Below are positions 1 to 64,000 of a stretch of 64,000 bases of DNA, piece after piece. This stretch comes from Planctomycetota bacterium. GTDB taxonomy: Bacteria > Planctomycetota > Planctomycetia > Gemmatales > Gemmataceae. The DNA is taken from NCBI GenBank assembly GCA_016191165.1, contig JACPPF010000114.1, positions 1-64,000 on the forward strand. The letters run 5' to 3'. How positions within the stretch are numbered: the stretch's first letter is position 1; each line of letters begins with the position of its first letter. A model generated the notes under the pieces. The model was not told the origin of the DNA, did not search any database, and worked only from the letters and a program-made list of their open reading frames with translations. Both the position numbers and the translations under genes were made by a program.

Positions 1-495
1 ACCTGCAAGGCGACGACGTCGCCGCGCAGGTTTTCCTGGTTGCTGATCGAGAACGTCGGGGCGGTGTTGGCAACGGTCGCGCCCGGGTTGGCGGTCATGC
101 CGGAGGTGTAGGGGTCGTAGGGCGTGATGACGAGGGAGACGTAGTCGTTCTTGTTGCCATTGCCGGACTGGATGAGGTCGAGCGTGTCATTCGTCGATGA
201 GGTGCCGAGGGTGGACTTGACGGTGTTGCCGTTGACTTTCCAGACGTAATCGAACGTGATCGGATCGCTATCGGCGTCGCTGGCGGAAACGTTGACGGTG
301 AGGATGTCGTTTGTCTTGGGAGAAAACGAATCGAGCATGGCGCTGTTGATCATCGGCGCGGCATTGGGCACGACGCGATCCTCCAGGCGTTCGATCAAGA
401 GACGAGCGAACGCGGGGCGTCTACGCGGGAGGCTCGCTACCCCCCCCCCCCCTCGTGTAAGTAAGTTTACCTAGCCATCCGAGGGGTGCGAACAT
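1..495 (-). CDS. Planctomycetal secreted surface protein, Ig/cadherin-like repeats, partial and frameshifted
   Basis: This is the N-terminal part of a leftward gene whose 3' end lies beyond the window edge. The ATG at 495 follows a GGAG six bases upstream. The first 15 codons run into a 13-base G run (plus-strand C 440-452), after which the frame is off by one. With 12 G residues the ORF continues into LLIERLEDRVVPNAAP, the 'LEDR' N-terminus common on planctomycete exported proteins. After it comes a repeat-like extracellular domain (TVNVSASDADSDPITFDYVW) of the kind found in Ig-like or cadherin-like adhesion proteins. The product is probably exported or surface-bound; its ligand is unknown. 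As sequenced, translation would stop after about 24 codons, so this is a sequencing error, a null allele or a phase-variable tract. Confidence 0.7.
440..452. repeat. Homopolymer (C)13 / (G)13 tract
   Basis: Thirteen consecutive C residues lie inside the start of the leftward surface-protein gene. Losing one base, or gaining two, would restore the frame between the ATG at 495 and the LEDR motif. Confidence 0.9.
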
Positions 496-549
496 GGCGA
501 TCTCCTGCGACCTGTTGAAATGAGGCGACAACGCATTTGAACTGGGGAC

Positions 550-579
550 ATGGTAGGGCGAACGGCTTCAGTTTGTCAA
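550..579 (-). promoter_or_regulatory. Sigma70-type promoter for the leftward surface protein
   Basis: On the minus strand a perfect TTGACA (579-574) is followed after 18 bases by TACCAT (555-550). Transcription would begin near 543, leaving a leader of about 48 bases before the ATG at 495. This supports 495 as the real start. Confidence 0.6.
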
Positions 580-635
580 GGAATTTTTCATTTTTTTTGA
601 GAAATTGATTGTAACGACCGATGCCAAGTTCTTGA

Positions 636-664
636 TTGATCGCCCGCGCGATCCCGGGTAGGAT
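636..664 (+). promoter_or_regulatory. Candidate promoter for the DUF1501 gene
   Basis: TTGATC (636-641) is separated by 17 bases from TAGGAT (659-664). The start point would be near 671, giving a leader of about 40 bases to the ATG at 713. Confidence 0.45.
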
Positions 665-712
665 GCTCGGTATCCTGACGTTGAAAAGCCGCCCCTGCGA
701 GAGGGTTTCTCC

Positions 713-2200
713 ATGCTGCGAATCCTTGGCTCTCCGAAGCGACTGTGCGACGGCGTGACGCGGCGCGAAATGTTGCTCGCTAGCAGCCTCGGTCTGGCGG
801 GCTTCGGACTCGACAGCCTATCCCCCGCGCAGACCCAACGGGCGCGGGCTCCGCGCGAGCGAGGCTTCGGGCAAGCCAAGAACGTCATCCTGCTCTACCT
901 CTTCGGCGGGCCTAGCCATCTTGACACGCTGGATATGAAGCCCCGTGCGCCGGCGGAGGTTCGCGGCGAGCTGCGGCCTATCCGCTCGCGCTTGCCGGGA
1001 TGCGACGTGTGCGAGTGTTTGCCGCGCATGGCGCAGGTCATGGACAAGGTAACGGTGGTCCGCTCGCTCAATCACCCGTGGAACTTTCACGGCATGATGT
1101 GGGCGACGACGGGCATTCCCGAGAGCAATGTGCCGATCGAGGAATCGCAGCGTAATCCCTTGCACTGGCCCTACCTGGGCTCGGTGTACACCTATCTCGA
1201 TCGGCAACGACATGGTCCCAAGCCGGCCGGCTCGGTGCCGGACAACCTGATCCTCCCGTTTCTGTTGAGCAGCCGACGACCGGCGGAGCAGTATGCTCGA
1301 CCGCACGGCGCGTTTCTGGGTCATGCTCACGATCCGCTCTGGGCGGAATTTCGCGGGCAAGCGACGCGCAGCATGATACGCAGCTCGTTTGGGCCGCCGG
1401 CGGAGATTTTCGATCCGTACCTGGGTATCACGCCGGAGAGCCGCTTCGAGATCGCGGCCGATTCGGAGTTGCCGGCCGATATCACGCTCGATCGCTTGCA
1501 GCGCCGTCGCTCGTTGCTGGATCAGTTCGATCAGGTGCGCCGAACTTTGGATCGCAGCCCGGCGGTGCAGGCGATGGATCATCAGCGTGCCCTGGCATTT
1601 TCGCTGCTCAATTCGCCGCGCATTCGCGTGGCCCTCGATCTGGATCGGGAGCCGCGCCGTCTTCGCGAGGCCTACGGTATGACGCTTTTCGGCCAGGGCA
1701 CGCTCCAGGCCCGCCGGCTCGTGGAGGCGGGCTGCAAATTCGTGACGGTCATCTGGGACGAGATCGGCCAGCTCAACGCCGGCTGGGACACGCACGTCGA
1801 TCAACGCAATCGGCTGCGCAACGACTTGCTGCCGGGCCTCGATCTGGGGTTCTCCGCCTTGATCAATGACCTCGAAGACCGCGGCATGCTGGACGAAACG
1901 CTGGTCCTCGTTATGAGCGAAATGGGCCGAACGCCGCGACTGGAAGGCGATGGCCGCGGGCACTGGGGCCGGGCGTACACCAACTTCTTCGCCGGCGGCG
2001 GCATGGCGCGCGGAACCGTTGTCGGCCGCACCGATTCCATTGGCGCCCTCCCCACGGACCGCCCCCTTTCCGCCAAGGATATTCTGGCGACGATCTATCA
2101 CTTGCTCGGCATCGATCCGCACCAGACGATCAACGACCGTTTCAATCGCCCCATGGCGCTGGTGCCCTATGGCGACGTGGTACGGGAAATGATTGGATGA
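713..2200 (+). CDS. DUF1501 family Tat-exported protein
   Basis: This 495-residue protein belongs to the DUF1501 family, sulfatase-like alkaline-phosphatase-fold proteins abundant in planctomycetes. The N-terminus has a twin-arginine-like segment (TRREMLLAS) and a hydrophobic stretch, so export through Tat is likely. The body shows the family hallmarks: LLYLFGGPSHLDTLDMKP near residues 60-80, VVRSLNHPWNFHG, and near the C-terminus a GWDTHVDQRNRLR segment and LVLVMSEMGRTPRLEG, which carry probable metal-binding His/Asp residues. The substrate is unknown. The enolase-superfamily gene starts 86 bases downstream, so they may be co-transcribed. Family assignment is firm; the enzymatic role is not known. 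Confidence 0.88.
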   Translation: MLRILGSPKRLCDGVTRREMLLASSLGLAGFGLDSLSPAQTQRARAPRERGFGQAKNVILLYLFGGPSHLDTLDMKPRAPAEVRGELRPIRSRLPGCDVCECLPRMAQVMDKVTVVRSLNHPWNFHGMMWATTGIPESNVPIEESQRNPLHWPYLGSVYTYLDRQRHGPKPAGSVPDNLILPFLLSSRRPAEQYARPHGAFLGHAHDPLWAEFRGQATRSMIRSSFGPPAEIFDPYLGITPESRFEIAADSELPADITLDRLQRRRSLLDQFDQVRRTLDRSPAVQAMDHQRALAFSLLNSPRIRVALDLDREPRRLREAYGMTLFGQGTLQARRLVEAGCKFVTVIWDEIGQLNAGWDTHVDQRNRLRNDLLPGLDLGFSALINDLEDRGMLDETLVLVMSEMGRTPRLEGDGRGHWGRAYTNFFAGGGMARGTVVGRTDSIGALPTDRPLSAKDILATIYHLLGIDPHQTINDRFNRPMALVPYGDVVREMIG

Positions 2201-2286
2201 CGGTTCTCGCCGCTTGGGGCTTGGCGTTCGCGCCGCGGCGTGCGAGCGCTTTGCTGCAAGCGGCAATCAGACTGAGACCTCGCAGC

Positions 2287-3480
2287 ATGAAAATCGACCA
2301 CCTCGAAGTCATCAACCTTCGCTACGAGTATCCCCCGGAGCGGCGTTTTGTCTACGCGGGCGGGACCTGCACGGGTCGGCTTTCGTCGCTGATCCTCGTT
2401 CACACCGACACGGGTCAGGTAGGCGTTGGGTCGGCCTATTCCCATCCAGGTCTGGTTGCACTGGTTGTCAAGCACCAGCTCGAACCGCTTCTGCGCGGTC
2501 GCGATCCGCGCGAGGTCGAATTCCTCTGGGACCGAATGTATGCCGTCACACGCTGGTACGGACGCAAAGGGGCAGCCATGTCGGCCCTTGGTGGACTTGA
2601 CGTCGCCTTCTGGGACCTGCGTGGCAAAGCGCTCGGCAAGCCGGTCTGGGCACTCCTGGGCGGCGAACGCGCCAACTGTCCAGCCTATGCAAGTGCGCTG
2701 CTCTGGAAAACCGATGTCAAGCACCTGGCGGACGAGGCGACGCAGCATCTGGCCAACGGTTTTCGCAGAATGAAAATGCGCCTCGGTCGCAGCGAGGAAT
2801 ACGACCTCGCCGCTGTCCGGGCCGTGCGAATTGCCATCGGCAAGGACAATGACCTGATGGCCGATGCGTCGATGAAATACCACGTCACCCTCGCGCAACG
2901 AATCGGCAAATTCCTGGCGGAACAAAATGCGTTCTGGTTCGAGGAACCGTTTCAGCCGGAAGATATTGACTCCTTCATGGCCCTGCGAGGCAGCATCAAC
3001 GTGCCGATTGCGGCGGGCGAGAACGAGTTCGGCGTCCAGGGGTTTCGCGAGTTGATTCGAGCCGGCGCCGTGGACATCGTTCAGCCTGACGCGAGCCGGT
3101 GCGGCGGCATCAGCGAGGTGTGGAAGACCGCGACGCTCGCCGCCGAGGCCGGCTTGAAGTTCGCGCCGCACACCTGGAGCGACGCGGTCGCAGTCCTCGC
3201 CAACGCCCACGTTGTCGCCGCCATGCCCAACGGGATCACCGTGGAAGTCGATCAGACCGGCAATCCGATGATCGACGACCTGCTCACGGAACCGCTCTTG
3301 ATCAAGGATGGCATGTTGCAACTGAACGATCGTCCCGGGCTGGGAATCGAATTGCATCACGCGGTCGTCGATCGATTGCGCATGGCCGACCCGCTGGCCA
3401 TCCCGGACGGGTTCTATTCGGACATGGTTTTCGGCACGGAGGGACTTGGGCCATCGGCGCCGTATCAGGAGATGAAATGA
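2287..3480 (+). CDS. Enolase superfamily (mandelate racemase/muconate lactonizing type) enzyme
   Basis: This 397-residue protein has the capping domain and TIM barrel of the enolase superfamily, whose members abstract an alpha proton from a carboxylate using a Mg ion. Visible landmarks are GLDVAFWDLRGKALGKP (residues 103-119), K163-M-R165 at the catalytic KxK position (the second Lys is Arg here), likely metal ligands D193, E219 or E220, and E245, then D268 and H295, which match the Asp-His dyad of the mandelate racemase subgroup. I chose the ATG at 2287 because homology begins at MKIDHLEVI; the frame stays open upstream. The gene overlaps the following M81 gene by 4 bases (ATGA), so the two are translationally coupled. 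The substrate is probably a sugar acid or hydroxy acid, but this cannot be read from sequence. Confidence 0.85.
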   Translation: MKIDHLEVINLRYEYPPERRFVYAGGTCTGRLSSLILVHTDTGQVGVGSAYSHPGLVALVVKHQLEPLLRGRDPREVEFLWDRMYAVTRWYGRKGAAMSALGGLDVAFWDLRGKALGKPVWALLGGERANCPAYASALLWKTDVKHLADEATQHLANGFRRMKMRLGRSEEYDLAAVRAVRIAIGKDNDLMADASMKYHVTLAQRIGKFLAEQNAFWFEEPFQPEDIDSFMALRGSINVPIAAGENEFGVQGFRELIRAGAVDIVQPDASRCGGISEVWKTATLAAEAGLKFAPHTWSDAVAVLANAHVVAAMPNGITVEVDQTGNPMIDDLLTEPLLIKDGMLQLNDRPGLGIELHHAVVDRLRMADPLAIPDGFYSDMVFGTEGLGPSAPYQEMK

Positions 3481-5015
3481 GCACGATTGCCCTGGGTTCC
3501 ATCTTCACGGAATGCAACCACCTCGGCGGGGCGCCGACCGACCTGGCCTGCTTCGAGCGCTACGAACTGCGCCGCGGCGACGAAGTGCTTGAGCAATCCA
3601 CCGGCACGGTCGGCGGGATGCTCGCGGTGTTGCGCGCGCGCAAGGTCAACGTCGCTCCACTCCTGGTCGCCAGCGCCTGCCCCGGCGGGCCCTTGACGGC
3701 GGAATGCTATGCCCAGCTCAAGAGCGAACTCCTCGAACGCCTCGCCACCGCCGGGCACGTTGATGGCGTGCTGCTCGCACTGCACGGCTCCGCGTCGGCT
3801 GAGAGCGCGGGGGATCTGGAAGGCGACTTGCTTCAGGCCGTGCGCGAACGCGTCGGACCCAACGTGCCGGTGGTCGCAACCCTGGACCTGCACGCTCATG
3901 TCACAGGTTTGATGGTGGAGAAAGCGGACGCCTTGATTGCCTGGGAAACCTATCCCCACAAGGATGCATTCAGCACCGGCGAGCGCGGCGCGCGCATGCT
4001 GCTGGACATTCTGGACCGAAAGTGCCGACCCACGATGGCGCTGGCCAAGGTGCCCGTCCTGGTCGGCGGGGTCCGGGGTCACACGGAGGGCGAAGGCCCC
4101 TTTGCCGACGTCATGCGCTTTGCCAAGGGGCATGAGGGTAAAGACGGCGTTCTTTCCACCAGCGTTTTCCTGGTGCATCCCTACCTCGACCTGCCGGAAA
4201 TGGGAGGCGGCGGGCTGGTCATCACCGACAACGATATGCCACGCGCCGTGGCCCTGGCCGAGGAGGTTGCCAAGCGCTACTGGGATCGGCGTTTCGATCT
4301 CGATCCACCGGTCATGACACCCGCGGCGGCAATTCGGCGTGGACTGGAAATCGATGGCGGGCCGATTCTTCTGGTGGAGACCGCCGACTGCTGTGGCGGC
4401 GGCGCCGCCGGGGACAGCGTGGCGACCCTAAAGGCGCTGCTTGAAGTTGCGCCGCAGTCTCCAGCGCTGGTTCCCGTTGTCGATCCCGAGGCGGCCGCGC
4501 TTTGCCATCAAGCCGGCGCGGGACGCGAGGTCACGCTAACGCTCGGCCACAAGCTCGACCCACGCTGGGGTGCGCCGATTTCGCTCACGGCAAAGGTTGC
4601 CAGGCTTGGCGACGGTCAATTCCGCTACACCGGCGGGATCTGGGATGGCCAACTCGGACACATGGGGCCCAGTGCCGTCCTGCAAGTCGGTGGCATCCAG
4701 ATCCTCGTCGCCAGCCACGCCACGTATGATTGGGCCGACGAGCAATTCCGCGCCCTCGATCTCGATCCCGCGCGAGCCAAGTTTATCGTCGTCAAGAATC
4801 CGATGAACTACCGTCTGGCCTATGCGGGTCTCTACCGCGAGGCGATCCTGCTGGACACGCCGGGCCCGACGCCGGCGGTGCTGCATCATGTAGCCTATCA
4901 GCGCTTGCAACGGCCGTACTACCCGGCGGATCGCGAGATTCCCGGTCTGAAGCCACGGGTTTGGCGGGGAGTGGTCAATTCGAGGCCAGTGGCCGGGCCG
5001 CCTGAAACGCCTTGA
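3477..5015 (+). CDS. M81 family metallopeptidase (MlrC-like)
   Basis: This 512-residue protein matches the MlrC/M81 family, zinc hydrolases first known from microcystin degradation. The start reads STIALGSIFTECNHLGG, typical of the family. Probable zinc ligands are in DLHAH (D137, H139, H141), with LHGSA at about residue 102. The C-terminal half holds VETADCCGGGAAGDSV and VKNPMNYRLAY, conserved in the family's second domain. Translation starts inside the stop of the enolase-superfamily gene (ATGA overlap). M81 and enolase-superfamily genes are often neighbours, which suggests degradation of an unusual amide or lactam, but that is inference. Its 3' end overlaps a convergent small gene by 41 bases. 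Confidence 0.85.
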   Translation: MSTIALGSIFTECNHLGGAPTDLACFERYELRRGDEVLEQSTGTVGGMLAVLRARKVNVAPLLVASACPGGPLTAECYAQLKSELLERLATAGHVDGVLLALHGSASAESAGDLEGDLLQAVRERVGPNVPVVATLDLHAHVTGLMVEKADALIAWETYPHKDAFSTGERGARMLLDILDRKCRPTMALAKVPVLVGGVRGHTEGEGPFADVMRFAKGHEGKDGVLSTSVFLVHPYLDLPEMGGGGLVITDNDMPRAVALAEEVAKRYWDRRFDLDPPVMTPAAAIRRGLEIDGGPILLVETADCCGGGAAGDSVATLKALLEVAPQSPALVPVVDPEAAALCHQAGAGREVTLTLGHKLDPRWGAPISLTAKVARLGDGQFRYTGGIWDGQLGHMGPSAVLQVGGIQILVASHATYDWADEQFRALDLDPARAKFIVVKNPMNYRLAYAGLYREAILLDTPGPTPAVLHHVAYQRLQRPYYPADREIPGLKPRVWRGVVNSRPVAGPPETP

Positions 5016-5493
5016 TCATTTCCGCAGCAATATCCGCAAGAGGACGCCACGCCGATGGCGGATAGGACCACCACTGAAAGCGGGCTTCCGAAAAAAAATC
5101 GCCAAAGGTGGCGAGTTGATAGATCACGCCATCCGCCCCGTCCATCCCCTCGACTCGCGTTGCGATCGGCAACGATATGGAAAGCAGGCGGTTGGTGAAC
5201 GATTCAAGAATCGCAGAGGCAATCGACAGCCGAGAATACCCGATTAACTCCATCGGCCGGCCCACGTCGGAAATGATCTCTGAACCAAACAGCCGCCATT
5301 CCCCGCGGAATTCGCGGATTTCCCATGCTCGGCCTGTTTCAAACGAAGGAGAAAGGATCAATTGGATGCATCGGCGCCCGATTCCGGGTGCAATCACATT
5401 CGTGAGCGCCGAGCGCGGTTGGTTAGTGACTTGCAGCCACGCGGCGTCAAGTTCTTGTTTTTTGACGAATTCACGGGCTTTGCGATTTCCCAT
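4975..5493 (-). CDS. Hypothetical protein, 172 aa, with a strong ribosome binding site
   Basis: I do not recognise this protein. It is called real because its ATG at 5493 is preceded by a perfect AGGAGG six bases upstream and the composition is that of a folded globular protein (for example LFGSEIISDVGRPMELIGYS and FSEARFQWWSYP). No signal peptide or membrane segment is seen. The N-terminus is Lys/Arg-rich. It converges on the M81 gene and overlaps its last 41 bases. It has no obvious operon partner. Confidence 0.6.
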   Translation of the reverse strand: MGNRKAREFVKKQELDAAWLQVTNQPRSALTNVIAPGIGRRCIQLILSPSFETGRAWEIREFRGEWRLFGSEIISDVGRPMELIGYSRLSIASAILESFTNRLLSISLPIATRVEGMDGADGVIYQLATFGDFFSEARFQWWSYPPSAWRPLADIAAEMIKAFQAARPLASN

Positions 5494-5676
5494 TTCCTGC
5501 CTCCTGGATTCTTGGCTGAACCAATTGCAAATCGGCCCTTCTCCTCAATATAGCCGACGCATTCGCCGCGAAGGAAAACCACCAGAATGGCTTCGGCCTA
5601 TGCGTTGCCGCTTGCGGGCAAAACGCGACAATACCCATGTCCCGAAAATCCGCCGCCCGCGACCCTCACCCCCCGG

Positions 5677-5698
5677 CCCCTCTCCCAGAGGAGAGGGG
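5677..5698. repeat. Palindrome CCCCTCTCC / GGAGAGGGG upstream of acnA
   Basis: A perfect 9-base stem (5677-5685 and 5690-5698) with loop CAGA sits just before the acnA ribosome binding site. It follows a CCCTCACCCCCCGG stretch of the sort dispersed in many bacterial genomes, and could fold in the acnA leader. Confidence 0.65.
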
Positions 5699-5714
5699 AG
5701 AAAGAAGGCATATC

Positions 5715-8432
<2,718 letters not shown>

Positions 8433-8516
8433 GTCTCAGGAAAGAAACCTTTTCGCTGCCGCGGTGTTGATTTCTTGACCGGAATTCTACTTGCGAAAAC
8501 ACAAGGGATGCTTGCC

Positions 8517-9923
8517 ATGCGATCCATTCTGACCAAAGTGCTGCTCGCGACCTTCGCCGCCGTTTGCGTCTACGTCTTCCTTCCCGACATTCATCCCGTC
8601 GAAGGACTGGTCCAAAAGAAAAAGGTCAAGAAGAAGGACCGAAAGAAGATCGCGGATTTGCCGTTCCCGCCCACGCTGCCGGACGGCAAGACGGTCGTGA
8701 CAATCACGTCGGACGATTTTCTCAAAGCCCCGGCGACCATCGGCAAGGACGTGCTCATCGCCAAGACCGCACCGACCGTCGATTTCCTTTATTACCCCTG
8801 CCAAACCTACAAGGCCAGCATCTGGTCCAATTGGGGCGACGGGCTCGCCATCAACGGCAAGTATTATTCTTCGGTCGGCGATCATAACGCGCCGCAAGGA
8901 AACGCTTTCGTCTATGAATACGATCCCGCCAAGAAAGCGCTGCGGCTCTTGACCGACCTCGTCAGCGTCCTGGGAAACATGCTCGCCTATCTGCCGGGCA
9001 AAATTCATTCCCGAATCGACATGGGCACGGACGGCTGGCTTTACTTCTCCACCCATCGCGGCGGCACCAAGGTCACGACCGACAAGTATGGCTACAAGGG
9101 AGACTGGATCATCAAGTGCGATCCAAAGTCGGGAAAGGCCGAGGTCGTCGCGCATGGACCCGTGCCCAAGCATTGCATTCCGAATAGCGTGCTCGACCCG
9201 AAGCGCATGATCTTCTACGGCGGCACCGCCATTGGCGAAGGCGGCGATGAGAACACGCGCGTCATGTTTTTCGCCTACGATGTGAGCGCGAAGAAACTGC
9301 TTTACTCCGGTCCCAACGGCCCGCCGCGCTACATGATCCTCGCCAACTCCACCGGGAAAGTATACTACGTGCCCGGGAGCGACGGCGATTTCGGACCGCT
9401 GATGCGCTACGATCCCGCCAGGCCGACCGATGCACCCGTGAAAATCGGCGCCTCGATCGCCGTGCGCTCGGCAACGCAGGAAACGAAAGGTGGCATGGTC
9501 TACACCGTCTCCAAGGGCGCGAAGGGCGGCAAGGCGACGCTTTTCTCATTCAACACAAAAACGGAAGAGGCAAAGGAGATCGGCCCCGCCTCCGTCGGCA
9601 CCCAGGAATACATCACGTCGATCGACGCCGATGCCGCGGGCCGTTACCTCTATTACGTCCCCGGAGCGCATGGCCGAAGCGAAAACGACGGCAGCGCCGT
9701 TGTGCAGTTCGACACGAAGACGAAGTCTCGCAAGGTCATCGCTTTCCTTTCCCCCTATTTCCAGAACAAAATCGGCGCCATACCCACCGGCACCTTCAGC
9801 ACCGCCCTCGATCCCGCCGGCGACAAGCTCTACATCACCTGGAACGTCAAACGCGGCAGCCGGGCCTGGGATTGCTGTGCGCTCACCGTCATTCATATCC
9901 CGGCCGCGGAACGGCGGCCGTGA
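8517..9923 (+). CDS. Exported hypothetical protein, probable beta-propeller
   Basis: This protein of 468 residues begins with a signal-peptide-like segment (LLATFAAVCVYVFLPDIHP) followed by a very basic stretch (QKKKVKKKDRKK). The rest is a run of strand-turn repeats with patterns such as GKYYSSVGDHNAP, YEYDPAKKALRLL, DGWLYFSTHRGG, YDPARPTDAPV and YITSIDADAAGRYLYY, which look like propeller blades. I see no catalytic motif. The ATG at 8517 has AAGGG nine bases upstream and is preferred over in-frame ATGs at 8475 and 8508. It follows acnA by 84 bases on the same strand. The function is unknown. Confidence 0.72.
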   Translation: MRSILTKVLLATFAAVCVYVFLPDIHPVEGLVQKKKVKKKDRKKIADLPFPPTLPDGKTVVTITSDDFLKAPATIGKDVLIAKTAPTVDFLYYPCQTYKASIWSNWGDGLAINGKYYSSVGDHNAPQGNAFVYEYDPAKKALRLLTDLVSVLGNMLAYLPGKIHSRIDMGTDGWLYFSTHRGGTKVTTDKYGYKGDWIIKCDPKSGKAEVVAHGPVPKHCIPNSVLDPKRMIFYGGTAIGEGGDENTRVMFFAYDVSAKKLLYSGPNGPPRYMILANSTGKVYYVPGSDGDFGPLMRYDPARPTDAPVKIGASIAVRSATQETKGGMVYTVSKGAKGGKATLFSFNTKTEEAKEIGPASVGTQEYITSIDADAAGRYLYYVPGAHGRSENDGSAVVQFDTKTKSRKVIAFLSPYFQNKIGAIPTGTFSTALDPAGDKLYITWNVKRGSRAWDCCALTVIHIPAAERRP

Positions 9924-9964
9924 ACGTCCCACCCTGAAACGCAATCGAAGTGAGGTTCCCTGGC

Positions 9965-10303
9965 TTACGCTTCAGCCCCGGATTGTCGTTGCAAGGCACC
10001 TTCGATGGCATCGGCCCTCGGGCGCACCAGGTATTCAAGCACCTTTCCATTTTGTAGGAACACGAGCGTGGGCCAAAGTTTGACGCGAAAGCTGCGCCCC
10101 AGCGGTTGGCCTTTGCCGTCGTGGATCTTGATGTGCTGCACTTCCGGGTGCTCCGCCAGCAATTCTTCGAGCGCCGGCTGGATGGCGATGCAATGCGGGC
10201 ACCACGGGGCGCCGAATTCCACCAGGAGCGGGCCTTCCATAGCGTCGATCCCGGCACGCGTCGGCTCGGTGTTGGCATACTCGGCGGTGAATGGCATCTG
10301 CAT
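9965..10303 (-). CDS. Thioredoxin-like protein with CPHC motif
   Basis: This small protein (112 residues from 10303) has a thioredoxin fold with LLVEFGAPWCPHCIA around the redox cysteines C35 and C38, and LWPTLVFLQNGK carrying the cis-Pro. A CPHC active site is more oxidizing than the classical CGPC, so disulfide exchange is likely, although no signal peptide is present. The frame is open up to 10411, but that extension is basic, lacks a ribosome binding site and would read through a strong hairpin (10367-10395), so I prefer 10303 or the ATG at 10297. It converges with the upstream propeller gene. Confidence 0.82.
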   Translation of the reverse strand: MQMPFTAEYANTEPTRAGIDAMEGPLLVEFGAPWCPHCIAIQPALEELLAEHPEVQHIKIHDGKGQPLGRSFRVKLWPTLVFLQNGKVLEYLVRPRADAIEGALQRQSGAEA

Positions 10304-10366
10304 ATTGTAGTCGTCACGGCGGGGGCTGACCGTCCCCGCCCGGTTGGCACGAGGTCTCCTCCCCGC

Positions 10367-10403
10367 GCGGGGCCGAGTTTTTTTCTCGGCCCCGCTTTTT
10401 TTT
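10367..10403 (+). terminator. Strong intrinsic terminator
   Basis: A perfect 11-base stem, GCGGGGCCGAG (10367-10377) and CTCGGCCCCGC (10385-10395), encloses a loop of seven T residues and is followed by eight T residues. It insulates the XRE promoter, whose -35 box begins two bases later, from rightward read-through. Confidence 0.8.
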
Positions 10404-10404
10404 G

Positions 10405-10437
10405 TTGCCAATGTGTAGTGTGTAGTATATACTACAC
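10405..10437 (+). promoter_or_regulatory. Promoter and palindromic operator of the XRE regulator
   Basis: TTGCCA (10405-10410), a 17-base spacer and TATACT (10428-10433) form a good sigma70 promoter. The perfect 18-base palindrome GTGTAGTATATACTACAC (10420-10437) covers the -10 box, the usual place for an autorepressor operator. The predicted start point is at or next to the ATG at 10441 and there is no room for a Shine-Dalgarno sequence, so the mRNA is probably leaderless. Confidence 0.7.
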
Positions 10438-10440
10438 AAC

Positions 10441-10794
10441 ATGAGCACGTTCGGCGAATACGTCCGCAAGCGGCGCATGGAGCTTCAAGAAGGCGATCCG
10501 CGCTTTTCCTTGCGCAAGGTGGCGGTGGCGATTGATGTCGAGCCGTCGTACCTCAGCAAGATCGAACGCGGCGAGCAACCGCCTCCGGGCGAGCAGACCA
10601 TCCGCGCCCTGGCGAAGGAACTTGGCGAGGACCCGGACGTTTTGCTTGCCCTGGCCGGCAAGGTTTCGGATGATTTGCAAAAGATCATCCGCAAGCGGCC
10701 GCGCATTTTTGCCGAGCTGATCCGCGAATTGAAGGACATGCCCGAGCACGCGGTCTTGCGCTTGGTGCGCGAGGTGCGCGACGGGAAGTGGTAA
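10441..10794 (+). CDS. XRE-family HTH transcriptional regulator
   Basis: This 117-residue protein has an N-terminal XRE helix-turn-helix: FSLRKVAVAIDVEPSYLSKI with ERGEQPPPGEQTIRALAKEL. Its C-terminal part (DDLQKIIRKRPRIFAELIRE) is typical of a short regulator family found in cyanobacteria and planctomycetes, often near ImmA/IrrE-type peptidases, none of which is adjacent here. It probably represses itself through the palindrome overlapping its promoter. The mRNA looks leaderless. The next gene, a conserved unknown, starts 66 bases downstream behind another palindrome, and may be a target or operon partner. Confidence 0.85.
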   Translation: MSTFGEYVRKRRMELQEGDPRFSLRKVAVAIDVEPSYLSKIERGEQPPPGEQTIRALAKELGEDPDVLLALAGKVSDDLQKIIRKRPRIFAELIRELKDMPEHAVLRLVREVRDGKW

Positions 10795-10802
10795 CCGATG
10801 AT

Positions 10803-10844
10803 TTCGTTTAGCGCCCGCCTGGCGCGATGCGGGCGCTAAACGAA
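10803..10844. repeat. Palindrome TTCGTTTAGCGCCCGC / inverse
   Basis: A perfect 16-base inverted repeat (10803-10818 and 10829-10844) with a 10-base loop lies between the XRE gene and the next gene. It shares the GTTTAGC...GCTAAAC ends with other palindromes in the window. Confidence 0.85.
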
Positions 10845-10860
10845 GAAACGGAGAAACAAC

Positions 10861-11898
10861 ATGATCGAACTCAAGAACGACCACCTGGCGTTTTCCTTCC
10901 CCGACGTGCATCCCGGCGCCAAGCTGGATATCACGTTCCAGCGCACGTTGCGCATTCCCGACGACGATAAAACCTATCCGCTTCCGCCCGGGCTCGGTGC
11001 GTTCCCGCTCCGGCATGTCGATGATTTCGCCGACAACGTCCCGCCCGGCTGGCTTGAGCACGGCGGCGTCATGCTGCCCATGTATCAGTCCGAGGCGATG
11101 TGGCTGCTCTTCTCGGCTGGCTACGACCCCGAGCGCGGCGTGGCCTACCCGTGCGCCGTCAAGGTCGCCACCGGCAAGATCGATGCCGTCACCGGCAGGG
11201 ACTGGTCGAACGGCTTGCATCGCGGGCCGCAAGACTACATGGTCGCACCGAAGCAACCGTGGCTTGACGGCTACTGCGTTGAGAAAGGCGTCATCCGCCA
11301 GTTCGTCGCCATGCCCCTTGGCGCCGGCTACACGGCCGAGGAGCAGATCACCGGCAATGCCGAGCACGGCGGGTTGCAGGTCATCGTCTATCCGATGAAA
11401 CGCGAGGTGTTCGAGCGACGGTTTCCGAAGGTGGATCGGCTCGCCAGGACGCGGGGCGCCATGGCGTTCGATGCCTTTTGCGCCGCCCCGATGGCCGCCA
11501 AGTCAGAAATGGGCCTCGCCCCCGGTGGTCGCATGAAACAAGAAATCTACGACGACCCATTCGATTTCGCCGACTGGGACCTGACGCATTCGAGCCGCTG
11601 CTTCGTGCATATCGCGAACTCGCTCATGTGGAAGGCCATCACCAAACAAACGCCCCCCAACCTGCCGCCGACCGCGGCCCAGTACACCAATTACGGCTTG
11701 CCGTGGTTTGATTACTACGATGACTCCCTGAAAGCCCTGCCCGGCAGCGGCATCCTTGGCAAACTCAAGAGCGTGCTCGGCATCGCAACGGAGAAACGAG
11801 AATCCCCGTTGCCGGAGAATGAAGCGTGTAACCCGGGTCACGTCGTGAAATTGAAAGCGATGCGCATCGGCGACCAGGTGCGCGAGGGGTCGTTTTGA
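10861..11898 (+). CDS. Conserved hypothetical protein (345 aa)
   Basis: The protein belongs to a conserved bacterial family without known function; I recall similar proteins in actinobacteria that are sometimes mislabelled as integral membrane proteins. No membrane span is seen here. Conserved-looking segments include FQRTLRIPDDDKTYPLPPGL near the N-terminus, PMYQSEAMWLLF, FVAMPLGAGYTAEEQITG, MGLAPGGRMKQEIYDDPF and the aromatic-rich PTAAQYTNYGLPWFDYYDD. A GGAG lies 7 bases before the ATG. The last 40 residues are basic and may be less conserved. The position after an XRE regulator suggests a regulated accessory role, but that is inference. Confidence 0.72.
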   Translation: MIELKNDHLAFSFPDVHPGAKLDITFQRTLRIPDDDKTYPLPPGLGAFPLRHVDDFADNVPPGWLEHGGVMLPMYQSEAMWLLFSAGYDPERGVAYPCAVKVATGKIDAVTGRDWSNGLHRGPQDYMVAPKQPWLDGYCVEKGVIRQFVAMPLGAGYTAEEQITGNAEHGGLQVIVYPMKREVFERRFPKVDRLARTRGAMAFDAFCAAPMAAKSEMGLAPGGRMKQEIYDDPFDFADWDLTHSSRCFVHIANSLMWKAITKQTPPNLPPTAAQYTNYGLPWFDYYDDSLKALPGSGILGKLKSVLGIATEKRESPLPENEACNPGHVVKLKAMRIGDQVREGSF

Positions 11899-11903
11899 GA
11901 CAA

Positions 11904-11983
11904 GGCGAGCCGGGAGCGTGAGCGACCGGAGGGAATCGGCAACTCCCCGCACACCTTCCGGTCGCTGACGCTCCCGGCTCGCC
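11904..11983. repeat. Large inverted repeat between convergent genes
   Basis: Two 30-base arms (11904-11933 and 11954-11983) are near-perfect inverse copies beginning GGCGAGCCGGGAGCGT, separated by 20 bases. They lie between two convergent genes and would make a strong bidirectional hairpin. A third copy of the arm (13271-13299) lies inside the DUF1501 gene. Confidence 0.85.
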
Positions 11984-11987
11984 AACT

Positions 11988-13397
11988 TCACGCCACGATC
12001 TCCTCAATCACATGCCCATGCACATCGGTCAACCGCCGGTCGATGCCGTTGTGGCGAAACGTTAACTGGGTGTGGTCAATGCCCAAGAGGTGCAGAATCG
12101 TGGCATGCACGTCATAGCAATAAGTCGGATGCTCGGCCGCGCGGAAAGACCACTCGTCGCTGGCGCCATAGGTGACGCCGCCCTTGATGCCGCCGCCAGC
12201 CAGCCAGGTCGTGAACGTGAACGGGTTATGATCGCGGCCCAGGCTTCCCTGGCTGCACGGCATGCGACCGAACTCAGTCGTCCACATCACGATGGTATCG
12301 TCGAGCAAACCGCGGCGTTTCAAATCTTTAATCAGTGCGGCGGCGGGGCGATCCATGCTCGTTCCCATGTCGTAATGGTCACGCTGAATGTTTTCATGTG
12401 AATCCCAGTTGCGGCGCGGGAAGCCGTTGTCAGCGCCGGACCAGACTTGCACGAAGCGAACGCCGCGCTCCAGCAATCGGCGTGCGATCAGGCAATGCCG
12501 GCCAAACTCCGCGGTGATCGGCTGATCGAGGCCGTAGAGCCGATGCGTCTCGCGCGTCTCGTTGGCGATGTCGAGCACCTCCGGAGCGCTGAGTTGCAAG
12601 CGCGCGGCCAACTCGTAGGTCTGGATGCGCGCGTCCAGACGCGAATCGCCGGGGCGCGTCTCGGCATGGCGGCGATTCATCTCTTGCAATAGCCGCAGGC
12701 CGTCCCGTTCGCTGGCCGGTGTGATGTATTGATTCGGGCCGGGGAACAGGTCGAAGATCGGGTTGCGATCGCTCGGCCGAATGGTCGTGCCTTGCGCACT
12801 GGCGGGAAGGAAGGCACTCGACCAGTTGGCGGGGCCGTTCGGGGCGTAGCCGCGCGAATCGGGGATGACGACGAACGCCGGCAAGTTCGCGTTCATGCTG
12901 CCCAGGCCGTAGTTGATCCAGGCGCCCAGGGCGGGAAAGCCAGGCAGGACGAAGCCGGTGTTTTGCATGAACGTCGCCGGGCCATGGACGTTGGAGCGCG
13001 ACACCATCGACGGGATGAAGGCGATGTCGTCAACGCACGACGCGATATGCGGCACCAGGTCGTTGATCCATTTGCCCGACTGCCCGTATTGACGCCAGCG
13101 CCAGGGCGATTGCATGACATTGCCGGGACTGGACTGGAACAACTCCACGCGTCCGCCGGGGTTGAACGGCTGGCCGTTGCGCTGGATCAAGAGCGGTTTG
13201 TAATCGAACGTATCGCACTGACTGGCGGCGCCGGACATGAAGAGCTGCACGACGCGGCGCGCGCGCGGCTGGCGAGCCGGGAGCGTAAGCGACCGGAGCG
13301 GCGCCTGCGCGAGCAAGCCGTCCTCTCCCAGCAGCGCCGCCAGCGCGATGCCGCCGAGACCGCCGCCGGATTGCCAGAGAAAATCGCGCCGATTCAT
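11988..13397 (-). CDS. DUF1501 family Tat-exported protein
   Basis: This 469-residue DUF1501 protein starts MNRRDFLWQSGGGLGG, a clear twin-arginine signal. It has RVVQLFMSGAASQCDTFDYK, FIPSMVSRSNVHGPATFMQN, NWDSHENIQRDHYDMG and MWTTEFGRMPCSQGSLG, the family's likely metal-site regions. It starts 9 bases after the stop of the DUF1549/DUF1553 gene on the same strand; such pairs are a standard planctomycete operon thought to act on surface or extracellular polysaccharide, though biochemical proof is scarce. Residues about 33-42, just after the signal peptide, come from a palindromic repeat (13271-13299) inserted in frame. Confidence 0.9.
   Translation of the reverse strand: MNRRDFLWQSGGGLGGIALAALLGEDGLLAQAPLRSLTLPARQPRARRVVQLFMSGAASQCDTFDYKPLLIQRNGQPFNPGGRVELFQSSPGNVMQSPWRWRQYGQSGKWINDLVPHIASCVDDIAFIPSMVSRSNVHGPATFMQNTGFVLPGFPALGAWINYGLGSMNANLPAFVVIPDSRGYAPNGPANWSSAFLPASAQGTTIRPSDRNPIFDLFPGPNQYITPASERDGLRLLQEMNRRHAETRPGDSRLDARIQTYELAARLQLSAPEVLDIANETRETHRLYGLDQPITAEFGRHCLIARRLLERGVRFVQVWSGADNGFPRRNWDSHENIQRDHYDMGTSMDRPAAALIKDLKRRGLLDDTIVMWTTEFGRMPCSQGSLGRDHNPFTFTTWLAGGGIKGGVTYGASDEWSFRAAEHPTYCYDVHATILHLLGIDHTQLTFRHNGIDRRLTDVHGHVIEEIVA
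13271..13299. repeat. GGCGAGCCGGGAGCGT repeat inside DUF1501 gene
   Basis: This segment is nearly identical to the arms of the inverted repeat at 11904-11983 and is read in frame in the DUF1501 gene as a peptide just after the signal sequence. Confidence 0.75.
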
Positions 13398-13406
13398 GGG
13401 TCGCCC

Positions 13407-16400
13407 TCAATCCACAAACACAAACTCATTCGCATTGAGCACCACCCGGCACGCGTTCGCCAGGCCGTGGCGCTGGATGTAGGCAGTCATCGCCGCACGC
13501 TCAGCTTGTGTCGGGCGACGCGCGAGCGCCAAACGGTAGACGGCATCGGCCTGGCGGGCCGGCGTCTTCTCCATCGCTTGCACGCGCTCGGCGAAGTATT
13601 CGGCCTGCTTCACCATGAATGGGTTGTTCAAAAGCGTGAGCGCCTGCAAGGCCGTCATCGTGGTGTTGCGCACGGGTACGTTAAGGTTCGGGTCGGCACA
13701 ATCGAGCGTTTCCAAAAACGGGTTCGGCACGCTGCGGACCACGAAGCGATACACCGTGCGCCGCCAGCTCTCCGGGCGATTGATGAAGTTCACATCGAGG
13801 TGATCGTAGATCGGCGAATGATCCTCCTTGAAGCGGAACAGATCATAGCCGGGACCGTACATCCTGTAGTCGATCTTGCCGCTGATCGCCAGCACGCTGT
13901 CGCGAATCGATTCCGCGTCGAGCCGTTGCCGATTCATGCGCCATAATAGCCGATTGTCCGCATCCCGTTTAGCGCCCGCGGATTCATGGGCTGACGCTTG
14001 ACGGTAAGTCGCGCTGAGCAAAATCTTCCGGTGCATTTTCTTGAACGAATCCGCGGCGCGAAACTCTTTTGCCAAATAGTCGAGCAACTCTGGATGGCTG
14101 GGCAAGCTGCCGTTGCGGCCAAAATCGCTGGGCGTATCGACGAGGCCCTTGCCGAAGTGGTACTGCCAGAGGCGATTGGCGATGCTGCGCCAGGTGAGTA
14201 CGTTGGCGTCATCGGCGATCCAGTTGGCGAGAGCGGCACGGCGTGCGCCTTCGTCCGCTCCCTTACGGTCGCGGCTCGTTTTGAAATGATCCTTGAGCTT
14301 GAGCAAACTCAAGCCGCCAGGAATCGCCAGTTCGCCTTTACGCTCGACATCGCCGCGCGCCAGCACGTGGATCGTTCGCGGCGCGATCGGCACGGCGGCG
14401 TAGACCTTCATCGAATCCTTCAACGTCGCGAGTTGCGCCTGAAGGGTTTCCAGCTCCTTGCCCAAATGCACGAGCTCGCTGCGCGTGTCGGCGTCGATCC
14501 GTTTTTCGAGTGTCTCGCGGCGCTCTGCCTCGGCACGAGAGATTTGCACCTCCCAGGCCAGACGCACATGCGTATCTGCGTCTTTGACCAGGCGGCCGCG
14601 GCTCGTGAAACCGTCCACCAGATGCCGCGTGCTCCAGCGACCCGCTTCGATCGAATCAAGCGCGGTCACTTTGGCGCCCCGGGCGGCGTTTTTGGCATCG
14701 CGCGCGAATACTTGCACTTCGCCCAGCGCGAAGACATAATCGCTGGTCCGCTCCCAGAGCTTCGTTGCCGTCACACGAACGTAGCGGAATTGCTTTTCGG
14801 CAATGAAGGCTACGGGTTGCTCTCCCGGATTGGCGACATCCGCTGAGGTGCGATCGACCAGCGTTTCATATTTGGCGAAATCCTCGTGGTCGCTGAGCGT
14901 GATCTTGTATCGGAGCGGAAAGCCGAAGCCGGGCGCGTCCCGGAAATCGGTCGGGCGCGCGGGAATGAGTCGGATCGCCGTGATGTCGGTCGGCTTGCCG
15001 AGATCGACCTGCACCCATTTGGTCGTGTCCGGCGTTTTCGCGATGCCGCTGTGATAGCCGTTGGTCGGGCTGGTTGTGTTCTTCTCGACAAACGCCTGGC
15101 GTGAGGCGAGGTGGCGCGTCGAGCCGATTTTCGCGTCGAGATCTTTCAACTCTTTCGACGACAGCACCGCGACTTTCGTTAGCAACGCCTCGCGCCTCGA
15201 ACTCGCCGCGCCGCGTTTCTTCTCCAGCTCGGCCTTGAGCGATTGGGTCCCCTTCGACGCCACCGGCCGATCGCCGCGTTCGACGCCCGCGAACACCGCC
15301 TGAAGCTGGTAATACTCCTTCTGCGAAATCGGATCGAACTTATGATCGTGGCAGCGAGCACAATGGACGGTCAGGCTGCAAAAGGTGGACATGGTGTTGG
15401 CGACCATGTCATCGCGATCGAGCACGCGCGTCTTCTCCTTGTCCACGGTTCCCTCGCGCAGTTCGACTTGCCCGACGAAATCCCACGGCCCCGCCACGAT
15501 GAAGCCGGTCGCGATGACGCCATCCGAATCGGCCGGGAACAGCACATCGCCGGCGACCTGGTAGCGAATGAAGCGGCGATACGGCATGTCGGCGTTGAAG
15601 GCGCGGATGACCCAGTCGCGATATAGCCAAGCCCACAGCCGGCGCTTGTCCTTGTCATACCCATGCGTGTCGGCGTAATGCACGAGATCGAGCCAGAGCC
15701 GCGCCCAGCGCTCGCCATAGCGCGGCGACGCGAGCAGTCGATCCACCAGGCGTTCCAACACTTCTTCCCGTTTTGCGCCTGGTGCATCCCACGCTTTTGC
15801 GAAATCATCCACCTCCTGCGGCGTCGGCGGCAGCCCGTGCAGATCGAACGTCAAACGCCGGATCAGCGTTACGGCGTCAGCCTCCTTGCTGGGCCGCATG
15901 CCCTTGGCTTCGAGCGTGGCCAGGATGAAGCGATCGATGTCGTTCTTGATCCAGGCGTCGTCCTTCACCTCGGGCGGCTCGACCTTCGCGATCGGCTGGA
16001 GCGACCACCACGGTTCACCTTTTTTCTTATCAGTAATTCCACCTATTGAAAGTCCCTTCGCCCACGGCGCCCCGCCGTCGATCCATTGCACGAACAGCGC
16101 GATCTCGGCTTCCGTAAGGGGCGTTCCCTTCTGCGGCATCTTCGCCATCGGGCCGCGGATCATCCTCAAGAGCAGGCTTTTGTTCGCGTCCCCGACAACA
16201 AGCGCCGGGCCCTTGTCGCCGCCGGTGAGCGTGCTGTCGCGCGTCGAGAGATCGAGCCCGCCGCGCGATTTCGTGGCATTGTGGCAAGTCAGGCAGTTCT
16301 TTTTGAGGATCGGCGCAATCTTGCTTGCGAAGAAGGCATCATTCACCTTCGGCCTCTGCGGTTGCGCGAGCCCGAACGCGCCGACGATGACGAGGCTCAT

Positions 16401-16436
16401 GACAAGGCCGAGGGATAATCGATATGCGGGGTTCAT
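13407..16436 (-). CDS. Planctomycete cytochrome c / DUF1549 / DUF1553 protein with F5/8C domain
   Basis: This exported protein of 1009 residues starts at the ATG at 16436, which gives a signal peptide (LVMSLVIVGAFGLAQPQ). A cytochrome-like segment follows with the heme motif CLTCH near residue 47 and MPQKGTPLTEAEIALFVQWI. The DUF1549 domain follows (LVDRLLASPRYGERWARLWL and CARCHDHKFDPI). A discoidin-like F5/8C segment (KWVQVDLGKPTDITAIRLIP) sits between it and DUF1553, which includes ALANWIADDANVLTWRSIAN, RLWQYHFGKGLVDTPSDFGR and a C-terminal LQALTLLNNPFM. The F5/8C domain suggests carbohydrate binding. It is the first gene of an operon with DUF1501. Residues about 720-728 (TSRDRKGAD) come from a repeat at 14254-14278. 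Confidence 0.9.
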   Translation of the reverse strand: MNPAYRLSLGLVMSLVIVGAFGLAQPQRPKVNDAFFASKIAPILKKNCLTCHNATKSRGGLDLSTRDSTLTGGDKGPALVVGDANKSLLLRMIRGPMAKMPQKGTPLTEAEIALFVQWIDGGAPWAKGLSIGGITDKKKGEPWWSLQPIAKVEPPEVKDDAWIKNDIDRFILATLEAKGMRPSKEADAVTLIRRLTFDLHGLPPTPQEVDDFAKAWDAPGAKREEVLERLVDRLLASPRYGERWARLWLDLVHYADTHGYDKDKRRLWAWLYRDWVIRAFNADMPYRRFIRYQVAGDVLFPADSDGVIATGFIVAGPWDFVGQVELREGTVDKEKTRVLDRDDMVANTMSTFCSLTVHCARCHDHKFDPISQKEYYQLQAVFAGVERGDRPVASKGTQSLKAELEKKRGAASSRREALLTKVAVLSSKELKDLDAKIGSTRHLASRQAFVEKNTTSPTNGYHSGIAKTPDTTKWVQVDLGKPTDITAIRLIPARPTDFRDAPGFGFPLRYKITLSDHEDFAKYETLVDRTSADVANPGEQPVAFIAEKQFRYVRVTATKLWERTSDYVFALGEVQVFARDAKNAARGAKVTALDSIEAGRWSTRHLVDGFTSRGRLVKDADTHVRLAWEVQISRAEAERRETLEKRIDADTRSELVHLGKELETLQAQLATLKDSMKVYAAVPIAPRTIHVLARGDVERKGELAIPGGLSLLKLKDHFKTSRDRKGADEGARRAALANWIADDANVLTWRSIANRLWQYHFGKGLVDTPSDFGRNGSLPSHPELLDYLAKEFRAADSFKKMHRKILLSATYRQASAHESAGAKRDADNRLLWRMNRQRLDAESIRDSVLAISGKIDYRMYGPGYDLFRFKEDHSPIYDHLDVNFINRPESWRRTVYRFVVRSVPNPFLETLDCADPNLNVPVRNTTMTALQALTLLNNPFMVKQAEYFAERVQAMEKTPARQADAVYRLALARRPTQAERAAMTAYIQRHGLANACRVVLNANEFVFVD
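14254..14278. repeat. Repeat related to CGAGCCGCGACCGT inside DUF1553 gene
   Basis: The minus strand reads CGAGCCGCGACCGTAAGG, matching the family also found in gltD (62729 and 62769). It encodes SRDRKGA in frame. Confidence 0.65.
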
Positions 16437-16473
16437 TTTTTTCAAATTCCGGTGCCGAATGTTTCCGCCTTTT

Positions 16474-16551
16474 GGTGGTGTCTCACTTTGCTTCGGCGCT
16501 TGGTAGACCTCACGCTCCGCGTGAGGTGTACAATCTAACTGAGACACTACC
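16474..16551. repeat. Nested inverted repeat upstream of the S9 peptidase
   Basis: The outer arms GGTGGTGTCTCA (16474-16485) and TGAGACACTACC (16540-16551) are inverse copies with one mismatch. Between them the hairpin ACCTCACG-CTCCG-CGTGAGGT (16507-16527) is also palindromic. It lies between divergent genes and may be a miniature mobile or regulatory element. Confidence 0.6.
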
Positions 16552-16616
16552 CGCCTTTTCGACCCGTTGCCGTAAGATAATTGCAAACCTCAGGGCCAAT
16601 CCGGAGTCATCGTACC

Positions 16617-18641
16617 ATGAAATCGTTCGCACCGCCATTTCGTCTCGCCGTTTTTTGCGTGGCGCTTGTTCTTGCAACGCCGCTTGCCGCGCAGGAAAAG
16701 AAAACCTCTGCGTGGACGCCCATGCAATCGATGCAGGTCAAGCGCATCGGCGGCGTCCGCGTTTCCCCCGACGGCAAGCGCGTTGTCTACACGGTGCGCG
16801 AGGCGCTTCTCGAAAAAGGAAAAAGCGAATACCTCACCCACATCTTCGTGGTGAACGCCGACGGCTCGGGCACGACGCAACTCACCCAAGGCGCCAAATC
16901 GTGCGACGAGCCGCAATGGTCGCCCGACGGCAAGTGGATTGCATTCATCTCCAAGAAAGGCGGCAAGGCAAACCTCTGGACCGTTCCCGCGGACGGCGGG
17001 GAGGCGCTTCAGGCCACGAAAGTGGCCACCGCCGTCACAAGCTACAAATGGTCTCCCGATAGCCGCTGGCTTGCGTACACGGCAACGGACGGCCCGACGC
17101 CGGCCGAGGAAAAAGCCAAGAAGGAGAAAAACGACGCCCGCATCGTCGATGAGAACATCAAGATGAGTCGGCTCCATATCGTCACGGCGCCGCCGACCCA
17201 GAAGACGCTCACGCGCCTGCTCACGCCCGGCAATTACAACGTCCCGCCTTCCGGCCGCGGTGGTTACGACTGGTCCCCCGACGGCAAGACGATCGCATTC
17301 ACACGCACGTCGTCGCCGCACGCTGACGATTGGCCCAGTGCCCATATCTTCCGGGTGAACGTGGCGACAGGATCGGTCACTCCTTACGCGACATCCCGGG
17401 CCGCCGAGTACGCGCCGCATTATTCACCGGATGGAAAATGGCTGGCGTTCGTTTCCACCGACGATCCGCCGACCTGGGGCGGTACGGGGCGCGTCCTCGT
17501 CTCGCCCGCCAACGGCGGCCTGGTACGACGCCTTGCCGAGACGTTCGACGGCTTTGGCCGTTATTCGGAAATCATCGGCTGGGCCGCGGATGGGCAAAGC
17601 GTCCTTTTCACGGAAATGAACGGGACCAGCCAACGCCTGATGCGCCTGCCGCTGAAGGGGGACCCCACGGTGATCGCCGAGAAGCCAGGCGTTGCACCGG
17701 GCGGGTTCAACCTAACGTCCGGAAAATTAGTCGGGTTTGCCTGGGAGTCGCTCCACCAACCGCCCGAGGCGTATCACGCATCGGTTGATCGCTTTGAGCC
17801 GAAAGTCGTCAGTCACGCCAACGGCAAGACGCCTCAGCGCACTTTCGGCAACACGGAGCTGGTTCGCTGGAAATCGAAAGACGGGCTGCAAATCGAAGGC
17901 CTGCTGACCTACCCCGCCAATTACAAGAAAGGCCAACGTTACCCGCTGCTGCTCAACGTCCACGGCGGCCCGATGGGGGTGTTCACGCAAACCTACGTCG
18001 GGTCGCCTGGCCTGTACCCGATCGCGAGTTTCAGTTCGCGCGGCTACGCCGTGCTGCGTGCCAATCCGCGCGGCTCGTCCGGCTATAGCAAAAAATTCCG
18101 CTACGCCAACTACGGCGACTGGGGCGGCGGGGATTATCAAGACCTGATGGCCGGCGTCGATCACGTCATCAAGATGGGTGTCGCCGACGAGAAGCGGCTC
18201 GGCGTGATGGGCTGGAGCTACGGCGGATACATGACCAGCTGGATCATCACCAAGACCAATCGCTTTAAGGCGGCGAGCGTCGGCGCCGGCGTCACCAACT
18301 TGATGAGTTTCAGCGGCACGGCGGATATCCCCAGCTTTTTGCCCGATTACTTCGGTGGCGAATTCTGGGATCGGCCCGACGTGTATCGCAAACATTCCGC
18401 CATGTTCAACATCAAGGGAGTGAGGACTCCAACCCTGATTCAGCACGGCGAGCGCGACGAGCGCGTCCCTCTCTCGCAAGGCCTGGAGCTTTACAACGCG
18501 CTGAAACGCCAGGGGTGCCCGACCAGGATGGTCATCTATCCGCGCACCCCGCACGGCATTCAGGAGCCACGCTTGTTGATCGATTGCATGGAACGCAATC
18601 TGGATTGGTTTGATCGGAATCTTGGAAGCTCAAAACACTAA
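16617..18641 (+). CDS. Secreted prolyl oligopeptidase family (S9) serine peptidase
   Basis: This 674-residue protein has a signal peptide (AVFCVALVLATPLAAQ), an N-terminal beta-propeller with TolB-like repeats (VRVSPDGKRVVYTV, PQWSPDGKWIAFIS, YKWSPDSRWLAYTA, YDWSPDGKTIAFTR), and a C-terminal alpha/beta hydrolase domain. The catalytic triad is visible: S534 in GWSYGGYM, D614 in HGERDERVP and H646 in PHGIQEP. It should cut peptides in the periplasm or outside the cell. The start at 16617 has CGGAG upstream and gives the signal peptide. It converges with the kinase gene; a short hairpin (18642-18660) lies between the two stops. Confidence 0.93.
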   Translation: MKSFAPPFRLAVFCVALVLATPLAAQEKKTSAWTPMQSMQVKRIGGVRVSPDGKRVVYTVREALLEKGKSEYLTHIFVVNADGSGTTQLTQGAKSCDEPQWSPDGKWIAFISKKGGKANLWTVPADGGEALQATKVATAVTSYKWSPDSRWLAYTATDGPTPAEEKAKKEKNDARIVDENIKMSRLHIVTAPPTQKTLTRLLTPGNYNVPPSGRGGYDWSPDGKTIAFTRTSSPHADDWPSAHIFRVNVATGSVTPYATSRAAEYAPHYSPDGKWLAFVSTDDPPTWGGTGRVLVSPANGGLVRRLAETFDGFGRYSEIIGWAADGQSVLFTEMNGTSQRLMRLPLKGDPTVIAEKPGVAPGGFNLTSGKLVGFAWESLHQPPEAYHASVDRFEPKVVSHANGKTPQRTFGNTELVRWKSKDGLQIEGLLTYPANYKKGQRYPLLLNVHGGPMGVFTQTYVGSPGLYPIASFSSRGYAVLRANPRGSSGYSKKFRYANYGDWGGGDYQDLMAGVDHVIKMGVADEKRLGVMGWSYGGYMTSWIITKTNRFKAASVGAGVTNLMSFSGTADIPSFLPDYFGGEFWDRPDVYRKHSAMFNIKGVRTPTLIQHGERDERVPLSQGLELYNALKRQGCPTRMVIYPRTPHGIQEPRLLIDCMERNLDWFDRNLGSSKH

Positions 18642-18660
18642 CGGAGGACCGATTCCTCCG
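18642..18660. other. Hairpin between convergent genes
   Basis: CGGAGGA (18642-18648) and TCCTCCG (18654-18660) form a 7-base stem immediately after the S9 peptidase stop. There is no T tract, so a terminator role is only possible. Confidence 0.4.
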
Positions 18661-18690
18661 CACGCTTACGTTTGTGCCAGCGCCCGGTGG

Positions 18691-21600
18691 TCATTGGCCC
18701 GCATTCAGAAACTCCGTGGACGCTTGCCAAACGCGGACGATCCCCGTGCCGCCCCCGGCGAGGAAACGGCCATCGGCGCTGATGGCGAGGGTGCGCAGGG
18801 CGCCGAGGTGGTCCTCGAACTCAAGGATTTCCTGCTTGGTGACGATGTCCCACAGGCGGATCATGCGGTCTTCGCCGACGCTGATGATGCGGCGCCCGCG
18901 TGGATGCCACGCTAGGGAAAGGACGCCGCTGGGGGTTCCTTGCAGGGCATAGGCCTCCTTGCGTTCGGCAACATTCCAGACACGAATGATTTTGTCCTTG
19001 CCGGCGGAGGCGAGGAAGTCGCCTTTAGGGCTGAAAGCAACCGTATTGACGACAAGGGAATGAGCGGGCAGGACGGCATTGCGTTTGCCGTCGGTCTTGA
19101 GATCCCACAAACGCACGGTCTTGTCGTAGCTGCCGGAGGCAAGCCACTCGCCGTCGGGACTGAAAGCCAGGCAGAGGATGCCGAGGGCGTGCCCGCGTAA
19201 TTCCTTGACGAGTTTACCGTTGGCGGGGTCGTGCAGGCGGATGGTCTCATCCTCGCCGGCGCTGGCGAGGAGGGCGCCATCGGGGCGATAGGCCAGGGCG
19301 TGGATGGCGCCGGAATGTCCCTGAAGCGCGACGGGGGGAAGCCCGGGTTTACGAAACTGGGAGACGCGAACCGTTTGGTCCTCGCCGCCGCTGGCCAGGA
19401 GGTTGCCGTCCGGGCTAAACGCCAGCGCGTTGACGACGCCCTTGTGATAGTTGGACACGATCGGCTGTTCGGGATATTCGAGGTTCCAGACGCGCACTTC
19501 GCCGCGCGGACTGGCGGCGGCGAGAAACGAGCCTTTCGGATTGAAGGCGACCGCCTTGACCGAGCCGAGGGCGGACAGGCTGAACGTCTCCAGGCCGCCG
19601 GAGCTATTCCACAGGCTGACCCGACCATTGTGCCCGGCGGTGGCGAGGGTAAGGCCGTCGGGAGCGAAGGTGACGTCATACACCGCTTGCGGGTCGGCGC
19701 GAAAGCTGATGGCCTCGCTGGTGCGGGCGCGGTTCCAGATTCGCACGAGGCCGTCCATGCCGGCCGCCGCGACCTTGCCGTCCTTGCTGACCGCGACGCT
19801 GTGGATGGTGTCGGAGAGGCCGTCGCGTTGGAAGTGGGTTTTGCCATCGTCTTCCCAGATGTGGACCTCGCCGCGTTGCTTGCTGCGTCCGCCGCCGGAG
19901 ACGAGCGTTTTGCCGTCGGCGCTGTAGGCGATCGCTTCGATTTCCCCGTCGTGTCCGAGCAAGGTCTTGTCGAGTTGGCCCGTCATCAGGTTCCATATCT
20001 TGACCGCGCGATCCCGGCTGCCCGAAGCGAGGAGCAGGCCGTCCGGGTGAAACGCCACACCGGTGACGGGCCGTTCATGGCCCGCCAGGATGCGAACGCT
20101 GGCGACCGGGTCGTTGGGGAAAGCGGCGTGGTCCCAGACGCGCACGGAGAGATCGCGACTCGCGGAGGCGAGACGATCTCCCTTGGGGGAAAAGACTACC
20201 TGGTCGACCGTATCGGTATGCCCGCGCAGCGTCGCGACCTCCAGGCCGGTGTCCAGGTTCCACAGCTTGATCGTTTGATCGTAGCTGGCCGAGGCGAGCA
20301 GCGCCTTGGTCGGGTGAAACGCCAGCGACGTGATGACGTTGGTGTGCCCCTGGAAAATCTTGAGGATCTTGCCGGTGCGAATTTCCCTTAAACGAATTTC
20401 ACCGGGCTTGTTGAGTTCGCCGCCCGCGGACGCCAGATGTCTGCCGTCGGGCCGGTAAGCGACGGCAAACGCGCGTCCGACGTGGGAACCGAAGGCAAGG
20501 CGGGTGTCGCACTGGTCCTTGAGAAAAAACCATTCCCAGTCGCGGAGGTCGGTGACGCCGGGCTTGGGCCGCCAGTGATCCTCGAGCACGCGCACCACCC
20601 CATCGAGATCGGCCCGGCGCAGCGTCTGCTTGGCCTGGCGCATCTCGGAAAGATAAAGCAGATGCCGCATCGTCTCCAGGCGCAACGCCGCAAGATCATT
20701 GGCGACGACCAATCGGCGCCGCGCCTGCTCGGCCTGGGTGCGATCGTGCTCGGCCTGAATTCGCAATTCATTCTCGTCGTACGCCACATACGACAGGAAG
20801 GTGAGCACGCCGGCCATCATCAGCAGAAAACCGAAACTCATCGCAGCGACTGCCTTGTTGCGCGAACACCATTTGACGGCGCGGGCCAGCACGCTGACGC
20901 GCCGGGCCGTGATCGGTTCGCCCTGAATGTAACGCCGCAGATCATCCGCCAGGGATTCGGCGCTGGCGTAACGGCGTGCGGGCGATTTCTCCAGACACTT
21001 CAGGCAGATCGTTTCCAAATCGCGATCGACCGCCGGATTCAACAGGCGCGGCGCGATCGGATCCTGCTCGGCAACAAGGTTCAACGTCGCCAGCGGCGTC
21101 TCGCCACAAAAAGGAGGCTTGCCGGTCGTGAGCTCATAAAGTATCGCGCCGAGGCTATACACGTCGCTAACGGGCGAGATTTCCTTGCGGCCCGCGGCCT
21201 GTTCCGGCGACATGTAGCTCGGCGTGCCCAAAATCGCGCCGGTGCGCGTCTGGTCGGAGTTGGTCTCCATCTGTTTGGCGAGACCGAAGTCGGTGACCTT
21301 GGGCTGATCGTTTTCATCGAGAAGGATGTTCGCCGGCTTCAGATCGCGATGGACGATGCCGCGGGTGTGGGCATAATGAACCGCGCGAGCGGTCAGTTCA
21401 AGATACTCGGCGGCGCGTCGCCCGGAGAGCGGCCCGAGCGCCAGCCGTTCGGCCAGGCTCGTGCCGCCGATGAACTCCATGCTCAAGAAAGGTTGTTCGT
21501 TGTGCGGGCTGACCTCGAAGAGGGCGACGATGTTCGGATGCTGAAGCTGGGCGGCGGCCGAGGCCTCCTTCTCGAAGCGCTGCCGTTCGTCTGAATTCGC

Positions 21601-21882
21601 CAGCGCGCCGCCGCGGATCATTTTCAAGGCGACGACTCGGTTAAGGCGCACGTCACGCGCCTTGAAGACGACGCCCATGCCGCCGCGGCCGACCTCCTTG
21701 ATCAATTCGTAATGGGCGACGCGCGTGAGCGGCACCGGACCGACGTCGAGGCGCGGACCTCCTCCCAGCGCCTGGATCCCCGTCACCAGAGGCGGGCCCT
21801 CCGGGTTCGGCGATTCCAGCAACGTCACTTGCTGCTCAGGTTGTGCCGGACGACCTTCGTCGTTCGGAGTGATCTCGTTCAT
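18691..21882 (-). CDS. Ser/Thr protein kinase with transmembrane segment and WD40 repeats
   Basis: This 1063-residue protein has a Hanks-type kinase domain (about residues 58-320) with GRGGMG (66-70), catalytic Lys K87, HRDLKPAN with D180, DFG with D198, and GTPSYMSPEQ. A single membrane segment lies around residues 346-368 (MSFGFLLMMAGVLTFLSYVAY region), followed by an Ala/Arg/Glu-rich helix. The C-terminal two-thirds is a series of roughly a dozen WD40 repeats (for example LASASYDQTIKLWNLDTG, LASGSRDRAVKIWNL, LASGSYDKTVRLWDL), likely two propellers. The kinase end would be cytoplasmic and the propeller on the far side of the membrane, acting as a sensor or scaffold. A GGAG lies 9 bases before the ATG. 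Such kinase-WD40 fusions are typical of planctomycetes; the substrate is unknown. Confidence 0.93.
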   Translation of the reverse strand: MNEITPNDEGRPAQPEQQVTLLESPNPEGPPLVTGIQALGGGPRLDVGPVPLTRVAHYELIKEVGRGGMGVVFKARDVRLNRVVALKMIRGGALANSDERQRFEKEASAAAQLQHPNIVALFEVSPHNEQPFLSMEFIGGTSLAERLALGPLSGRRAAEYLELTARAVHYAHTRGIVHRDLKPANILLDENDQPKVTDFGLAKQMETNSDQTRTGAILGTPSYMSPEQAAGRKEISPVSDVYSLGAILYELTTGKPPFCGETPLATLNLVAEQDPIAPRLLNPAVDRDLETICLKCLEKSPARRYASAESLADDLRRYIQGEPITARRVSVLARAVKWCSRNKAVAAMSFGFLLMMAGVLTFLSYVAYDENELRIQAEHDRTQAEQARRRLVVANDLAALRLETMRHLLYLSEMRQAKQTLRRADLDGVVRVLEDHWRPKPGVTDLRDWEWFFLKDQCDTRLAFGSHVGRAFAVAYRPDGRHLASAGGELNKPGEIRLREIRTGKILKIFQGHTNVITSLAFHPTKALLASASYDQTIKLWNLDTGLEVATLRGHTDTVDQVVFSPKGDRLASASRDLSVRVWDHAAFPNDPVASVRILAGHERPVTGVAFHPDGLLLASGSRDRAVKIWNLMTGQLDKTLLGHDGEIEAIAYSADGKTLVSGGGRSKQRGEVHIWEDDGKTHFQRDGLSDTIHSVAVSKDGKVAAAGMDGLVRIWNRARTSEAISFRADPQAVYDVTFAPDGLTLATAGHNGRVSLWNSSGGLETFSLSALGSVKAVAFNPKGSFLAAASPRGEVRVWNLEYPEQPIVSNYHKGVVNALAFSPDGNLLASGGEDQTVRVSQFRKPGLPPVALQGHSGAIHALAYRPDGALLASAGEDETIRLHDPANGKLVKELRGHALGILCLAFSPDGEWLASGSYDKTVRLWDLKTDGKRNAVLPAHSLVVNTVAFSPKGDFLASAGKDKIIRVWNVAERKEAYALQGTPSGVLSLAWHPRGRRIISVGEDRMIRLWDIVTKQEILEFEDHLGALRTLAISADGRFLAGGGTGIVRVWQASTEFLNAGQ

Positions 21883-21927
21883 TCAAACGGCTCCACAGAT
21901 TTCCATTTGGAGTGCCCAAAACAATGA

Positions 21928-21959
21928 AAGTAGGTCAGGCTTTCCAGCCTGACCTACTT
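21928..21959. repeat. Perfect palindrome AAGTAGGTCAGGCT / AGCCTGACCTACTT
   Basis: A perfect 14-base stem (21928-21941 and 21946-21959) with the tetraloop TTCC lies upstream of the kinase gene. The shape suits a dispersed intergenic repeat. Confidence 0.8.
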
Positions 21960-21976
21960 CATTTCTTTAGACGCTC

Positions 21977-22020
21977 TTAGCCGCGGAGCTGGCTCCGCCC
22001 GGGGCGAGCCCCGCGGCTAA
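21977..22020. repeat. Palindrome TTAGCCGCGG / CCGCGGCTAA supplying a stop codon
   Basis: The outer arms 21977-21986 and 22011-22020 are perfect inverse copies; inside are two further short hairpins. Its right end, GTTTAG on the minus strand, provides the stop codon of the cobalamin-binding gene. Confidence 0.75.
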
Positions 22021-22937
22021 ACGAATCGTTGCCAGGCGGTCCCTTCATGACGGAAGGAAAACACCTCCGGGTGAAACATCTCCGCGAGGATCTCCAACGA
22101 TTCGACAAGGCGCGGCCCCGGGCGATTGAAAAATTGATTCCCATCCGTCACGAAAACGCGCCCGTCGCGCACCGCGCGCAACTCGGTCCATCCGGGTTGA
22201 GCGGACAGACACGCCATTTCACGCCGCGTGGTTGCCAGGTCGAAGCCGCACGGCAGGGCGATCAGGATGTCCGGATCGCGCTCGCGGAGTTCGGCCCAGG
22301 TCATCCACGGAGAATGTTCACCCGCGCTGCCAAAAAGATTGCATCCGCCCGCCAGTTCGACCAGTTCAGGAACCCAGTTGCCCGCGGTCATCAACGGATC
22401 GAGCCATTCCAGGCACGCGACCGTGGGGCGATGGGCAAGCGCGGCCGATCGCTCGGCAATCATTCGAACCCGATCCTGCAATTGCTCGACCACCGTTTCG
22501 CCGCGGGATGATACCCCGAGCGCGTCGGCGACGTTTCGAATGCTCTGCCAAACGTCCGCAAGGTTATACGGCGAAAGCGAGACAATCTTGCGGTTCGTGT
22601 TTTTGTCAATCAAGGGAAGGGCGCGTTGCACATCCCTCTCGCTCACCGCGCACACGTCGCACTGTGCTTGCGTGATGATCACGTCCGGATCAAGCTCGCA
22701 CAGCATTTCCGCGTCAACCTGGTAAATCGATACCTCCTGCGCAAGCAGCGACTTTACGCGCTCATCGATCTGCCCGCTGCTGCCATGAATGTCGAAACGC
22801 GGCGCGGTGCAAATGGGCAGCGTTTTCACGCTGGGAGGCCAATCGCATTCGTGCGAACGCGCCACCAGATCGCGCTCGCAGCCCAGGGCGCATACGATCT
22901 CCGTTGCGCTGGCGATCATGGTGACGATGCGCGGCAT
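22017..22937 (-). CDS. Cobalamin-binding (BtuF/TroA-like) protein
   Basis: This 306-residue protein has the two-lobed periplasmic-binding fold of the BtuF/FecB group: RIVTMIASATEIVCALGC at the start, LDPDVIITQAQCDVCAVS in the first lobe, VACLEWLDPLMTAGNWVPEL in the second and SLEILAEMFHPE at the end. No signal peptide or lipobox is visible from the ATG at 22937; this subgroup often lacks one. The family captures vitamin B12 or a similar corrinoid. No ABC permease or ATPase lies nearby, so the transport partner must be elsewhere, or the protein acts in salvage. I see no cobalamin riboswitch upstream. Confidence 0.82.
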   Translation of the reverse strand: MPRIVTMIASATEIVCALGCERDLVARSHECDWPPSVKTLPICTAPRFDIHGSSGQIDERVKSLLAQEVSIYQVDAEMLCELDPDVIITQAQCDVCAVSERDVQRALPLIDKNTNRKIVSLSPYNLADVWQSIRNVADALGVSSRGETVVEQLQDRVRMIAERSAALAHRPTVACLEWLDPLMTAGNWVPELVELAGGCNLFGSAGEHSPWMTWAELRERDPDILIALPCGFDLATTRREMACLSAQPGWTELRAVRDGRVFVTDGNQFFNRPGPRLVESLEILAEMFHPEVFSFRHEGTAWQRFV

Positions 22938-23022
22938 GGTTTGGAATCCGATCCATTTCGCCGTTGGCAGCTCAACGCTCGTTTGACGCCGAGCGAGCAC
23001 TAAACCACAAGCGGCAGGTACG

Positions 23023-23050
23023 AAAAAAACGGCGGGGATAAACCCCGCCG
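23023..23050 (-). terminator. Intrinsic terminator of the DUF1080-ThuA gene
   Basis: On the minus strand CGGCGGGG and CCCCGCCG form a perfect 8-base stem (23030-23037 and 23043-23050) with a 5-base loop, followed by seven T residues (plus-strand A 23023-23029). It lies just after the stop at 23075. Confidence 0.8.
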
Positions 23051-23074
23051 CTCGCCAATTCGATCGTGCGGGAT

Positions 23075-24409
23075 TTATTTCGCGATCCCAAACATGTAAC
23101 GCAAGCCGCCGATCACGTGTTGTTGAAACCGCGGATCGTTCCAAACCTGCTCGCGGTGGCCCAGTGCCGTGTAAAACACGCGTCCTTTGCCGTAGGCATG
23201 GGTCCAGGCGAGGGCGTTGTCCTTGTCGGCGCGTTTGCCGGGGTTCTGGACGGAATCCATGTCGAGCCGCATGAGGACGTGCAGTTTGTCGCGACCGTAG
23301 GGCGCCTTGAACTGGTAGATCTCGTCGGTGATCTCGAATGAATCGCCGAGATGTTTGGTGGCGGCGTGTTTCTTGTCCTCGACGATGACGCGGATTTTTT
23401 GATGCCAGGGATGCCCATCGAAATAGCCGCCGATCAGCTCGCCGTACTCCTTCCACCGGTAAAACGTATCGGTCGCACAGTGACTGCCGCCGAAGCCCTT
23501 GCCGTTGCGAACGAACGCGAGCAGATCGGATTTTTGCGAATCGGTCAACGGCAGTTCACCGGTGGTGTAAAAGAAGACGGCATCGAAGTTCTTGAGGTTT
23601 TCGCCGGTGATGGCGGCACGCGAGTCCTGCGAATACTCGACCTCGAAGAATGGATTATTTTTGGAAAGCTCAACGAAGGTCCTCTCAACCAGGCACATCG
23701 CCTTCTTGCCGCGATTGACAACGCTGTGAACGTAACCCCGGGATTCGGTGATGAGCAGGAGTCGCTTCTTTTTCGCGCCTTCCTGTTGGAAGCCCGTGGG
23801 TGAGCGTGGCGAACCCACGGGATCGCCAGAAGGCTTCACCGCCGCCGCGACCTTGATCTGGATGTGACGATATTCAAATTTCCCGGATTCGGCTTGCAGC
23901 CCGATGCCGCCCTTGGCGCCGGCCTTGGCCTTGGTTTCGATCACCTCGCCGTTGCACTTGCACAGGGCGGTCTTGCCGGTGACGGTGATGTCGAGGACGT
24001 TCCAGCCGCCCTTTTTGAAATCCTTGAGGTTCCGGTATGGTCCAACGGTCGGGTAATCGCGCACCTGCAACTGCGGTCCGCGGATGAAGACGCCGCTGTC
24101 GGCCCGCGGCGCCGCGCGGAATTCGAGGCGCAGGTGGAAGTCGGAATTGAAGTTCTCCACGGTGTAAAGCCCGCCGCCGCCGCCGGGGTTGACGACGATG
24201 ACGCCGCCTTCGACGGTGAAACGCTTGTTGGATGTCGCCGTCTTCCCGGTCAGGTCGTCTTTCTCTTTTCCCTTGAGAAACCAGCCGGTCAGATCCTTGC
24301 CGTTGAACAGGCTCTTGTAACCCTTGTCCGGCTTGAAACCATCTTGTGCCATGACTGGTGAGGTGATGACAAAAAGGCTCAGGAAAAGTGCGGCGAGGTG
24401 ACGTTTCAT
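23075..24409 (-). CDS. Exported DUF1080 (3-keto-disaccharide hydrolase) - ThuA fusion
   Basis: This 444-residue protein has a signal peptide (LAALFLSLFVITSPVMAQ). Residues about 28-190 form a DUF1080 concanavalin-like domain (YKSLFNGKDLTGWF, DFHLRLEFRAAPRADSGVFI, GGWNVLDITVTGKTALCKCN, GGIGLQAESGKFEYRHIQIK), the family that includes 3-keto-glycoside hydrolases. Residues about 212-440 form a ThuA-like domain (RLLLITESRGYVHS, AVFFYTTGELPLT, FGGSHCATDTFY, VFYTALGHREQVWNDPRF). The linker (residues 195-207) is encoded by a palindromic repeat (23791-23825). The ATG at 24409 has GGAG 8 bases upstream. The protein probably acts on 3-keto sugars outside the cytoplasm; that is family-based inference. 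Confidence 0.88.
   Translation of the reverse strand: MKRHLAALFLSLFVITSPVMAQDGFKPDKGYKSLFNGKDLTGWFLKGKEKDDLTGKTATSNKRFTVEGGVIVVNPGGGGGLYTVENFNSDFHLRLEFRAAPRADSGVFIRGPQLQVRDYPTVGPYRNLKDFKKGGWNVLDITVTGKTALCKCNGEVIETKAKAGAKGGIGLQAESGKFEYRHIQIKVAAAVKPSGDPVGSPRSPTGFQQEGAKKKRLLLITESRGYVHSVVNRGKKAMCLVERTFVELSKNNPFFEVEYSQDSRAAITGENLKNFDAVFFYTTGELPLTDSQKSDLLAFVRNGKGFGGSHCATDTFYRWKEYGELIGGYFDGHPWHQKIRVIVEDKKHAATKHLGDSFEITDEIYQFKAPYGRDKLHVLMRLDMDSVQNPGKRADKDNALAWTHAYGKGRVFYTALGHREQVWNDPRFQQHVIGGLRYMFGIAK
23791..23825. repeat. GAGCGNNGCGA-loop palindrome inside DUF1080-ThuA gene
   Basis: CCCGTGGGT (23793-23801) and ACCCACGGG (23813-23821) form a perfect 9-base stem around the loop GAGCGTGGCGA. Copies with other stems but nearly the same loop lie at 54366, 58834 and 63471. 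Here it is read in frame as the linker between two domains. Confidence 0.85.
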
Positions 24410-24515
24410 GGCCAGTCTCCGTTGCTTGGTGCCGAGTCGGGATTCCTTGGGGCAGGTAGAACTAGGATACGCAACACCACGCCGTTTGCAAAGCGAAAAA
24501 CCCCGCAACCGACAT

Positions 24516-24544
24516 TTGCACTTGGCATTGAAATTGGGTACAAC
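24516..24544 (+). promoter_or_regulatory. Candidate promoter for the M28 peptidase gene
   Basis: TTGCAC (24516-24521) and TACAAC (24539-24544) are spaced by 17 bases; the leader to the ATG at 24624 would be about 70 bases. Confidence 0.45.
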
Positions 24545-24623
24545 AAAAGAACCGAAATGATCCATCGTTTGGCCGCGACCCGAAGGGGAGCGCGACGGAC
24601 TGTTGCCGATTGAGGAGAAATCC

Positions 24624-26462
24624 ATGCTGTCGAAATTGCGTTTCGCCCTGTTGTTGGTGCTCGGCCTGGGGGTCGCTGGAATTGTGGCCCGGACCGGGCT
24701 CGCCCAGAACGATCCGGTGGTCGAACGGATGCGCAAGGACATTACCTTCCTCGCCTCGGACGAATGCGAGGGCCGCGGGGTCGGCACGAAGGGACTGGAC
24801 AAGGCCGCCGACTACATTGCCGACCAGTTCAAGAAGGCCGGACTGAAACCAGGCGGCGTCAATAACACCTACTTTCAGCCGTTCCCGTTCTGCACCAATT
24901 CCAAACTCGACGGCGTCAGCACGCTGATCCTCCAGGGGCCCAACGGCGAGAAAATCGAACTCAAACAGGGACAGGAGTTCCAGGTCCTCGGCACCTCCTC
25001 TCCCGCACGGCTTGACGCACCGGTCGTCTTCGTCGGTTACGGCACAACCGCACGCGGCATCAAGTACGACGATTACGCCGGCATCGATGTGAAAGGCAAG
25101 ATCGTTATCGCCCTGCGCCGCTTGCCCCGTTGGACCGACAAGGCCAAGCCGTTCGATGGCCCCAACAAGGACGAGCTGGCTGCCCTGGATGTCAAGCAAA
25201 TCCGGGCTCAGACGAGCAAGGCCGCCGCCCTGATCCTCGTCAACGACGCGACCGAGGCGAACGACGGTCTCATCCCCTTCGAACAAATGGCGCGCGGGAT
25301 TACCACCATCTCGCTTCCCTACGTGCAGATGAAACGGGAATTCCTTGAGGTGCTTTTGAAAAAAGGCGCTGGCAAATCGCTGGCGGAAATCGAGAAATCC
25401 ATCAACGATAAACTGATCCCACAGAGCACGGCTCTCAAGGGCTGGTCGATCAAACTCGAAGTCCGCGTCAAACGCGAGGAGACCCCTGTTAAAAACGTGA
25501 TCGGTGTACTCGAAGGCAGCGGACCGCTCGCCCACGAAACCATCGTCGTCGGCGCCCACTACGATCACCTCGGCTACGGCGGCATCGGCAGCCGGGCCAA
25601 GGATCGCAACAAGAAGGACATTCACCACGGCGCTGACGACAATGGGTCCGGCACCACCTCCGTCATCGAACTCGCACGCCGCTTCGGCGCAATCAAAAAT
25701 CGCAAAGGCCGACGCATGGTCTTCATGACCTTCACCGCCGAGGAACGCGGCCTGATCGGCTCCCGCCATTACACTCGCGTCGAGCCGCTCTTCCCACTCA
25801 AAAACACGGCCGCCATGTTCAACCTCGACATGGTCGGCCGCGTCAAGGAACCCGATCCGGTCAAGGGAGGCAAGTCGAAATTGCTGGTCCTGGGCACGGA
25901 TTCCGGCAAAGGTTTCGACGATCTTGTCAAGAAACACAACCCGGGCTTTGACGTCGTCAAGGATAAGAGCGTCTTCGGCGCCAGCGATCACTACTCGTTC
26001 TACGTGCAGAAGATCCCGGTCCTGTTCTTCTGGACAGGGACCCACCCCGATTACCATCGACCCACCGACACGTCCGACAAGATCAACGTTCCCGGCATGA
26101 AGCGCGTCGCCGATTATTCCGAACGCATCATCAACGACCTGCGCACCAATCCCAAACGGCCCGAATACGTCGCCACGCCCATGAAGTTCGTCGGCGGCAT
26201 TCCGAAGTTCCCAAAGATGGGCATCCTGCCCGATTACACCTTCGGCGGCAAAGGCGTGTTGATCGAGCAAGTCACGCAGGGCGGGCCCGCCTTCATCGCC
26301 GGCATCAAAAAGGGAGACGTCATCGTCGAAATCGCCGGCAAGGCGATCCCCGATGTCAAGGGTTACATGACCGTCCTGGCGACGCAGCGACCAAATGCGG
26401 CGCTCGACGTGAAAATCCTGCGCGATAGCAAAGAAATGAAGCTCAAGGTCACGCCGCGCTGA
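24624..26462 (+). CDS. Secreted M28 zinc aminopeptidase with PA and PDZ domains
   Basis: This 612-residue protein starts with a signal peptide (LRFALLLVLGLGVAGIVART). A PA-like insert (APVVFVGYGTTARGIKYDDY) precedes the M28 catalytic domain, in which the two-zinc ligands are visible: VVGAHYDHLG, HHGADDNGSGT, FTAEERGLIGS, FNLDMVGR and GASDHYSF. A C-terminal PDZ domain (LIEQVTQGGPAFIAGIKKGD) likely binds substrate or partner tails. It should remove N-terminal residues from peptides outside the cytoplasm. GAGGAG lies 6 bases before the ATG at 24624, which is chosen over the in-frame ATG at 24603. Confidence 0.93.
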   Translation: MLSKLRFALLLVLGLGVAGIVARTGLAQNDPVVERMRKDITFLASDECEGRGVGTKGLDKAADYIADQFKKAGLKPGGVNNTYFQPFPFCTNSKLDGVSTLILQGPNGEKIELKQGQEFQVLGTSSPARLDAPVVFVGYGTTARGIKYDDYAGIDVKGKIVIALRRLPRWTDKAKPFDGPNKDELAALDVKQIRAQTSKAAALILVNDATEANDGLIPFEQMARGITTISLPYVQMKREFLEVLLKKGAGKSLAEIEKSINDKLIPQSTALKGWSIKLEVRVKREETPVKNVIGVLEGSGPLAHETIVVGAHYDHLGYGGIGSRAKDRNKKDIHHGADDNGSGTTSVIELARRFGAIKNRKGRRMVFMTFTAEERGLIGSRHYTRVEPLFPLKNTAAMFNLDMVGRVKEPDPVKGGKSKLLVLGTDSGKGFDDLVKKHNPGFDVVKDKSVFGASDHYSFYVQKIPVLFFWTGTHPDYHRPTDTSDKINVPGMKRVADYSERIINDLRTNPKRPEYVATPMKFVGGIPKFPKMGILPDYTFGGKGVLIEQVTQGGPAFIAGIKKGDVIVEIAGKAIPDVKGYMTVLATQRPNAALDVKILRDSKEMKLKVTPR

Positions 26463-26470
26463 TGTTACTT

Positions 26471-26500
26471 GGCCCCTCGCCCATTGGGCGAGGGCCTTTG
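26471..26500 (+). terminator. Probable terminator after the M28 gene
   Basis: GGCCCCTCGCCC-ATT-GGGCGAGGGCC forms a long stem with one bulged C, followed by TTTG. It begins 8 bases after the peptidase stop. The T tract is short, so termination is likely but not certain. Confidence 0.6.
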
Positions 26501-26761
26501 CAACTCGTTCGAGGTACGATTTGTTTCAAACTTGTATTCCCAGCGCTCGCGCCGAGTGTAAGGCCAGGAGCTTGCGCTTCCAATTCTTCTGTAAACTCTG
26601 GTTAACACCTGCTCTTGAATGACGCCGCTGCCAATTTAGGAATTATTTTCGCTATCTCCTTGGCAGAACGGTCGTTACAGAATCAATAGACTGAAAAAAC
26701 GAGCGCCGGCACGCTGATTGCGACGAGAATTAAGTGAGTAACCGAGGCGCCGACTGTAAAC
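26501..26761. other. Intergenic stretch with no supported feature
   Basis: After the M28 terminator hairpin this stretch, relatively AT-rich for the window, holds no ORF with a credible start and no clear promoter or repeat that I can see. It ends at the ribosome binding site of the small ORF at 26774. Confidence 0.5.
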
Positions 26762-26773
26762 GGAGGTGGCGTG

Positions 26774-26914
26774 ATGATTGAATTTCGCTGGGTCGTGGTA
26801 CTCACCTTGTGGACGATGCTCATCGGCCCAATCCTGGATTTCACAAAAAGCACACCGACTGCCCAGGCGACGCGCGCGAAAGCCCCAGCCAAAGCGCGGG
26901 CCGGCTCGAAGTGA
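26774..26914 (+). CDS. Small membrane-anchored basic protein (46 aa)
   Basis: This short ORF is supported by a GGAGGT seven bases before its ATG and a sensible layout: an N-terminal hydrophobic segment (WVVVLTLWTMLIGPIL) followed by a Lys/Arg/Ala-rich tail (TRAKAPAKARAGSK). It looks like a one-pass membrane peptide with a basic tail, or an uncleaved signal. It lies 147 bases before the transketolase half on the same strand. The function is unknown. Confidence 0.5.
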   Translation: MIEFRWVVVLTLWTMLIGPILDFTKSTPTAQATRAKAPAKARAGSK

Positions 26915-27061
26915 TCGATTCGGTTGTACGCACCTTGGCAAGCGCACCGTAATTCCAATTTGCCCCTTTCCACGTCGGGGCGTCAAGTCATATCCTCAAC
27001 AACAACGGAATTCGCTGCCGGACGACCTGATTTGGCGAAATCTGCCGAGGAGCCATCCACC

Positions 27062-27889
27062 GTGACCGTTCGACTCAGCCTCCCCGAATTGCAAGCCAAG
27101 GCCAGGGTAATCCGCCGGCACATCATCACCAGCACGACGATTGCCGCCTCCGGGCATCCGACCAGTTCGCTGTCGGCGACGGACGTGGCGACCGCGCTTT
27201 ATTTTGGTGGCGTGCTGCGTTACGACCCCAAAAATCCGGGCTGGTCAGGGCGAGACAAATTCATCTTGAGCAAGGGTCATGCCGCGCCGCTGCTCTATGC
27301 TGTGCTGGCAGAGGCGGGTTATTTTTCGATTGACATGCTGCCAACGTTGCGCAAGATCGGCAGTCCGCTTGAGGGACACCCCAACATGCGCCGGTTGCCT
27401 GGCGTCGAAGCGTCCACCGGCTCGCTTGGGCAGGGGCTTTCGATCGGCGTCGGCGCTGCCCTGGCGGCCAAGCTCGACAAAACCGAAAGCCGCGCCTACG
27501 TTATGACCGGTGACGGGGAGGTCGCGGAAGGTCAGGTCTGGGAAGCCGTCATGTCCGCCGCCAAGTATCGCCTCGACAACCTCGTCGTCGTCGTCGATCA
27601 AAATGGTTATCAGCAGACGGGCGCCACATTGGAAGTCCTCGACCTGCGACCCCTCGCGCCCAAGTTTGAGGCCTTCGGCTGGTTCGCCCAGGAAATCAAC
27701 GGGCACGACCTCAATGAGATATTGCAAGCGTTCGACAAGGCCCAACACATCAAGGGCAAACCCAGCGCCATCGTGGCTCGCACCATCAAGGGCTATCCGA
27801 TCCATACCCTGCTTATGAGCGATCCCAATCACCACGGTAAGCCGCTAACCAAGGATGAGGAACAGCAGGCGCTGGCGATGATCGGGTAG
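27062..27889 (+). CDS. Transketolase, N-terminal (TPP-binding) subunit
   Basis: This 275-residue protein is the N-terminal half of a split transketolase. It shows the family features SGHPTSSLSATDVATALYF-like N-terminus, FILSKGHAAPLLYAVLAEAG, STGSLGQGLSIGVGAALAAK and the thiamine diphosphate/Mg motif GDGEVAEGQVWEA followed by VVVDQNGYQQTG. I chose GTG at 27062, which has GAGGAG 9 bases upstream; no ATG fits the homology start. Split enzymes need the C-terminal half, normally encoded next door, but the next gene is unrelated, so the partner is elsewhere or missing. The reaction would be transfer of a two-carbon ketol unit in the pentose phosphate pathway. Confidence 0.88.
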   Translation: MTVRLSLPELQAKARVIRRHIITSTTIAASGHPTSSLSATDVATALYFGGVLRYDPKNPGWSGRDKFILSKGHAAPLLYAVLAEAGYFSIDMLPTLRKIGSPLEGHPNMRRLPGVEASTGSLGQGLSIGVGAALAAKLDKTESRAYVMTGDGEVAEGQVWEAVMSAAKYRLDNLVVVVDQNGYQQTGATLEVLDLRPLAPKFEAFGWFAQEINGHDLNEILQAFDKAQHIKGKPSAIVARTIKGYPIHTLLMSDPNHHGKPLTKDEEQQALAMIG

Positions 27890-27968
27890 TCCCAGCCAGC
27901 GTTTCCAGATTGACGGTTTTCGCCGGGGGGCAGGCTGAAAAGTCCTGCCGACGGCATCGAGCATCATC

Positions 27969-29171
27969 ATGAACGTGCGCCTCCTCTGTCCCGATGGGCA
28001 TCCCGTGGTTTTTCCTGTTGCCAGGCTTGGCGACACGGCCATCTGTCCACACTGCTACGTTGGGTTCATCGCCGAGTTGGCTGTTGATCCGTGTCAGCAC
28101 GCGCGCAGCGGGGCAGGCAAGTCACGCCGTGCCCGTGATGAGGACGATGACGACGAAGACGAAGAAGAAGATCAGCCGCGCAAGAAAGCCAAGCCCCCTA
28201 CGCAGAAAGACGACGAAAAGCCTCGCAAGAAATCCGCGCCACGAAAAGACGATGACGACGACGAGGAAGAAGACGACGAAAAACCTCGCAAGAAAGCGAA
28301 GCCTCGCCAGATCGATGACGACGATGATGACGACGACGACGACGATGAGGAAGAGGAGGAGACGCCCAAGAAAAAGGCCAGGGCAAAAAAGAGCAACTCC
28401 AAGGACGAAGACGAGGATGACGACGAGGGCGACGACAAACCCGAGCCGGAGCCGATCGAATGGACGCCACGCAAGCGCCAGTTGCTTGTCTGCTCCAATG
28501 GCCTGGTTTCACTCATTGTCGCCAACTATATTCTGATGGGCTTTGTGGTGTTCTGCTCGCTGGCCATTGACGCCTTTGAGATTCTGGATGACTGGAAGAG
28601 GCCCTTTCTCGGCCCGCTCATACTCGACTGGGTTTGCGTGCCGCTCTTTTGTTTTTCGGTGGTGGCCGTGATCGTGTCGGCCTGCTTTAACTTCAAGGCG
28701 CCAGCCAAGGTGGAAGGGAAAGGCGCGTTGATTGCAACGCTCGTCTTCGGCTTCCTGATATTTTTCCTTGGCTTTCTGGTCATCCTCAACTACTTTGAGG
28801 TATTGACCTCCGACGCGGTGCGGTCGGAACGGTTCCTGCAGTTGCTGGTTGGCTCCGCGCTCGTTTGCTTTGTCTTGTGTCTGGTCTCGATGATGGCCTT
28901 TTTGTCGAAGCTTTTCGCTTTCATGCGTCTCAACATGGAGGCGAGTCAACCGATCACCAACTGCGGGTTCTACTTCCTGTACCTCGGGTTGATGCTGGGC
29001 CTGGTTTACGCCAGTCCGCTTTTGAAAAGCAACATCGGGGACTGGGTCTGCTATATCGTCGCCCTGCTTGCGGACGTGATTTCCGGTTTCGCCGTCTACG
29101 TGCTGGTCCTGCAAATCATCCTCGTCAACAAGGTTCGCTTTACCATTGAGAAGTACATCAAGGAAGCATGA
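27969..29171 (+). CDS. Multi-pass membrane protein with zinc-ribbon-like start and acidic/basic linker
   Basis: This 400-residue protein begins with a short cysteine motif (CPDGH ... CPHC) that could bind zinc. Residues about 55-160 are a low-complexity linker of alternating Asp/Glu runs and Lys/Arg-Pro-Lys blocks (PRKKAKP occurs repeatedly). The C-terminal 230 residues carry about six or seven membrane segments, such as LIVANYILMGFVVFCSLAI, LIATLVFGFLIFFLGFLVI, FLYLGLMLGLVYASPLL and FAVYVLVLQIIL. I do not recognise a transporter family. The layout (ribbon, charged linker, membrane domain) recurs in planctomycetes. It follows the transketolase half by 79 bases on the same strand. Confidence 0.75.
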   Translation: MNVRLLCPDGHPVVFPVARLGDTAICPHCYVGFIAELAVDPCQHARSGAGKSRRARDEDDDDEDEEEDQPRKKAKPPTQKDDEKPRKKSAPRKDDDDDEEEDDEKPRKKAKPRQIDDDDDDDDDDDEEEEETPKKKARAKKSNSKDEDEDDDEGDDKPEPEPIEWTPRKRQLLVCSNGLVSLIVANYILMGFVVFCSLAIDAFEILDDWKRPFLGPLILDWVCVPLFCFSVVAVIVSACFNFKAPAKVEGKGALIATLVFGFLIFFLGFLVILNYFEVLTSDAVRSERFLQLLVGSALVCFVLCLVSMMAFLSKLFAFMRLNMEASQPITNCGFYFLYLGLMLGLVYASPLLKSNIGDWVCYIVALLADVISGFAVYVLVLQIILVNKVRFTIEKYIKEA

Positions 29172-29516
29172 GGCTCGCGCTGTCGACTCGTGCGTCAGAG
29201 CTTTCAACCCGACGTTTCTGGGCTGCAGGCCGGCAAGAAATTCCGATCTCGTTGGTGTCGCATCCCGCCCCTTTTTTCGCCAATATCAACCCTTGCAATC
29301 CGGTTCCAAAGACGCTACAATCGCTTTTGAGGTGGAAAAATCCAAGGTATTCGAGTTTTTCCCGGCATCGTCCGGAATGCATTTGACACGCCAGAGTTCA
29401 CCGGGGCCAAGTCTGTTGCGCCCGCTTCACTCGATGCCACGGTGCGGTTTGTTTGATCCGGTCGAAAACGACGAATCCAATCGAGGCGACTCTCGCGCCT
29501 GCTGTGGAATCCCACC
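29172..29516 (+). promoter_or_regulatory. Intergenic region with promoter for the TPR-redoxin gene
   Basis: This 345-base gap has no credible ORF. TTGCAA (29293-29298), a 17-base spacer and TACAAT (29316-29321) form a good promoter, giving a leader of about 190 bases before the ATG at 29517. No riboswitch pattern was recognised in the leader. Confidence 0.5.
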
Positions 29517-31727
29517 ATGATTTTTTTTCCTGTCGGTCCGTTGGTCATCCTCCTCAACCTTGCCGCCGTTCACGCTGACGAACCCGCCGTATTTCCCGGG
29601 CACTCGTATCACGGCGAGGCGTTCAACGAAGGTCCGCGGCAACGGGCCTACCTCATGGGCGGCACAGGCGGAGTTCGCTTTCCCATCACGACTCGGTCGA
29701 AGGAAGCGCGGAAGTTTTTCGAGCAAGGCGTCGGTCAACTTCACGGCTTCTGGTACTTCGAGGCGGAGCGATCGTTCCGTCAAGTTGCGCAACTCGACCC
29801 CGATTGCGCGATGGCCTACTGGGGCATGGCAATGGCGAATCACGAAAACCCCAAAAGGGCGACGGGCTTCATCAAAAAGGCGCGCGCGCTGCTGCGCAAC
29901 GCGCCGCGCCGCGAGCAGCTTTATGTTGAATGCTTGACTGATTATCACCTGGGCAGGGGAGATGTCCGCGCACGCCGACAGCAATACGTGGACACGCTCA
30001 AGAAAATCTCCACCGAATACCCGGACGACATCGAGGCCAGGGCGTTTTATGTCGTGCGGTGCTGGCAATTCAAGGTCGGGCTTCAAGGCGCGGCGCTGGA
30101 CAAGGTGCTCGACGAAATCTTCCGCGCCAACCCGCTGCATCCCGCGCATCATTTCCGCATCCATCTTTGGGACGGCGCCAACCCCAGCAAGGCGCTCGGG
30201 TCGGCGGCCCTTTGTGGCGAAGCGGCGCCGAGAATCGCGCACATGTGGCACATGCCGGGACACACCTACGACAAGCTCAAACGTTATGCCGAGGCCGCGT
30301 GGCAGCAAGAGGCGTCGTCGCGCGCCGATCATGCGCACATGATGCACGATCGCGTGTTGCCTGATCAGATTCACAACTACGCGCACAACCAGGAATGGCT
30401 CATTCGTTCGCTGAGCCACATCGGCCGAGTTCAGGACGCCGTCGCGCTGGCGAAGAACCTGATCGAACTGCCGCGCCATCCGAAATACAACACGGCGACG
30501 CGCGGCGGTCGGACCGCTTCGTATGGCCGAACTCGCCTCCTTGAGTTGCTGGAACGATACGAACTCTGGGACGAAACGCTCCGCCTTGCCGACACGATGT
30601 ACCTCGAAACGATCGATACGCCAGCGGAACAGGTCAGACGCCTGCGCTTGCTCGGCCTGGCGCAGGCGAGCAAGGGGGACCGCAAATCACTCTTGACCAC
30701 AATCGAACTGTTGCGAAAGCAATCGCCCAGTGCGAAGATTGCCGGACCCAAGGGCAAAAATCCACCGGGCAAAGGTGGCAAAGGCAAGGGCAAGGGGTTT
30801 GTCCCCAAACTCGGCGGCATCGCGCAGCGCGATAACGCCATTCGCGAACTGCAATTATTGGACAAGCTGCTGGACGGCGATACCGAGGTCGCGCTGGAAA
30901 TTCTCAAGGGGTTGCGTTCCGTCAACCCCGCCCGACAAGCCCGCTATTACCTCCAAGCCGGGGACAAGGCCAAGGCCGAGCAACTGGCCAGGCAGGCGGC
31001 CGACGCGGGCAAGAATCAGGTCGCTCCGCTGGCCTTGTATGTCGAAATGCTTCACGCCAATGACAAGGTCAAGGAATGTGCCGAGGCGTTCGAGCGCTTG
31101 CGGAAAATGTCAGGCAACATCGATTCGCTTGACACGCCCGCGTTCAAGCGGCTGGCGCCGGTCGCCAAGGAACGCAAGCTGCCGGCCGACTGGCGCATCA
31201 AGGCCAAGCTCCCCGCCGACTTCGGCAAACGGCCGCCGCTGGCGAGCATTGGCCCGCTCGTTTGGCAACCAACACCGGGCCCGGCCTGGAGTTTGCCCGA
31301 CGCCAACGGCAAGACGATTTCGTCCAGGGATTACGCGGGCAGGCCGACCCTGCTCATCTTCTACCTGGGCCACGGTTGCTCACACTGCATGGAGCAGGTC
31401 AGCAAGTTTTCGGCCGACGAAAAGAAATTCAAGGACGCTGGCATCTCCATCGTCGCGATTGGCACCGATACGCGGGAAACCCTTGCCACCGCTCTCAACG
31501 GCGCGGGGGCCAAGAAATTCGCCTTCCCGGTCGGCGCCGATCCCAGGTGCGACGTGTTCAAACAATATCGCGCTTACGACGATTTCGAGAATCAACCTCT
31601 GCATGGAACATTCTTACTCGACGCGCGCGGCCTGGTTCGCTGGCACGACATTGGCCACGAGCCCTTCCTCGATTCGGCATTCCTGTTGAACGAGGCAAAA
31701 CGCCTGCTGGCGCTGCCGCCGCGATAG
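29517..31727 (+). CDS. Exported TPR protein with C-terminal redoxin domain
   Basis: This 736-residue protein has a short signal-like start (LVILLNLAAVHADEP), then TPR-like helical repeats (ARKFFEQGVGQLHGFWYFEA; FRQVAQLDPDCAMAYWGMAM; about residues 50-400). A Gly/Lys-rich low-complexity linker (GKGGKGKGKG, near residue 425) and more TPR helices precede a C-terminal AhpC/TSA-type domain (about residues 580-730; TLLIFYLGHGCSHCMEQVSK). The redox pair C621 and C624 forms a CSHC motif. This looks like an extracytoplasmic peroxiredoxin or thiol-disulfide module on a protein-interaction scaffold. No strong ribosome binding site precedes the ATG at 29517. Substrate unknown. Confidence 0.82.
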   Translation: MIFFPVGPLVILLNLAAVHADEPAVFPGHSYHGEAFNEGPRQRAYLMGGTGGVRFPITTRSKEARKFFEQGVGQLHGFWYFEAERSFRQVAQLDPDCAMAYWGMAMANHENPKRATGFIKKARALLRNAPRREQLYVECLTDYHLGRGDVRARRQQYVDTLKKISTEYPDDIEARAFYVVRCWQFKVGLQGAALDKVLDEIFRANPLHPAHHFRIHLWDGANPSKALGSAALCGEAAPRIAHMWHMPGHTYDKLKRYAEAAWQQEASSRADHAHMMHDRVLPDQIHNYAHNQEWLIRSLSHIGRVQDAVALAKNLIELPRHPKYNTATRGGRTASYGRTRLLELLERYELWDETLRLADTMYLETIDTPAEQVRRLRLLGLAQASKGDRKSLLTTIELLRKQSPSAKIAGPKGKNPPGKGGKGKGKGFVPKLGGIAQRDNAIRELQLLDKLLDGDTEVALEILKGLRSVNPARQARYYLQAGDKAKAEQLARQAADAGKNQVAPLALYVEMLHANDKVKECAEAFERLRKMSGNIDSLDTPAFKRLAPVAKERKLPADWRIKAKLPADFGKRPPLASIGPLVWQPTPGPAWSLPDANGKTISSRDYAGRPTLLIFYLGHGCSHCMEQVSKFSADEKKFKDAGISIVAIGTDTRETLATALNGAGAKKFAFPVGADPRCDVFKQYRAYDDFENQPLHGTFLLDARGLVRWHDIGHEPFLDSAFLLNEAKRLLALPPR

Positions 31728-31802
31728 CGCCGTCGGGCGGCGCGCGTTCGCGCTGATCTTCTTTGCTCGATCCGTGTCGGAAAGGAACGGGAAATCGTCA
31801 CG

Positions 31803-33359
31803 ATGAAAACGACGTATCACCACGGTTTGATAATCGCCTTCCTGTCCCTCTGGGCGGCAACGAACGTGCAGGCACAAACGCCGCGTATCGATCCGAAAGG
31901 AATCGACGGGGCGTTGCTTCTTTGTGGGCGCGGCTACGTCTCAGACGCGGCACTCGCGCAGTTCATCGAGGCGGCGGGAGGCGACCAGGCGAAGATCGTC
32001 ATCTTGGCGCCGCCGGACGCGAAACGGGCGACGCCGTTCATCGAATCACTCAACGCGGCCGCGAAGAAGAAGGACGCTGGCCTGCCGCGATTTGTGCATG
32101 TCAAGGACGCGCACGATGCGTTGCGTAACGCCACCGGCGTTTGGTTTCTCGGGGATTCGGCGGAAACCTGGCGAAAGGAGTTGACGAAACACGCGCTTGC
32201 CAGGGAGTGTCGAGAACTCCTCAAGCGTGGCGGCGTAATCGCGGCATCCGGCGGCGGCGCGGAAATGTTCGCTTCCTTGGACGTGCTCGCGTTGTTGCCT
32301 GACAGCATGATCGAGACGCGGGCGCCAGCCCAAGGCAAGTCGCGCTTGCCGGAAGTGCTCAAGAAAATGCCGCGCTCGGTCGGCTATCAGATTGATCCCG
32401 GGGCCGCATTGATGGTCAAGGGCCGGCTTCTTCGCGCCATCGGCGAGCGGCGCGTGGCGGTCTATTTGCCGGAAAAGGGTTCATCGCGCGAGATCGTACT
32501 ACAAGGAAAACGAGTCGAGGATCTCACCGCGCTACGCAGGGCAGCGCGCGACCGTGCCGACGGCTTCCCTCCAAAAAAGGTCGAGACCCCGGTGGTCGAA
32601 AGGGGCACGCTGGTCATCGTGGGGGGCGGCGGCTCACCCAAGGGCCTGTCGAGAAAATTCGTCGAATATGCGGGTGGGACCGGCAAGGCGGTCATCGTGA
32701 TCTTCCCGACTGCCGCCGCGAACCCGCTCCCCAAGCGAGAATTCCTCGCCGCCGGCTTCAGAAAAGCGGGCGCCAAGAAGGCAACGGTTCTCTATGGCCA
32801 AACGCAGGCCGAAGTTGAGAGTAAACCGTTCCTCGACGCGCTCAAGGAAGCCACGGGCATCTGGTTTGACGGCGGCAGGCAATGGCGCTTCGTCGATTGC
32901 TACGAAAACACCAAAGCCTTGCCCTTGATGTTCGACGTGCTCAAACGCGGCGGCGTCATCGGCGGCACCTCGGCAGGCGCCACCATCCAGGGCGACTACC
33001 TGGCTCGCGGCGGCGTCTTCGATAACTTCGACATCGCTTACCCAGGCTACGAACGCGGTCTCGGCTTCCTCAAGGGCGTGGCCATCGATCAGCACTTCAC
33101 TCAGCGCAAACGCCAAAAGGACATGACGCGCCTCATGAAGACTTGCCCGCAATATCTTGGCATCGGCCTCGACGAGGCGACCGCCATCGTCGTCAAGGGG
33201 AGCATCGCGGACGTCATCGGCAAAGGCAAGGCCCATTTCTACGACTCGCGGCGCAAATTCGACAAAGGCGACCCCGATTACGAGGCGCTGCCCGCCGGCG
33301 GGCGATATGATTTGAAAACCCGACGAGTTCTATCGGCGCCAAATGACGGTGCACGCTGA
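31803..33359 (+). CDS. Secreted tandem S51 (cyanophycinase-like) peptidase
   Basis: This 518-residue protein has a signal peptide (LIIAFLSLWAATNVQAQ) and two copies of the S51 peptidase fold. The second copy (about residues 272-505) is complete: nucleophile S390 in GGTSAGATIQG, His in DQHFTQRKRQKDM and Glu in GIGLDEATAIVVKG. The first copy (about residues 33-255) is degenerate: it keeps S149 in AASGGGAEM, lacks a DQHF segment, and has IDPGAALMVKG where the active Glu should be. Cyanophycinases hydrolyse the Asp-Arg storage polymer, but related secreted enzymes may cut other beta-aspartyl peptides. It sits 3 bases before aroA. Confidence 0.85.
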   Translation: MKTTYHHGLIIAFLSLWAATNVQAQTPRIDPKGIDGALLLCGRGYVSDAALAQFIEAAGGDQAKIVILAPPDAKRATPFIESLNAAAKKKDAGLPRFVHVKDAHDALRNATGVWFLGDSAETWRKELTKHALARECRELLKRGGVIAASGGGAEMFASLDVLALLPDSMIETRAPAQGKSRLPEVLKKMPRSVGYQIDPGAALMVKGRLLRAIGERRVAVYLPEKGSSREIVLQGKRVEDLTALRRAARDRADGFPPKKVETPVVERGTLVIVGGGGSPKGLSRKFVEYAGGTGKAVIVIFPTAAANPLPKREFLAAGFRKAGAKKATVLYGQTQAEVESKPFLDALKEATGIWFDGGRQWRFVDCYENTKALPLMFDVLKRGGVIGGTSAGATIQGDYLARGGVFDNFDIAYPGYERGLGFLKGVAIDQHFTQRKRQKDMTRLMKTCPQYLGIGLDEATAIVVKGSIADVIGKGKAHFYDSRRKFDKGDPDYEALPAGGRYDLKTRRVLSAPNDGAR

Positions 33360-33362
33360 CCA

Positions 33363-34661
33363 ATGCCATATCCCCCGCAACTTCAGGTACAACCACTTGC
33401 AAGGCCGCCGCACGCGGCCGTGCGCGTACCGGGTTCGAAAAGCATCACGAATCGCGCTCTCGTCCTGGCGGCGTTGACGGCCAGCGCTTCCCAGGACACG
33501 TTGCTTCAAGGCTCGCTCCAGAGCGAAGACACCGAAGTGATGGTCGAATGCCTGACTCGGCTGGGGTTTCTCGTCCAGACTGATTGGTCCACATCGAGCA
33601 TTCGCATTCGTCGCCCCGATGGTTCCACGATCGTGCCGAACAGTGCCGGCGACCTCTTCATTGCCAACTCCGGCACCAGCATGCGTTTTTTGACCGCGTT
33701 GACGGCACTGGGACACGGACGTTTCCGACTCGACGGCGTGCCGCGCATGCGCAAACGGCCCATTGACGATTTGGTTGACGCGTTGAACCAACTCGGCGTT
33801 CGCGCGGTCAGCGAGCAAGGCAACGGCTGTCCACCCGTGTTGATTGAAACCAACGGGCTCGCTGGCGGCATGGTCCGCATCAAGGGCGGCACGAGCAGCC
33901 AGTTCCTGAGCGGTCTGTTGATGGCCGCGCCGTTTGCCAGGGGCGACGTGCTGATCGAGATCGATGGCCCGCTCGTGTCGGTTCCGTATGTCGCCATGAC
34001 CGTGCGAATGATGCGCCATTTCGGCCTGGTGATCGAAGCCGAAGGTTCGCGCCGATTCCGCGTGCCGGCCCCGCAGGCGCCGAGGGCGATTGAGCCTTAC
34101 GCTATAGAGCCGGACGCCTCCGCCGCCAGCTATTTTTTCGGCGCCGCCGCGATTGCCGGCGGGGAAGTGACCGTCGCGGATCTGCCGTCGGACAGTTTGC
34201 AGGGCGACGTTCGCTTCGTGGACGTGCTGGAACAAATGGGCTGCCACGTGGAGCGAACGGACCAGGGAATTACCATTCGCGGCGGCGTGCTGCGCGGCAT
34301 CGACGTGGACATGAACGACATCAGCGATACCGTGATGACGCTGGCCGCGGTCGCGTGTTTTGCCGAGGGGCCGACGACGATCCGTAATGTTGCGCACATT
34401 CGCCACAAGGAGACGGATCGCCTGGCCGCCCTGACAACCGAACTTCGCCGTCTGGGAGCCGGCGTGGTAGAATGCGCTGATGGCCTGACCATCACGCCGG
34501 CGCTCCTGCGCGGCGCCGTCGTGCAAACTTACCATGACCATCGCATGGCCATGAGCCTGGCCTTGATCGGGTTGAAGGTTTCCGGCGTCGTGATCGACAA
34601 CCCCGCGTGTGTCGCCAAGACCTATCCGCGTTTCTTTGATGATCTGGAGCGGTTGCGATGA
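33363..34661 (+). CDS. aroA: 3-phosphoshikimate 1-carboxyvinyltransferase (EPSP synthase)
   Basis: This 432-residue enzyme joins phosphoenolpyruvate to shikimate 3-phosphate in aromatic amino acid synthesis. Landmarks are VPGSKSITNRALVLAAL (residues 22-38), NSGTSMRFLTALTALG, RMRKRPIDDLVDAL, RIKGGTSSQFLSGLLMAAPF, RHKETDRLAAL and the C-terminal YHDHRMAMSLAL. It begins 3 bases after the S51 peptidase stop and overlaps the next gene by 4 bases (ATGA), so the three are probably one operon. Length and motifs are normal. Confidence 0.95.
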   Translation: MPYPPQLQVQPLARPPHAAVRVPGSKSITNRALVLAALTASASQDTLLQGSLQSEDTEVMVECLTRLGFLVQTDWSTSSIRIRRPDGSTIVPNSAGDLFIANSGTSMRFLTALTALGHGRFRLDGVPRMRKRPIDDLVDALNQLGVRAVSEQGNGCPPVLIETNGLAGGMVRIKGGTSSQFLSGLLMAAPFARGDVLIEIDGPLVSVPYVAMTVRMMRHFGLVIEAEGSRRFRVPAPQAPRAIEPYAIEPDASAASYFFGAAAIAGGEVTVADLPSDSLQGDVRFVDVLEQMGCHVERTDQGITIRGGVLRGIDVDMNDISDTVMTLAAVACFAEGPTTIRNVAHIRHKETDRLAALTTELRRLGAGVVECADGLTITPALLRGAVVQTYHDHRMAMSLALIGLKVSGVVIDNPACVAKTYPRFFDDLERLR

Positions 34662-36580
34662 GACGCTTGTGCCGAATTGATGGCTTTCTTCGCACCATGC
34701 GAAGTCGAGGGCCCGAAACGCCGTCACGCGCGTTTCGGATTGGTGTTTTGGTTTTGCTTTTTTGGGTGTTTGTCGCATCTCGCACCCTGGCGGCGCTCGA
34801 TCCCGAAACGAAAAAACCCTACCGGATTCAGGTCGTCCTGCGCGTTGCCCCCAATCGGGTGTTCACGCCGTTGTTTCACGACCAGCTTCAGCGCGAAGTG
34901 GGCAATCGATTGCGCCTCGCGTTTGGCGCATTGGCAAAGATCGAGGTGGCGCGCGAACACCCTCTATTTAGCGCGATTGACACCAAAGGGCTGGATCATG
35001 CGGTCGAGACCTGGGACGCCGTGTCCGGGCGGGCGACGCATTTCGTGCTCGTCGACTATGTCGCCGGCACCTACCAAATCCGCACCCGCTCTTACGACGG
35101 CATGACCGGGCTGCCGGGACCTGCCACGCTACCGCTGCGCAGTCCGGACCGTACCGGTGTGGCGGGGGCCATTGCCCAACGGATTGAGTCCTCGTTTAGC
35201 CCGGTCGGGACGGTCACCGAGGTGGACAAGATGGTCACCCTCAAACTGAAAGGCGCCGACCTCGGCGTGCCGCTGGATCGCTGGGTCAAGCCAGGCCATG
35301 TCTTCGCGGTTAGCCGGATCACCCAGGCGAACGGCAAACAGCGCGCTACCCGAGTTGACTGGGCGCTTCTGGAGGTACGGTCGGTGGCCGACGCCGGCGT
35401 GTTGCATTGCAAGTATTGGCAACGCTATCAGGAGGACGCGCTCACCGAAACCGCTGGCACGCTCGGCTACCGGGCGCTGCTTTTGCCGACGTCGCCGGGC
35501 CGGGTCAAGGTCCAGCTGCTGGACGAAACCACGCTGCAACCCCTCGACGGCGTGCGCTTGCGCGTGCGCATCCCAGGCGGGGGGAAACCGGTTGAGCTGC
35601 TGACCAATCGCGACGGCCTGGCCATCACGCGCGAGCACTTTCCCCATTTTGCCCTGGTGCGGGTTCTCTCGGGCGACGCCGTGCGAGCGCAGTTTCCCGT
35701 CGAGCGCATCGCTGGGCGAACCGTTGTCGCCCGGGTGAAACTCAAGGAAGATCGCGAATCGCTGGCGGCGCTCGAGGTTCGCCACAGCGCCTGGTTGCGG
35801 CGCGCCTACGAGAATGTTCGCATCTCCTTTGAACGCACGGCCGAGTTGTCCGCGCTTCTGAATCAGTCCCTCCAGGCCGCCCTGGATGCGGCGAAGAAGC
35901 GTTTGCCGCTTCTGGAAGAGGAAATCACCTACCTCACCCGCGAGGCGGATCAATTGACCCGGCATTTTCGCGACAAGAAACGGACCCTCGATCTTCGTGA
36001 AGGCGAACAGCAGATCGCGGAGTTGCGCGCCCAGGCCAAGGCTCTTGGTGAATTCATTGGGCGAGTGGACCTGGCCCTCAAGGATGCCGGGCCGGAAAAG
36101 TCCGTCGGACTGGTCCAACTTTCGGAACGAGCCAGGCTGTTGCAGGCCGAGGCCGATTTCGCGGGCGCGATCCGGGTCTTCGAACAGCTCCGCCAAATCC
36201 GGCCTGAGCAGAAGGAAATTCAGGATCGGCTTGATCGCCTCAAGAAAGCCTGGCAGACTCACGGCAAGGAACATGAGGCGGCGCGGCAATTCTTCTATGA
36301 CGTTTGGCCCAGCCTCGATGTCCCCGGACTGCGCGCCAAGTTGGAAGACGCACGGAAACACCTGGCGACCTGCAAGGCGGCCGGCGATCGGTTGACACCG
36401 ATCAAGCTACTGGGCGTCAACGCCCGGCATACCGTCAATCTGAAGAAGCAACTCGACCAGCTGAAACGGACTGACAACGAAGACAATCGCAACAAAGCCA
36501 AGGCGATCCTGCAAATCAGCGCGGGGCTGTTACGTTTACATCAGGATGCCGCCGCTTGGATCGGCGCAACCAAGAAATGA
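34658..36580 (+). CDS. Secreted or anchored coiled-coil protein, unknown function
   Basis: This 640-residue protein has a membrane or signal segment near residues 28-46 (IGVLVLLFWVFVASRTLAAL). The first half contains beta-rich segments (VDYVAGTYQIRTRSYDG, VKPGHVFAVSRITQANG), and residues 290-350 resemble a carboxypeptidase-regulatory-like or PEGA fold (LLDETTLQPLDGVRLRVRIP). From about residue 370 it is helical with long coiled-coil stretches (KKRLPLLEEEITYLTREADQ) and a TPR-like segment. It starts inside the aroA stop. No enzyme motif is seen. A surface or envelope structural role is plausible but unproven. Confidence 0.7.
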   Translation: MRRLCRIDGFLRTMRSRGPETPSRAFRIGVLVLLFWVFVASRTLAALDPETKKPYRIQVVLRVAPNRVFTPLFHDQLQREVGNRLRLAFGALAKIEVAREHPLFSAIDTKGLDHAVETWDAVSGRATHFVLVDYVAGTYQIRTRSYDGMTGLPGPATLPLRSPDRTGVAGAIAQRIESSFSPVGTVTEVDKMVTLKLKGADLGVPLDRWVKPGHVFAVSRITQANGKQRATRVDWALLEVRSVADAGVLHCKYWQRYQEDALTETAGTLGYRALLLPTSPGRVKVQLLDETTLQPLDGVRLRVRIPGGGKPVELLTNRDGLAITREHFPHFALVRVLSGDAVRAQFPVERIAGRTVVARVKLKEDRESLAALEVRHSAWLRRAYENVRISFERTAELSALLNQSLQAALDAAKKRLPLLEEEITYLTREADQLTRHFRDKKRTLDLREGEQQIAELRAQAKALGEFIGRVDLALKDAGPEKSVGLVQLSERARLLQAEADFAGAIRVFEQLRQIRPEQKEIQDRLDRLKKAWQTHGKEHEAARQFFYDVWPSLDVPGLRAKLEDARKHLATCKAAGDRLTPIKLLGVNARHTVNLKKQLDQLKRTDNEDNRNKAKAILQISAGLLRLHQDAAAWIGATKK

Positions 36581-36604
36581 TCGCACCGTCTGTCTGGGCC
36601 GGCC

Positions 36605-36662
36605 CGAGCGGGTGAGCAACCGGTTGAGAACGCCGTTTTCAACGAATCGCTCACGCGGCTCA
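36605..36662. other. Nested imperfect hairpin after the coiled-coil gene
   Basis: An outer pair GAGCGGGTGAGC / GCTCACGCGGCTC and an inner pair GTTGAGAACG / CGTTTTCAAC fold together just after the stop at 36580. No T tract follows, so a role in termination or RNA stability is only possible. Confidence 0.45.
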
Positions 36663-36733
36663 GCTCGCCCAGGGCCAAATCTTCGCAGGACCGATCTTTT
36701 TTGTCAAAATTCGACAAACCGTTCGTTTTTTTG

Positions 36734-36763
36734 TTGACCTGGGTTTCGTGCATCCTTCATAAT
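36734..36763 (+). promoter_or_regulatory. Strong sigma70-type promoter
   Basis: TTGACC (36734-36739), an 18-base spacer and CATAAT (36758-36763) differ from consensus by one base each. The start point would be near 36770. It could drive the small ORF at 36972 and rny, or a separate RNA. Confidence 0.6.
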
Positions 36764-36769
36764 ACCGTA

Positions 36770-36850
36770 CTAGCAAGGCACTCCCACGGTCGGAGAGTGC
36801 CTGCGGCCGTTCGCGGAACGGCCCAAATCGGTTCCAGGGATGGGGGTGGT
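36770..36850 (+). ncRNA. Candidate structured leader or small RNA
   Basis: Directly after the predicted start point are two stable hairpins: AGGCACTC / GAGTGCCT (36776-36783 and 36795-36802) and GGCCGTTC / GAACGGCC (36805-36812 and 36816-36823, loop GCG). No coding frame with a ribosome binding site follows for about 150 bases. I recognise no known RNA family. It may be a long leader for rny or an independent RNA; the 3' boundary is not defined. Confidence 0.35.
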
Positions 36851-36971
36851 TCTGATGCAAAACATCGAACGGCCCGCGCTCTCCTCTTGGTTTGTTCGTT
36901 CTCTACGATCCAGGCCAGGGACTTGTTTGCCGTGGGAAAACATCAACCGCCGAAACTAGCACCGAGCTAAA

Positions 36972-37223
36972 ATGATGTTCATGACACTTTTGGGTTTCCT
37001 GCTGGTCGTGCTGGTGATGTCCGGGGCCATGCTCTGGGCGGACCCGTGCTGCCGTGAGAGGATGTATCGACTCGTCCGCAGACCGATGCCCGTTTTGGCG
37101 CGTCGGCCGGCGCGACGATTCTTGCAATCGGCTTTGCCCTGGTGGTATTATTCAATCATCGCTCCACCAGACCTGCCCGAACCCGTTCCGTGTCGCCGCT
37201 CACGTCTGTTTCGACGTTTTTGA
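36972..37223 (+). CDS. Possible small membrane protein (83 aa)
   Basis: The ORF begins with a hydrophobic helix (LLGFLLVVLVMSGAMLWA) followed by a highly basic tail with several Arg-Arg pairs. There is only a weak GAG before the ATG. It lies 114 bases before rny in the same direction and downstream of a strong promoter. It could be a real short membrane protein or chance; in-frame starts at 36975 and 36981 are equally possible. Confidence 0.3.
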   Translation: MMFMTLLGFLLVVLVMSGAMLWADPCCRERMYRLVRRPMPVLARRPARRFLQSALPWWYYSIIAPPDLPEPVPCRRSRLFRRF

Positions 37224-37337
37224 TGCAGGAACAGCAAGCACTGATAATCCCGAGGGGTTCTCTGCGCTCACCCCTCGGCTTGCGTGACGATTTCCCGTCA
37301 AACGAAGGCGCGGGCCACCCGATAGGGAGTGGCCTTT

Positions 37338-38903
37338 ATGGAAGTTCTTTACTACAGCCTGGCCGCATTGGCCGGGCTGGCCGCTGGCGCCGCGGCCTGC
37401 TTTTTCGTTTTGCGCCGCCTTGAAAGTCAAAACCTTCATAGCGCCGAGATGCGCGCCAAGGACCTGATCAGTCAGGCCGAAAAAAACGCCGAGAACATTC
37501 TCAAAGAATCCGAACTCAAAGCCAAGGACGAATTCTTCAAAAAGCGCGAGGACTTCAATCGCGAGGCCGACCAGACGCGCAACGAACAGCGCGATCAAGA
37601 ACGCCGGCTGGAGAAGAAAGAGGACCTCCTCGAACAACAAAGCGAAAACTTGCTCAAGAAAGAAAAGGTCTTCCAGCAAAACGAAAAGAAGCTGAACGAA
37701 CGCCGAGAACACCTCGAAAAGAAAATCAAGGATGCGGAAAGCCTGGTGGAGCAGGAAACGCGCAAGCTTCACGAAATCACCGGCATGTCCCGCGCCGAGG
37801 CCGAGAAGACGTTGCTCGAACGTCTTGACCGCGAGCTGGCTGACGAGGTCGCCGGCCGAATTCAGAAAAACGAGGAGCAGATCAAATCGGTGAGCGAGGA
37901 GAAAGCGCGCCGCATCCTGGCGACCGCCATTCACCGCTACGCCGCCGACCACACCGCGGACACGACCGTCAGCACCGTCGATATCCCCTCCGACGACATG
38001 AAGGGCCGCATCATCGGTCGCGAAGGCCGCAACATTCGCACTTTTGAAAAGGCGACCGGCGTCGATGTGATCGTCGATGACACCCCAGGCGTGGTCATCG
38101 TCAGCGCCTTCGACAACATCCGCCGCGAGGTGGCTCGCCTTTCCTTGAGCAAGCTGATCCAGGATGGCCGAATTCATCCCACACGCATCGAGGAAGTCGT
38201 CAAGGAAACGCAGGAGGAAATGGACCGCAATATCCTGGAGTTCGGCAAACAGGCGGTGATGGAGGCGAACGTCGGGCACGTTCACGACAAGCTCGTGCAT
38301 CTGCTGGGCCGACTGCGCTTCCGCACCAGCTATAGCCAGAACGTGCTTAACCATAGCGTCGAGGTTGCCTACCTGTGCGGCATGATGGCCGACGAATTGG
38401 GCCTGGACGGCCGGCTGGCGCGGCGCTGCGGCTTGCTGCACGATGTCGGCAAGGCCGCGGATCACGAGATGGAAGGCGGCCATCCCAAAATCGGCGCCGA
38501 GTTGGCGAAGCGCTACGGCGAAACGTCGAAAGAAGTCCTGCACGCGATCATCGGGCATCACGACGACGTGACGGTCGATCACATCTACACCGTTCTGGTC
38601 GCCGCCGCCGATGCCATCTCCGCCGCCCGGCCCGGCGCGCGTCGAGAAACGCTGGAGAAATACGTCAAGCGTCTTGAAGAGCTGGAGGCGCTCGCGCAAG
38701 GCTTTCCCGGGATCGAACATGCTTACGCGATTCAAGCAGGCCGCGAGTTGCGCGTCATCGCCAACGCGCACGTTCTGACGGATAGTGAGGCGTTGAAGAC
38801 GTGCCGCGAGATCGCCAAGTCGATCGAGCAGCAGCTCAACTATCCGGGCGAAATCAAGGTGACCGTGGTGCGCGAGACGCGCTCGGTGGAGTTTGCGCGG
38901 TAA
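37338..38903 (+). CDS. rny: Ribonuclease Y
   Basis: This 521-residue endoribonuclease initiates mRNA decay at the membrane. It has an N-terminal membrane anchor (residues about 4-26), a long charged coiled coil (about 35-180), a KH RNA-binding domain ([20 protein letters not shown]) and an HD metal-hydrolase domain ([22 protein letters not shown]). The ATG at 37338 has AGGGAG 8 bases upstream and is preferred over the in-frame GTG at 37329. Family and length are normal. The gene may share a transcript with the structured leader starting near 36770. Confidence 0.96.
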
Positions 38904-38969
38904 GCCCGCCCTCGACCCCTATAATGGGGAAGAAGGCCCCGGTTTTTTGGCAGCAAAGGGAGGCCCGCC

Positions 38970-39305
38970 ATGGCATCCGAGAAAGACCTGACGCAATACG
39001 CCGAATCTCTCGCCCCGATCTACAAAGAGATCCTCGCGGCGTTTCCGCGGATTGAACCCACTCGAAAAAAGGGCTATGGCCTGGCGTATCAAACTCTGGC
39101 CGCCGATTTTGAGCAGGCCAGGAAGAAATTCAAATTCGGGGAGATCATTTTGGCATGCAAGGCGCTTGAGGAACAAGGGCTCGTCAAGACCAAGAATGAG
39201 ATTTTCGTGCATCCGACGCCGGTCGGGGAAAAGCTCATCACCATTCTGACCGGAAACCAGGCCGCGGAACTTCAGGTGCCGGAGCTACCGCCGCTTCCCA
39301 AATAG
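38970..39305 (+). CDS. Hypothetical protein with possible winged-helix fold (111 aa)
   Basis: This small protein has an excellent ribosome binding site (GGGAGG six bases before the ATG). The segment GEIILACKALEEQGLVKTKN with FVHPTPVGEKLI reads like the recognition helix and wing of a winged-helix domain. There is no membrane segment. A TATAAT (38920-38925) lies upstream, though no good -35 box is spaced to it. It is followed 11 bases later by a TIR-domain gene on the same strand, so the two could be an operon. Function unknown. Confidence 0.65.
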   Translation: MASEKDLTQYAESLAPIYKEILAAFPRIEPTRKKGYGLAYQTLAADFEQARKKFKFGEIILACKALEEQGLVKTKNEIFVHPTPVGEKLITILTGNQAAELQVPELPPLPK

Positions 39306-39316
39306 GTTGCCAGGAA

Positions 39317-39934
39317 ATGCTGTGGCAAATTTTGTCGTTTCCCCCGTGCAAACATCATGTGTTTCTGTCGCACTGCCGGGAGGACCGCGAGGGTCTGGTG
39401 ATTCCCGTTGCCAACACGTTGCGCGCGCTCGGTATCATTCCGTGGCTGGATCAGCATGACTATCCGTACGGCCGGGCGTCGTTCCACGCGCTGCGTGATG
39501 GCATACTGGAGTGCCGGCACACCGTTTTTCTGGTGACGGCCAACCTCCTGGCGCAACCGCGCGGCTGGGCGAACATCGAGCTCGGCTGGGCAAGCCTGCT
39601 TCAAGAAAACCTTCTTATCCAGGGTGGGACTCTGCAAAACGTGATCTTGCCGTTGGTCTTTGTCTCCCAATCCAATCGCAGGCTGCCGCGTTCCATTTGG
39701 GAGACGCTGCGTGACCGCGCCGTTTTCCACAAGCGCGGCCGGCCGGTAACCTGGGCACGCGACCAGATTGCCCGCTTTCTCGAACGGGAAGCCCGCCGTG
39801 GGAATGACATGGCCGAATTGGTCGAACAGGACTCCCACATTCGAGCGCGTTTGCGCGAACGCCCTGGCTTGATCGATCGCGTCTGCGCTCGCCATCCGGC
39901 GCTGCGGCCTATAGAAACTCGAAGTGTGAAGTAA
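39317..39934 (+). CDS. TIR domain protein
   Basis: This 205-residue protein has a TIR domain at residues about 12-120: HHVFLSHCREDREG (strand A), GIIPWLDQHDYPYGRASF (BB loop), HTVFLVTANLLAQ and GWANIELGWASLLQE, in which E88 is at the catalytic Glu position of NAD-cleaving TIRs. The C-terminal 80 residues are basic and helical (IARFLEREARRGNDMAELVE). No partner such as ThsA or a STAND ATPase is next to it. Bacterial TIR proteins often act in anti-phage abortive infection by depleting NAD; that role is inferred here. It lies in an accessory stretch with DUF4058 and toxin-antitoxin genes. Confidence 0.82.
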   Translation: MLWQILSFPPCKHHVFLSHCREDREGLVIPVANTLRALGIIPWLDQHDYPYGRASFHALRDGILECRHTVFLVTANLLAQPRGWANIELGWASLLQENLLIQGGTLQNVILPLVFVSQSNRRLPRSIWETLRDRAVFHKRGRPVTWARDQIARFLEREARRGNDMAELVEQDSHIRARLRERPGLIDRVCARHPALRPIETRSVK

Positions 39935-39972
39935 GATGAGTCGGGAAAATGTATCCCCCGGGAGCCTGAGTC

Positions 39973-40737
39973 ATGCCTGTTCACGATTGGATTCGCGTTG
40001 ACGCTGGCGTCTTCCACGATTTCCACAACGTGTGGATCGCCGAGCTACGTAACGCCATGAACAGCGGGCTGTTGCCGCCGGATTATTACGCGATGTCCGA
40101 GCAGCACGGCAACAAGTACATTGGCGATGTTTTGACCCTGCAGCGTCCCATTCCCCAGGAGTCAGCCCCGCACGGTGCTTCCGGTGGTCTCACGCTTGCC
40201 GAGGCCCCGCCTAGAGTGCGCCGGGAGGAAACCCTTTCTCTCACATCGGGCTCGCTCCGCAAGACTCTTACCATTCGGTACGTTTCGGGCCATCGGATTG
40301 TCTCTCTGGTGGAAATTGTGTCCCCGGCCAACAAGGATCGCGAAGACCATGTCGACAAGTTCCTGAACAAAATCGAGGACGCGCTCACCCAGGGTATTCA
40401 TGTCCTTATCGTCGATCTTTTTCCGCCCGGGCGACATGATCCGCATGGCTTGCATGTCGCATTATGGGACCGGCTCGGTGACGAAACTCAAGACCCACCA
40501 CCGACCGAGCCGCTAACCCTTGCTTCTTATTGCGCGGATACTCCAATCAGGGCGTATCTTGAATATGTGACGGTGCGCAGCGTCTTGCCAGAGATGCCGT
40601 TGTTCCTGGATCCGGAACGGTATGTCTTGACGCCGCTGGAGGCGACGTATCAGGCAAGTTGGAACGGCACGCCGGAGGTCTGGCGCGAAGTGCTGGAGCG
40701 GCCCAATGGACCAGGGCGGCGGAAGCGGCGGCGGTAG
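39973..40737 (+). CDS. DUF4058 family protein
   Basis: This 254-residue protein matches DUF4058, a family common in cyanobacteria and planctomycetes with no established function. The N-terminus MPVHDWIRVDAGVFHDFHNV and the core segment IVSLVEIVSPANKDR are characteristic, as is HVLIVDLFPPG. The E-x-x-S-P-x-N-K arrangement resembles a PD-(D/E)XK nuclease core, so a nuclease-like fold is possible, but this is inference. The C-terminus is a poly-basic tail (RRKRRR). It follows the TIR gene by 38 bases on the same strand. Confidence 0.8.
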   Translation: MPVHDWIRVDAGVFHDFHNVWIAELRNAMNSGLLPPDYYAMSEQHGNKYIGDVLTLQRPIPQESAPHGASGGLTLAEAPPRVRREETLSLTSGSLRKTLTIRYVSGHRIVSLVEIVSPANKDREDHVDKFLNKIEDALTQGIHVLIVDLFPPGRHDPHGLHVALWDRLGDETQDPPPTEPLTLASYCADTPIRAYLEYVTVRSVLPEMPLFLDPERYVLTPLEATYQASWNGTPEVWREVLERPNGPGRRKRRR

Positions 40738-40831
40738 CCCAAATAACGTAACCACTTTGCAGTAATACTTCCAGCCCAGGCGGCGTTGTGGTAAGCTAAA
40801 CTTCGCAGCCATTCCGAGGAGGGTTTTTGGT

Positions 40832-41062
40832 ATGTCTCCAACACTGGAACAACTGGGTATCGACCGCTTGTCGATCGAACAACGAATTGCACTGGCACAG
40901 GAGATTCTTGATAGCGTCGTCGCGGATCAACCGACGCCGTGCCTGTCCGACGCGAAGCGTCAGGAACTGAAACGCCGCCTGGCCGAACATGCGGCTAATC
41001 CCCATGATGTCGTCCCGTGGGAGCAGATTGAGGCGGAAGCGGTGGCGAGGTTTGGCAAATGA
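40832..41062 (+). CDS. Antitoxin, putative addiction module component family
   Basis: This 76-residue protein matches the small antitoxin family TIGR02574: an N-terminal helix (LGIDRLSIEQRIALAQEILD) and a Pro-terminated Glu/Arg-rich helix ending VPWEQIEAEAVARF. It overlaps the following ParE-type toxin gene by 4 bases (ATGA), the usual layout. Because the toxin is nonsense-mutated, this antitoxin may now be without a working partner, or may still counter the truncated product. Confidence 0.85.
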   Translation: MSPTLEQLGIDRLSIEQRIALAQEILDSVVADQPTPCLSDAKRQELKRRLAEHAANPHDVVPWEQIEAEAVARFGK

Positions 41063-41355
41063 GCTTACCCATCGACTTTCGCCGGGCGGCCCAATGTGAG
41101 TTCATCGAGGCAGCGGAATGGTACGAGCAACACCGTCCAGGCCGCGGAGCCAGGTTTACTGCCGCAGTTCGGGAACTCCTGATTCGAATCGCTCAACAGC
41201 CGGATTACTACGCAATCGTCCTGGAGGACGTGCGTGAGGCTTTGGTGCCGAAATACCCCTACTGGGTGTATTATTGAATCGAAGGCGAGCGCATTCTTGT
41301 ATTGTCGGTGTTTCACACATCGCGTGACCCCACTCATTGGCAAGCGCGAGCCTAG
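41059..41355 (+). pseudogene. ParE/RelE-family toxin with premature TGA
   Basis: The first 72 residues form a ParE-type toxin start (FIEAAEWYEQHRPGRGARF, REALVPKYPYWVYY). A TGA at 41275-41277 then interrupts the frame, yet the same frame continues after it with IEGERILVLSVFHTSRDPTH, the conserved C-terminus of the family, to a TAG at 41353. Family members normally carry Arg at this point (YYRIEG), and CGA to TGA is a one-base change. The toxin is therefore probably inactivated. The antitoxin before it is intact. Confidence 0.85.
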
Positions 41356-41515
41356 AGAATGTATACGTGAAAACAAGATGGCGAATGACCGGAACGATGC
41401 TATTGGCTATTGCTATTTCAGGCCTCGCAATATTCCGCCCACGAGCTTTGATGGCGGCCCAGAATCCAGACCTGCGTTGGTCCGTTTCGAGCGTGATCGG
41501 AATTAGTTCAACTTT
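41356..41515 (+). other. Accessory-island gap with possible 5' gene fragment
   Basis: After the toxin remnant, a GTG or ATG (41367 or 41385) opens a frame with a signal-peptide-like run (GTMLLAIAISGLAIFRP) that merges out of sense into the reverse-strand gene remnant at 41516. It could be the broken 5' end of a secreted-protein gene, but the support is weak. Confidence 0.25.
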
Positions 41516-41670
41516 TCAGCGCCGCAGCGGCCGCTGTGCAAACCCCACCGTCTCCTTCGCCTGCTCCGTCAGAATTTTCCACGACTCGCCCATCTCGCGC
41601 AGCGCTCGGAAATCGCGGCCCGCATCAGCGATATTCTGTTCCCACGCCAGGCTCAAGGCATGGATGCCAA
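41516..41670 (-). pseudogene. Duplicated 3' tail of the neighbouring Tat-signal gene
   Basis: The minus strand encodes ALSLAWEQNIADAGRDFRAL followed by EMGESWKILTEQAKETVGFA and ends QRPLRR-stop. The last 30 or so residues are nearly the same as the C-terminus of the gene at 42356-43666 (REMGESWKILTEATKETVGF). The DNA at 41521-41634 aligns with 42364-42477. It is a severed tail of a paralogue, cut off upstream by the vapC gene, whose last codons overlap it in another frame. Confidence 0.8.
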
Positions 41671-42078
41671 GGAGATGACATAAGGGTACTGCGGCCCCAA
41701 GTTGGTGACCAACTTGTCATCGGCTGTGAGGAACTCGCACCCTTCCCGTTCGGCCAACGCCACGTAGAGGCAGTCGTAGACGCCGCAACGCATCGTGGAA
41801 GAAAGGACCACCGCTCGGGCAAGAAGCGGGCGATTTGCGTGCGTCGGCATCGGCGTGCTGAGAACATCGGCCAATAAGCGAATTGCTTGGGGCGCCTTGA
41901 GGAAACCCCGCCGCTCGGCGCGCGTCAGGGCGTGCGCCACTTCCAGCGAGAAGACGTCAGGGACAAGGAGTTCGTGTAGGTGTCGCCGAAAGTCGTCACG
42001 AAGCGACTGGGCTTTCGCCGAATCGGGCTCCGTCAAAACCCATTTCAACGCCACCGAGGCGTCCAAAACGTACCTCAT
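41653..42078 (-). CDS. vapC: VapC-type PIN-domain toxin
   Basis: This 141-residue protein is a PIN-domain ribonuclease. The acidic metal-binding residues are D6 (YVLDASVALKW), E46 (VFSLEVAHALT), D102 (YDCLYVALAE) and D120 or D121 (FLTADDKLVT). VapC toxins cut tRNA or rRNA when freed from antitoxin. Its ATG overlaps the stop of the upstream antitoxin by 4 bases. The 3' end runs over a duplicated gene tail (41516-41670), suggesting that the module entered here by recombination. Confidence 0.92.
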   Translation of the reverse strand: MRYVLDASVALKWVLTEPDSAKAQSLRDDFRRHLHELLVPDVFSLEVAHALTRAERRGFLKAPQAIRLLADVLSTPMPTHANRPLLARAVVLSSTMRCGVYDCLYVALAEREGCEFLTADDKLVTNLGPQYPYVISLASMP

Positions 42079-42284
42079 CGCTCGTCGCGTCCTTCACGCA
42101 CAAGATCTACGGCCACATTGAGTAGGCCGTGCTCGGCGAGGATTTGTAGTCGAATGGTCTCGGTCTCTGCGCCGATACGCTTCTCGAAAGCAGGGTCGCG
42201 TTGACCGGTAGTCTGCAAGCGCAAGGCATGTTCCAGATCGGCCAAGGCCTCGGCGGGAACTGTCGTGTTTTCGATGGTTTTCAT
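42075..42284 (-). CDS. VapB-type antitoxin
   Basis: This 69-residue protein precedes vapC and overlaps it by 4 bases, the standard antitoxin position. It is rich in charged helical sequence (LADLEHALRLQTTGQRDPAF, KRIGAETETIRLQIL) and lacks an obvious AbrB or Phd DNA-binding motif, so the exact antitoxin family is open. The start at 42284 is chosen because the upstream extension reads through the next gene's 3' region. Confidence 0.75.
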   Translation of the reverse strand: MKTIENTTVPAEALADLEHALRLQTTGQRDPAFEKRIGAETETIRLQILAEHGLLNVAVDLVREGRDER

Positions 42285-42355
42285 AGGCGCATTTTCACCA
42301 AGATCTCGGAATCCGTCAATGGGACCTTGGAAATCCGAAGGCGACTGCCGACTTT

Positions 42356-43666
42356 TTACCGTTGCCGCAGCGGCCGCTGTGCAAACCCCACCGTCTCCTT
42401 CGTGGCTTCCGTCAGGATCTTCCACGACTCGCCCATCTCGCGCAGCGCTCGGTAGTCCCGCGCTGCATAGGCGATGTTCAGATTCGGCGTCGCAATGCGC
42501 TGCCCCGACGCGCGCGAGCGCACCGCGGCTTCAAGGGCGCCCGTGGCCAGCAAGGTGCGCTCGACCGGGTAGGGCGATTGCCGGGTCACGAAGAAATGTT
42601 GGATCGCATTCGACAATGCCATGAACAGACAGCGGTTGTTCCATGGGCCGACGTAATGGCTGGTCGCGCGCGGCCTTTTTTCGCCCGCCATTTTCGCGGC
42701 GAAGCTCCAGCGCGTGCTGCTGTAGCCGATCCTGAGAATCGTCCCCTTCGTCCCGTCGCGATAGGTAAGCAAAATGCCCCAGGGTTCGATCTTGTTGATC
42801 GGCTGTGTGATGTCGGGCAACCGGTCGCCGAACTCCGTTCGCAATGCCGCGCGAGCCAGGTCGAGCGACCAGCGGCCTTTCTGGGCGGCCTGAAAGAGGC
42901 GTGCTCGGGGTAGGAATTCGACATGCGTGATGCCGGTCTCGCCGCCCTTGCGCGCCTCGATGAAGGCTTGCAGCACTTCCAGGGCGTGGAAATCGTAGCT
43001 CTCGAAAGGCCCGCCGTGGATGCTGACGGCTTCCTCGACCACGCCATTCGCTGGCAACTCCAGCGCCGGGCGACGCTGCGCCAGCGGGACCGAGCTGCCG
43101 GCCATGAACGGAATCCGATGTTTCTGGCACGTGTCGTACATCTCGCGCGACCAGTCCCAGCGATACGATAAATGTTTGTCGTTGAAGAGCGGCACAAAGC
43201 GATTGCTGCGCCGCATGACGGCGACGATCTCGTCAAAGAAACGCTTGCGCGGATACTGACGCACGCCCTCCTTGTTGACCGGATAGTCCCCATGCTCGCC
43301 GATGGAGAGAACAGCGTCCACCGCGAGGTTCTTCCCGCCCAGCGTCAGCGCGCCTTCGATCGTCTTGAAGAGCGGGAGCTTGAAACGGCGAACCATTCCA
43401 TCGGTCAGGTCCGGGTTCGTCTTCGAGCGATGCCGCTGGTCCGCGTAAAGCGATACGACCTCGACAGCCGGTTGCGTGAGCTTGCCGTTGAAGAGGTAAG
43501 GGGTCAGAAAGTTCTCCAAGAGCACATGGGCATGGGAGCGATGATAGCACACGGTGTAGACGACAGCGATGCGCGGCCGGCGACGTGGTTCGCCCGCCAG
43601 CGCGGGCATCGCCACGAGCGGGCTGCCGGCCAGGATTCCCAGGGCTTGACGGCGAGTAAGAGTCAT
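42356..43666 (-). CDS. Tat-signal protein of unknown function
   Basis: This 436-residue protein begins MTLTRRQALGILAGSPLVAM, a twin-arginine signal, so it is exported folded. The mature part starts RPRIAVVYTVCYHRSHAHV with a Rossmann-like strand-loop-helix and includes AVDAVLSIGEHGDYPVN and IPFMAGSSVPLAQRRPALEL, which recall Gfo/Idh/MocA-like oxidoreductases, but I cannot assign a reaction. GAGGAGAAGG lies just before the ATG at 43666. Its C-terminal coding segment is duplicated at 41516-41670. Confidence 0.72.
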   Translation of the reverse strand: MTLTRRQALGILAGSPLVAMPALAGEPRRRPRIAVVYTVCYHRSHAHVLLENFLTPYLFNGKLTQPAVEVVSLYADQRHRSKTNPDLTDGMVRRFKLPLFKTIEGALTLGGKNLAVDAVLSIGEHGDYPVNKEGVRQYPRKRFFDEIVAVMRRSNRFVPLFNDKHLSYRWDWSREMYDTCQKHRIPFMAGSSVPLAQRRPALELPANGVVEEAVSIHGGPFESYDFHALEVLQAFIEARKGGETGITHVEFLPRARLFQAAQKGRWSLDLARAALRTEFGDRLPDITQPINKIEPWGILLTYRDGTKGTILRIGYSSTRWSFAAKMAGEKRPRATSHYVGPWNNRCLFMALSNAIQHFFVTRQSPYPVERTLLATGALEAAVRSRASGQRIATPNLNIAYAARDYRALREMGESWKILTEATKETVGFAQRPLRQR

Positions 43667-43759
43667 CGTCCTTCTCCTCATGGCAGGTGGCGACAGCGAA
43701 CGGTTATCCTATACGTTCGCCGCAAAGGAGGGAGACGATTCATACCCGCTGGCGCTGTT

Positions 43760-46489
43760 TCATTCCGCCAGTTCGGTCGGCAGCGCCGGGTCCGCCGCCA
43801 GAAACACACGGCTGCGGGCGTTCAGCAAGACGTGCTGGATCCAGGAAGGCAACGCGAGCTGTGGAGCGCGATGGATTTCTTCGGAAAGAGGCAGCACGAT
43901 CAGATCCGCGCCGATATCTGCCGCCTGACGCACGATCTCCGGGCCGAGGTCGTCACGAATCGCTCGCGGAGCAGTGTCGCGGCCGACCTGGGTCATTTGC
44001 AACTGGATGGTTTGAAGCGTATCCGGTCCCGTGGCATTTTCCGCGCGGGGGAGAACGAGGACGCTCATGCCGACTTCCGGATCGAGCGCGGTCAGCGTGG
44101 CCTCGAACAGGTCGAGCCCGGCCCGAGTATCCGGGACCACCAGGAGTACGCGCTCGACGCCAACGCCAGCCTGGCGCAGCTCGGCCACGTTGCGGGCCTT
44201 CGTTTCCCCCGCGCGTGGAATGCGGTTGCCTCCCGCAAGGTCAAAGTACAGATCGCGATCCTTGCTCAGGATACGCACGGTCAAAGGCGCCGTGTCGCCG
44301 CCGTGCAGGTTGATCCACATCAAGGAGACCTGATCGAGCTGTTCATCCGCGGTGAACACATTCGAGGCGCCGATGACCAGTTCCTGAACTTGCAAATCCC
44401 GGGCGGTCCGCAACAGGGCGTATACGGGATTGTTCGTCGGCACGACCAGAGGATGCACCTGTTTTCCGGCCAACTCCGCCCGATTCACGACAGCCGTCAT
44501 CAACTCCCGATCGTAGGCATCCAGTGCTCCGGGGTCCGGGTTATCGTTCTCCTTCAAGGTTTTCTTGGCCGTCATCACGATCACGTCGGTGAGCTCGGGA
44601 TCCGTCTCGGCGAGGGCCTTCTCCAGCATGTAGAGGTTTTGCGTGGAGCGGATCGCCACCAGCCGGCGGAAAGGTTTGCTGAGGTTCATGCCGGGCAAGG
44701 TGACTTCTTCCGCCGAGGCCTGGTTGAATTGTTCGACGTGTTTGTGTTTTTCGCCACGCAGGTTGGATTCGCGCACCCGCTCCGAGACGTGGAAGATGAC
44801 GAAGAAAAGCGCGCTGAATGCCAAACCTGAAACCGCGGCGACCGGCTTGGTAAACAGGTTCACGACGCCAACCGTCAACAAGACCAGAAAAATCGACAGC
44901 AGGCCAATCGGGATTTCCGCCACGCCGATTCTGAGATTCAAGGGCACCCGATATTCGCGCGGCCGCTGATCCTTGAAACGCAAGACCACCATCGCCAGAG
45001 CGTTGAAGGTGAAACTCCATACCACACCGAAGGCATAGGCTTCACCCAACACGATCATGTCGCCCCGGCTAAACAGGATTACCACGATTTGCAGTCCCGT
45101 TATGAGGGTCAAAATACGATAGCTTGTGCCGTAGGTCGGATGGGGCTTCAAGAACCAGTCGGTGAGGACCCCGTCCTCGGTAACGCGGCACAGGACTCCA
45201 TTGGACCCAATGATCGAGGTATTGACGGCGCCGGAAAGGATCAGGAAACCAACCACGACGACGAACGCCTCCAGGCACAGCTTCAAGGGAGTTGGTCCAA
45301 TGACGTGCCGCGCCAGACCGCTAAGAAGATTTTCGGCGTAGAACTTCATGCGGACCTCGTCGGGAATCAGCATGACGGCCAGGAAGCTGACGCCGGCCGT
45401 CACGACGAGAGTAAAGACGAAGACGATCATGGCCGCCCGTTTGAAATTGAGCAACTTCGGCGCTTCCACCTCGCGATAGACCTGGGCCAGCGTTTCCTCG
45501 CCCGACATCGCCAGGATCGAGTGCCCAAACGCGAGCATGAACCCAAAGACCGTGATGCCGCGCAGCACGTCGGCAAAGCGAAAAAACGAGAAGAAACCGA
45601 GGGGATCATCTTGCATCTCGATGCCGACCTTGTGCATTGCCTCATTCATCCGGGGAATCTCCTTACCGTCCTTGTCGCGCAGGGGTTCGAGCCGGTCCGG
45701 GCGCGACGGATCGGCTTTCCAGACTCTGCCCTCTTCCGAGGTGTAGCGTTTGGGGTTGGGGGCCAGGCTTGCGTCAATCTCGACGCGCTCCACCTTGGGC
45801 GTCAGATCGGGCTGCCAGGGAACGTCGTTGGCAGGCCCGTTGACGAGAAGCGTAACGACGCACCAGGCGATCATGATGACAGCCATGATCGTGGCGGCGA
45901 CCATGATCTTGAGCGCCTTGTCGCTCGATTCGTGAATGCCGAGCACATTCTGCCTGTAAAAATACAGCGTCACGCCAATGGCCAGCAGCACCGAACCCCA
46001 GCGTCTCACCTCATCTTCCATTTCATTCGTGACACCCAGGCTTTCATGCAACTGGGGAACAAACAGGCGCATGGCCTGCACCAGTAGTCCCATGATGTAC
46101 TGCCCGGCCGAGACGCCGCTGATTGGGCCGGTCAGAATGTAGTCGAACATCAGGGCGGAGACAGCAAACTTGGCCAGCGTCCCACCCAGCGCCTCCTTGA
46201 CGATGCGATATACGCCGCCGCGCACGAAAAGTGAACAACTCTCGATGTACACCGAGCGAACCGCATAGCTAAAGAGCATGACGGCGAGGATGAACCACGG
46301 CGCCGCCGGGCCGATGGCGCTTTCGACGATCCCGCCGATGTAGTACACCGTGCTGGCGATGTCGCACAACACGACTGCGGCCGTGCGCCAGTAGGAAATG
46401 AACGTGAACATCACGCTGCTCACGATGATAACGTGAGCGGCCTTCCGCAGACCACCCGCGGGGGCAACCGGAGCCGTTGATTCACTCAT
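43760..46489 (-). CDS. APC-type transporter with C-terminal USP-like domain, riboswitch controlled
   Basis: This 909-residue protein has an APC-superfamily core of about 12 membrane segments (for example AAPWFILAVMLFSYAVRSVY, GITVFGFMLAFGHSILAMSG, IPIGLLSIFLVLLTVGVVNL) with a long soluble loop near residues 225-300. The C-terminal 260 residues are soluble and resemble a universal stress protein domain (FRRLVAIRSTQNLYMLEKAL, ADLIVLPLSEEI). Its leader carries a ydaO-type c-di-AMP riboswitch (46584-46750) and a terminator just before the ATG. In other bacteria this riboswitch controls potassium and osmolyte transporters such as KimA, so this protein probably imports K+ or an osmolyte. No clear Shine-Dalgarno precedes the ATG. 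Confidence 0.85.
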   Translation of the reverse strand: MSESTAPVAPAGGLRKAAHVIIVSSVMFTFISYWRTAAVVLCDIASTVYYIGGIVESAIGPAAPWFILAVMLFSYAVRSVYIESCSLFVRGGVYRIVKEALGGTLAKFAVSALMFDYILTGPISGVSAGQYIMGLLVQAMRLFVPQLHESLGVTNEMEDEVRRWGSVLLAIGVTLYFYRQNVLGIHESSDKALKIMVAATIMAVIMIAWCVVTLLVNGPANDVPWQPDLTPKVERVEIDASLAPNPKRYTSEEGRVWKADPSRPDRLEPLRDKDGKEIPRMNEAMHKVGIEMQDDPLGFFSFFRFADVLRGITVFGFMLAFGHSILAMSGEETLAQVYREVEAPKLLNFKRAAMIVFVFTLVVTAGVSFLAVMLIPDEVRMKFYAENLLSGLARHVIGPTPLKLCLEAFVVVVGFLILSGAVNTSIIGSNGVLCRVTEDGVLTDWFLKPHPTYGTSYRILTLITGLQIVVILFSRGDMIVLGEAYAFGVVWSFTFNALAMVVLRFKDQRPREYRVPLNLRIGVAEIPIGLLSIFLVLLTVGVVNLFTKPVAAVSGLAFSALFFVIFHVSERVRESNLRGEKHKHVEQFNQASAEEVTLPGMNLSKPFRRLVAIRSTQNLYMLEKALAETDPELTDVIVMTAKKTLKENDNPDPGALDAYDRELMTAVVNRAELAGKQVHPLVVPTNNPVYALLRTARDLQVQELVIGASNVFTADEQLDQVSLMWINLHGGDTAPLTVRILSKDRDLYFDLAGGNRIPRAGETKARNVAELRQAGVGVERVLLVVPDTRAGLDLFEATLTALDPEVGMSVLVLPRAENATGPDTLQTIQLQMTQVGRDTAPRAIRDDLGPEIVRQAADIGADLIVLPLSEEIHRAPQLALPSWIQHVLLNARSRVFLAADPALPTELAE

Positions 46490-46503
46490 GGTGGTTTGGG
46501 GAG

Positions 46504-46526
46504 AAAAACCCGCTCGCAGGAACGGG
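46504..46526 (-). terminator. Intrinsic terminator in the riboswitch leader
   Basis: On the minus strand CCCGTT-CCTGCG-AGCGGG (six pairs, one G-U) is followed by five T residues, 15 bases before the transporter ATG. This is the expected expression platform for an OFF-type riboswitch. Confidence 0.7.
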
Positions 46527-46583
46527 GGCTCAGCACGAACGCAACGAAATGCGCGTGCCCTTTCAAAGTGGCTGGCGCACCAT

Positions 46584-46750
46584 GCGCCGCCCGGCCTACG
46601 AGGTTAGCTGACGGGCTAGGGCTTGAAAGTGCCCTGATCGGCATGAGACGGGAATTGACCGTCCGAAGCCGGATCTACGCCCCGTGAAGGAGTTTATTGC
46701 CTTCGTTGGGTCCCCCGTTCGCACGCCGTGCGGCGTGCGATTCGGCTACA
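46584..46750 (-). promoter_or_regulatory. c-di-AMP riboswitch (ydaO-yuaA type)
   Basis: The minus-strand leader of the APC transporter carries the ydaO-yuaA signature: GGGGGACCCAA (46716-46706), GGGGCGTAGATC (46683-46672) and the strongly conserved GTCAGCTAACCTCGTAGGC (46612-46594). A perfect 9-base hairpin (46740-46719) lies at the 5' side. A TATAAT (46765-46760) just upstream is a likely -10 box. With the terminator at 46504-46526 this fits a switch that stops transcription when c-di-AMP is high. Boundaries are approximate. Confidence 0.85.
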
Positions 46751-46857
46751 CGATCAATGATTATACATACTTCGGCGGTCATTTCCAGCCCGCGGCGCCG
46801 CTGGGCGTTCTGGTAGTGCCTGCCCTGATCACCGCGAAACCGCCAGCGGCGTCTCGT

Positions 46858-48837
46858 CTACCCGATAATCACTTTGGGCTGGCGCTGCGGATCGGGTTCC
46901 GCGTCGAGGATCAACTCGCGCACCATCCACGGCACATTGCCTTCGCCGAACAGGAGGAAGCTGACGTTCGCCGCCATGGGCCGTTGATCCGACCAGCCGA
47001 AATGGATTTCTGGCGGCGCCCCGCTCCGCGAAAGTTCCAGGGCCAACGCGGCGATCGTGTGGGCAATCGACGCGCAGCGGTTGATCCGCAAAATAAACAC
47101 CCCCTCCTCCTGAATCACTTCCATCAGCGGCGTTTGATAAAACTCGCTGACGTCGCCGAGGTTCGCCTCGATGAAGACGATCGGAACCTCCGGACCCAGG
47201 CGGTGCTCCTTGCGGATCGATTCCTCCTTCTCGCGGATACTGCGGCCGCCCGGGCGGTGGGGCACCAGAACGGGGAAGTCGAGCATTTTCATGCTATCCC
47301 AGAGAAAACGCGACTGCGAATCGACGAAATGCAGCCCTTGAAAACGCAGCTCCTTGCTGCGCATGAAACGCGAGACGATCGACGACACCACGATCGCCAC
47401 GATAAACCAACTTGCGATGAGCAAACCATCGGGTTTTTCAATCATGTTGGCCAGCGTGGTGTAAATGAAAACCAGCGTGATGAGCGCGAAGGGCCAGGAC
47501 AGACGCAAAAACCACCGCCCCCGGCGCGAACGCCAGCGATCGATCAGCGTCGCGATGCAGGCGCTGCACATGAGCACCAACACGCCCGTCGCATAGGCGG
47601 CGCCCTGGGCCTCGACCGAGGCGTCGAATTTCCAGGTGACAATGAGATTGATCACCGTGAACAAGATGACCAGCGGCCGGATCGCCCGCGCCCATTGCGG
47701 CGCCATGCCATAGCGGGGCAGATACTGCGGCACCAGGTTGAGCAGCCCCGCCATGGCGCTGGCGCCCGCAAACCAGAGGATGACCACGGTGCTGATATCG
47801 TAAAGGGTGCCGAACTCGGCGCCAAAGACGGGATTGACACAGGCCGACGATTGGCCGTCCCGAATCATCTCTCCGTGCGCCAGGTAAGCGAGGGTACGAT
47901 CGTGAGCGGCGCCGCCCTTCTTCATCACCTCCGGACTGATCAACGTGCTCGTCACGAGCGACGACCCGAGCAGGAACGTGGACATGATCAGCGCCGCCGT
48001 GATGAGCAACTTGCGGGCGTTGCGAATTCGGCCCGCCGGTTCTTTCTCGGTATCGCCGGGATCTCCCTTGATGAGCGGCATGACGGCCACGCCGGTCTCG
48101 AAGCCGCTCAATCCCAGCGCAAGTTTCGGAAACAGGATCGCGCAAATCAACCCAATGCGCCAATACCCGGCATCGTCGCCAAAGTGGTGCTCGAAATGCC
48201 AGTTCCCGGCCTGCACCTCGTTCAACCAGTGCTCGACATGGTGAAAATGCTGCGCGTCCCAGAGGTAGACAAGGCCACTACCGACGACGATAACATTCAG
48301 CGTCAAATAAACGCCGACGATGACGATGGCCAGGCCGATGACTTCCTTGAACCCTCGCAAGAACGTGGCTCCGAGAAACACCAGCAAGAGCATGGTGATG
48401 ACCATCTGAGTCTGGTCCCAGCCCAGGTATTGCTCGAGCATTGGGTTTTTGATTACGTGCGCGGCGGCATCCGCGGCGGAAAGGGTCTTGGTGATCACGA
48501 AATCGGTGGCCGCAAACCCTAGCAGCACCAGCACCAGCAATTTGCCAAGCCAACCGCGAACCAGCCGCTCCAGCATCGCGATCGACCCCTGGCCGTGAGG
48601 CGAGCGCGACGCAACATGCGCATAAACCGGCAAGGCGCCGAACAACGTGACCATCACCAGAATGATCGTCGCAAAGGGCGTCAGCAACCCCGTCGCTTCA
48701 AATGCAATCGATGGCTGATAGCCGAGCGTGCTGAAGTAGTCCACGCCGGTAAGGCACATGACCCAGAGCCAAAAACTCTGCGGATGGGCGTGCCCCGATG
48801 TATCCATTTCTTGGGTTTGGGACGTGTCGTTTTTCAT
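46858..48837 (-). CDS. APC-type transporter with soluble C-terminal domain
   Basis: This protein of 659 residues (ATG at 48837) has about 12 membrane segments of the APC superfamily; the first, SFWLWVMCLTGVDYFSTLGY, carries the GVDYFSTLGYQPSIA motif shared with its neighbour. A soluble tail of about 180 residues follows (from SRFMRSKELRFQGLHF), ending FLLFGEGNVPWMVRELILDA. It is paralogous to the gene at 48925-50952 along its whole length, so the pair arose by tandem duplication and diverged. They lie 87 bases apart, probably in one transcript. K+ or amino acid transport is likely; the substrate is not shown by sequence. Confidence 0.82.
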   Translation of the reverse strand: MKNDTSQTQEMDTSGHAHPQSFWLWVMCLTGVDYFSTLGYQPSIAFEATGLLTPFATIILVMVTLFGALPVYAHVASRSPHGQGSIAMLERLVRGWLGKLLVLVLLGFAATDFVITKTLSAADAAAHVIKNPMLEQYLGWDQTQMVITMLLLVFLGATFLRGFKEVIGLAIVIVGVYLTLNVIVVGSGLVYLWDAQHFHHVEHWLNEVQAGNWHFEHHFGDDAGYWRIGLICAILFPKLALGLSGFETGVAVMPLIKGDPGDTEKEPAGRIRNARKLLITAALIMSTFLLGSSLVTSTLISPEVMKKGGAAHDRTLAYLAHGEMIRDGQSSACVNPVFGAEFGTLYDISTVVILWFAGASAMAGLLNLVPQYLPRYGMAPQWARAIRPLVILFTVINLIVTWKFDASVEAQGAAYATGVLVLMCSACIATLIDRWRSRRGRWFLRLSWPFALITLVFIYTTLANMIEKPDGLLIASWFIVAIVVSSIVSRFMRSKELRFQGLHFVDSQSRFLWDSMKMLDFPVLVPHRPGGRSIREKEESIRKEHRLGPEVPIVFIEANLGDVSEFYQTPLMEVIQEEGVFILRINRCASIAHTIAALALELSRSGAPPEIHFGWSDQRPMAANVSFLLFGEGNVPWMVRELILDAEPDPQRQPKVIIG

Positions 48838-48924
48838 GTGAGCAGCCGAACCCATATCACCTTGCGATGGCCCCTAGCGACCGAACTGCAATTTACGACG
48901 AAGCCGGTCCAAAGGACAGCGAAA

Positions 48925-50952
48925 TCACCCCACAATAACCCGCGGCCGATTGTTCGGGTCCTTCTCCGCGCGATGAATCAACTCGCGGACCTTCCACGGC
49001 AAATTGCCTTCGCCAAACGCCAGATAGCTCCAGCTGGCCGACAGCATATCCTTCTCAGGCCAGCCGAAATGCAAGCCCGGCGGCTCACTGTGCAGCGACA
49101 TCTCCAGGGCAACCGCGGCGATGGCATGGGCCAACGACACGCAATGCGTGACCTTGATGACGTAGCGATGGTTGTCGCGCACGACCTCGATCATCAGATT
49201 TTGCAGAAACTCGCTCGGATCATCCACGTACACTTCCAGAAACGCGACACCAACTTCCGGGGACAAATGGTGCTGCGCGCGAATTTGCGCCTCCTTTTCT
49301 TCGTGGTTCTCACGTTTCAGATCGACGGGGATGAGCACGGGGAAATAGGCGTGGCGCAAATTGTCCCAGTGAAATTTCGATTGCTCATCCTTGAACTCAA
49401 AGCCGATGGTACGCAGCTCATCCGCGCGCCAGGCCCGCGACAGGATTGACGTGGTGAGAATGGCGGCGACGAAGCACATCGCAATCGCCAGTCCGCCCGG
49501 CGCCTGCATCACCACCGCCAGCGTCGTCGCCAGAAAAACCACCGCGATCGCCCCGAAATAGCCGACGTTCAGGGCGCGAAAAAATGAACTCCCACGCTCG
49601 CGGCGTTTCTGAATCAGAGTCACCACCGCCGCGCTCGCCATCAGCACGAGGACGCCCGTGGCATAGGCGCCGCGCTGGTCTTCCACGTCGGCCTGGAACA
49701 TGACGGTGATCAAGACATTGACGCCGGCGAAGAGAATCAGCATCACCCCCCAGCGCTGCGCCCAGCTGAACTCCATGCCGAATCGCATCAGAAAGGAAGG
49801 TAGCAGCACCGACAACGCCGTGATGACGCTCGTGCCCGCCAGGGCCAGCATCAAGATCACGACAAGGTCATAGACAGCGCCGAACCCCGGACCGCAGAAC
49901 GGCAGCAACGTCGCCTGGTCGCCCGCCACCAACGGCCCGCCGTGAGCCAAATAGGCCAGGGCGCGGTTATTCGCCAGGCCCTCCGGACCAAAGGCCGGCG
50001 GGGGAATTAGCAGGGTCGTGACGGTCACCGAGCCAAGCAGGTATACCGACATGATCAGCGCCGCCGCCACGAGTACCTTGCGCGTATTCCGAATCCGCGT
50101 AACCGGCGGCTGTTCGCCGGCAACGCCTTGCACCTGCGGCATCAAGATCATGCTCATCTCGAAACCGCTCAAGCCCAGCGCAAGCTTCGGCAACGCAATT
50201 AGCGCGAACAGAACAAGGGTGCTCCATCCGCCGATCCCGCCGCGTACCACTTCGTCGAGCCAATGGGTAAAAATGTCGCCGTGGTTCCCAAGAAAAAAAA
50301 GCCCCCCCACGATCAGGATTCCGGTCAACAGGAGGTAGAGCGCCACCAATGGCACAGCCACTGCCGTAACCTTCCGCGTGAAGCCCCGGCGCAACAGGAA
50401 CCAGAACGCAAACGCGATGACGCCGAGGATGATGGTAACGACGAGTTGCTCGTTGATGTGCGTGGCGGCCTCATCGGACAGGTAATCCTTGGCGCAATCC
50501 TTGCACCATCCCGCGAACGCGCGCGCGATCTGCTGGCGGTCGCCGTCATGCTTGTTGAGCACATGAACGGAGGCGTCGGCCAGCGACATGGACTTGAGCA
50601 TGGTGAAGTCGGTGGCGGCGAAACCCAGAAGGATCAGGACCAACGTCTTGCCGCGCCAGCCGCGCACCAGTTTCTCGACAATGCCAAACGCCCCCGCTCC
50701 CGCCGGGGAGCGAGCCGCGAGATGACAGTAGATGGGCAAGGCCCCGAACAGGGTGACCAGCACAACCACCGCCGTCGCGATCGGCCCGAGCAGCTTGGTC
50801 TCGTGATAGGTGATCGACGGCTGATATGCCAGCGTGCTAAAATAATCCAGGCCCAGGAGGCAGACCACCCAAAGCCAAAAGTATTCCTCGGCGGGCTTCT
50901 TTGAACCCGGCGAGGAATCGGAGGGCAATTTCGGTGGCGGAAGGGTGGCCAT
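48925..50952 (-). CDS. APC-type transporter with soluble C-terminal domain
   Basis: This protein (675 residues from the ATG at 50952) is the sister of the gene at 46858-48837, sharing LGLDYFSTLAYQPSI, LVLILLGFAATDFTMLKSMS, LPKLALGLSGFEMSMILMPQ and a soluble tail ending LAFGEGNLPWKVRELIHRAE. It carries a soluble loop near residues 140-175 (KHDGDRQQIARAFAGWCKDC) that its sister lacks. The start at MATLPPPK is chosen because homology begins soon after it; in-frame starts up to 51054 would overlap the thioredoxin-like gene. No riboswitch is seen upstream. Confidence 0.82.
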   Translation of the reverse strand: MATLPPPKLPSDSSPGSKKPAEEYFWLWVVCLLGLDYFSTLAYQPSITYHETKLLGPIATAVVVLVTLFGALPIYCHLAARSPAGAGAFGIVEKLVRGWRGKTLVLILLGFAATDFTMLKSMSLADASVHVLNKHDGDRQQIARAFAGWCKDCAKDYLSDEAATHINEQLVVTIILGVIAFAFWFLLRRGFTRKVTAVAVPLVALYLLLTGILIVGGLFFLGNHGDIFTHWLDEVVRGGIGGWSTLVLFALIALPKLALGLSGFEMSMILMPQVQGVAGEQPPVTRIRNTRKVLVAAALIMSVYLLGSVTVTTLLIPPPAFGPEGLANNRALAYLAHGGPLVAGDQATLLPFCGPGFGAVYDLVVILMLALAGTSVITALSVLLPSFLMRFGMEFSWAQRWGVMLILFAGVNVLITVMFQADVEDQRGAYATGVLVLMASAAVVTLIQKRRERGSSFFRALNVGYFGAIAVVFLATTLAVVMQAPGGLAIAMCFVAAILTTSILSRAWRADELRTIGFEFKDEQSKFHWDNLRHAYFPVLIPVDLKRENHEEKEAQIRAQHHLSPEVGVAFLEVYVDDPSEFLQNLMIEVVRDNHRYVIKVTHCVSLAHAIAAVALEMSLHSEPPGLHFGWPEKDMLSASWSYLAFGEGNLPWKVRELIHRAEKDPNNRPRVIVG

Positions 50953-51002
50953 ACCCTGTGTTCTATGCCCGGCCCGTTCGATCATCCATTGCCCGCGGGG
51001 GT

Positions 51003-51584
51003 TCATTTCGGCAGGACGTTGGAGAGCGCCTCGATGATCTTGTCGCTCATGCAATCGTCCAGTTCGGCTTGCCGCAGGGCGAAGTTGGCAGTTACGCGGT
51101 TCTGGCCTGGGCGACCGGGCGTATAGACCACGACCGTCACGTCGGCGGCGGGGTTGATCTCGTAACGCGGCGGCGCGGCGCCGAGGCAGAGCGTCACACG
51201 CGAAAGCGAGTTCTGTTTCGCCATACAGCGAAGCTGGTCAGCCCGTCCCGCGGCGTCAGGCATGATGACGAAGGTGCCGAGTTTTTGATTGGGCTTGTAC
51301 TTGGGAGCCGCTTCGTTGATGCGGGTATCGATTTTCTTGACCAGACTGGCCAAGGGGCCGTTCATCTCCTTGACGAAGACGAGAACGACCAGGTCGGTGT
51401 CGCGCGTTCAGACCGGGCAGCGGCGTTCGCCGGCGCCGGGTCCTGTGACGAGGTTCGGAAAGAATCCGCCGCGGTTATTGCGTTGTCCGACCTGCGGGCC
51501 GGACTTCAGACCTTCTTCAGCCATGCCGTTGCCGGCGATCAGCAGGACCGCAATAGCGGCGCTGGCGAGGATGCGTGTCGTCAT
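51003..51584 (-). CDS. Exported thioredoxin-like protein with in-frame UGA at CxxC (candidate selenoprotein)
   Basis: Read through one TGA, this gene encodes 193 residues: a signal peptide (ILASAAIAVLLIAGNGMA), the segment LKSGPQVGQRNNRGG typical of a planctomycete thioredoxin-like family, then GAGERRCPV, a TGA (51408-51410, codon 59), and TDLVVLVFVKEMNGPLASLV. Relatives I recall have a CxxC pair exactly here, so the UGA sits at the second cysteine, giving CPVU if it is read as selenocysteine. The frame stays open and family-like for 134 codons afterwards (AADVTVVVYTP, DDCMSDKIIEALSNVLP). A GGGAG lies 9 bases before the ATG at 51584. A nonsense mutation of a Cys codon is the alternative. It lies 50 bases upstream of the APC transporter pair. 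Confidence 0.6.
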
Positions 51585-51881
51585 TTCAGGTTCTCCCGAA
51601 AGGCCAGCCCCAGCGAAGTCCCGCGGACTCCCGCGATTTCTGTCAACCTGCGACCTGCCTCTAACTGACAAGCGGGAGGGGTGGGGAGGAGCCGCCAAAT
51701 TTTTTTGAATTTACGCTTTAGCGCTAGATACGCGCGAAACAAGCTCATCAACTCGTTCCCAAGATCGGCTTCTCACGACACGAGACGTATTGCAACAGGA
51801 CACGCTTTGGAAGCGGAGTTTCCCGCTTTGCGTTCCCAAGCGGCGCTTGCGAAGGAGATCGAGAATCCAGCGCTGGAGTGC

Positions 51882-52679
51882 CTAATCGTTTGTTCGATTC
51901 CGCTGGGCTCGCAGCTCTTGCAATTCGCGCTCGGCCGCGAGCCGCGTTTGCTTCTCGTTTTCCGCACGCAGCATCGCCGCCTCCGCCCGATTGAACTCCG
52001 CCTCCGCCCGATTGAACTCCGCCTCCGCGCGGCGGGTCATGTCGGCAAGTTTTTGGCGCGTCGCATCCAGGGCATGCATCAGATCGGCCGGCAACGGCAA
52101 CAGCTCCCCTTGATACCAGAAGCGAACCCAGCCATCCAACAAGCCGACGCCGATCTCGACTTCTTGAATAGCGCAACGACCTTGATCGTCCGGCATCACC
52201 GAGACATACCGCTCGCCGGTATGCCGATATAAGGTCAACTCCTGCTCATTCGGAGCGAACAGCAGGTAATAGGGCACTTTCAATTCGTGCTCATAACGGC
52301 GCATGTTGTCGTCATAGTCCTTGCGCCGGGTCCCCTTGGACACGTACTCCAACATCCAGAATGGGCCGACCGGCTGCAACGGCAGGTCATAGCTTCCTTC
52401 TGCCTTGATCGGCTTGTCGTGCAGGACCACCATGTTGTCGGGGACGACCTGCCCTGGCCGTTTTTTCCGTGGCAACGGATACTGCACGAGCAGTTCATTG
52501 AAGACCTGAAAGTCAGGCCGGCGCGCCTGCACCAGGTCGAGGCTCTCCAGCGTGATCTTTCTTTGCGTCGCTTGAGGAGTCGCTTCCATGAAATGCTCCA
52601 GCGGCAACTTGCGAAGGTAGTCTTGCGCTTCCTTGTGGTAGCGGATTTCAACCAGCGCTCTTGGCAGTTCCGTCTTCAT
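51882..52679 (-). CDS. Uma2 family (DUF820) nuclease-like protein with coiled-coil tail
   Basis: This 265-residue protein matches the Uma2/DUF820 family with a PD-(D/E)XK-like core: PDFQVFNELLVQYP, PDNMVVLHDKP, FWMLEYVSKGTRRKDYDDNM (E and K of the core) and YYLLFAPNEQELTLYR. The family is expanded in planctomycetes and cyanobacteria; a nuclease role is predicted, not proven. The C-terminal 60 residues are a charged coiled coil containing two exact copies of AEAEFNR made by a 21-base tandem repeat (about 51980-52025). GGAG lies 8 bases before the ATG at 52679. Confidence 0.85.
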   Translation of the reverse strand: MKTELPRALVEIRYHKEAQDYLRKLPLEHFMEATPQATQRKITLESLDLVQARRPDFQVFNELLVQYPLPRKKRPGQVVPDNMVVLHDKPIKAEGSYDLPLQPVGPFWMLEYVSKGTRRKDYDDNMRRYEHELKVPYYLLFAPNEQELTLYRHTGERYVSVMPDDQGRCAIQEVEIGVGLLDGWVRFWYQGELLPLPADLMHALDATRQKLADMTRRAEAEFNRAEAEFNRAEAAMLRAENEKQTRLAAERELQELRAQRNRTND

Positions 52680-52753
52680 CACCGTTCTCCGTTGAGGCGT
52701 TGTCCAATCACCGAAATAATAACGAACAAGGCCGCTTCCCGGAAGATCAATCA

Positions 52754-53467
52754 TCAACGCCGGCGCACCCAATCTTCAAGCGTATACCGCTCCGCGACCA
52801 GCTGGCGCACGCTCTTTGCAGGCCAGGCGGCCATCGGCTCATCCGCCTGCCAAACGTCGCGCAAGACGCCGGTCAGGATCCTCGCGTTGATCGGCAGGTT
52901 CGTAAGGAAATCCACGTGGTCCCGATCCCGACGGTATTCCGGCCTGCGCGGAGGCAACTTCAAATAGCGGCCAACGGGGCTCACGTCAAACGAGTACAGG
53001 ATCGTCCCGTGATGCAACAAATGCGTGCGCTTGCGCTGCTGGGCGTTGCCGGAGAACTTGCGGTCAGCCAGCGCGAGATCGCTGATGCCCTGAAGGGCCA
53101 GTGGGGAAGCGTGGGGCGCCAGTCCAGCCAAGGTGCGGCCCAGGATGAAACGGAAGGATGCGTGAAGTTCGCCAAGCGTAGGATCGCGCTCGAAGCGAAG
53201 AACCAGGCTGTAGAGCAGACACCCCTCGCCCAGCAGCACGCTGCCGCCGCCGCTCGATCGGCGCGCGATCGGTACACCATCGGCACGGCAGACGTCTTCG
53301 TGCACCTCGTCCGCCAGACGCCCGCCGGCGCCGAGCACCACGCCCGGTCGCGGCCAATGCCACAGTCGCAGCACCTCCGGTCCTTCCGCCTCGGCGTCAA
53401 GCAGCAATGCCTCGTCGAGTGCCAGATTCTCGGCAAGGGTCGGAAGCGTGCATTCGAGAAACCTCAT
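52754..53467 (-). CDS. Lipoate-protein ligase A family protein
   Basis: This 237-residue protein has the biotin/lipoate ligase fold: RRSSGGGSVLLGEGCLLYSL matches the lipoate-binding RRxxGGG loop, and LALADRKFSGNAQQRKRTHL matches the KxSGNAQ motif with the catalytic Lys. It attaches lipoate or transfers octanoyl groups to E2 and GcvH proteins. At this length it could be LplA, LipM or LipL; sequence alone does not decide. It is a single gene with no operon partner. Confidence 0.87.
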   Translation of the reverse strand: MRFLECTLPTLAENLALDEALLLDAEAEGPEVLRLWHWPRPGVVLGAGGRLADEVHEDVCRADGVPIARRSSGGGSVLLGEGCLLYSLVLRFERDPTLGELHASFRFILGRTLAGLAPHASPLALQGISDLALADRKFSGNAQQRKRTHLLHHGTILYSFDVSPVGRYLKLPPRRPEYRRDRDHVDFLTNLPINARILTGVLRDVWQADEPMAAWPAKSVRQLVAERYTLEDWVRRR

Positions 53468-53967
53468 GCGGGTTGTTATAGGACGGCCGTCCGAGCCTGA
53501 AGCGGGAGCGAACGCGGGCCTTCCTTCGCTCAGGCTTCCGGATCGGACGCGGCGTATCTGACCGCATTTCGATACCCAAAAATTGGAGGGAAAAGTCCTA
53601 TTTTACCAGGGAAAACGTACTTTTTTATGGTTGGCTTTTTGCCAGAAGGTCGTTATCATCGAGCCAGCGAATTGCCAAGTTCGCGGTACGGAAGAAGGGT
53701 AAACCATTTCTTTCAGGAGACTTTTTTGTTTTTAGTGTCTCGGCGCCCATTGCCGAGCGACCCCGTCAACGGCTGGAAGATCCGCACGTGGGCCTGGGCT
53801 GGCGGCGGATCGGGTTTTTCTTGGGTTCTACGTGCATTCCGCGGCAAGAGGGCCGGGCTTTTTCCGCCCGGGATTCCATCGCAAGCCAGCATCGCTTTTT
53901 GCCGGCGGTAAGTGAAGCCTCTTATTCACCTTGAGTAGGCTTTGGCACGGAAAGGTTTGGAATTCTC
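53468..53967 (+). promoter_or_regulatory. Long 5' region and promoter of the RRM gene
   Basis: No convincing ORF lies in this 500-base gap. TTGGCT (53631-53636), a 17-base spacer and TATCAT (53654-53659) form a good promoter, giving a leader of about 300 bases to the RRM gene. Such long leaders are common on cold-induced RNA-binding protein genes, but I recognise no defined motif. Confidence 0.5.
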
Positions 53968-54348
53968 ATGGCGAAGAACATCTACGTCGGCAACCTGGCC
54001 TGGGGCGTCACCAGCGACGACCTGCTCGAACTGTTCAGTCAGTACGGCAAGGTCCTGAGCGCTCAGGTCATTTCCGACCGCGAAACCGGGCGCTCGCGCG
54101 GCTTTGGTTTCGTCGAAATGGAAAGCGAGGAGGAAGCCCAGAAGGCCATCGAGGCCCTCAACGGCTTCACGCACGAAAACCGCCAGCTCACCGTCAACAT
54201 CGCCAAGGAACGCGAGGACCGCGGCGGTGGCGGCGGCGGTGGTGGAGGCCGTGGCGGCGGCGGCGGGTACGGCGGCGGAGGTCGCCGCGGCGGAGGAGGA
54301 GGCTACGGCGGGGGCGGCTACGGCTCCGACCGCGGACGACGCTACTAA
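53968..54348 (+). CDS. RRM RNA-binding protein with Gly-rich tail
   Basis: This 126-residue protein has one RRM domain (residues 3-80) with RNP2 (IYVGNLAW) and RNP1 (RGFGFVEM), followed by a tail of Gly with scattered Arg and Tyr (GGYGGGGRRG). It resembles cyanobacterial Rbp proteins and plant glycine-rich RNA-binding proteins, which act in cold adaptation as RNA chaperones. The long leader suggests post-transcriptional control. Single-gene unit. Confidence 0.94.
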   Translation: MAKNIYVGNLAWGVTSDDLLELFSQYGKVLSAQVISDRETGRSRGFGFVEMESEEEAQKAIEALNGFTHENRQLTVNIAKEREDRGGGGGGGGGRGGGGGYGGGGRRGGGGGYGGGGYGSDRGRRY

Positions 54349-54365
54349 TGCCCGTCATCCACCAA

Positions 54366-54399
54366 GCCCGGAGGTGAGCGCAGCGAACCTCCGGGATCG
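54366..54399. repeat. GAGCGCAGCGA-loop palindrome downstream of the RRM gene
   Basis: CCCGGAGGT (54367-54375) and ACCTCCGGG (54387-54395) form a perfect 9-base stem with loop GAGCGCAGCGA. This is the intergenic copy of the family also seen at 23791, 58834 and 63471. Confidence 0.85.
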
Positions 54400-54585
54400 C
54401 TTTCGCCCGCGCCGGTGTCCTAACGCCGCCGCGGGTTTTTCGTTTGTCGACATCTACAATTGACAATCGGCAATTTCCAATTTCAAATCGTCGGGGAAAG
54501 CGGCCAGGAAAAACACCTTGGTGTACCCGGCCTCTCTGGGTTTGTTACAATAGACTTGGCCGAATCGTTTACGCGCGGGGAGACC

Positions 54586-54999
54586 ATGGCCAAGAAGAAA
54601 CCAACCCGCCGGCGGTATCAGGTTTTTCTGAGCCACGCAACCACCGACAAGTGGCTCGCCAAGACGCTTTGTGAAAAGATCGAACAGACCGGCGCGGCCA
54701 CGTTTCGCGATGACCGCGACATTCAGGGCGGCAACGACATTCCCGATGAGATTCGCCAGCAGATCACGAGATCCGATGAGTTTGTCGTGCTTTTGACTCC
54801 CGATTCGATTGGTCGCCAGTGGGTGCAAACGGAAATTGGCGCGGCCTGGTTGCTTCAACTGCGAATCGTGCCGATACGCTGCCATGTTCCCGTCGATCAT
54901 ACGCCGGATATCATCAAGGAAAAAAAGTCGATCAGTTTGAATGAATTCGACGATTACTTGAAACAACTCGGGGCGCGGGTCCGGAGCGATCATGGCTAA
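54586..54999 (+). CDS. TIR domain protein (catalytic Glu present)
   Basis: This 137-residue protein is nearly all TIR domain: YQVFLSHATTDKWLA (strand A), TFRDDRDIQGGNDIPDEI (BB loop), DEFVVLLTPDSIG and WVQTEIGAAWLLQ, with E83 at the position of the NADase Glu. It is preceded by GGGGAG and overlaps the next TIR-like gene by 8 bases. The overlap suggests that the two products are made together and may form a heteromer. NAD cleavage in defence is the known role of many bacterial TIRs; here it is inferred. Confidence 0.82.
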   Translation: MAKKKPTRRRYQVFLSHATTDKWLAKTLCEKIEQTGAATFRDDRDIQGGNDIPDEIRQQITRSDEFVVLLTPDSIGRQWVQTEIGAAWLLQLRIVPIRCHVPVDHTPDIIKEKKSISLNEFDDYLKQLGARVRSDHG

Positions 55000-55558
55000 G
55001 GTACGCAAATTTTGTGACGCTTATGTCGCACACTCAGCACGGGATGTCGAGTTGGCGGCGCATGTCGCCGAGGTGTGTCGGGCGCGCGGACTTGAGCCGA
55101 TGCTGGACCGGGACTTGCCCACCGGCCCGGCGGCGAGCGACGCGTTGCGTCGCGCCCTGGCCGAGAGCCGCGCTTTGATCCTGATTGTGTCGAATCCGGA
55201 GCTTTCGTCCGACTTGTTGGTTCGCATTGGCGCGGCATGGGCCGTCAAAAAGCCGGTTTACGGGCTGCTGACGGAAACCGCCATGAACCCGATCCCCACG
55301 GTTCTGCATGGCGTTGAACTCTATCCGTATGAGCGGGTCGAGGACGTCGTCAATGCGATCAAGGCCCGAAGCGAGCAATGGTCCGAGGACGATCGCGCCT
55401 ACCTGGCCAAGGCGGTCGCCGACCTCGGCCGGTCCGTGGACACCCTGCTGTTGCAATCCCCCGACCTGCAAGAACTGGAAAAGCGTTTCAAGAAACATGT
55501 TCGCAAGTCGATTTCGACGGAACAACTCATGTCCGAACTCTTGAGGCTCCCGCGGTAA
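54992..55558 (+). CDS. TIR-like protein lacking the catalytic Glu
   Basis: This 188-residue protein has the same fold as its neighbour: CDAYVAHSARDVELAAHV, GLEPMLDRDLPTGPAASDAL and ALILIVSNPELSSDLL, but the segment LLVRIGAAWAV aligns with VQTEIGAAWLL and has R78 where the catalytic Glu should be. It is therefore probably a non-enzymatic partner or regulator. The C-terminal third is helical (YLAKAVADLGRSVDTLLLQS) and may mediate assembly. It is translated from an overlapping start and ends 100 bases before the LysR gene. Confidence 0.72.
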   Translation: MAKVRKFCDAYVAHSARDVELAAHVAEVCRARGLEPMLDRDLPTGPAASDALRRALAESRALILIVSNPELSSDLLVRIGAAWAVKKPVYGLLTETAMNPIPTVLHGVELYPYERVEDVVNAIKARSEQWSEDDRAYLAKAVADLGRSVDTLLLQSPDLQELEKRFKKHVRKSISTEQLMSELLRLPR

Positions 55559-55600
55559 TCGCCCAAGGCGACATCCCACCATTTCGGCATCGTACTATCA

Positions 55601-55636
55601 TTTTTTTTAATCGAACATCCCATTGTTATTAAAAAA
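55601..55636. promoter_or_regulatory. AT-rich inverted repeat upstream of the LysR gene
   Basis: TTTTTTTTAAT (55601-55611) and ATTAAAAAA (55628-55636) are inverse copies, and an outer pair ACCATTTCG / CGAAATGGT surrounds them. Such AT-rich dyads are typical LysR-type operators. Confidence 0.45.
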
Positions 55637-55657
55637 CGAAATGGTATGATAAGGGCC

Positions 55658-56650
55658 ATGCAACTGGAATCCCTCAAAACCTTCTGCGACGTCGTTCGCC
55701 AGCGCAGCTTCTCGCAAGCGGCGCGCGAGGGGGGCATCACGCAGTCGGCGGTGAGCCAGATTGTCTCGCAACTCGAAAAGCGCATGAACGTTCAACTCAT
55801 CGACCGCTCCACGCGGCCGTTGCGATTGACGCCCCTGGGTCTGAGTTATTACGAGGGGGTCAAGGCGTTACTTGAACAATACGACGAACTCGAAGCGAGT
55901 ATTCGTCACGCCCGCAGCGAGATTGTCGGCAATGTGACGGTGGCGGCGATCTATTCCGTCGGCCTGAGCGACATGGGGCAATTCGTCCGGCGTTTTCAGT
56001 CCGCCCTGCCGCGCGCCCAGGTGCATATCGACTACCTGCATCCGGATCGCGTTTACGAGCGCGTTCAGGATGGCAGCGCCGACCTTGGCCTGGTGTCGTT
56101 CCCCAAGAAGACATCGAGCCTTGCAGCCATCGCCTGGCGTGACGAGGAGATGGTCCTCGCGTGCGCGCCGAAACATCCGCTGGCTAGCCGGCTGGCGGTC
56201 GCGCCTCGTGAATTGAACGATCTGGCCTACGTGCATTTCGACAAGGACCTCGTGGTGCGGCGCCGCGTCGATCGCTTTTTACGCGAGCACCAGGTCTCCG
56301 TGGACGTCGTTGCTCAGTTCGATTCAATCGAGAACATCAAGCAGGCGGTGGCGATCGGCGCCGGCGTCGCCCTGTTGCCCGAACCGACCTTGCGCGGCGA
56401 AGTCAAATCGCATACGCTGGTCGCTCTGCCCCTTTTCGGCTGCCATTTCACCCGCCCTCTGGCGATCATTCATCGCCGCGGGCATCGCCTCAGTGCGGCG
56501 GCGAAACGCTTCATGGATCTGCTCCTGGAACCAGAAGTCGTTAGTTCGCAATCCAACGGTCAGGACGCCTCACGCCCATCTCCCGTTGCCCATCCCAAAG
56601 CGCCGGCGCGCGGCGCCAATGGCTCGGCCGCACGCTCGATTCAAGGATAA
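55658..56650 (+). CDS. LysR-family transcriptional regulator
   Basis: This 330-residue protein has an N-terminal winged HTH ([20 protein letters not shown] with [17 protein letters not shown]) and the two-lobed LysR effector domain ([28 protein letters not shown]). The C-terminal 35 residues are Pro/Ala-rich and poorly structured. AAGG lies 4 to 5 bases before the ATG at 55658; upstream in-frame ATG at 55646 is possible. It is 7 bases before gltB in the same direction, so it probably regulates glutamate synthase, although most LysR genes are divergent from their target. Confidence 0.88.
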
Positions 56651-56657
56651 CCTCACC

Positions 56658-59600
56658 ATGAGCACGCACGCACCCGGCCCTCAGGGCCTGTATGATCCCG
56701 CCTACGAACATGACGCCTGCGGCGTCGGTTTCGTCGTCGATTTGAAGAACCGCAAGTCGCACGACATCGTGCACAAGGCGCTCGAAATCCTGTGCAATCT
56801 CGAACATCGCGGCGCGTGTGGCTGCGAAGAAAACACCGGCGACGGCGCGGGCATCCTGATCCAGATGCCACACCGCTTCTTCGCCAAGGAAGCCGAGCGG
56901 CTGAAGTTCAAGCTACCCGAGCCAGGCGATTACGGCGTCGGCGTAATCTTTCTGCCACAGGATGATGGCGCGCGCGCACGTTGTGAGAAAATGATCGAGA
57001 CCATCGTGCGCGACGAAGGCCAGCGCGTCCTCGGCTGGCGCACCGTGCCGACCAACAACCAACCAATCGGCCCGACGGCGCGGCGCAGCGAACCGGTCAT
57101 TCGGCAGGTGTTCATCAAAAAATTCAGCGGGCTGACGTCGGCATCGCTTCAGGACGGGGACGGAAGACTGCCCCAGGACCCGCTGGCTTTTGAACGCAAG
57201 TTGTATGTCATCCGCAAGCAGATCGAAAGCGCCATCAAGCACTCGAACATTCCGCAAAAGGAGATGGTCTACCTGCCGAGTCTGTCCTCGCGCACGCTCA
57301 TTTACAAGGGCATGCTGCACGCTCCGCAGGTGGAGCCCTATTTCCCCGACCTCCTCGATCCAACCCTGGAAACGGCCCTCGGCCTGGTTCATTCACGTTT
57401 CAGCACGAATACGTTTCCCAGCTGGCCGCGCGCCCATCCGTATCGCTACGTCGCGCATAATGGCGAGATCAACACGCTGCGCGGGAACATCAACTGGACC
57501 CACGCGCGCGAAAGCATGCTGGCGTCCGATTTGTTTGGGCCCGACATCAGGAAAATCCTTCCGATCATTGACGAGACTGGAAGCGACTCCGCGATGTTTG
57601 ACAACGTTCTCGAAATGCTCGTCCTGACCGGCCGGTCGCTGCCTCATGCGATCATGATGATGATCCCGGAACCGTGGTCCGGCGACCCGACCATGAGCGC
57701 CGCAAAGAAGGCGTTCTACGAATATCACTCCTGCCTGATGGAGCCGTGGGACGGCCCCGCGTCAATCGCCTTTACCGACGGCACCTGCATCGGCGCCATT
57801 CTCGACCGCAATGGGCTGCGGCCGTCGCGCTATTACGTCACCAAGGACGATCTGGTCATCATGGCATCCGAGGTCGGCGTGCTCGATATTCCGCCCGAAC
57901 GCATCAAATCGAAGGGCCGCCTGCAACCGGGTCGCATGTTCCTCATCGATCTTGCCCAGGGTCGCATCATCGACGACGAGGAATTGAAGGAAGGCATGGC
58001 CGCCGAGCGTCCCTACGCCGCCTGGCTCGAGGAGAACCTCGTCGATCTGGAGGACCTCCCCGAAGCGCCCGCGCCGCATGAGCCGGATCACGACACGGTG
58101 CTCAAGCGTCAGCAAGCATTCGGCTACACCGCGGAGGACGTGCGCATCCTCATGACGCCGATGGCCAAGGACGGCACCGAAGCAATCGGCTCGATGGGCA
58201 ATGACGCCGCCCTGGCCGTGCTCTCGGATCGGCCACAGCTCCTTTACAATTATTTCAAGCAGCTCTTCGCTCAGGTGACGAATCCGCCCGTCGATTGCAT
58301 CCGCGAAGAGTGCATCATGTCGATGGCCACCACGATCGGCCGAGAGTACAACCTCCTGAACCCGACACCGCAGACCGCCCGGCAGATCAAACTGCACTCG
58401 CCAATTCTTTTGAATCACGAACTGGACAAGCTTCGGCAACTCGAAAGTACGACCCGCGGCCGGTTCAAGTCGGTCACCTTGCCGATCCTGTACAACCCCA
58501 AGGAAGGCGCCGCCGGCCTGGAACGCGAATTGAACGCCCTGTGTCGGCAGGCAAGCTCAGCCATCGCACGCGGCGTCGAGTACATCATCCTTTCCGACCG
58601 GGCCGTTGGCGTCAACTATGCGCCGATCCCGGCCTTGCTCGCCGTCTCGGCCGTCCACCATTACCTGATTCGCGAAGGGACGCGCACCCAGGTTAGCCTC
58701 GTGCTTGAAAGCGGCGAGCCACGTGAGGTTCATCACTTCGCCCTGCTCATCGGCTACGGCGCCGGGGCCATCAATCCCTATCTGGCATTCGAAACGATCG
58801 AGGATTTGATTCGGCAAGGCCACATCACGGCGAAGCCCAGGGATGAGCGAAGCGAACCCCTGGGATCGGATCGCCTATCCCAGGGGCTCGCTGAAAAAGC
58901 AATCAAGAACTACGTCAAAGCCATCGACAAGGGCGTCATGAAAGTGATGTCCAAGATGGGTATCTCCACGGCCCAGAGTTATTGCGGCGCCCAGATATTC
59001 GAGGCGATTGGCCTGAGCCAGGAAATCGTCGGTGAGTATTTCGCCGGCACCCCCTCGCGCGTCGGCGGCATCGGGCTGGACGTCATCGCCCAGGAAATGC
59101 GGGCTCGCTACGACCACGCCTTCACCGAACGGCCCACCAACGGCAAGACGCTCGATGTCGGCGGCCACTACCAGTACCGCCGCGAAGGCGAAGCCCACCT
59201 CTTCAATCCCGAAACGGTCCATAAACTCCAATACGCCTGCCGCACCGGCAACTACAAGGTCTTCAAGGAATACTCGAAACTCATCGACGATCAATCGGCT
59301 CAGGTTTGCACGCTGCGCGGCCTGATGACGTTTAGCCGCGACGCGCAGCGGAGCGAGGTCCCCATCGACGAGGTCGAGCCGATTGAATCGATCATGAAGC
59401 GTTTCAAGTCCGGCGCCATGTCCTACGGCTCCATCAGCCAGGAAGCGCACGAAACGCTCGCCATTGCGATGAACCGCATCGGCGGTAAAAGCAACACCGG
59501 GGAAGGCGGCGAAGACCCGGCACGCTACGAATGGACCAACGACCGCGGCGACTCCAAAAATAGCGCCATCAAGCAAGTCGCCTCCGGCCGCTTCGGCGTG

Positions 59601-61361
59601 ACCAGCGAGTATCTGGTCAAGGCCAAGGAACTGCAAATCAAGATGGCCCAGGGCGCCAAGCCGGGCGAAGGCGGCCAGCTTCCGGGCCACAAGGTCTATC
59701 CGTGGATTGCCAAGGTGCGCCTGTCCACGCCCGGCGTCGGCCTGATCTCGCCTCCTCCTCACCATGACATTTACTCCATCGAGGATTTGGCCGAGCTGAT
59801 CCACGACCTCAAGAACGGCAACGAGAACGCCCGCATCAGCGTCAAGCTGGTTGCTGAAGTTGGCGTCGGCACCGTCGCGGCGGGCGTGTCCAAGGCGCAC
59901 GCCGACGTCGTCCTGATCTCGGGCCACGACGGCGGCACGGGCGCCTCTCCCCTTACCAGCATCAAGCACGCCGGCGCCCCCTGGGAACTCGGGCTCGCGG
60001 AAACCCAGCAAACGCTGGTGCTCAACGATTTGCGCAGCCGGATCGTCGTCGAGGTGGATGGCCAACTCAAAACCGGACGCGATGTCATCATCGGCGCCCT
60101 GCTAGGCGCGGACGAGTTCGGCTTCGCCACCGCCCCGCTTGTCGCGCTCGGCTGTATCATGATGCGCGTCTGCCATCTCAACACCTGCCCCGTTGGCGTC
60201 GCCACCCAGGACCCCAAGCTGCGAAAAAAATTCACCGGCGACCCCGAACATGCCGTCAACTTCATGCGCTTCATCGCCCAGGAGGTGCGCGAGTGGATGG
60301 CCAAACTCGGCTTCCGAAACTTCAACGACATGATTGGCCACAGCGAGCTGCTCGACCATCACAAGGCCATCGATCATTACAAGGCGTTCGGTCTCGATTT
60401 TAGCGCGATCTTCGCCCGACCCAAAGTCGCCGACACGGTGGGCCGATATTGCACCGATACGCAAAAGCACGGCCTGGAGAAATCGCTCGACAAGACCGAG
60501 TTGCTCAAGATTTGCGAACCCGCCCTGGCCCGTAAGGAGAAGGTTCAGGCTACGCTGCCGATTCGCAATACCCATCGCGTCGTTGGCACCATCACCGGCG
60601 CCGAACTGACGCGCCGCCATGGCGCCCGGGGACTTGACGACGACACGATTCGACTGCATTTCCAGGGATCGGCCGGCCAAAGCTTCGGCGCCTTCCTGCC
60701 GCGCGGCATGACGTTGACTCTCGAAGGCGACGCCAACGATTACGTCGGCAAGGGCCTCTCCGGCGGCAAGATCATCGTCTATCCCCACCGCGACGCGACT
60801 TTCGTCGCGGAGGATAACGTCATCATCGGCAACGTCGCTTTCTACGGCGCCACCGCCGGCGAAGCCTACATCCGCGGGCTGGCGGGCGAACGCTTCTGCG
60901 TGCGCAACTCCGGCGTCAACGCCGTCGTCGAGGCCGTCGGCGATCACGGGTGCGAATACATGACCGGCGGCCGCGTTGTGGTCTTGAGTTCCACCGGCAA
61001 AAACTTCGCCGCCGGCATGTCCGGCGGTATCGCCTACGTTCTCGACGAGCGCGGCAACTTCGATCAACGCTGCAACAAGGAGATGGTCAAGCTCTACCAA
61101 CTTGAAGACGCCGACGAAATCGACGAGGTCCGGACGATGATCCAGAAACATGCCGATTACACTCAGAGCTTCCGCGCCTGGCAAATCTTGACGCACTGGG
61201 ACGAAATGGTCTCCAAGTTCGTGAAGGTCTATCCCAACGACTATCGCCGCGTCATCGAGACCCAAAAACGCTTCAAGGCGCAAGGGCTTGCCGACGAGGA
61301 AGCCATCATGGCGGCGTTCGAGGAAAACGCGCATGATACAATGCGCGTGGGAGGGAAATGA
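56658..61361 (+). CDS. gltB: Glutamate synthase large subunit
   Basis: This 1567-residue enzyme makes glutamate from glutamine and 2-oxoglutarate. C21 ([13 protein letters not shown]) is the N-terminal nucleophile of the glutaminase domain after propeptide removal. The FMN barrel shows [28 protein letters not shown] and [17 protein letters not shown], and the [3Fe-4S] ligands are C1166, C1172 and C1177 ([15 protein letters not shown]). The C-terminal beta-helix (GFAL domain) is complete. Residues about 726-746 ([15 protein letters not shown]) come from a palindromic repeat in frame. It starts 7 bases after the LysR gene and is followed by hicBA, then gltD. Confidence 0.96.
58834..58892. repeat. 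GAGCGAAGCGA-loop palindrome in frame inside gltB
   Basis: CCCAGGGAT (58836-58844) and ACCCCTGGG (58856-58864), one mismatch, enclose the loop GAGCGAAGCGA. An inverted partial copy (ATCCCAGGGGCTCGCT, 58877-58892) follows. It adds about 20 residues to GltB without breaking the frame. Confidence 0.82.
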
Positions 61362-61362
61362 C

Positions 61363-61602
61363 ATGAAATTCACAGTCCTATTGACGCCCGACATGGAAGA
61401 TGGTGGCTATGTTGCCGAGTGTCCCACGATTCCGGGCTGCGTCAGCGAAGGGGATACGGTCGAGGAGGCACTGACCAACATCAAGGGCGCGATCGAAGGA
61501 TGTCTTGAATCGCTGGCCGCCAATCAGCAGGCGCTGCCGGAAGACCAACCAATGATCGTGGCGACAGTGGACGCGGAGATTCCGAATCCGGTGGGCGTGT
61601 AA
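61363..61602 (+). CDS. hicB: HicB-type antitoxin
   Basis: This 79-residue protein is a HicB-like antitoxin of the short, RNase-H-like type (LLTPDMEDGGYVAECPTIPG with VSEGDTVEEALTNIKGAIE). It starts 1 base after the gltB stop and its TAA overlaps the ATG of hicA. In this order (hicB before hicA) the antitoxin is made first. It lacks the longer C-terminal DNA-binding part of some HicBs, so promoter control may come from the glt operon. Confidence 0.88.
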   Translation: MKFTVLLTPDMEDGGYVAECPTIPGCVSEGDTVEEALTNIKGAIEGCLESLAANQQALPEDQPMIVATVDAEIPNPVGV

Positions 61603-61823
61603 TGCCGATACTGCCTTCGATTCATTGGCGCGACGTTGTCAACGCCTTTGCCAAGGCGGGCTGGCAACATGACCGTTCGCGCAGCAGCCATTACATCATG
61701 ATTCGTCCCGGGCGGCCCGGCTTGTTGTCGGTTCCGATGCACAATCCCGTCAAGCGCGGGACGCTGCGAAAACTGATTCGGGAAGCGGGAATGACCGTAA
61801 AGGAGTTTGTCGATTTATTGTAA
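61602..61823 (+). CDS. hicA: HicA-type mRNA interferase toxin
   Basis: This 73-residue protein has the HicA dsRBD-like fold: WRDVVNAFAKAGWQHDRSRS, SSHYIMIRPG (H30 is the probable catalytic His), VPMHNPVKRGTLRKLIREAG and a terminal MTVKEFVDLL. It cuts mRNA when not bound by HicB. The pair is placed between gltB and gltD, which normally lie together. Confidence 0.9.
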   Translation: MPILPSIHWRDVVNAFAKAGWQHDRSRSSHYIMIRPGRPGLLSVPMHNPVKRGTLRKLIREAGMTVKEFVDLL

Positions 61824-61877
61824 CCGGTCGCCACGCAGACGAGAAATGGTCACAACCCCTTTTGAGGGTCCTGAATA

Positions 61878-63440
<1,563 letters not shown>

Positions 63441-63470
63441 CGCGAGAACCGACCTTGCACCAGCGCCCAA

Positions 63471-63505
63471 GCCCCGGCATGAGCGCAGCGATTGCCGGGG
63501 GTTCC
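63471..63505. repeat. GAGCGCAGCGA-loop palindrome after gltD
   Basis: CCCCGGCAT (63472-63480) and TTGCCGGGG (63492-63500) form an 8-base stem around loop GAGCGCAGCGA. It abuts the decayed integrase fragment. Confidence 0.8.
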
Positions 63506-63680
63506 CGCCGCCCTTCTCCCACACCGCCCTCGGCAACATCACCCCGCGATCCTTGGCCCCCTGGCCCTGACGCACCATGATCTGGTTCCGCGCCAGATCG
63601 ATGTCCTTCACTCGCATCGTCCGTAGGACCTGATCGAGCAGCCGCGACGGTCGGGGCCAGGGAATCTCGCCCGGTTCGCG
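63505..63680 (-). pseudogene. Fragment of an integron-type tyrosine recombinase
   Basis: On the minus strand a frame reads MRVKDIDLARNQIMVRQGQG followed by AKDRGVMLPRAV, which matches the beta-strand region of integron integrases (RVKDIDxxxxxIxVRxGKGxKDR). Just before it is REPGEIPWPRPSRLLDQVLR, like an N-terminal core-binding segment with the middle deleted. No catalytic His/Arg/Tyr box remains, and the palindrome at 63471 ends it. It is a remnant, not a working recombinase. Confidence 0.55.
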
Positions 63681-64000
63681 CCGTAAAAAGATATCGCAGG
63701 CGCACCGTTTCGACCCCCGTTTTCAAAGCCCAACGCCGCCCCGCGTACGGGGTGCGCGCCGAGTCGGGTTTTACCGTGGAATCGGGTTTGTCGCCCGCCG
63801 CCGAGGCCCGCACGAATCTGCGTTTGGCCCGGAAAAATCGTTGACAGGAGCCATCAGCGCCGGTTAAGTTAAACCCGTGGCGGCATTCCTGCTCCATAGC
63901 CGCTGGCTGTGGCATCCGCGGTTCAGTTCGACTGAATTTTATCCTGCGTGCTCGTTGATGACGCGAAAGCACGTGAGTGAGTTGTTGCACGCGGAGCACG
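63681..64000. other. Right edge, no supported gene
   Basis: The last 320 bases contain an open minus-strand frame from the edge (to 63999) but with no family likeness. A GGTTAAGTTAAACC motif (about 63862-63875) recalls integron recombination cores, but this is weak. Confidence 0.35.

What the first reader, a model, noticed from the sequence alone, without database searches (positions are those of the whole stretch)
51003..51584. Candidate exported selenoprotein: UGA at the second Cys of a thioredoxin CxxC
A signal-peptide thioredoxin-like gene has one in-frame TGA (51408-51410, codon 59) giving CPV-TGA exactly where relatives, from memory, carry the second Cys of CxxC. The remaining 134 codons stay open and family-like, with no other lesion. 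Reading UGA as selenocysteine would give a CxxU redox centre outside the cytoplasm, next to transporters. A weak stem (CGAC / GUCG, 9-base loop, starting 5 bases after the UGA) is present, but I cannot claim a proper bacterial SECIS.
Basis: partly seen in the sequence, partly recalled or inferred. Interest (0 to 1): 0.8.

Follow-up and report, generated by a model that had tools for sequence, protein, structure and literature searches.

The report
New exported planctomycete selenoprotein family
This bacterial gene contains a UGA "stop" codon that is almost certainly read as the rare amino acid selenocysteine, in an undescribed family of exported redox proteins whose messenger RNA carries its selenocysteine signal about twice as far from the UGA as the textbook rule allows.

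Summary
The minus-strand gene 51584..51003 has one in-frame TGA (51410..51408, codon 59) in CPV-TGA. Among 128 distinct planctomycete homologues, 64 carry exactly one in-frame TGA, always in the same column, where 62 others have Cys; the Cys three residues earlier is invariant. All 11 genes of the window's own subfamily have TGA. The genome encodes tRNA-Sec, SelA and SelB; SelD is missing from this assembly but present in same-genus relatives. The coding sequence stays under purifying selection after the TGA.

The second, CUUGRCC-AGUYU-GGUCAAG, fits the bacterial SECIS loop consensus but lies 61 nt from UGA instead of 16-37. Its motif follows 58 of 64 TGA genes and none of 62 Cys genes.

The protein is a predicted exported thioredoxin/peroxiredoxin-fold protein, but CxxU precedes strand 1, away from the canonical active site. 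No Pfam or NCBIfam model describes the family, and it is not recognisable in a 2026 inventory of 119 prokaryotic selenoprotein families. The enzymatic role is inferred, not shown.

The parts
51003..51584 (-). Selenoprotein gene, 193 aa with Sec at residue 59; stop codon is TGA at 51005..51003
51593..51597 (-). GGGAG, likely ribosome-binding site 8 nt before ATG
   Evidence: read in the sequence
51519..51584 (-). Signal-peptide-like N-terminus, residues 1-22 (MTTRILASAAIAVLLIAGNGMA)
   Evidence: by inspection; residues 1-6 and 14-22 have pLDDT under 50
51417..51419 (-). TGC codon of Cys56, first Cys of CxxU, invariant in 158 of 158 homologues
51408..51410 (-). TGA codon 59, selenocysteine; Cys in 62 of 128 distinct homologues, TGA in 64
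51356..51390 (-). Hairpin 1 of the SECIS region, nt 21-55 counted from the U of UGA
   Evidence: helices 1 and 2, two-sided changes in 7 of 11 pairs
51336..51354 (-). Hairpin 2, CUUGGCC-AGUCU-GGUCAAG, proposed SelB-binding SECIS hairpin; loop G is 61 nt after UGA
51006..51494 (-). Thioredoxin/peroxiredoxin-fold domain, about residues 31-193

Best explanation
The gene encodes an exported, thioredoxin/peroxiredoxin-fold selenoprotein of a family seen so far only in planctomycetes. During translation the UGA at codon 59 is decoded as selenocysteine by SelB carrying Sec-tRNA(Sec), recruited by an in-frame RNA element of two adjacent hairpins. Hairpin 2 (A-GU-Y-U loop) most likely binds SelB. Hairpin 1 folds up the extra length, so that the effective spacing (61 minus 35, about 26 nt) falls back into the normal 16-37 nt range. 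The product is secreted through the general secretory route and uses Cys56-x-x-Sec59 as a redox pair (selenenylsulfide/thiol-selenol). Many paralogues do the same with CxxC and lack the RNA element. Shown computationally: Sec/Cys exchange, machinery, constraint, RNA covariation, fold. Inferred: which hairpin binds SelB, the spacer role of hairpin 1, export, and the redox chemistry and partner. The confidence given is for the selenoprotein claim; I put the hairpin-2/spacer reading at about 0.7 and a redox role for CxxU at about 0.8.
For: All in-frame TGAs in one column, first Cys invariant. Eleven of 11 genes in the window's subfamily (43% identity or more) have TGA. Own genome has tRNA-Sec (73 bits; ARAGORN SeC, anticodon TCA), SelA (560 bits) and SelB (362 bits). 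dN/dS about 0.2-0.5 after the TGA. Two-hairpin element: 93.2% of cells paired against 88.9% in shuffles and 28-48% in slid controls; 49 two-sided changes against 19.7 (0 of 500 shuffles). Motif in 58 of 64 TGA genes, 0 of 62 Cys genes; loop Ser codon AGT in 54 of 54, against 40 of 488 elsewhere in the same genes. SelD selenogenes of related genomes carry a GGU-loop hairpin at 32 nt, so their SelB plausibly reads this loop type. Well-finished genomes without Sec machinery have only non-TGA members or none.
Against: No SelD gene in this assembly (only ThiL and HypE), though same-genus relatives have it. Hairpin 2 violates the 16-37 nt spacing rule. Three MAGs with TGA members (G068, G091, G096) show neither SelA nor tRNA-Sec, though genus-mates have SelA. 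No protein-level evidence exists.
Confidence: 0.94

Rival explanations
1. Ordinary nonsense mutation or sequencing error in a Cys gene; the locus is a pseudogene.
For: Such cases probably exist in the family: L062 has TGA in a Cys-type background (CLY-TGA) without the hairpin.
Against: TGA at the same codon in 11 of 11 subfamily members from different genomes; reading frame constrained afterwards; hairpin element present (76 bits at 51410..51327).
Confidence: 0.03
2. Selenoprotein, but hairpin 1 (loop about 33 nt after UGA, within the 16-37 nt rule) is the SelB-binding SECIS and hairpin 2 is a helper or enhancer.
For: Hairpin 1 is at the conventional distance, covaries and is better paired in TGA than in Cys genes (88% against 61%); in the window its loop starts GU.
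Against: In other members hairpin 1's top loop (e.g. [quoted passage not shown] its sequence varies, whereas hairpin 2's loop AGUYU is nearly invariant through codon choices the protein does not need.
Confidence: 0.2
3. UGA is decoded as another amino acid (global or local reassignment, or plain readthrough).
For: UGA is read through and the frame continues.
Against: The same gene ends with TGA, without the hairpin; the exchanged residue is Cys in 62 of 64 non-TGA genes, never Trp or Gly; TGA occurs nowhere else in 158 homologues; tRNA-Sec, SelA and SelB are present.
Confidence: 0.01
4. It is a selenoprotein, but the conserved CxxC/CxxU is a structural or metal-binding pair rather than a catalytic redox centre.
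For: It lies before strand 1, away from the canonical Trx/Prx active site; the canonical Cys positions are empty in the family.
Against: Repeated Cys/Sec exchange (about 14 changes on a quick tree) is the pattern of catalytic redox residues in known selenoproteins (general knowledge; PMC13188914).
Confidence: 0.2

Closest known systems
Bacterial SECIS element (bSECIS consensus, reviewed in PMC13188914; E. coli fdhF type)
   Same: In-frame, downstream of UGA; hairpin 2 has a stem of 7-8 bp and a small loop A-GU-Y-U fitting N1-G[G/U]-N-N2; the hairpin alone folds at -10.1 kcal/mol, below the -7.5 limit.
   Different: Loop is 61 nt from UGA in the window instead of 16-37; another covarying hairpin of 35 nt lies between.
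Thiol peroxidase Tpx / peroxiredoxins (best structural match 3hvv, Z 15.7, rmsd 2.8 over 145 residues, 19% identity)
   Same: Same overall fold; weak AhpC-TSA/Redoxin profile hits in a few members.
   Different: No conserved Cys at the start of the helix after strand 1; the redox pair sits before strand 1; below Pfam cut-offs.
TlpA/ResA/DsbE thiol-disulfide oxidoreductases (Z about 14-15)
   Same: Exported thioredoxin fold with a CxxC-type pair.
   Different: CxxC/U position differs; 10-17% identity; no Pfam or NCBIfam match.
Selenoprotein families with CxxU, e.g. Prx-SUH (NF045827) and others of the 119 in PMC13188914
   Same: CxxU motif, thiol-redox fold.
   Different: None of the NCBIfam selenoprotein models recognised the window protein or relatives, except one weak hit of one member to NF045877 (E 0.0018).
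Selenoproteins reported in planctomycetes (PMC4807772: fdhA, fmdB and others)
   Same: Phylum uses Sec; full Sec gene sets reported in Gemmata obscuriglobus and Isosphaera pallida.
   Different: This family is not named in the passages read; the supplementary candidate table could not be read here.

Membership tests
Bacterial selenoprotein gene | In-frame UGA aligned to Cys or Sec in homologues | tested here: met
   64 TGA, 62 Cys, 1 Ser, 1 Arg in one column
Bacterial selenoprotein gene | selA, selB, tRNA-Sec in the genome | tested here: met
Bacterial selenoprotein gene | selD in the genome | tested here: inconclusive
   absent from this 95% complete assembly, present in G001-G006
Bacterial selenoprotein gene | Selenium in the protein | not testable with these tools
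   needs 75Se labelling or mass spectrometry
bSECIS consensus | Stem 4-16 bp, loop with G then G/U, MFE at or below -7.5 | tested here: met
   for hairpin 2 (23-nt stretch, -10.1 kcal/mol)
bSECIS consensus | Loop 16-37 nt after UGA | tested here: not met
   61 nt to the loop G in the window (sequences); similar in relatives; so filed as a variant
Thioredoxin (canonical CxxC) | Thioredoxin fold | tested here: met
   (predicted structure)
Thioredoxin (canonical CxxC) | CxxC at the start of the helix after strand 1 | tested here: not met
   C56/U59 precede strand 65-71; helix starts at 76 without Cys
Peroxiredoxin / Tpx / Prx-SUH | Profile match over the curated cut-off | tested here: not met
Peroxiredoxin / Tpx | Peroxidatic Cys after strand 1 | tested here: not met
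   no conserved Cys there

The most novel reading that the evidence does not exclude
A new selenoprotein family with a redox pair moved to a new place in the thioredoxin fold, decoded through a distinct class of bacterial SECIS in which a folded spacer hairpin brings a distant SelB-binding hairpin (61 nt) back into range.
Probability: 0.55. Interest if true: 0.72.

Novelty: new variant of a known kind. Interest (0 to 1): 0.66.

Why it matters
It adds an apparently undescribed selenoprotein family, common in Gemmataceae and present in other planctomycete families, that standard annotation cuts in two at the UGA. A SECIS with this spacing falls outside the standard bacterial SECIS model, so other selenoproteins may be hidden for the same reason. 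The paired Sec and Cys versions in the same genomes, with and without the RNA element, give a natural test of what SelB needs in terms of loop and distance.

Tried and rejected
Nonsense mutation or pseudogene and TGA reassignment (see rivals). The transporter neighbourhood as a functional clue: no neighbour of the window gene was found in the roughly 1.5 kb flanks of orthologues, and a wider neighbour scan gave mostly antisense ORFs of the family itself. Search for other genes in the genome using the same RNA element: only the window gene and its paralogue on C3 scored well; the third hit (L179) is a protein kinase gene and chance. A pattern search in 59 genomes found the hairpin almost only inside this family, with a few chance hits in low-complexity or unrelated genes. 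The family was not found in viral contigs or plasmids. No PDB relative by sequence. The first alignment A1 was too diverse for a collection scan. Haft and Tolstoy 2025 is not held; its families are listed in the review with NCBIfam or Pfam models, which were scanned. A first script for SelD found nothing because of its filter and was redone.

Full report
Observation. The minus-strand frame 51584..51003 reads as a 193-residue protein interrupted by one TGA at codon 59 (51410..51408), giving C56-P-V-TGA59; the gene ends with another TGA. The N-terminus looks like a signal peptide (by inspection) and a GGGAG precedes the ATG by 8 nt.

Homologues. A six-frame search of 31 planctomycete genomes found relatives in 28, and 95 of 102 genomes of the order have one at E 1e-10. 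I extracted 158 homologous stretches from the fetched loci, 128 distinct. Every in-frame TGA lies in one alignment column; that column is TGA in 64 distinct genes, Cys in 62, Ser in one and Arg in one, and the Cys three positions earlier is invariant. The window's own subfamily (43-70% identity; G001, G002, G006, G009, G010, G017, G042, G048, G061, G069) has TGA in all 11 members, window included. On a quick tree with that column masked, at least 14 Sec/non-Sec changes are needed (support is limited). The named loci found in a scan of 84,980 genomes are nearly all planctomycete MAGs, mostly Gemmataceae, with a few doubtful organism labels.

Machinery. The own genome has tRNA-Sec (73 bits, anticodon TCA), SelA (560 bits) and SelB (362 bits). 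SelD was not found: the partial hits are ThiL and HypE (identified by reading the sequences). Same-genus genomes G001-G006 all have SelD, three of them with a TGA inside SelD itself, so a gap in this 95% complete assembly is the simplest reading. Of 102 genomes, 12 lack SelA. Seven of those still have a TGA member; four of the seven have a clear tRNA-Sec, and the remaining three (G068, G091, G096) are MAGs estimated 59-95% complete whose genus-mates have SelA. The genomes that look truly Sec-less (G016, G018, G019, G020: no SelA and no SelD) have only non-TGA members.

Selection. Between the window gene and six orthologues dN/dS after the UGA and the RNA element is about 0.2-0.3, similar to before it; other pairs range to about 0.5. 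The downstream part is therefore translated in frame.

RNA element. TGA genes share unexpected codon choices 57-66 nt downstream: TTG in 54 of 60 Leu, ACC in 44 of 45 Thr, and AGT in 54 of 54 Ser, while AGT makes up 40 of 488 Ser codons elsewhere in the same genes. They build the hairpin CUUGRCC-AGUYU-GGUCAAG. Before it lies a longer hairpin (nt 21-55). On 52 sequences the two-hairpin structure has 93.2% paired cells, 49 two-sided changes and a covariation score of 0.240, exceeding all 500 shuffles (88.9%, 19.7, 0.168) and all slid controls. Relatedness of the sequences inflates such numbers, and hairpin 2 itself varies little: its evidence is mainly its sequence and its tie to TGA. The hairpin-2 motif occurs in 58 of 64 TGA genes and 0 of 62 Cys genes. 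One TGA gene without it, L062, has a Cys-type sequence background and is probably a real nonsense change or an error, a useful negative control. The pattern occurs 45 times in 59 genomes against 3 for the reversed control, nearly always 18-22 codons after a family TGA.

Comparison with the SECIS rule. The bacterial consensus asks for a loop with G followed by G/U and 16-37 nt between UGA and loop (PMC13188914). Hairpin 2 fits the loop and stem but lies 61 nt away in the window. SelD selenogenes of the same lineages have a similar hairpin (e.g. CUCAGGUCCUGAG) with GGU 32 nt after UGA, so the local SelB seems to use the ordinary rule elsewhere. Removing the 35 nt of hairpin 1 leaves 26 nt, inside the rule. 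That hairpin 1 is a folded spacer is my inference.

Protein. AlphaFold2 on the window protein with 55 relatives gives pLDDT 87 and pTM 0.82, with order E65-71 H76-95 E102-108 H114-124 E130-134 E149-155 E163-170 H177-190. Best solved matches are thiol peroxidases (Z 15.7), then DsbE/ResA, Bcp, AhpE. C56 and Sec59 come before strand 65-71; the canonical position after that strand has no Cys. The pair is thus in an unusual place, and the resemblance in fold does not settle function. Pfam-A and NCBIfam (June 2026) have no model for the family; a 2026 list of 119 prokaryotic selenoprotein families has no recognisable entry for it, and no paper found describes it. Supplements of PMC4807772 could not be read, so an earlier unnamed mention cannot be excluded.

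Verdict. A genuine selenoprotein gene of an apparently undescribed, exported, planctomycete family, with an atypical long-spacer SECIS. The redox function, its partner and the exact roles of the two hairpins remain to be tested.

Noticed in passing
window 46757..46578 (-): c-di-AMP riboswitch (RF00379, 55.8 bits) upstream of a 909-aa amino acid permease with a Usp-like tail (46489..43760).
   Followed up: no
window 50955..48925 and 48855..46858 (-): Two similar large membrane-protein genes without Pfam match follow the selenoprotein gene on the same strand; linkage not conserved in the flanks of orthologues.
   Followed up: partly
G000:C3:16327-15785 (L058): A second TGA-bearing member of the family in the same genome (CLV-TGA) with the same two-hairpin element (98 bits).
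   Followed up: yes
L222-L230: SelD genes of several relatives carry TGA themselves, with a GGU-loop hairpin about 32 nt downstream; other relatives have SelD inside long frames of 760-1439 codons, possibly fusions.
   Followed up: partly
G021:C5 (L073): tRNA-Sec gene at 90415-90508 lies about 120 nt upstream of a TGA-bearing family gene on the same strand.
   Followed up: no
L062: Cys-type family gene with TGA in place of the second Cys but without the hairpin: probable true nonsense change or error.
   Followed up: partly
L196 (G002:C27): Divergent family member with the hairpin and the motif CETC-TGA, Cys residues four and one before the TGA instead of three.
   Followed up: no
L075 and L173: Three TGA-bearing members lacking the standard hairpin 2; either lost function or another SECIS form.
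   Followed up: no
L059 and L086: Two members have Arg or Ser in the Sec/Cys column.
   Followed up: no
window 46387-46461 (-): ARAGORN calls a tRNA-Asp with anticodon ATC inside the start of the permease gene; probably spurious.
   Followed up: no
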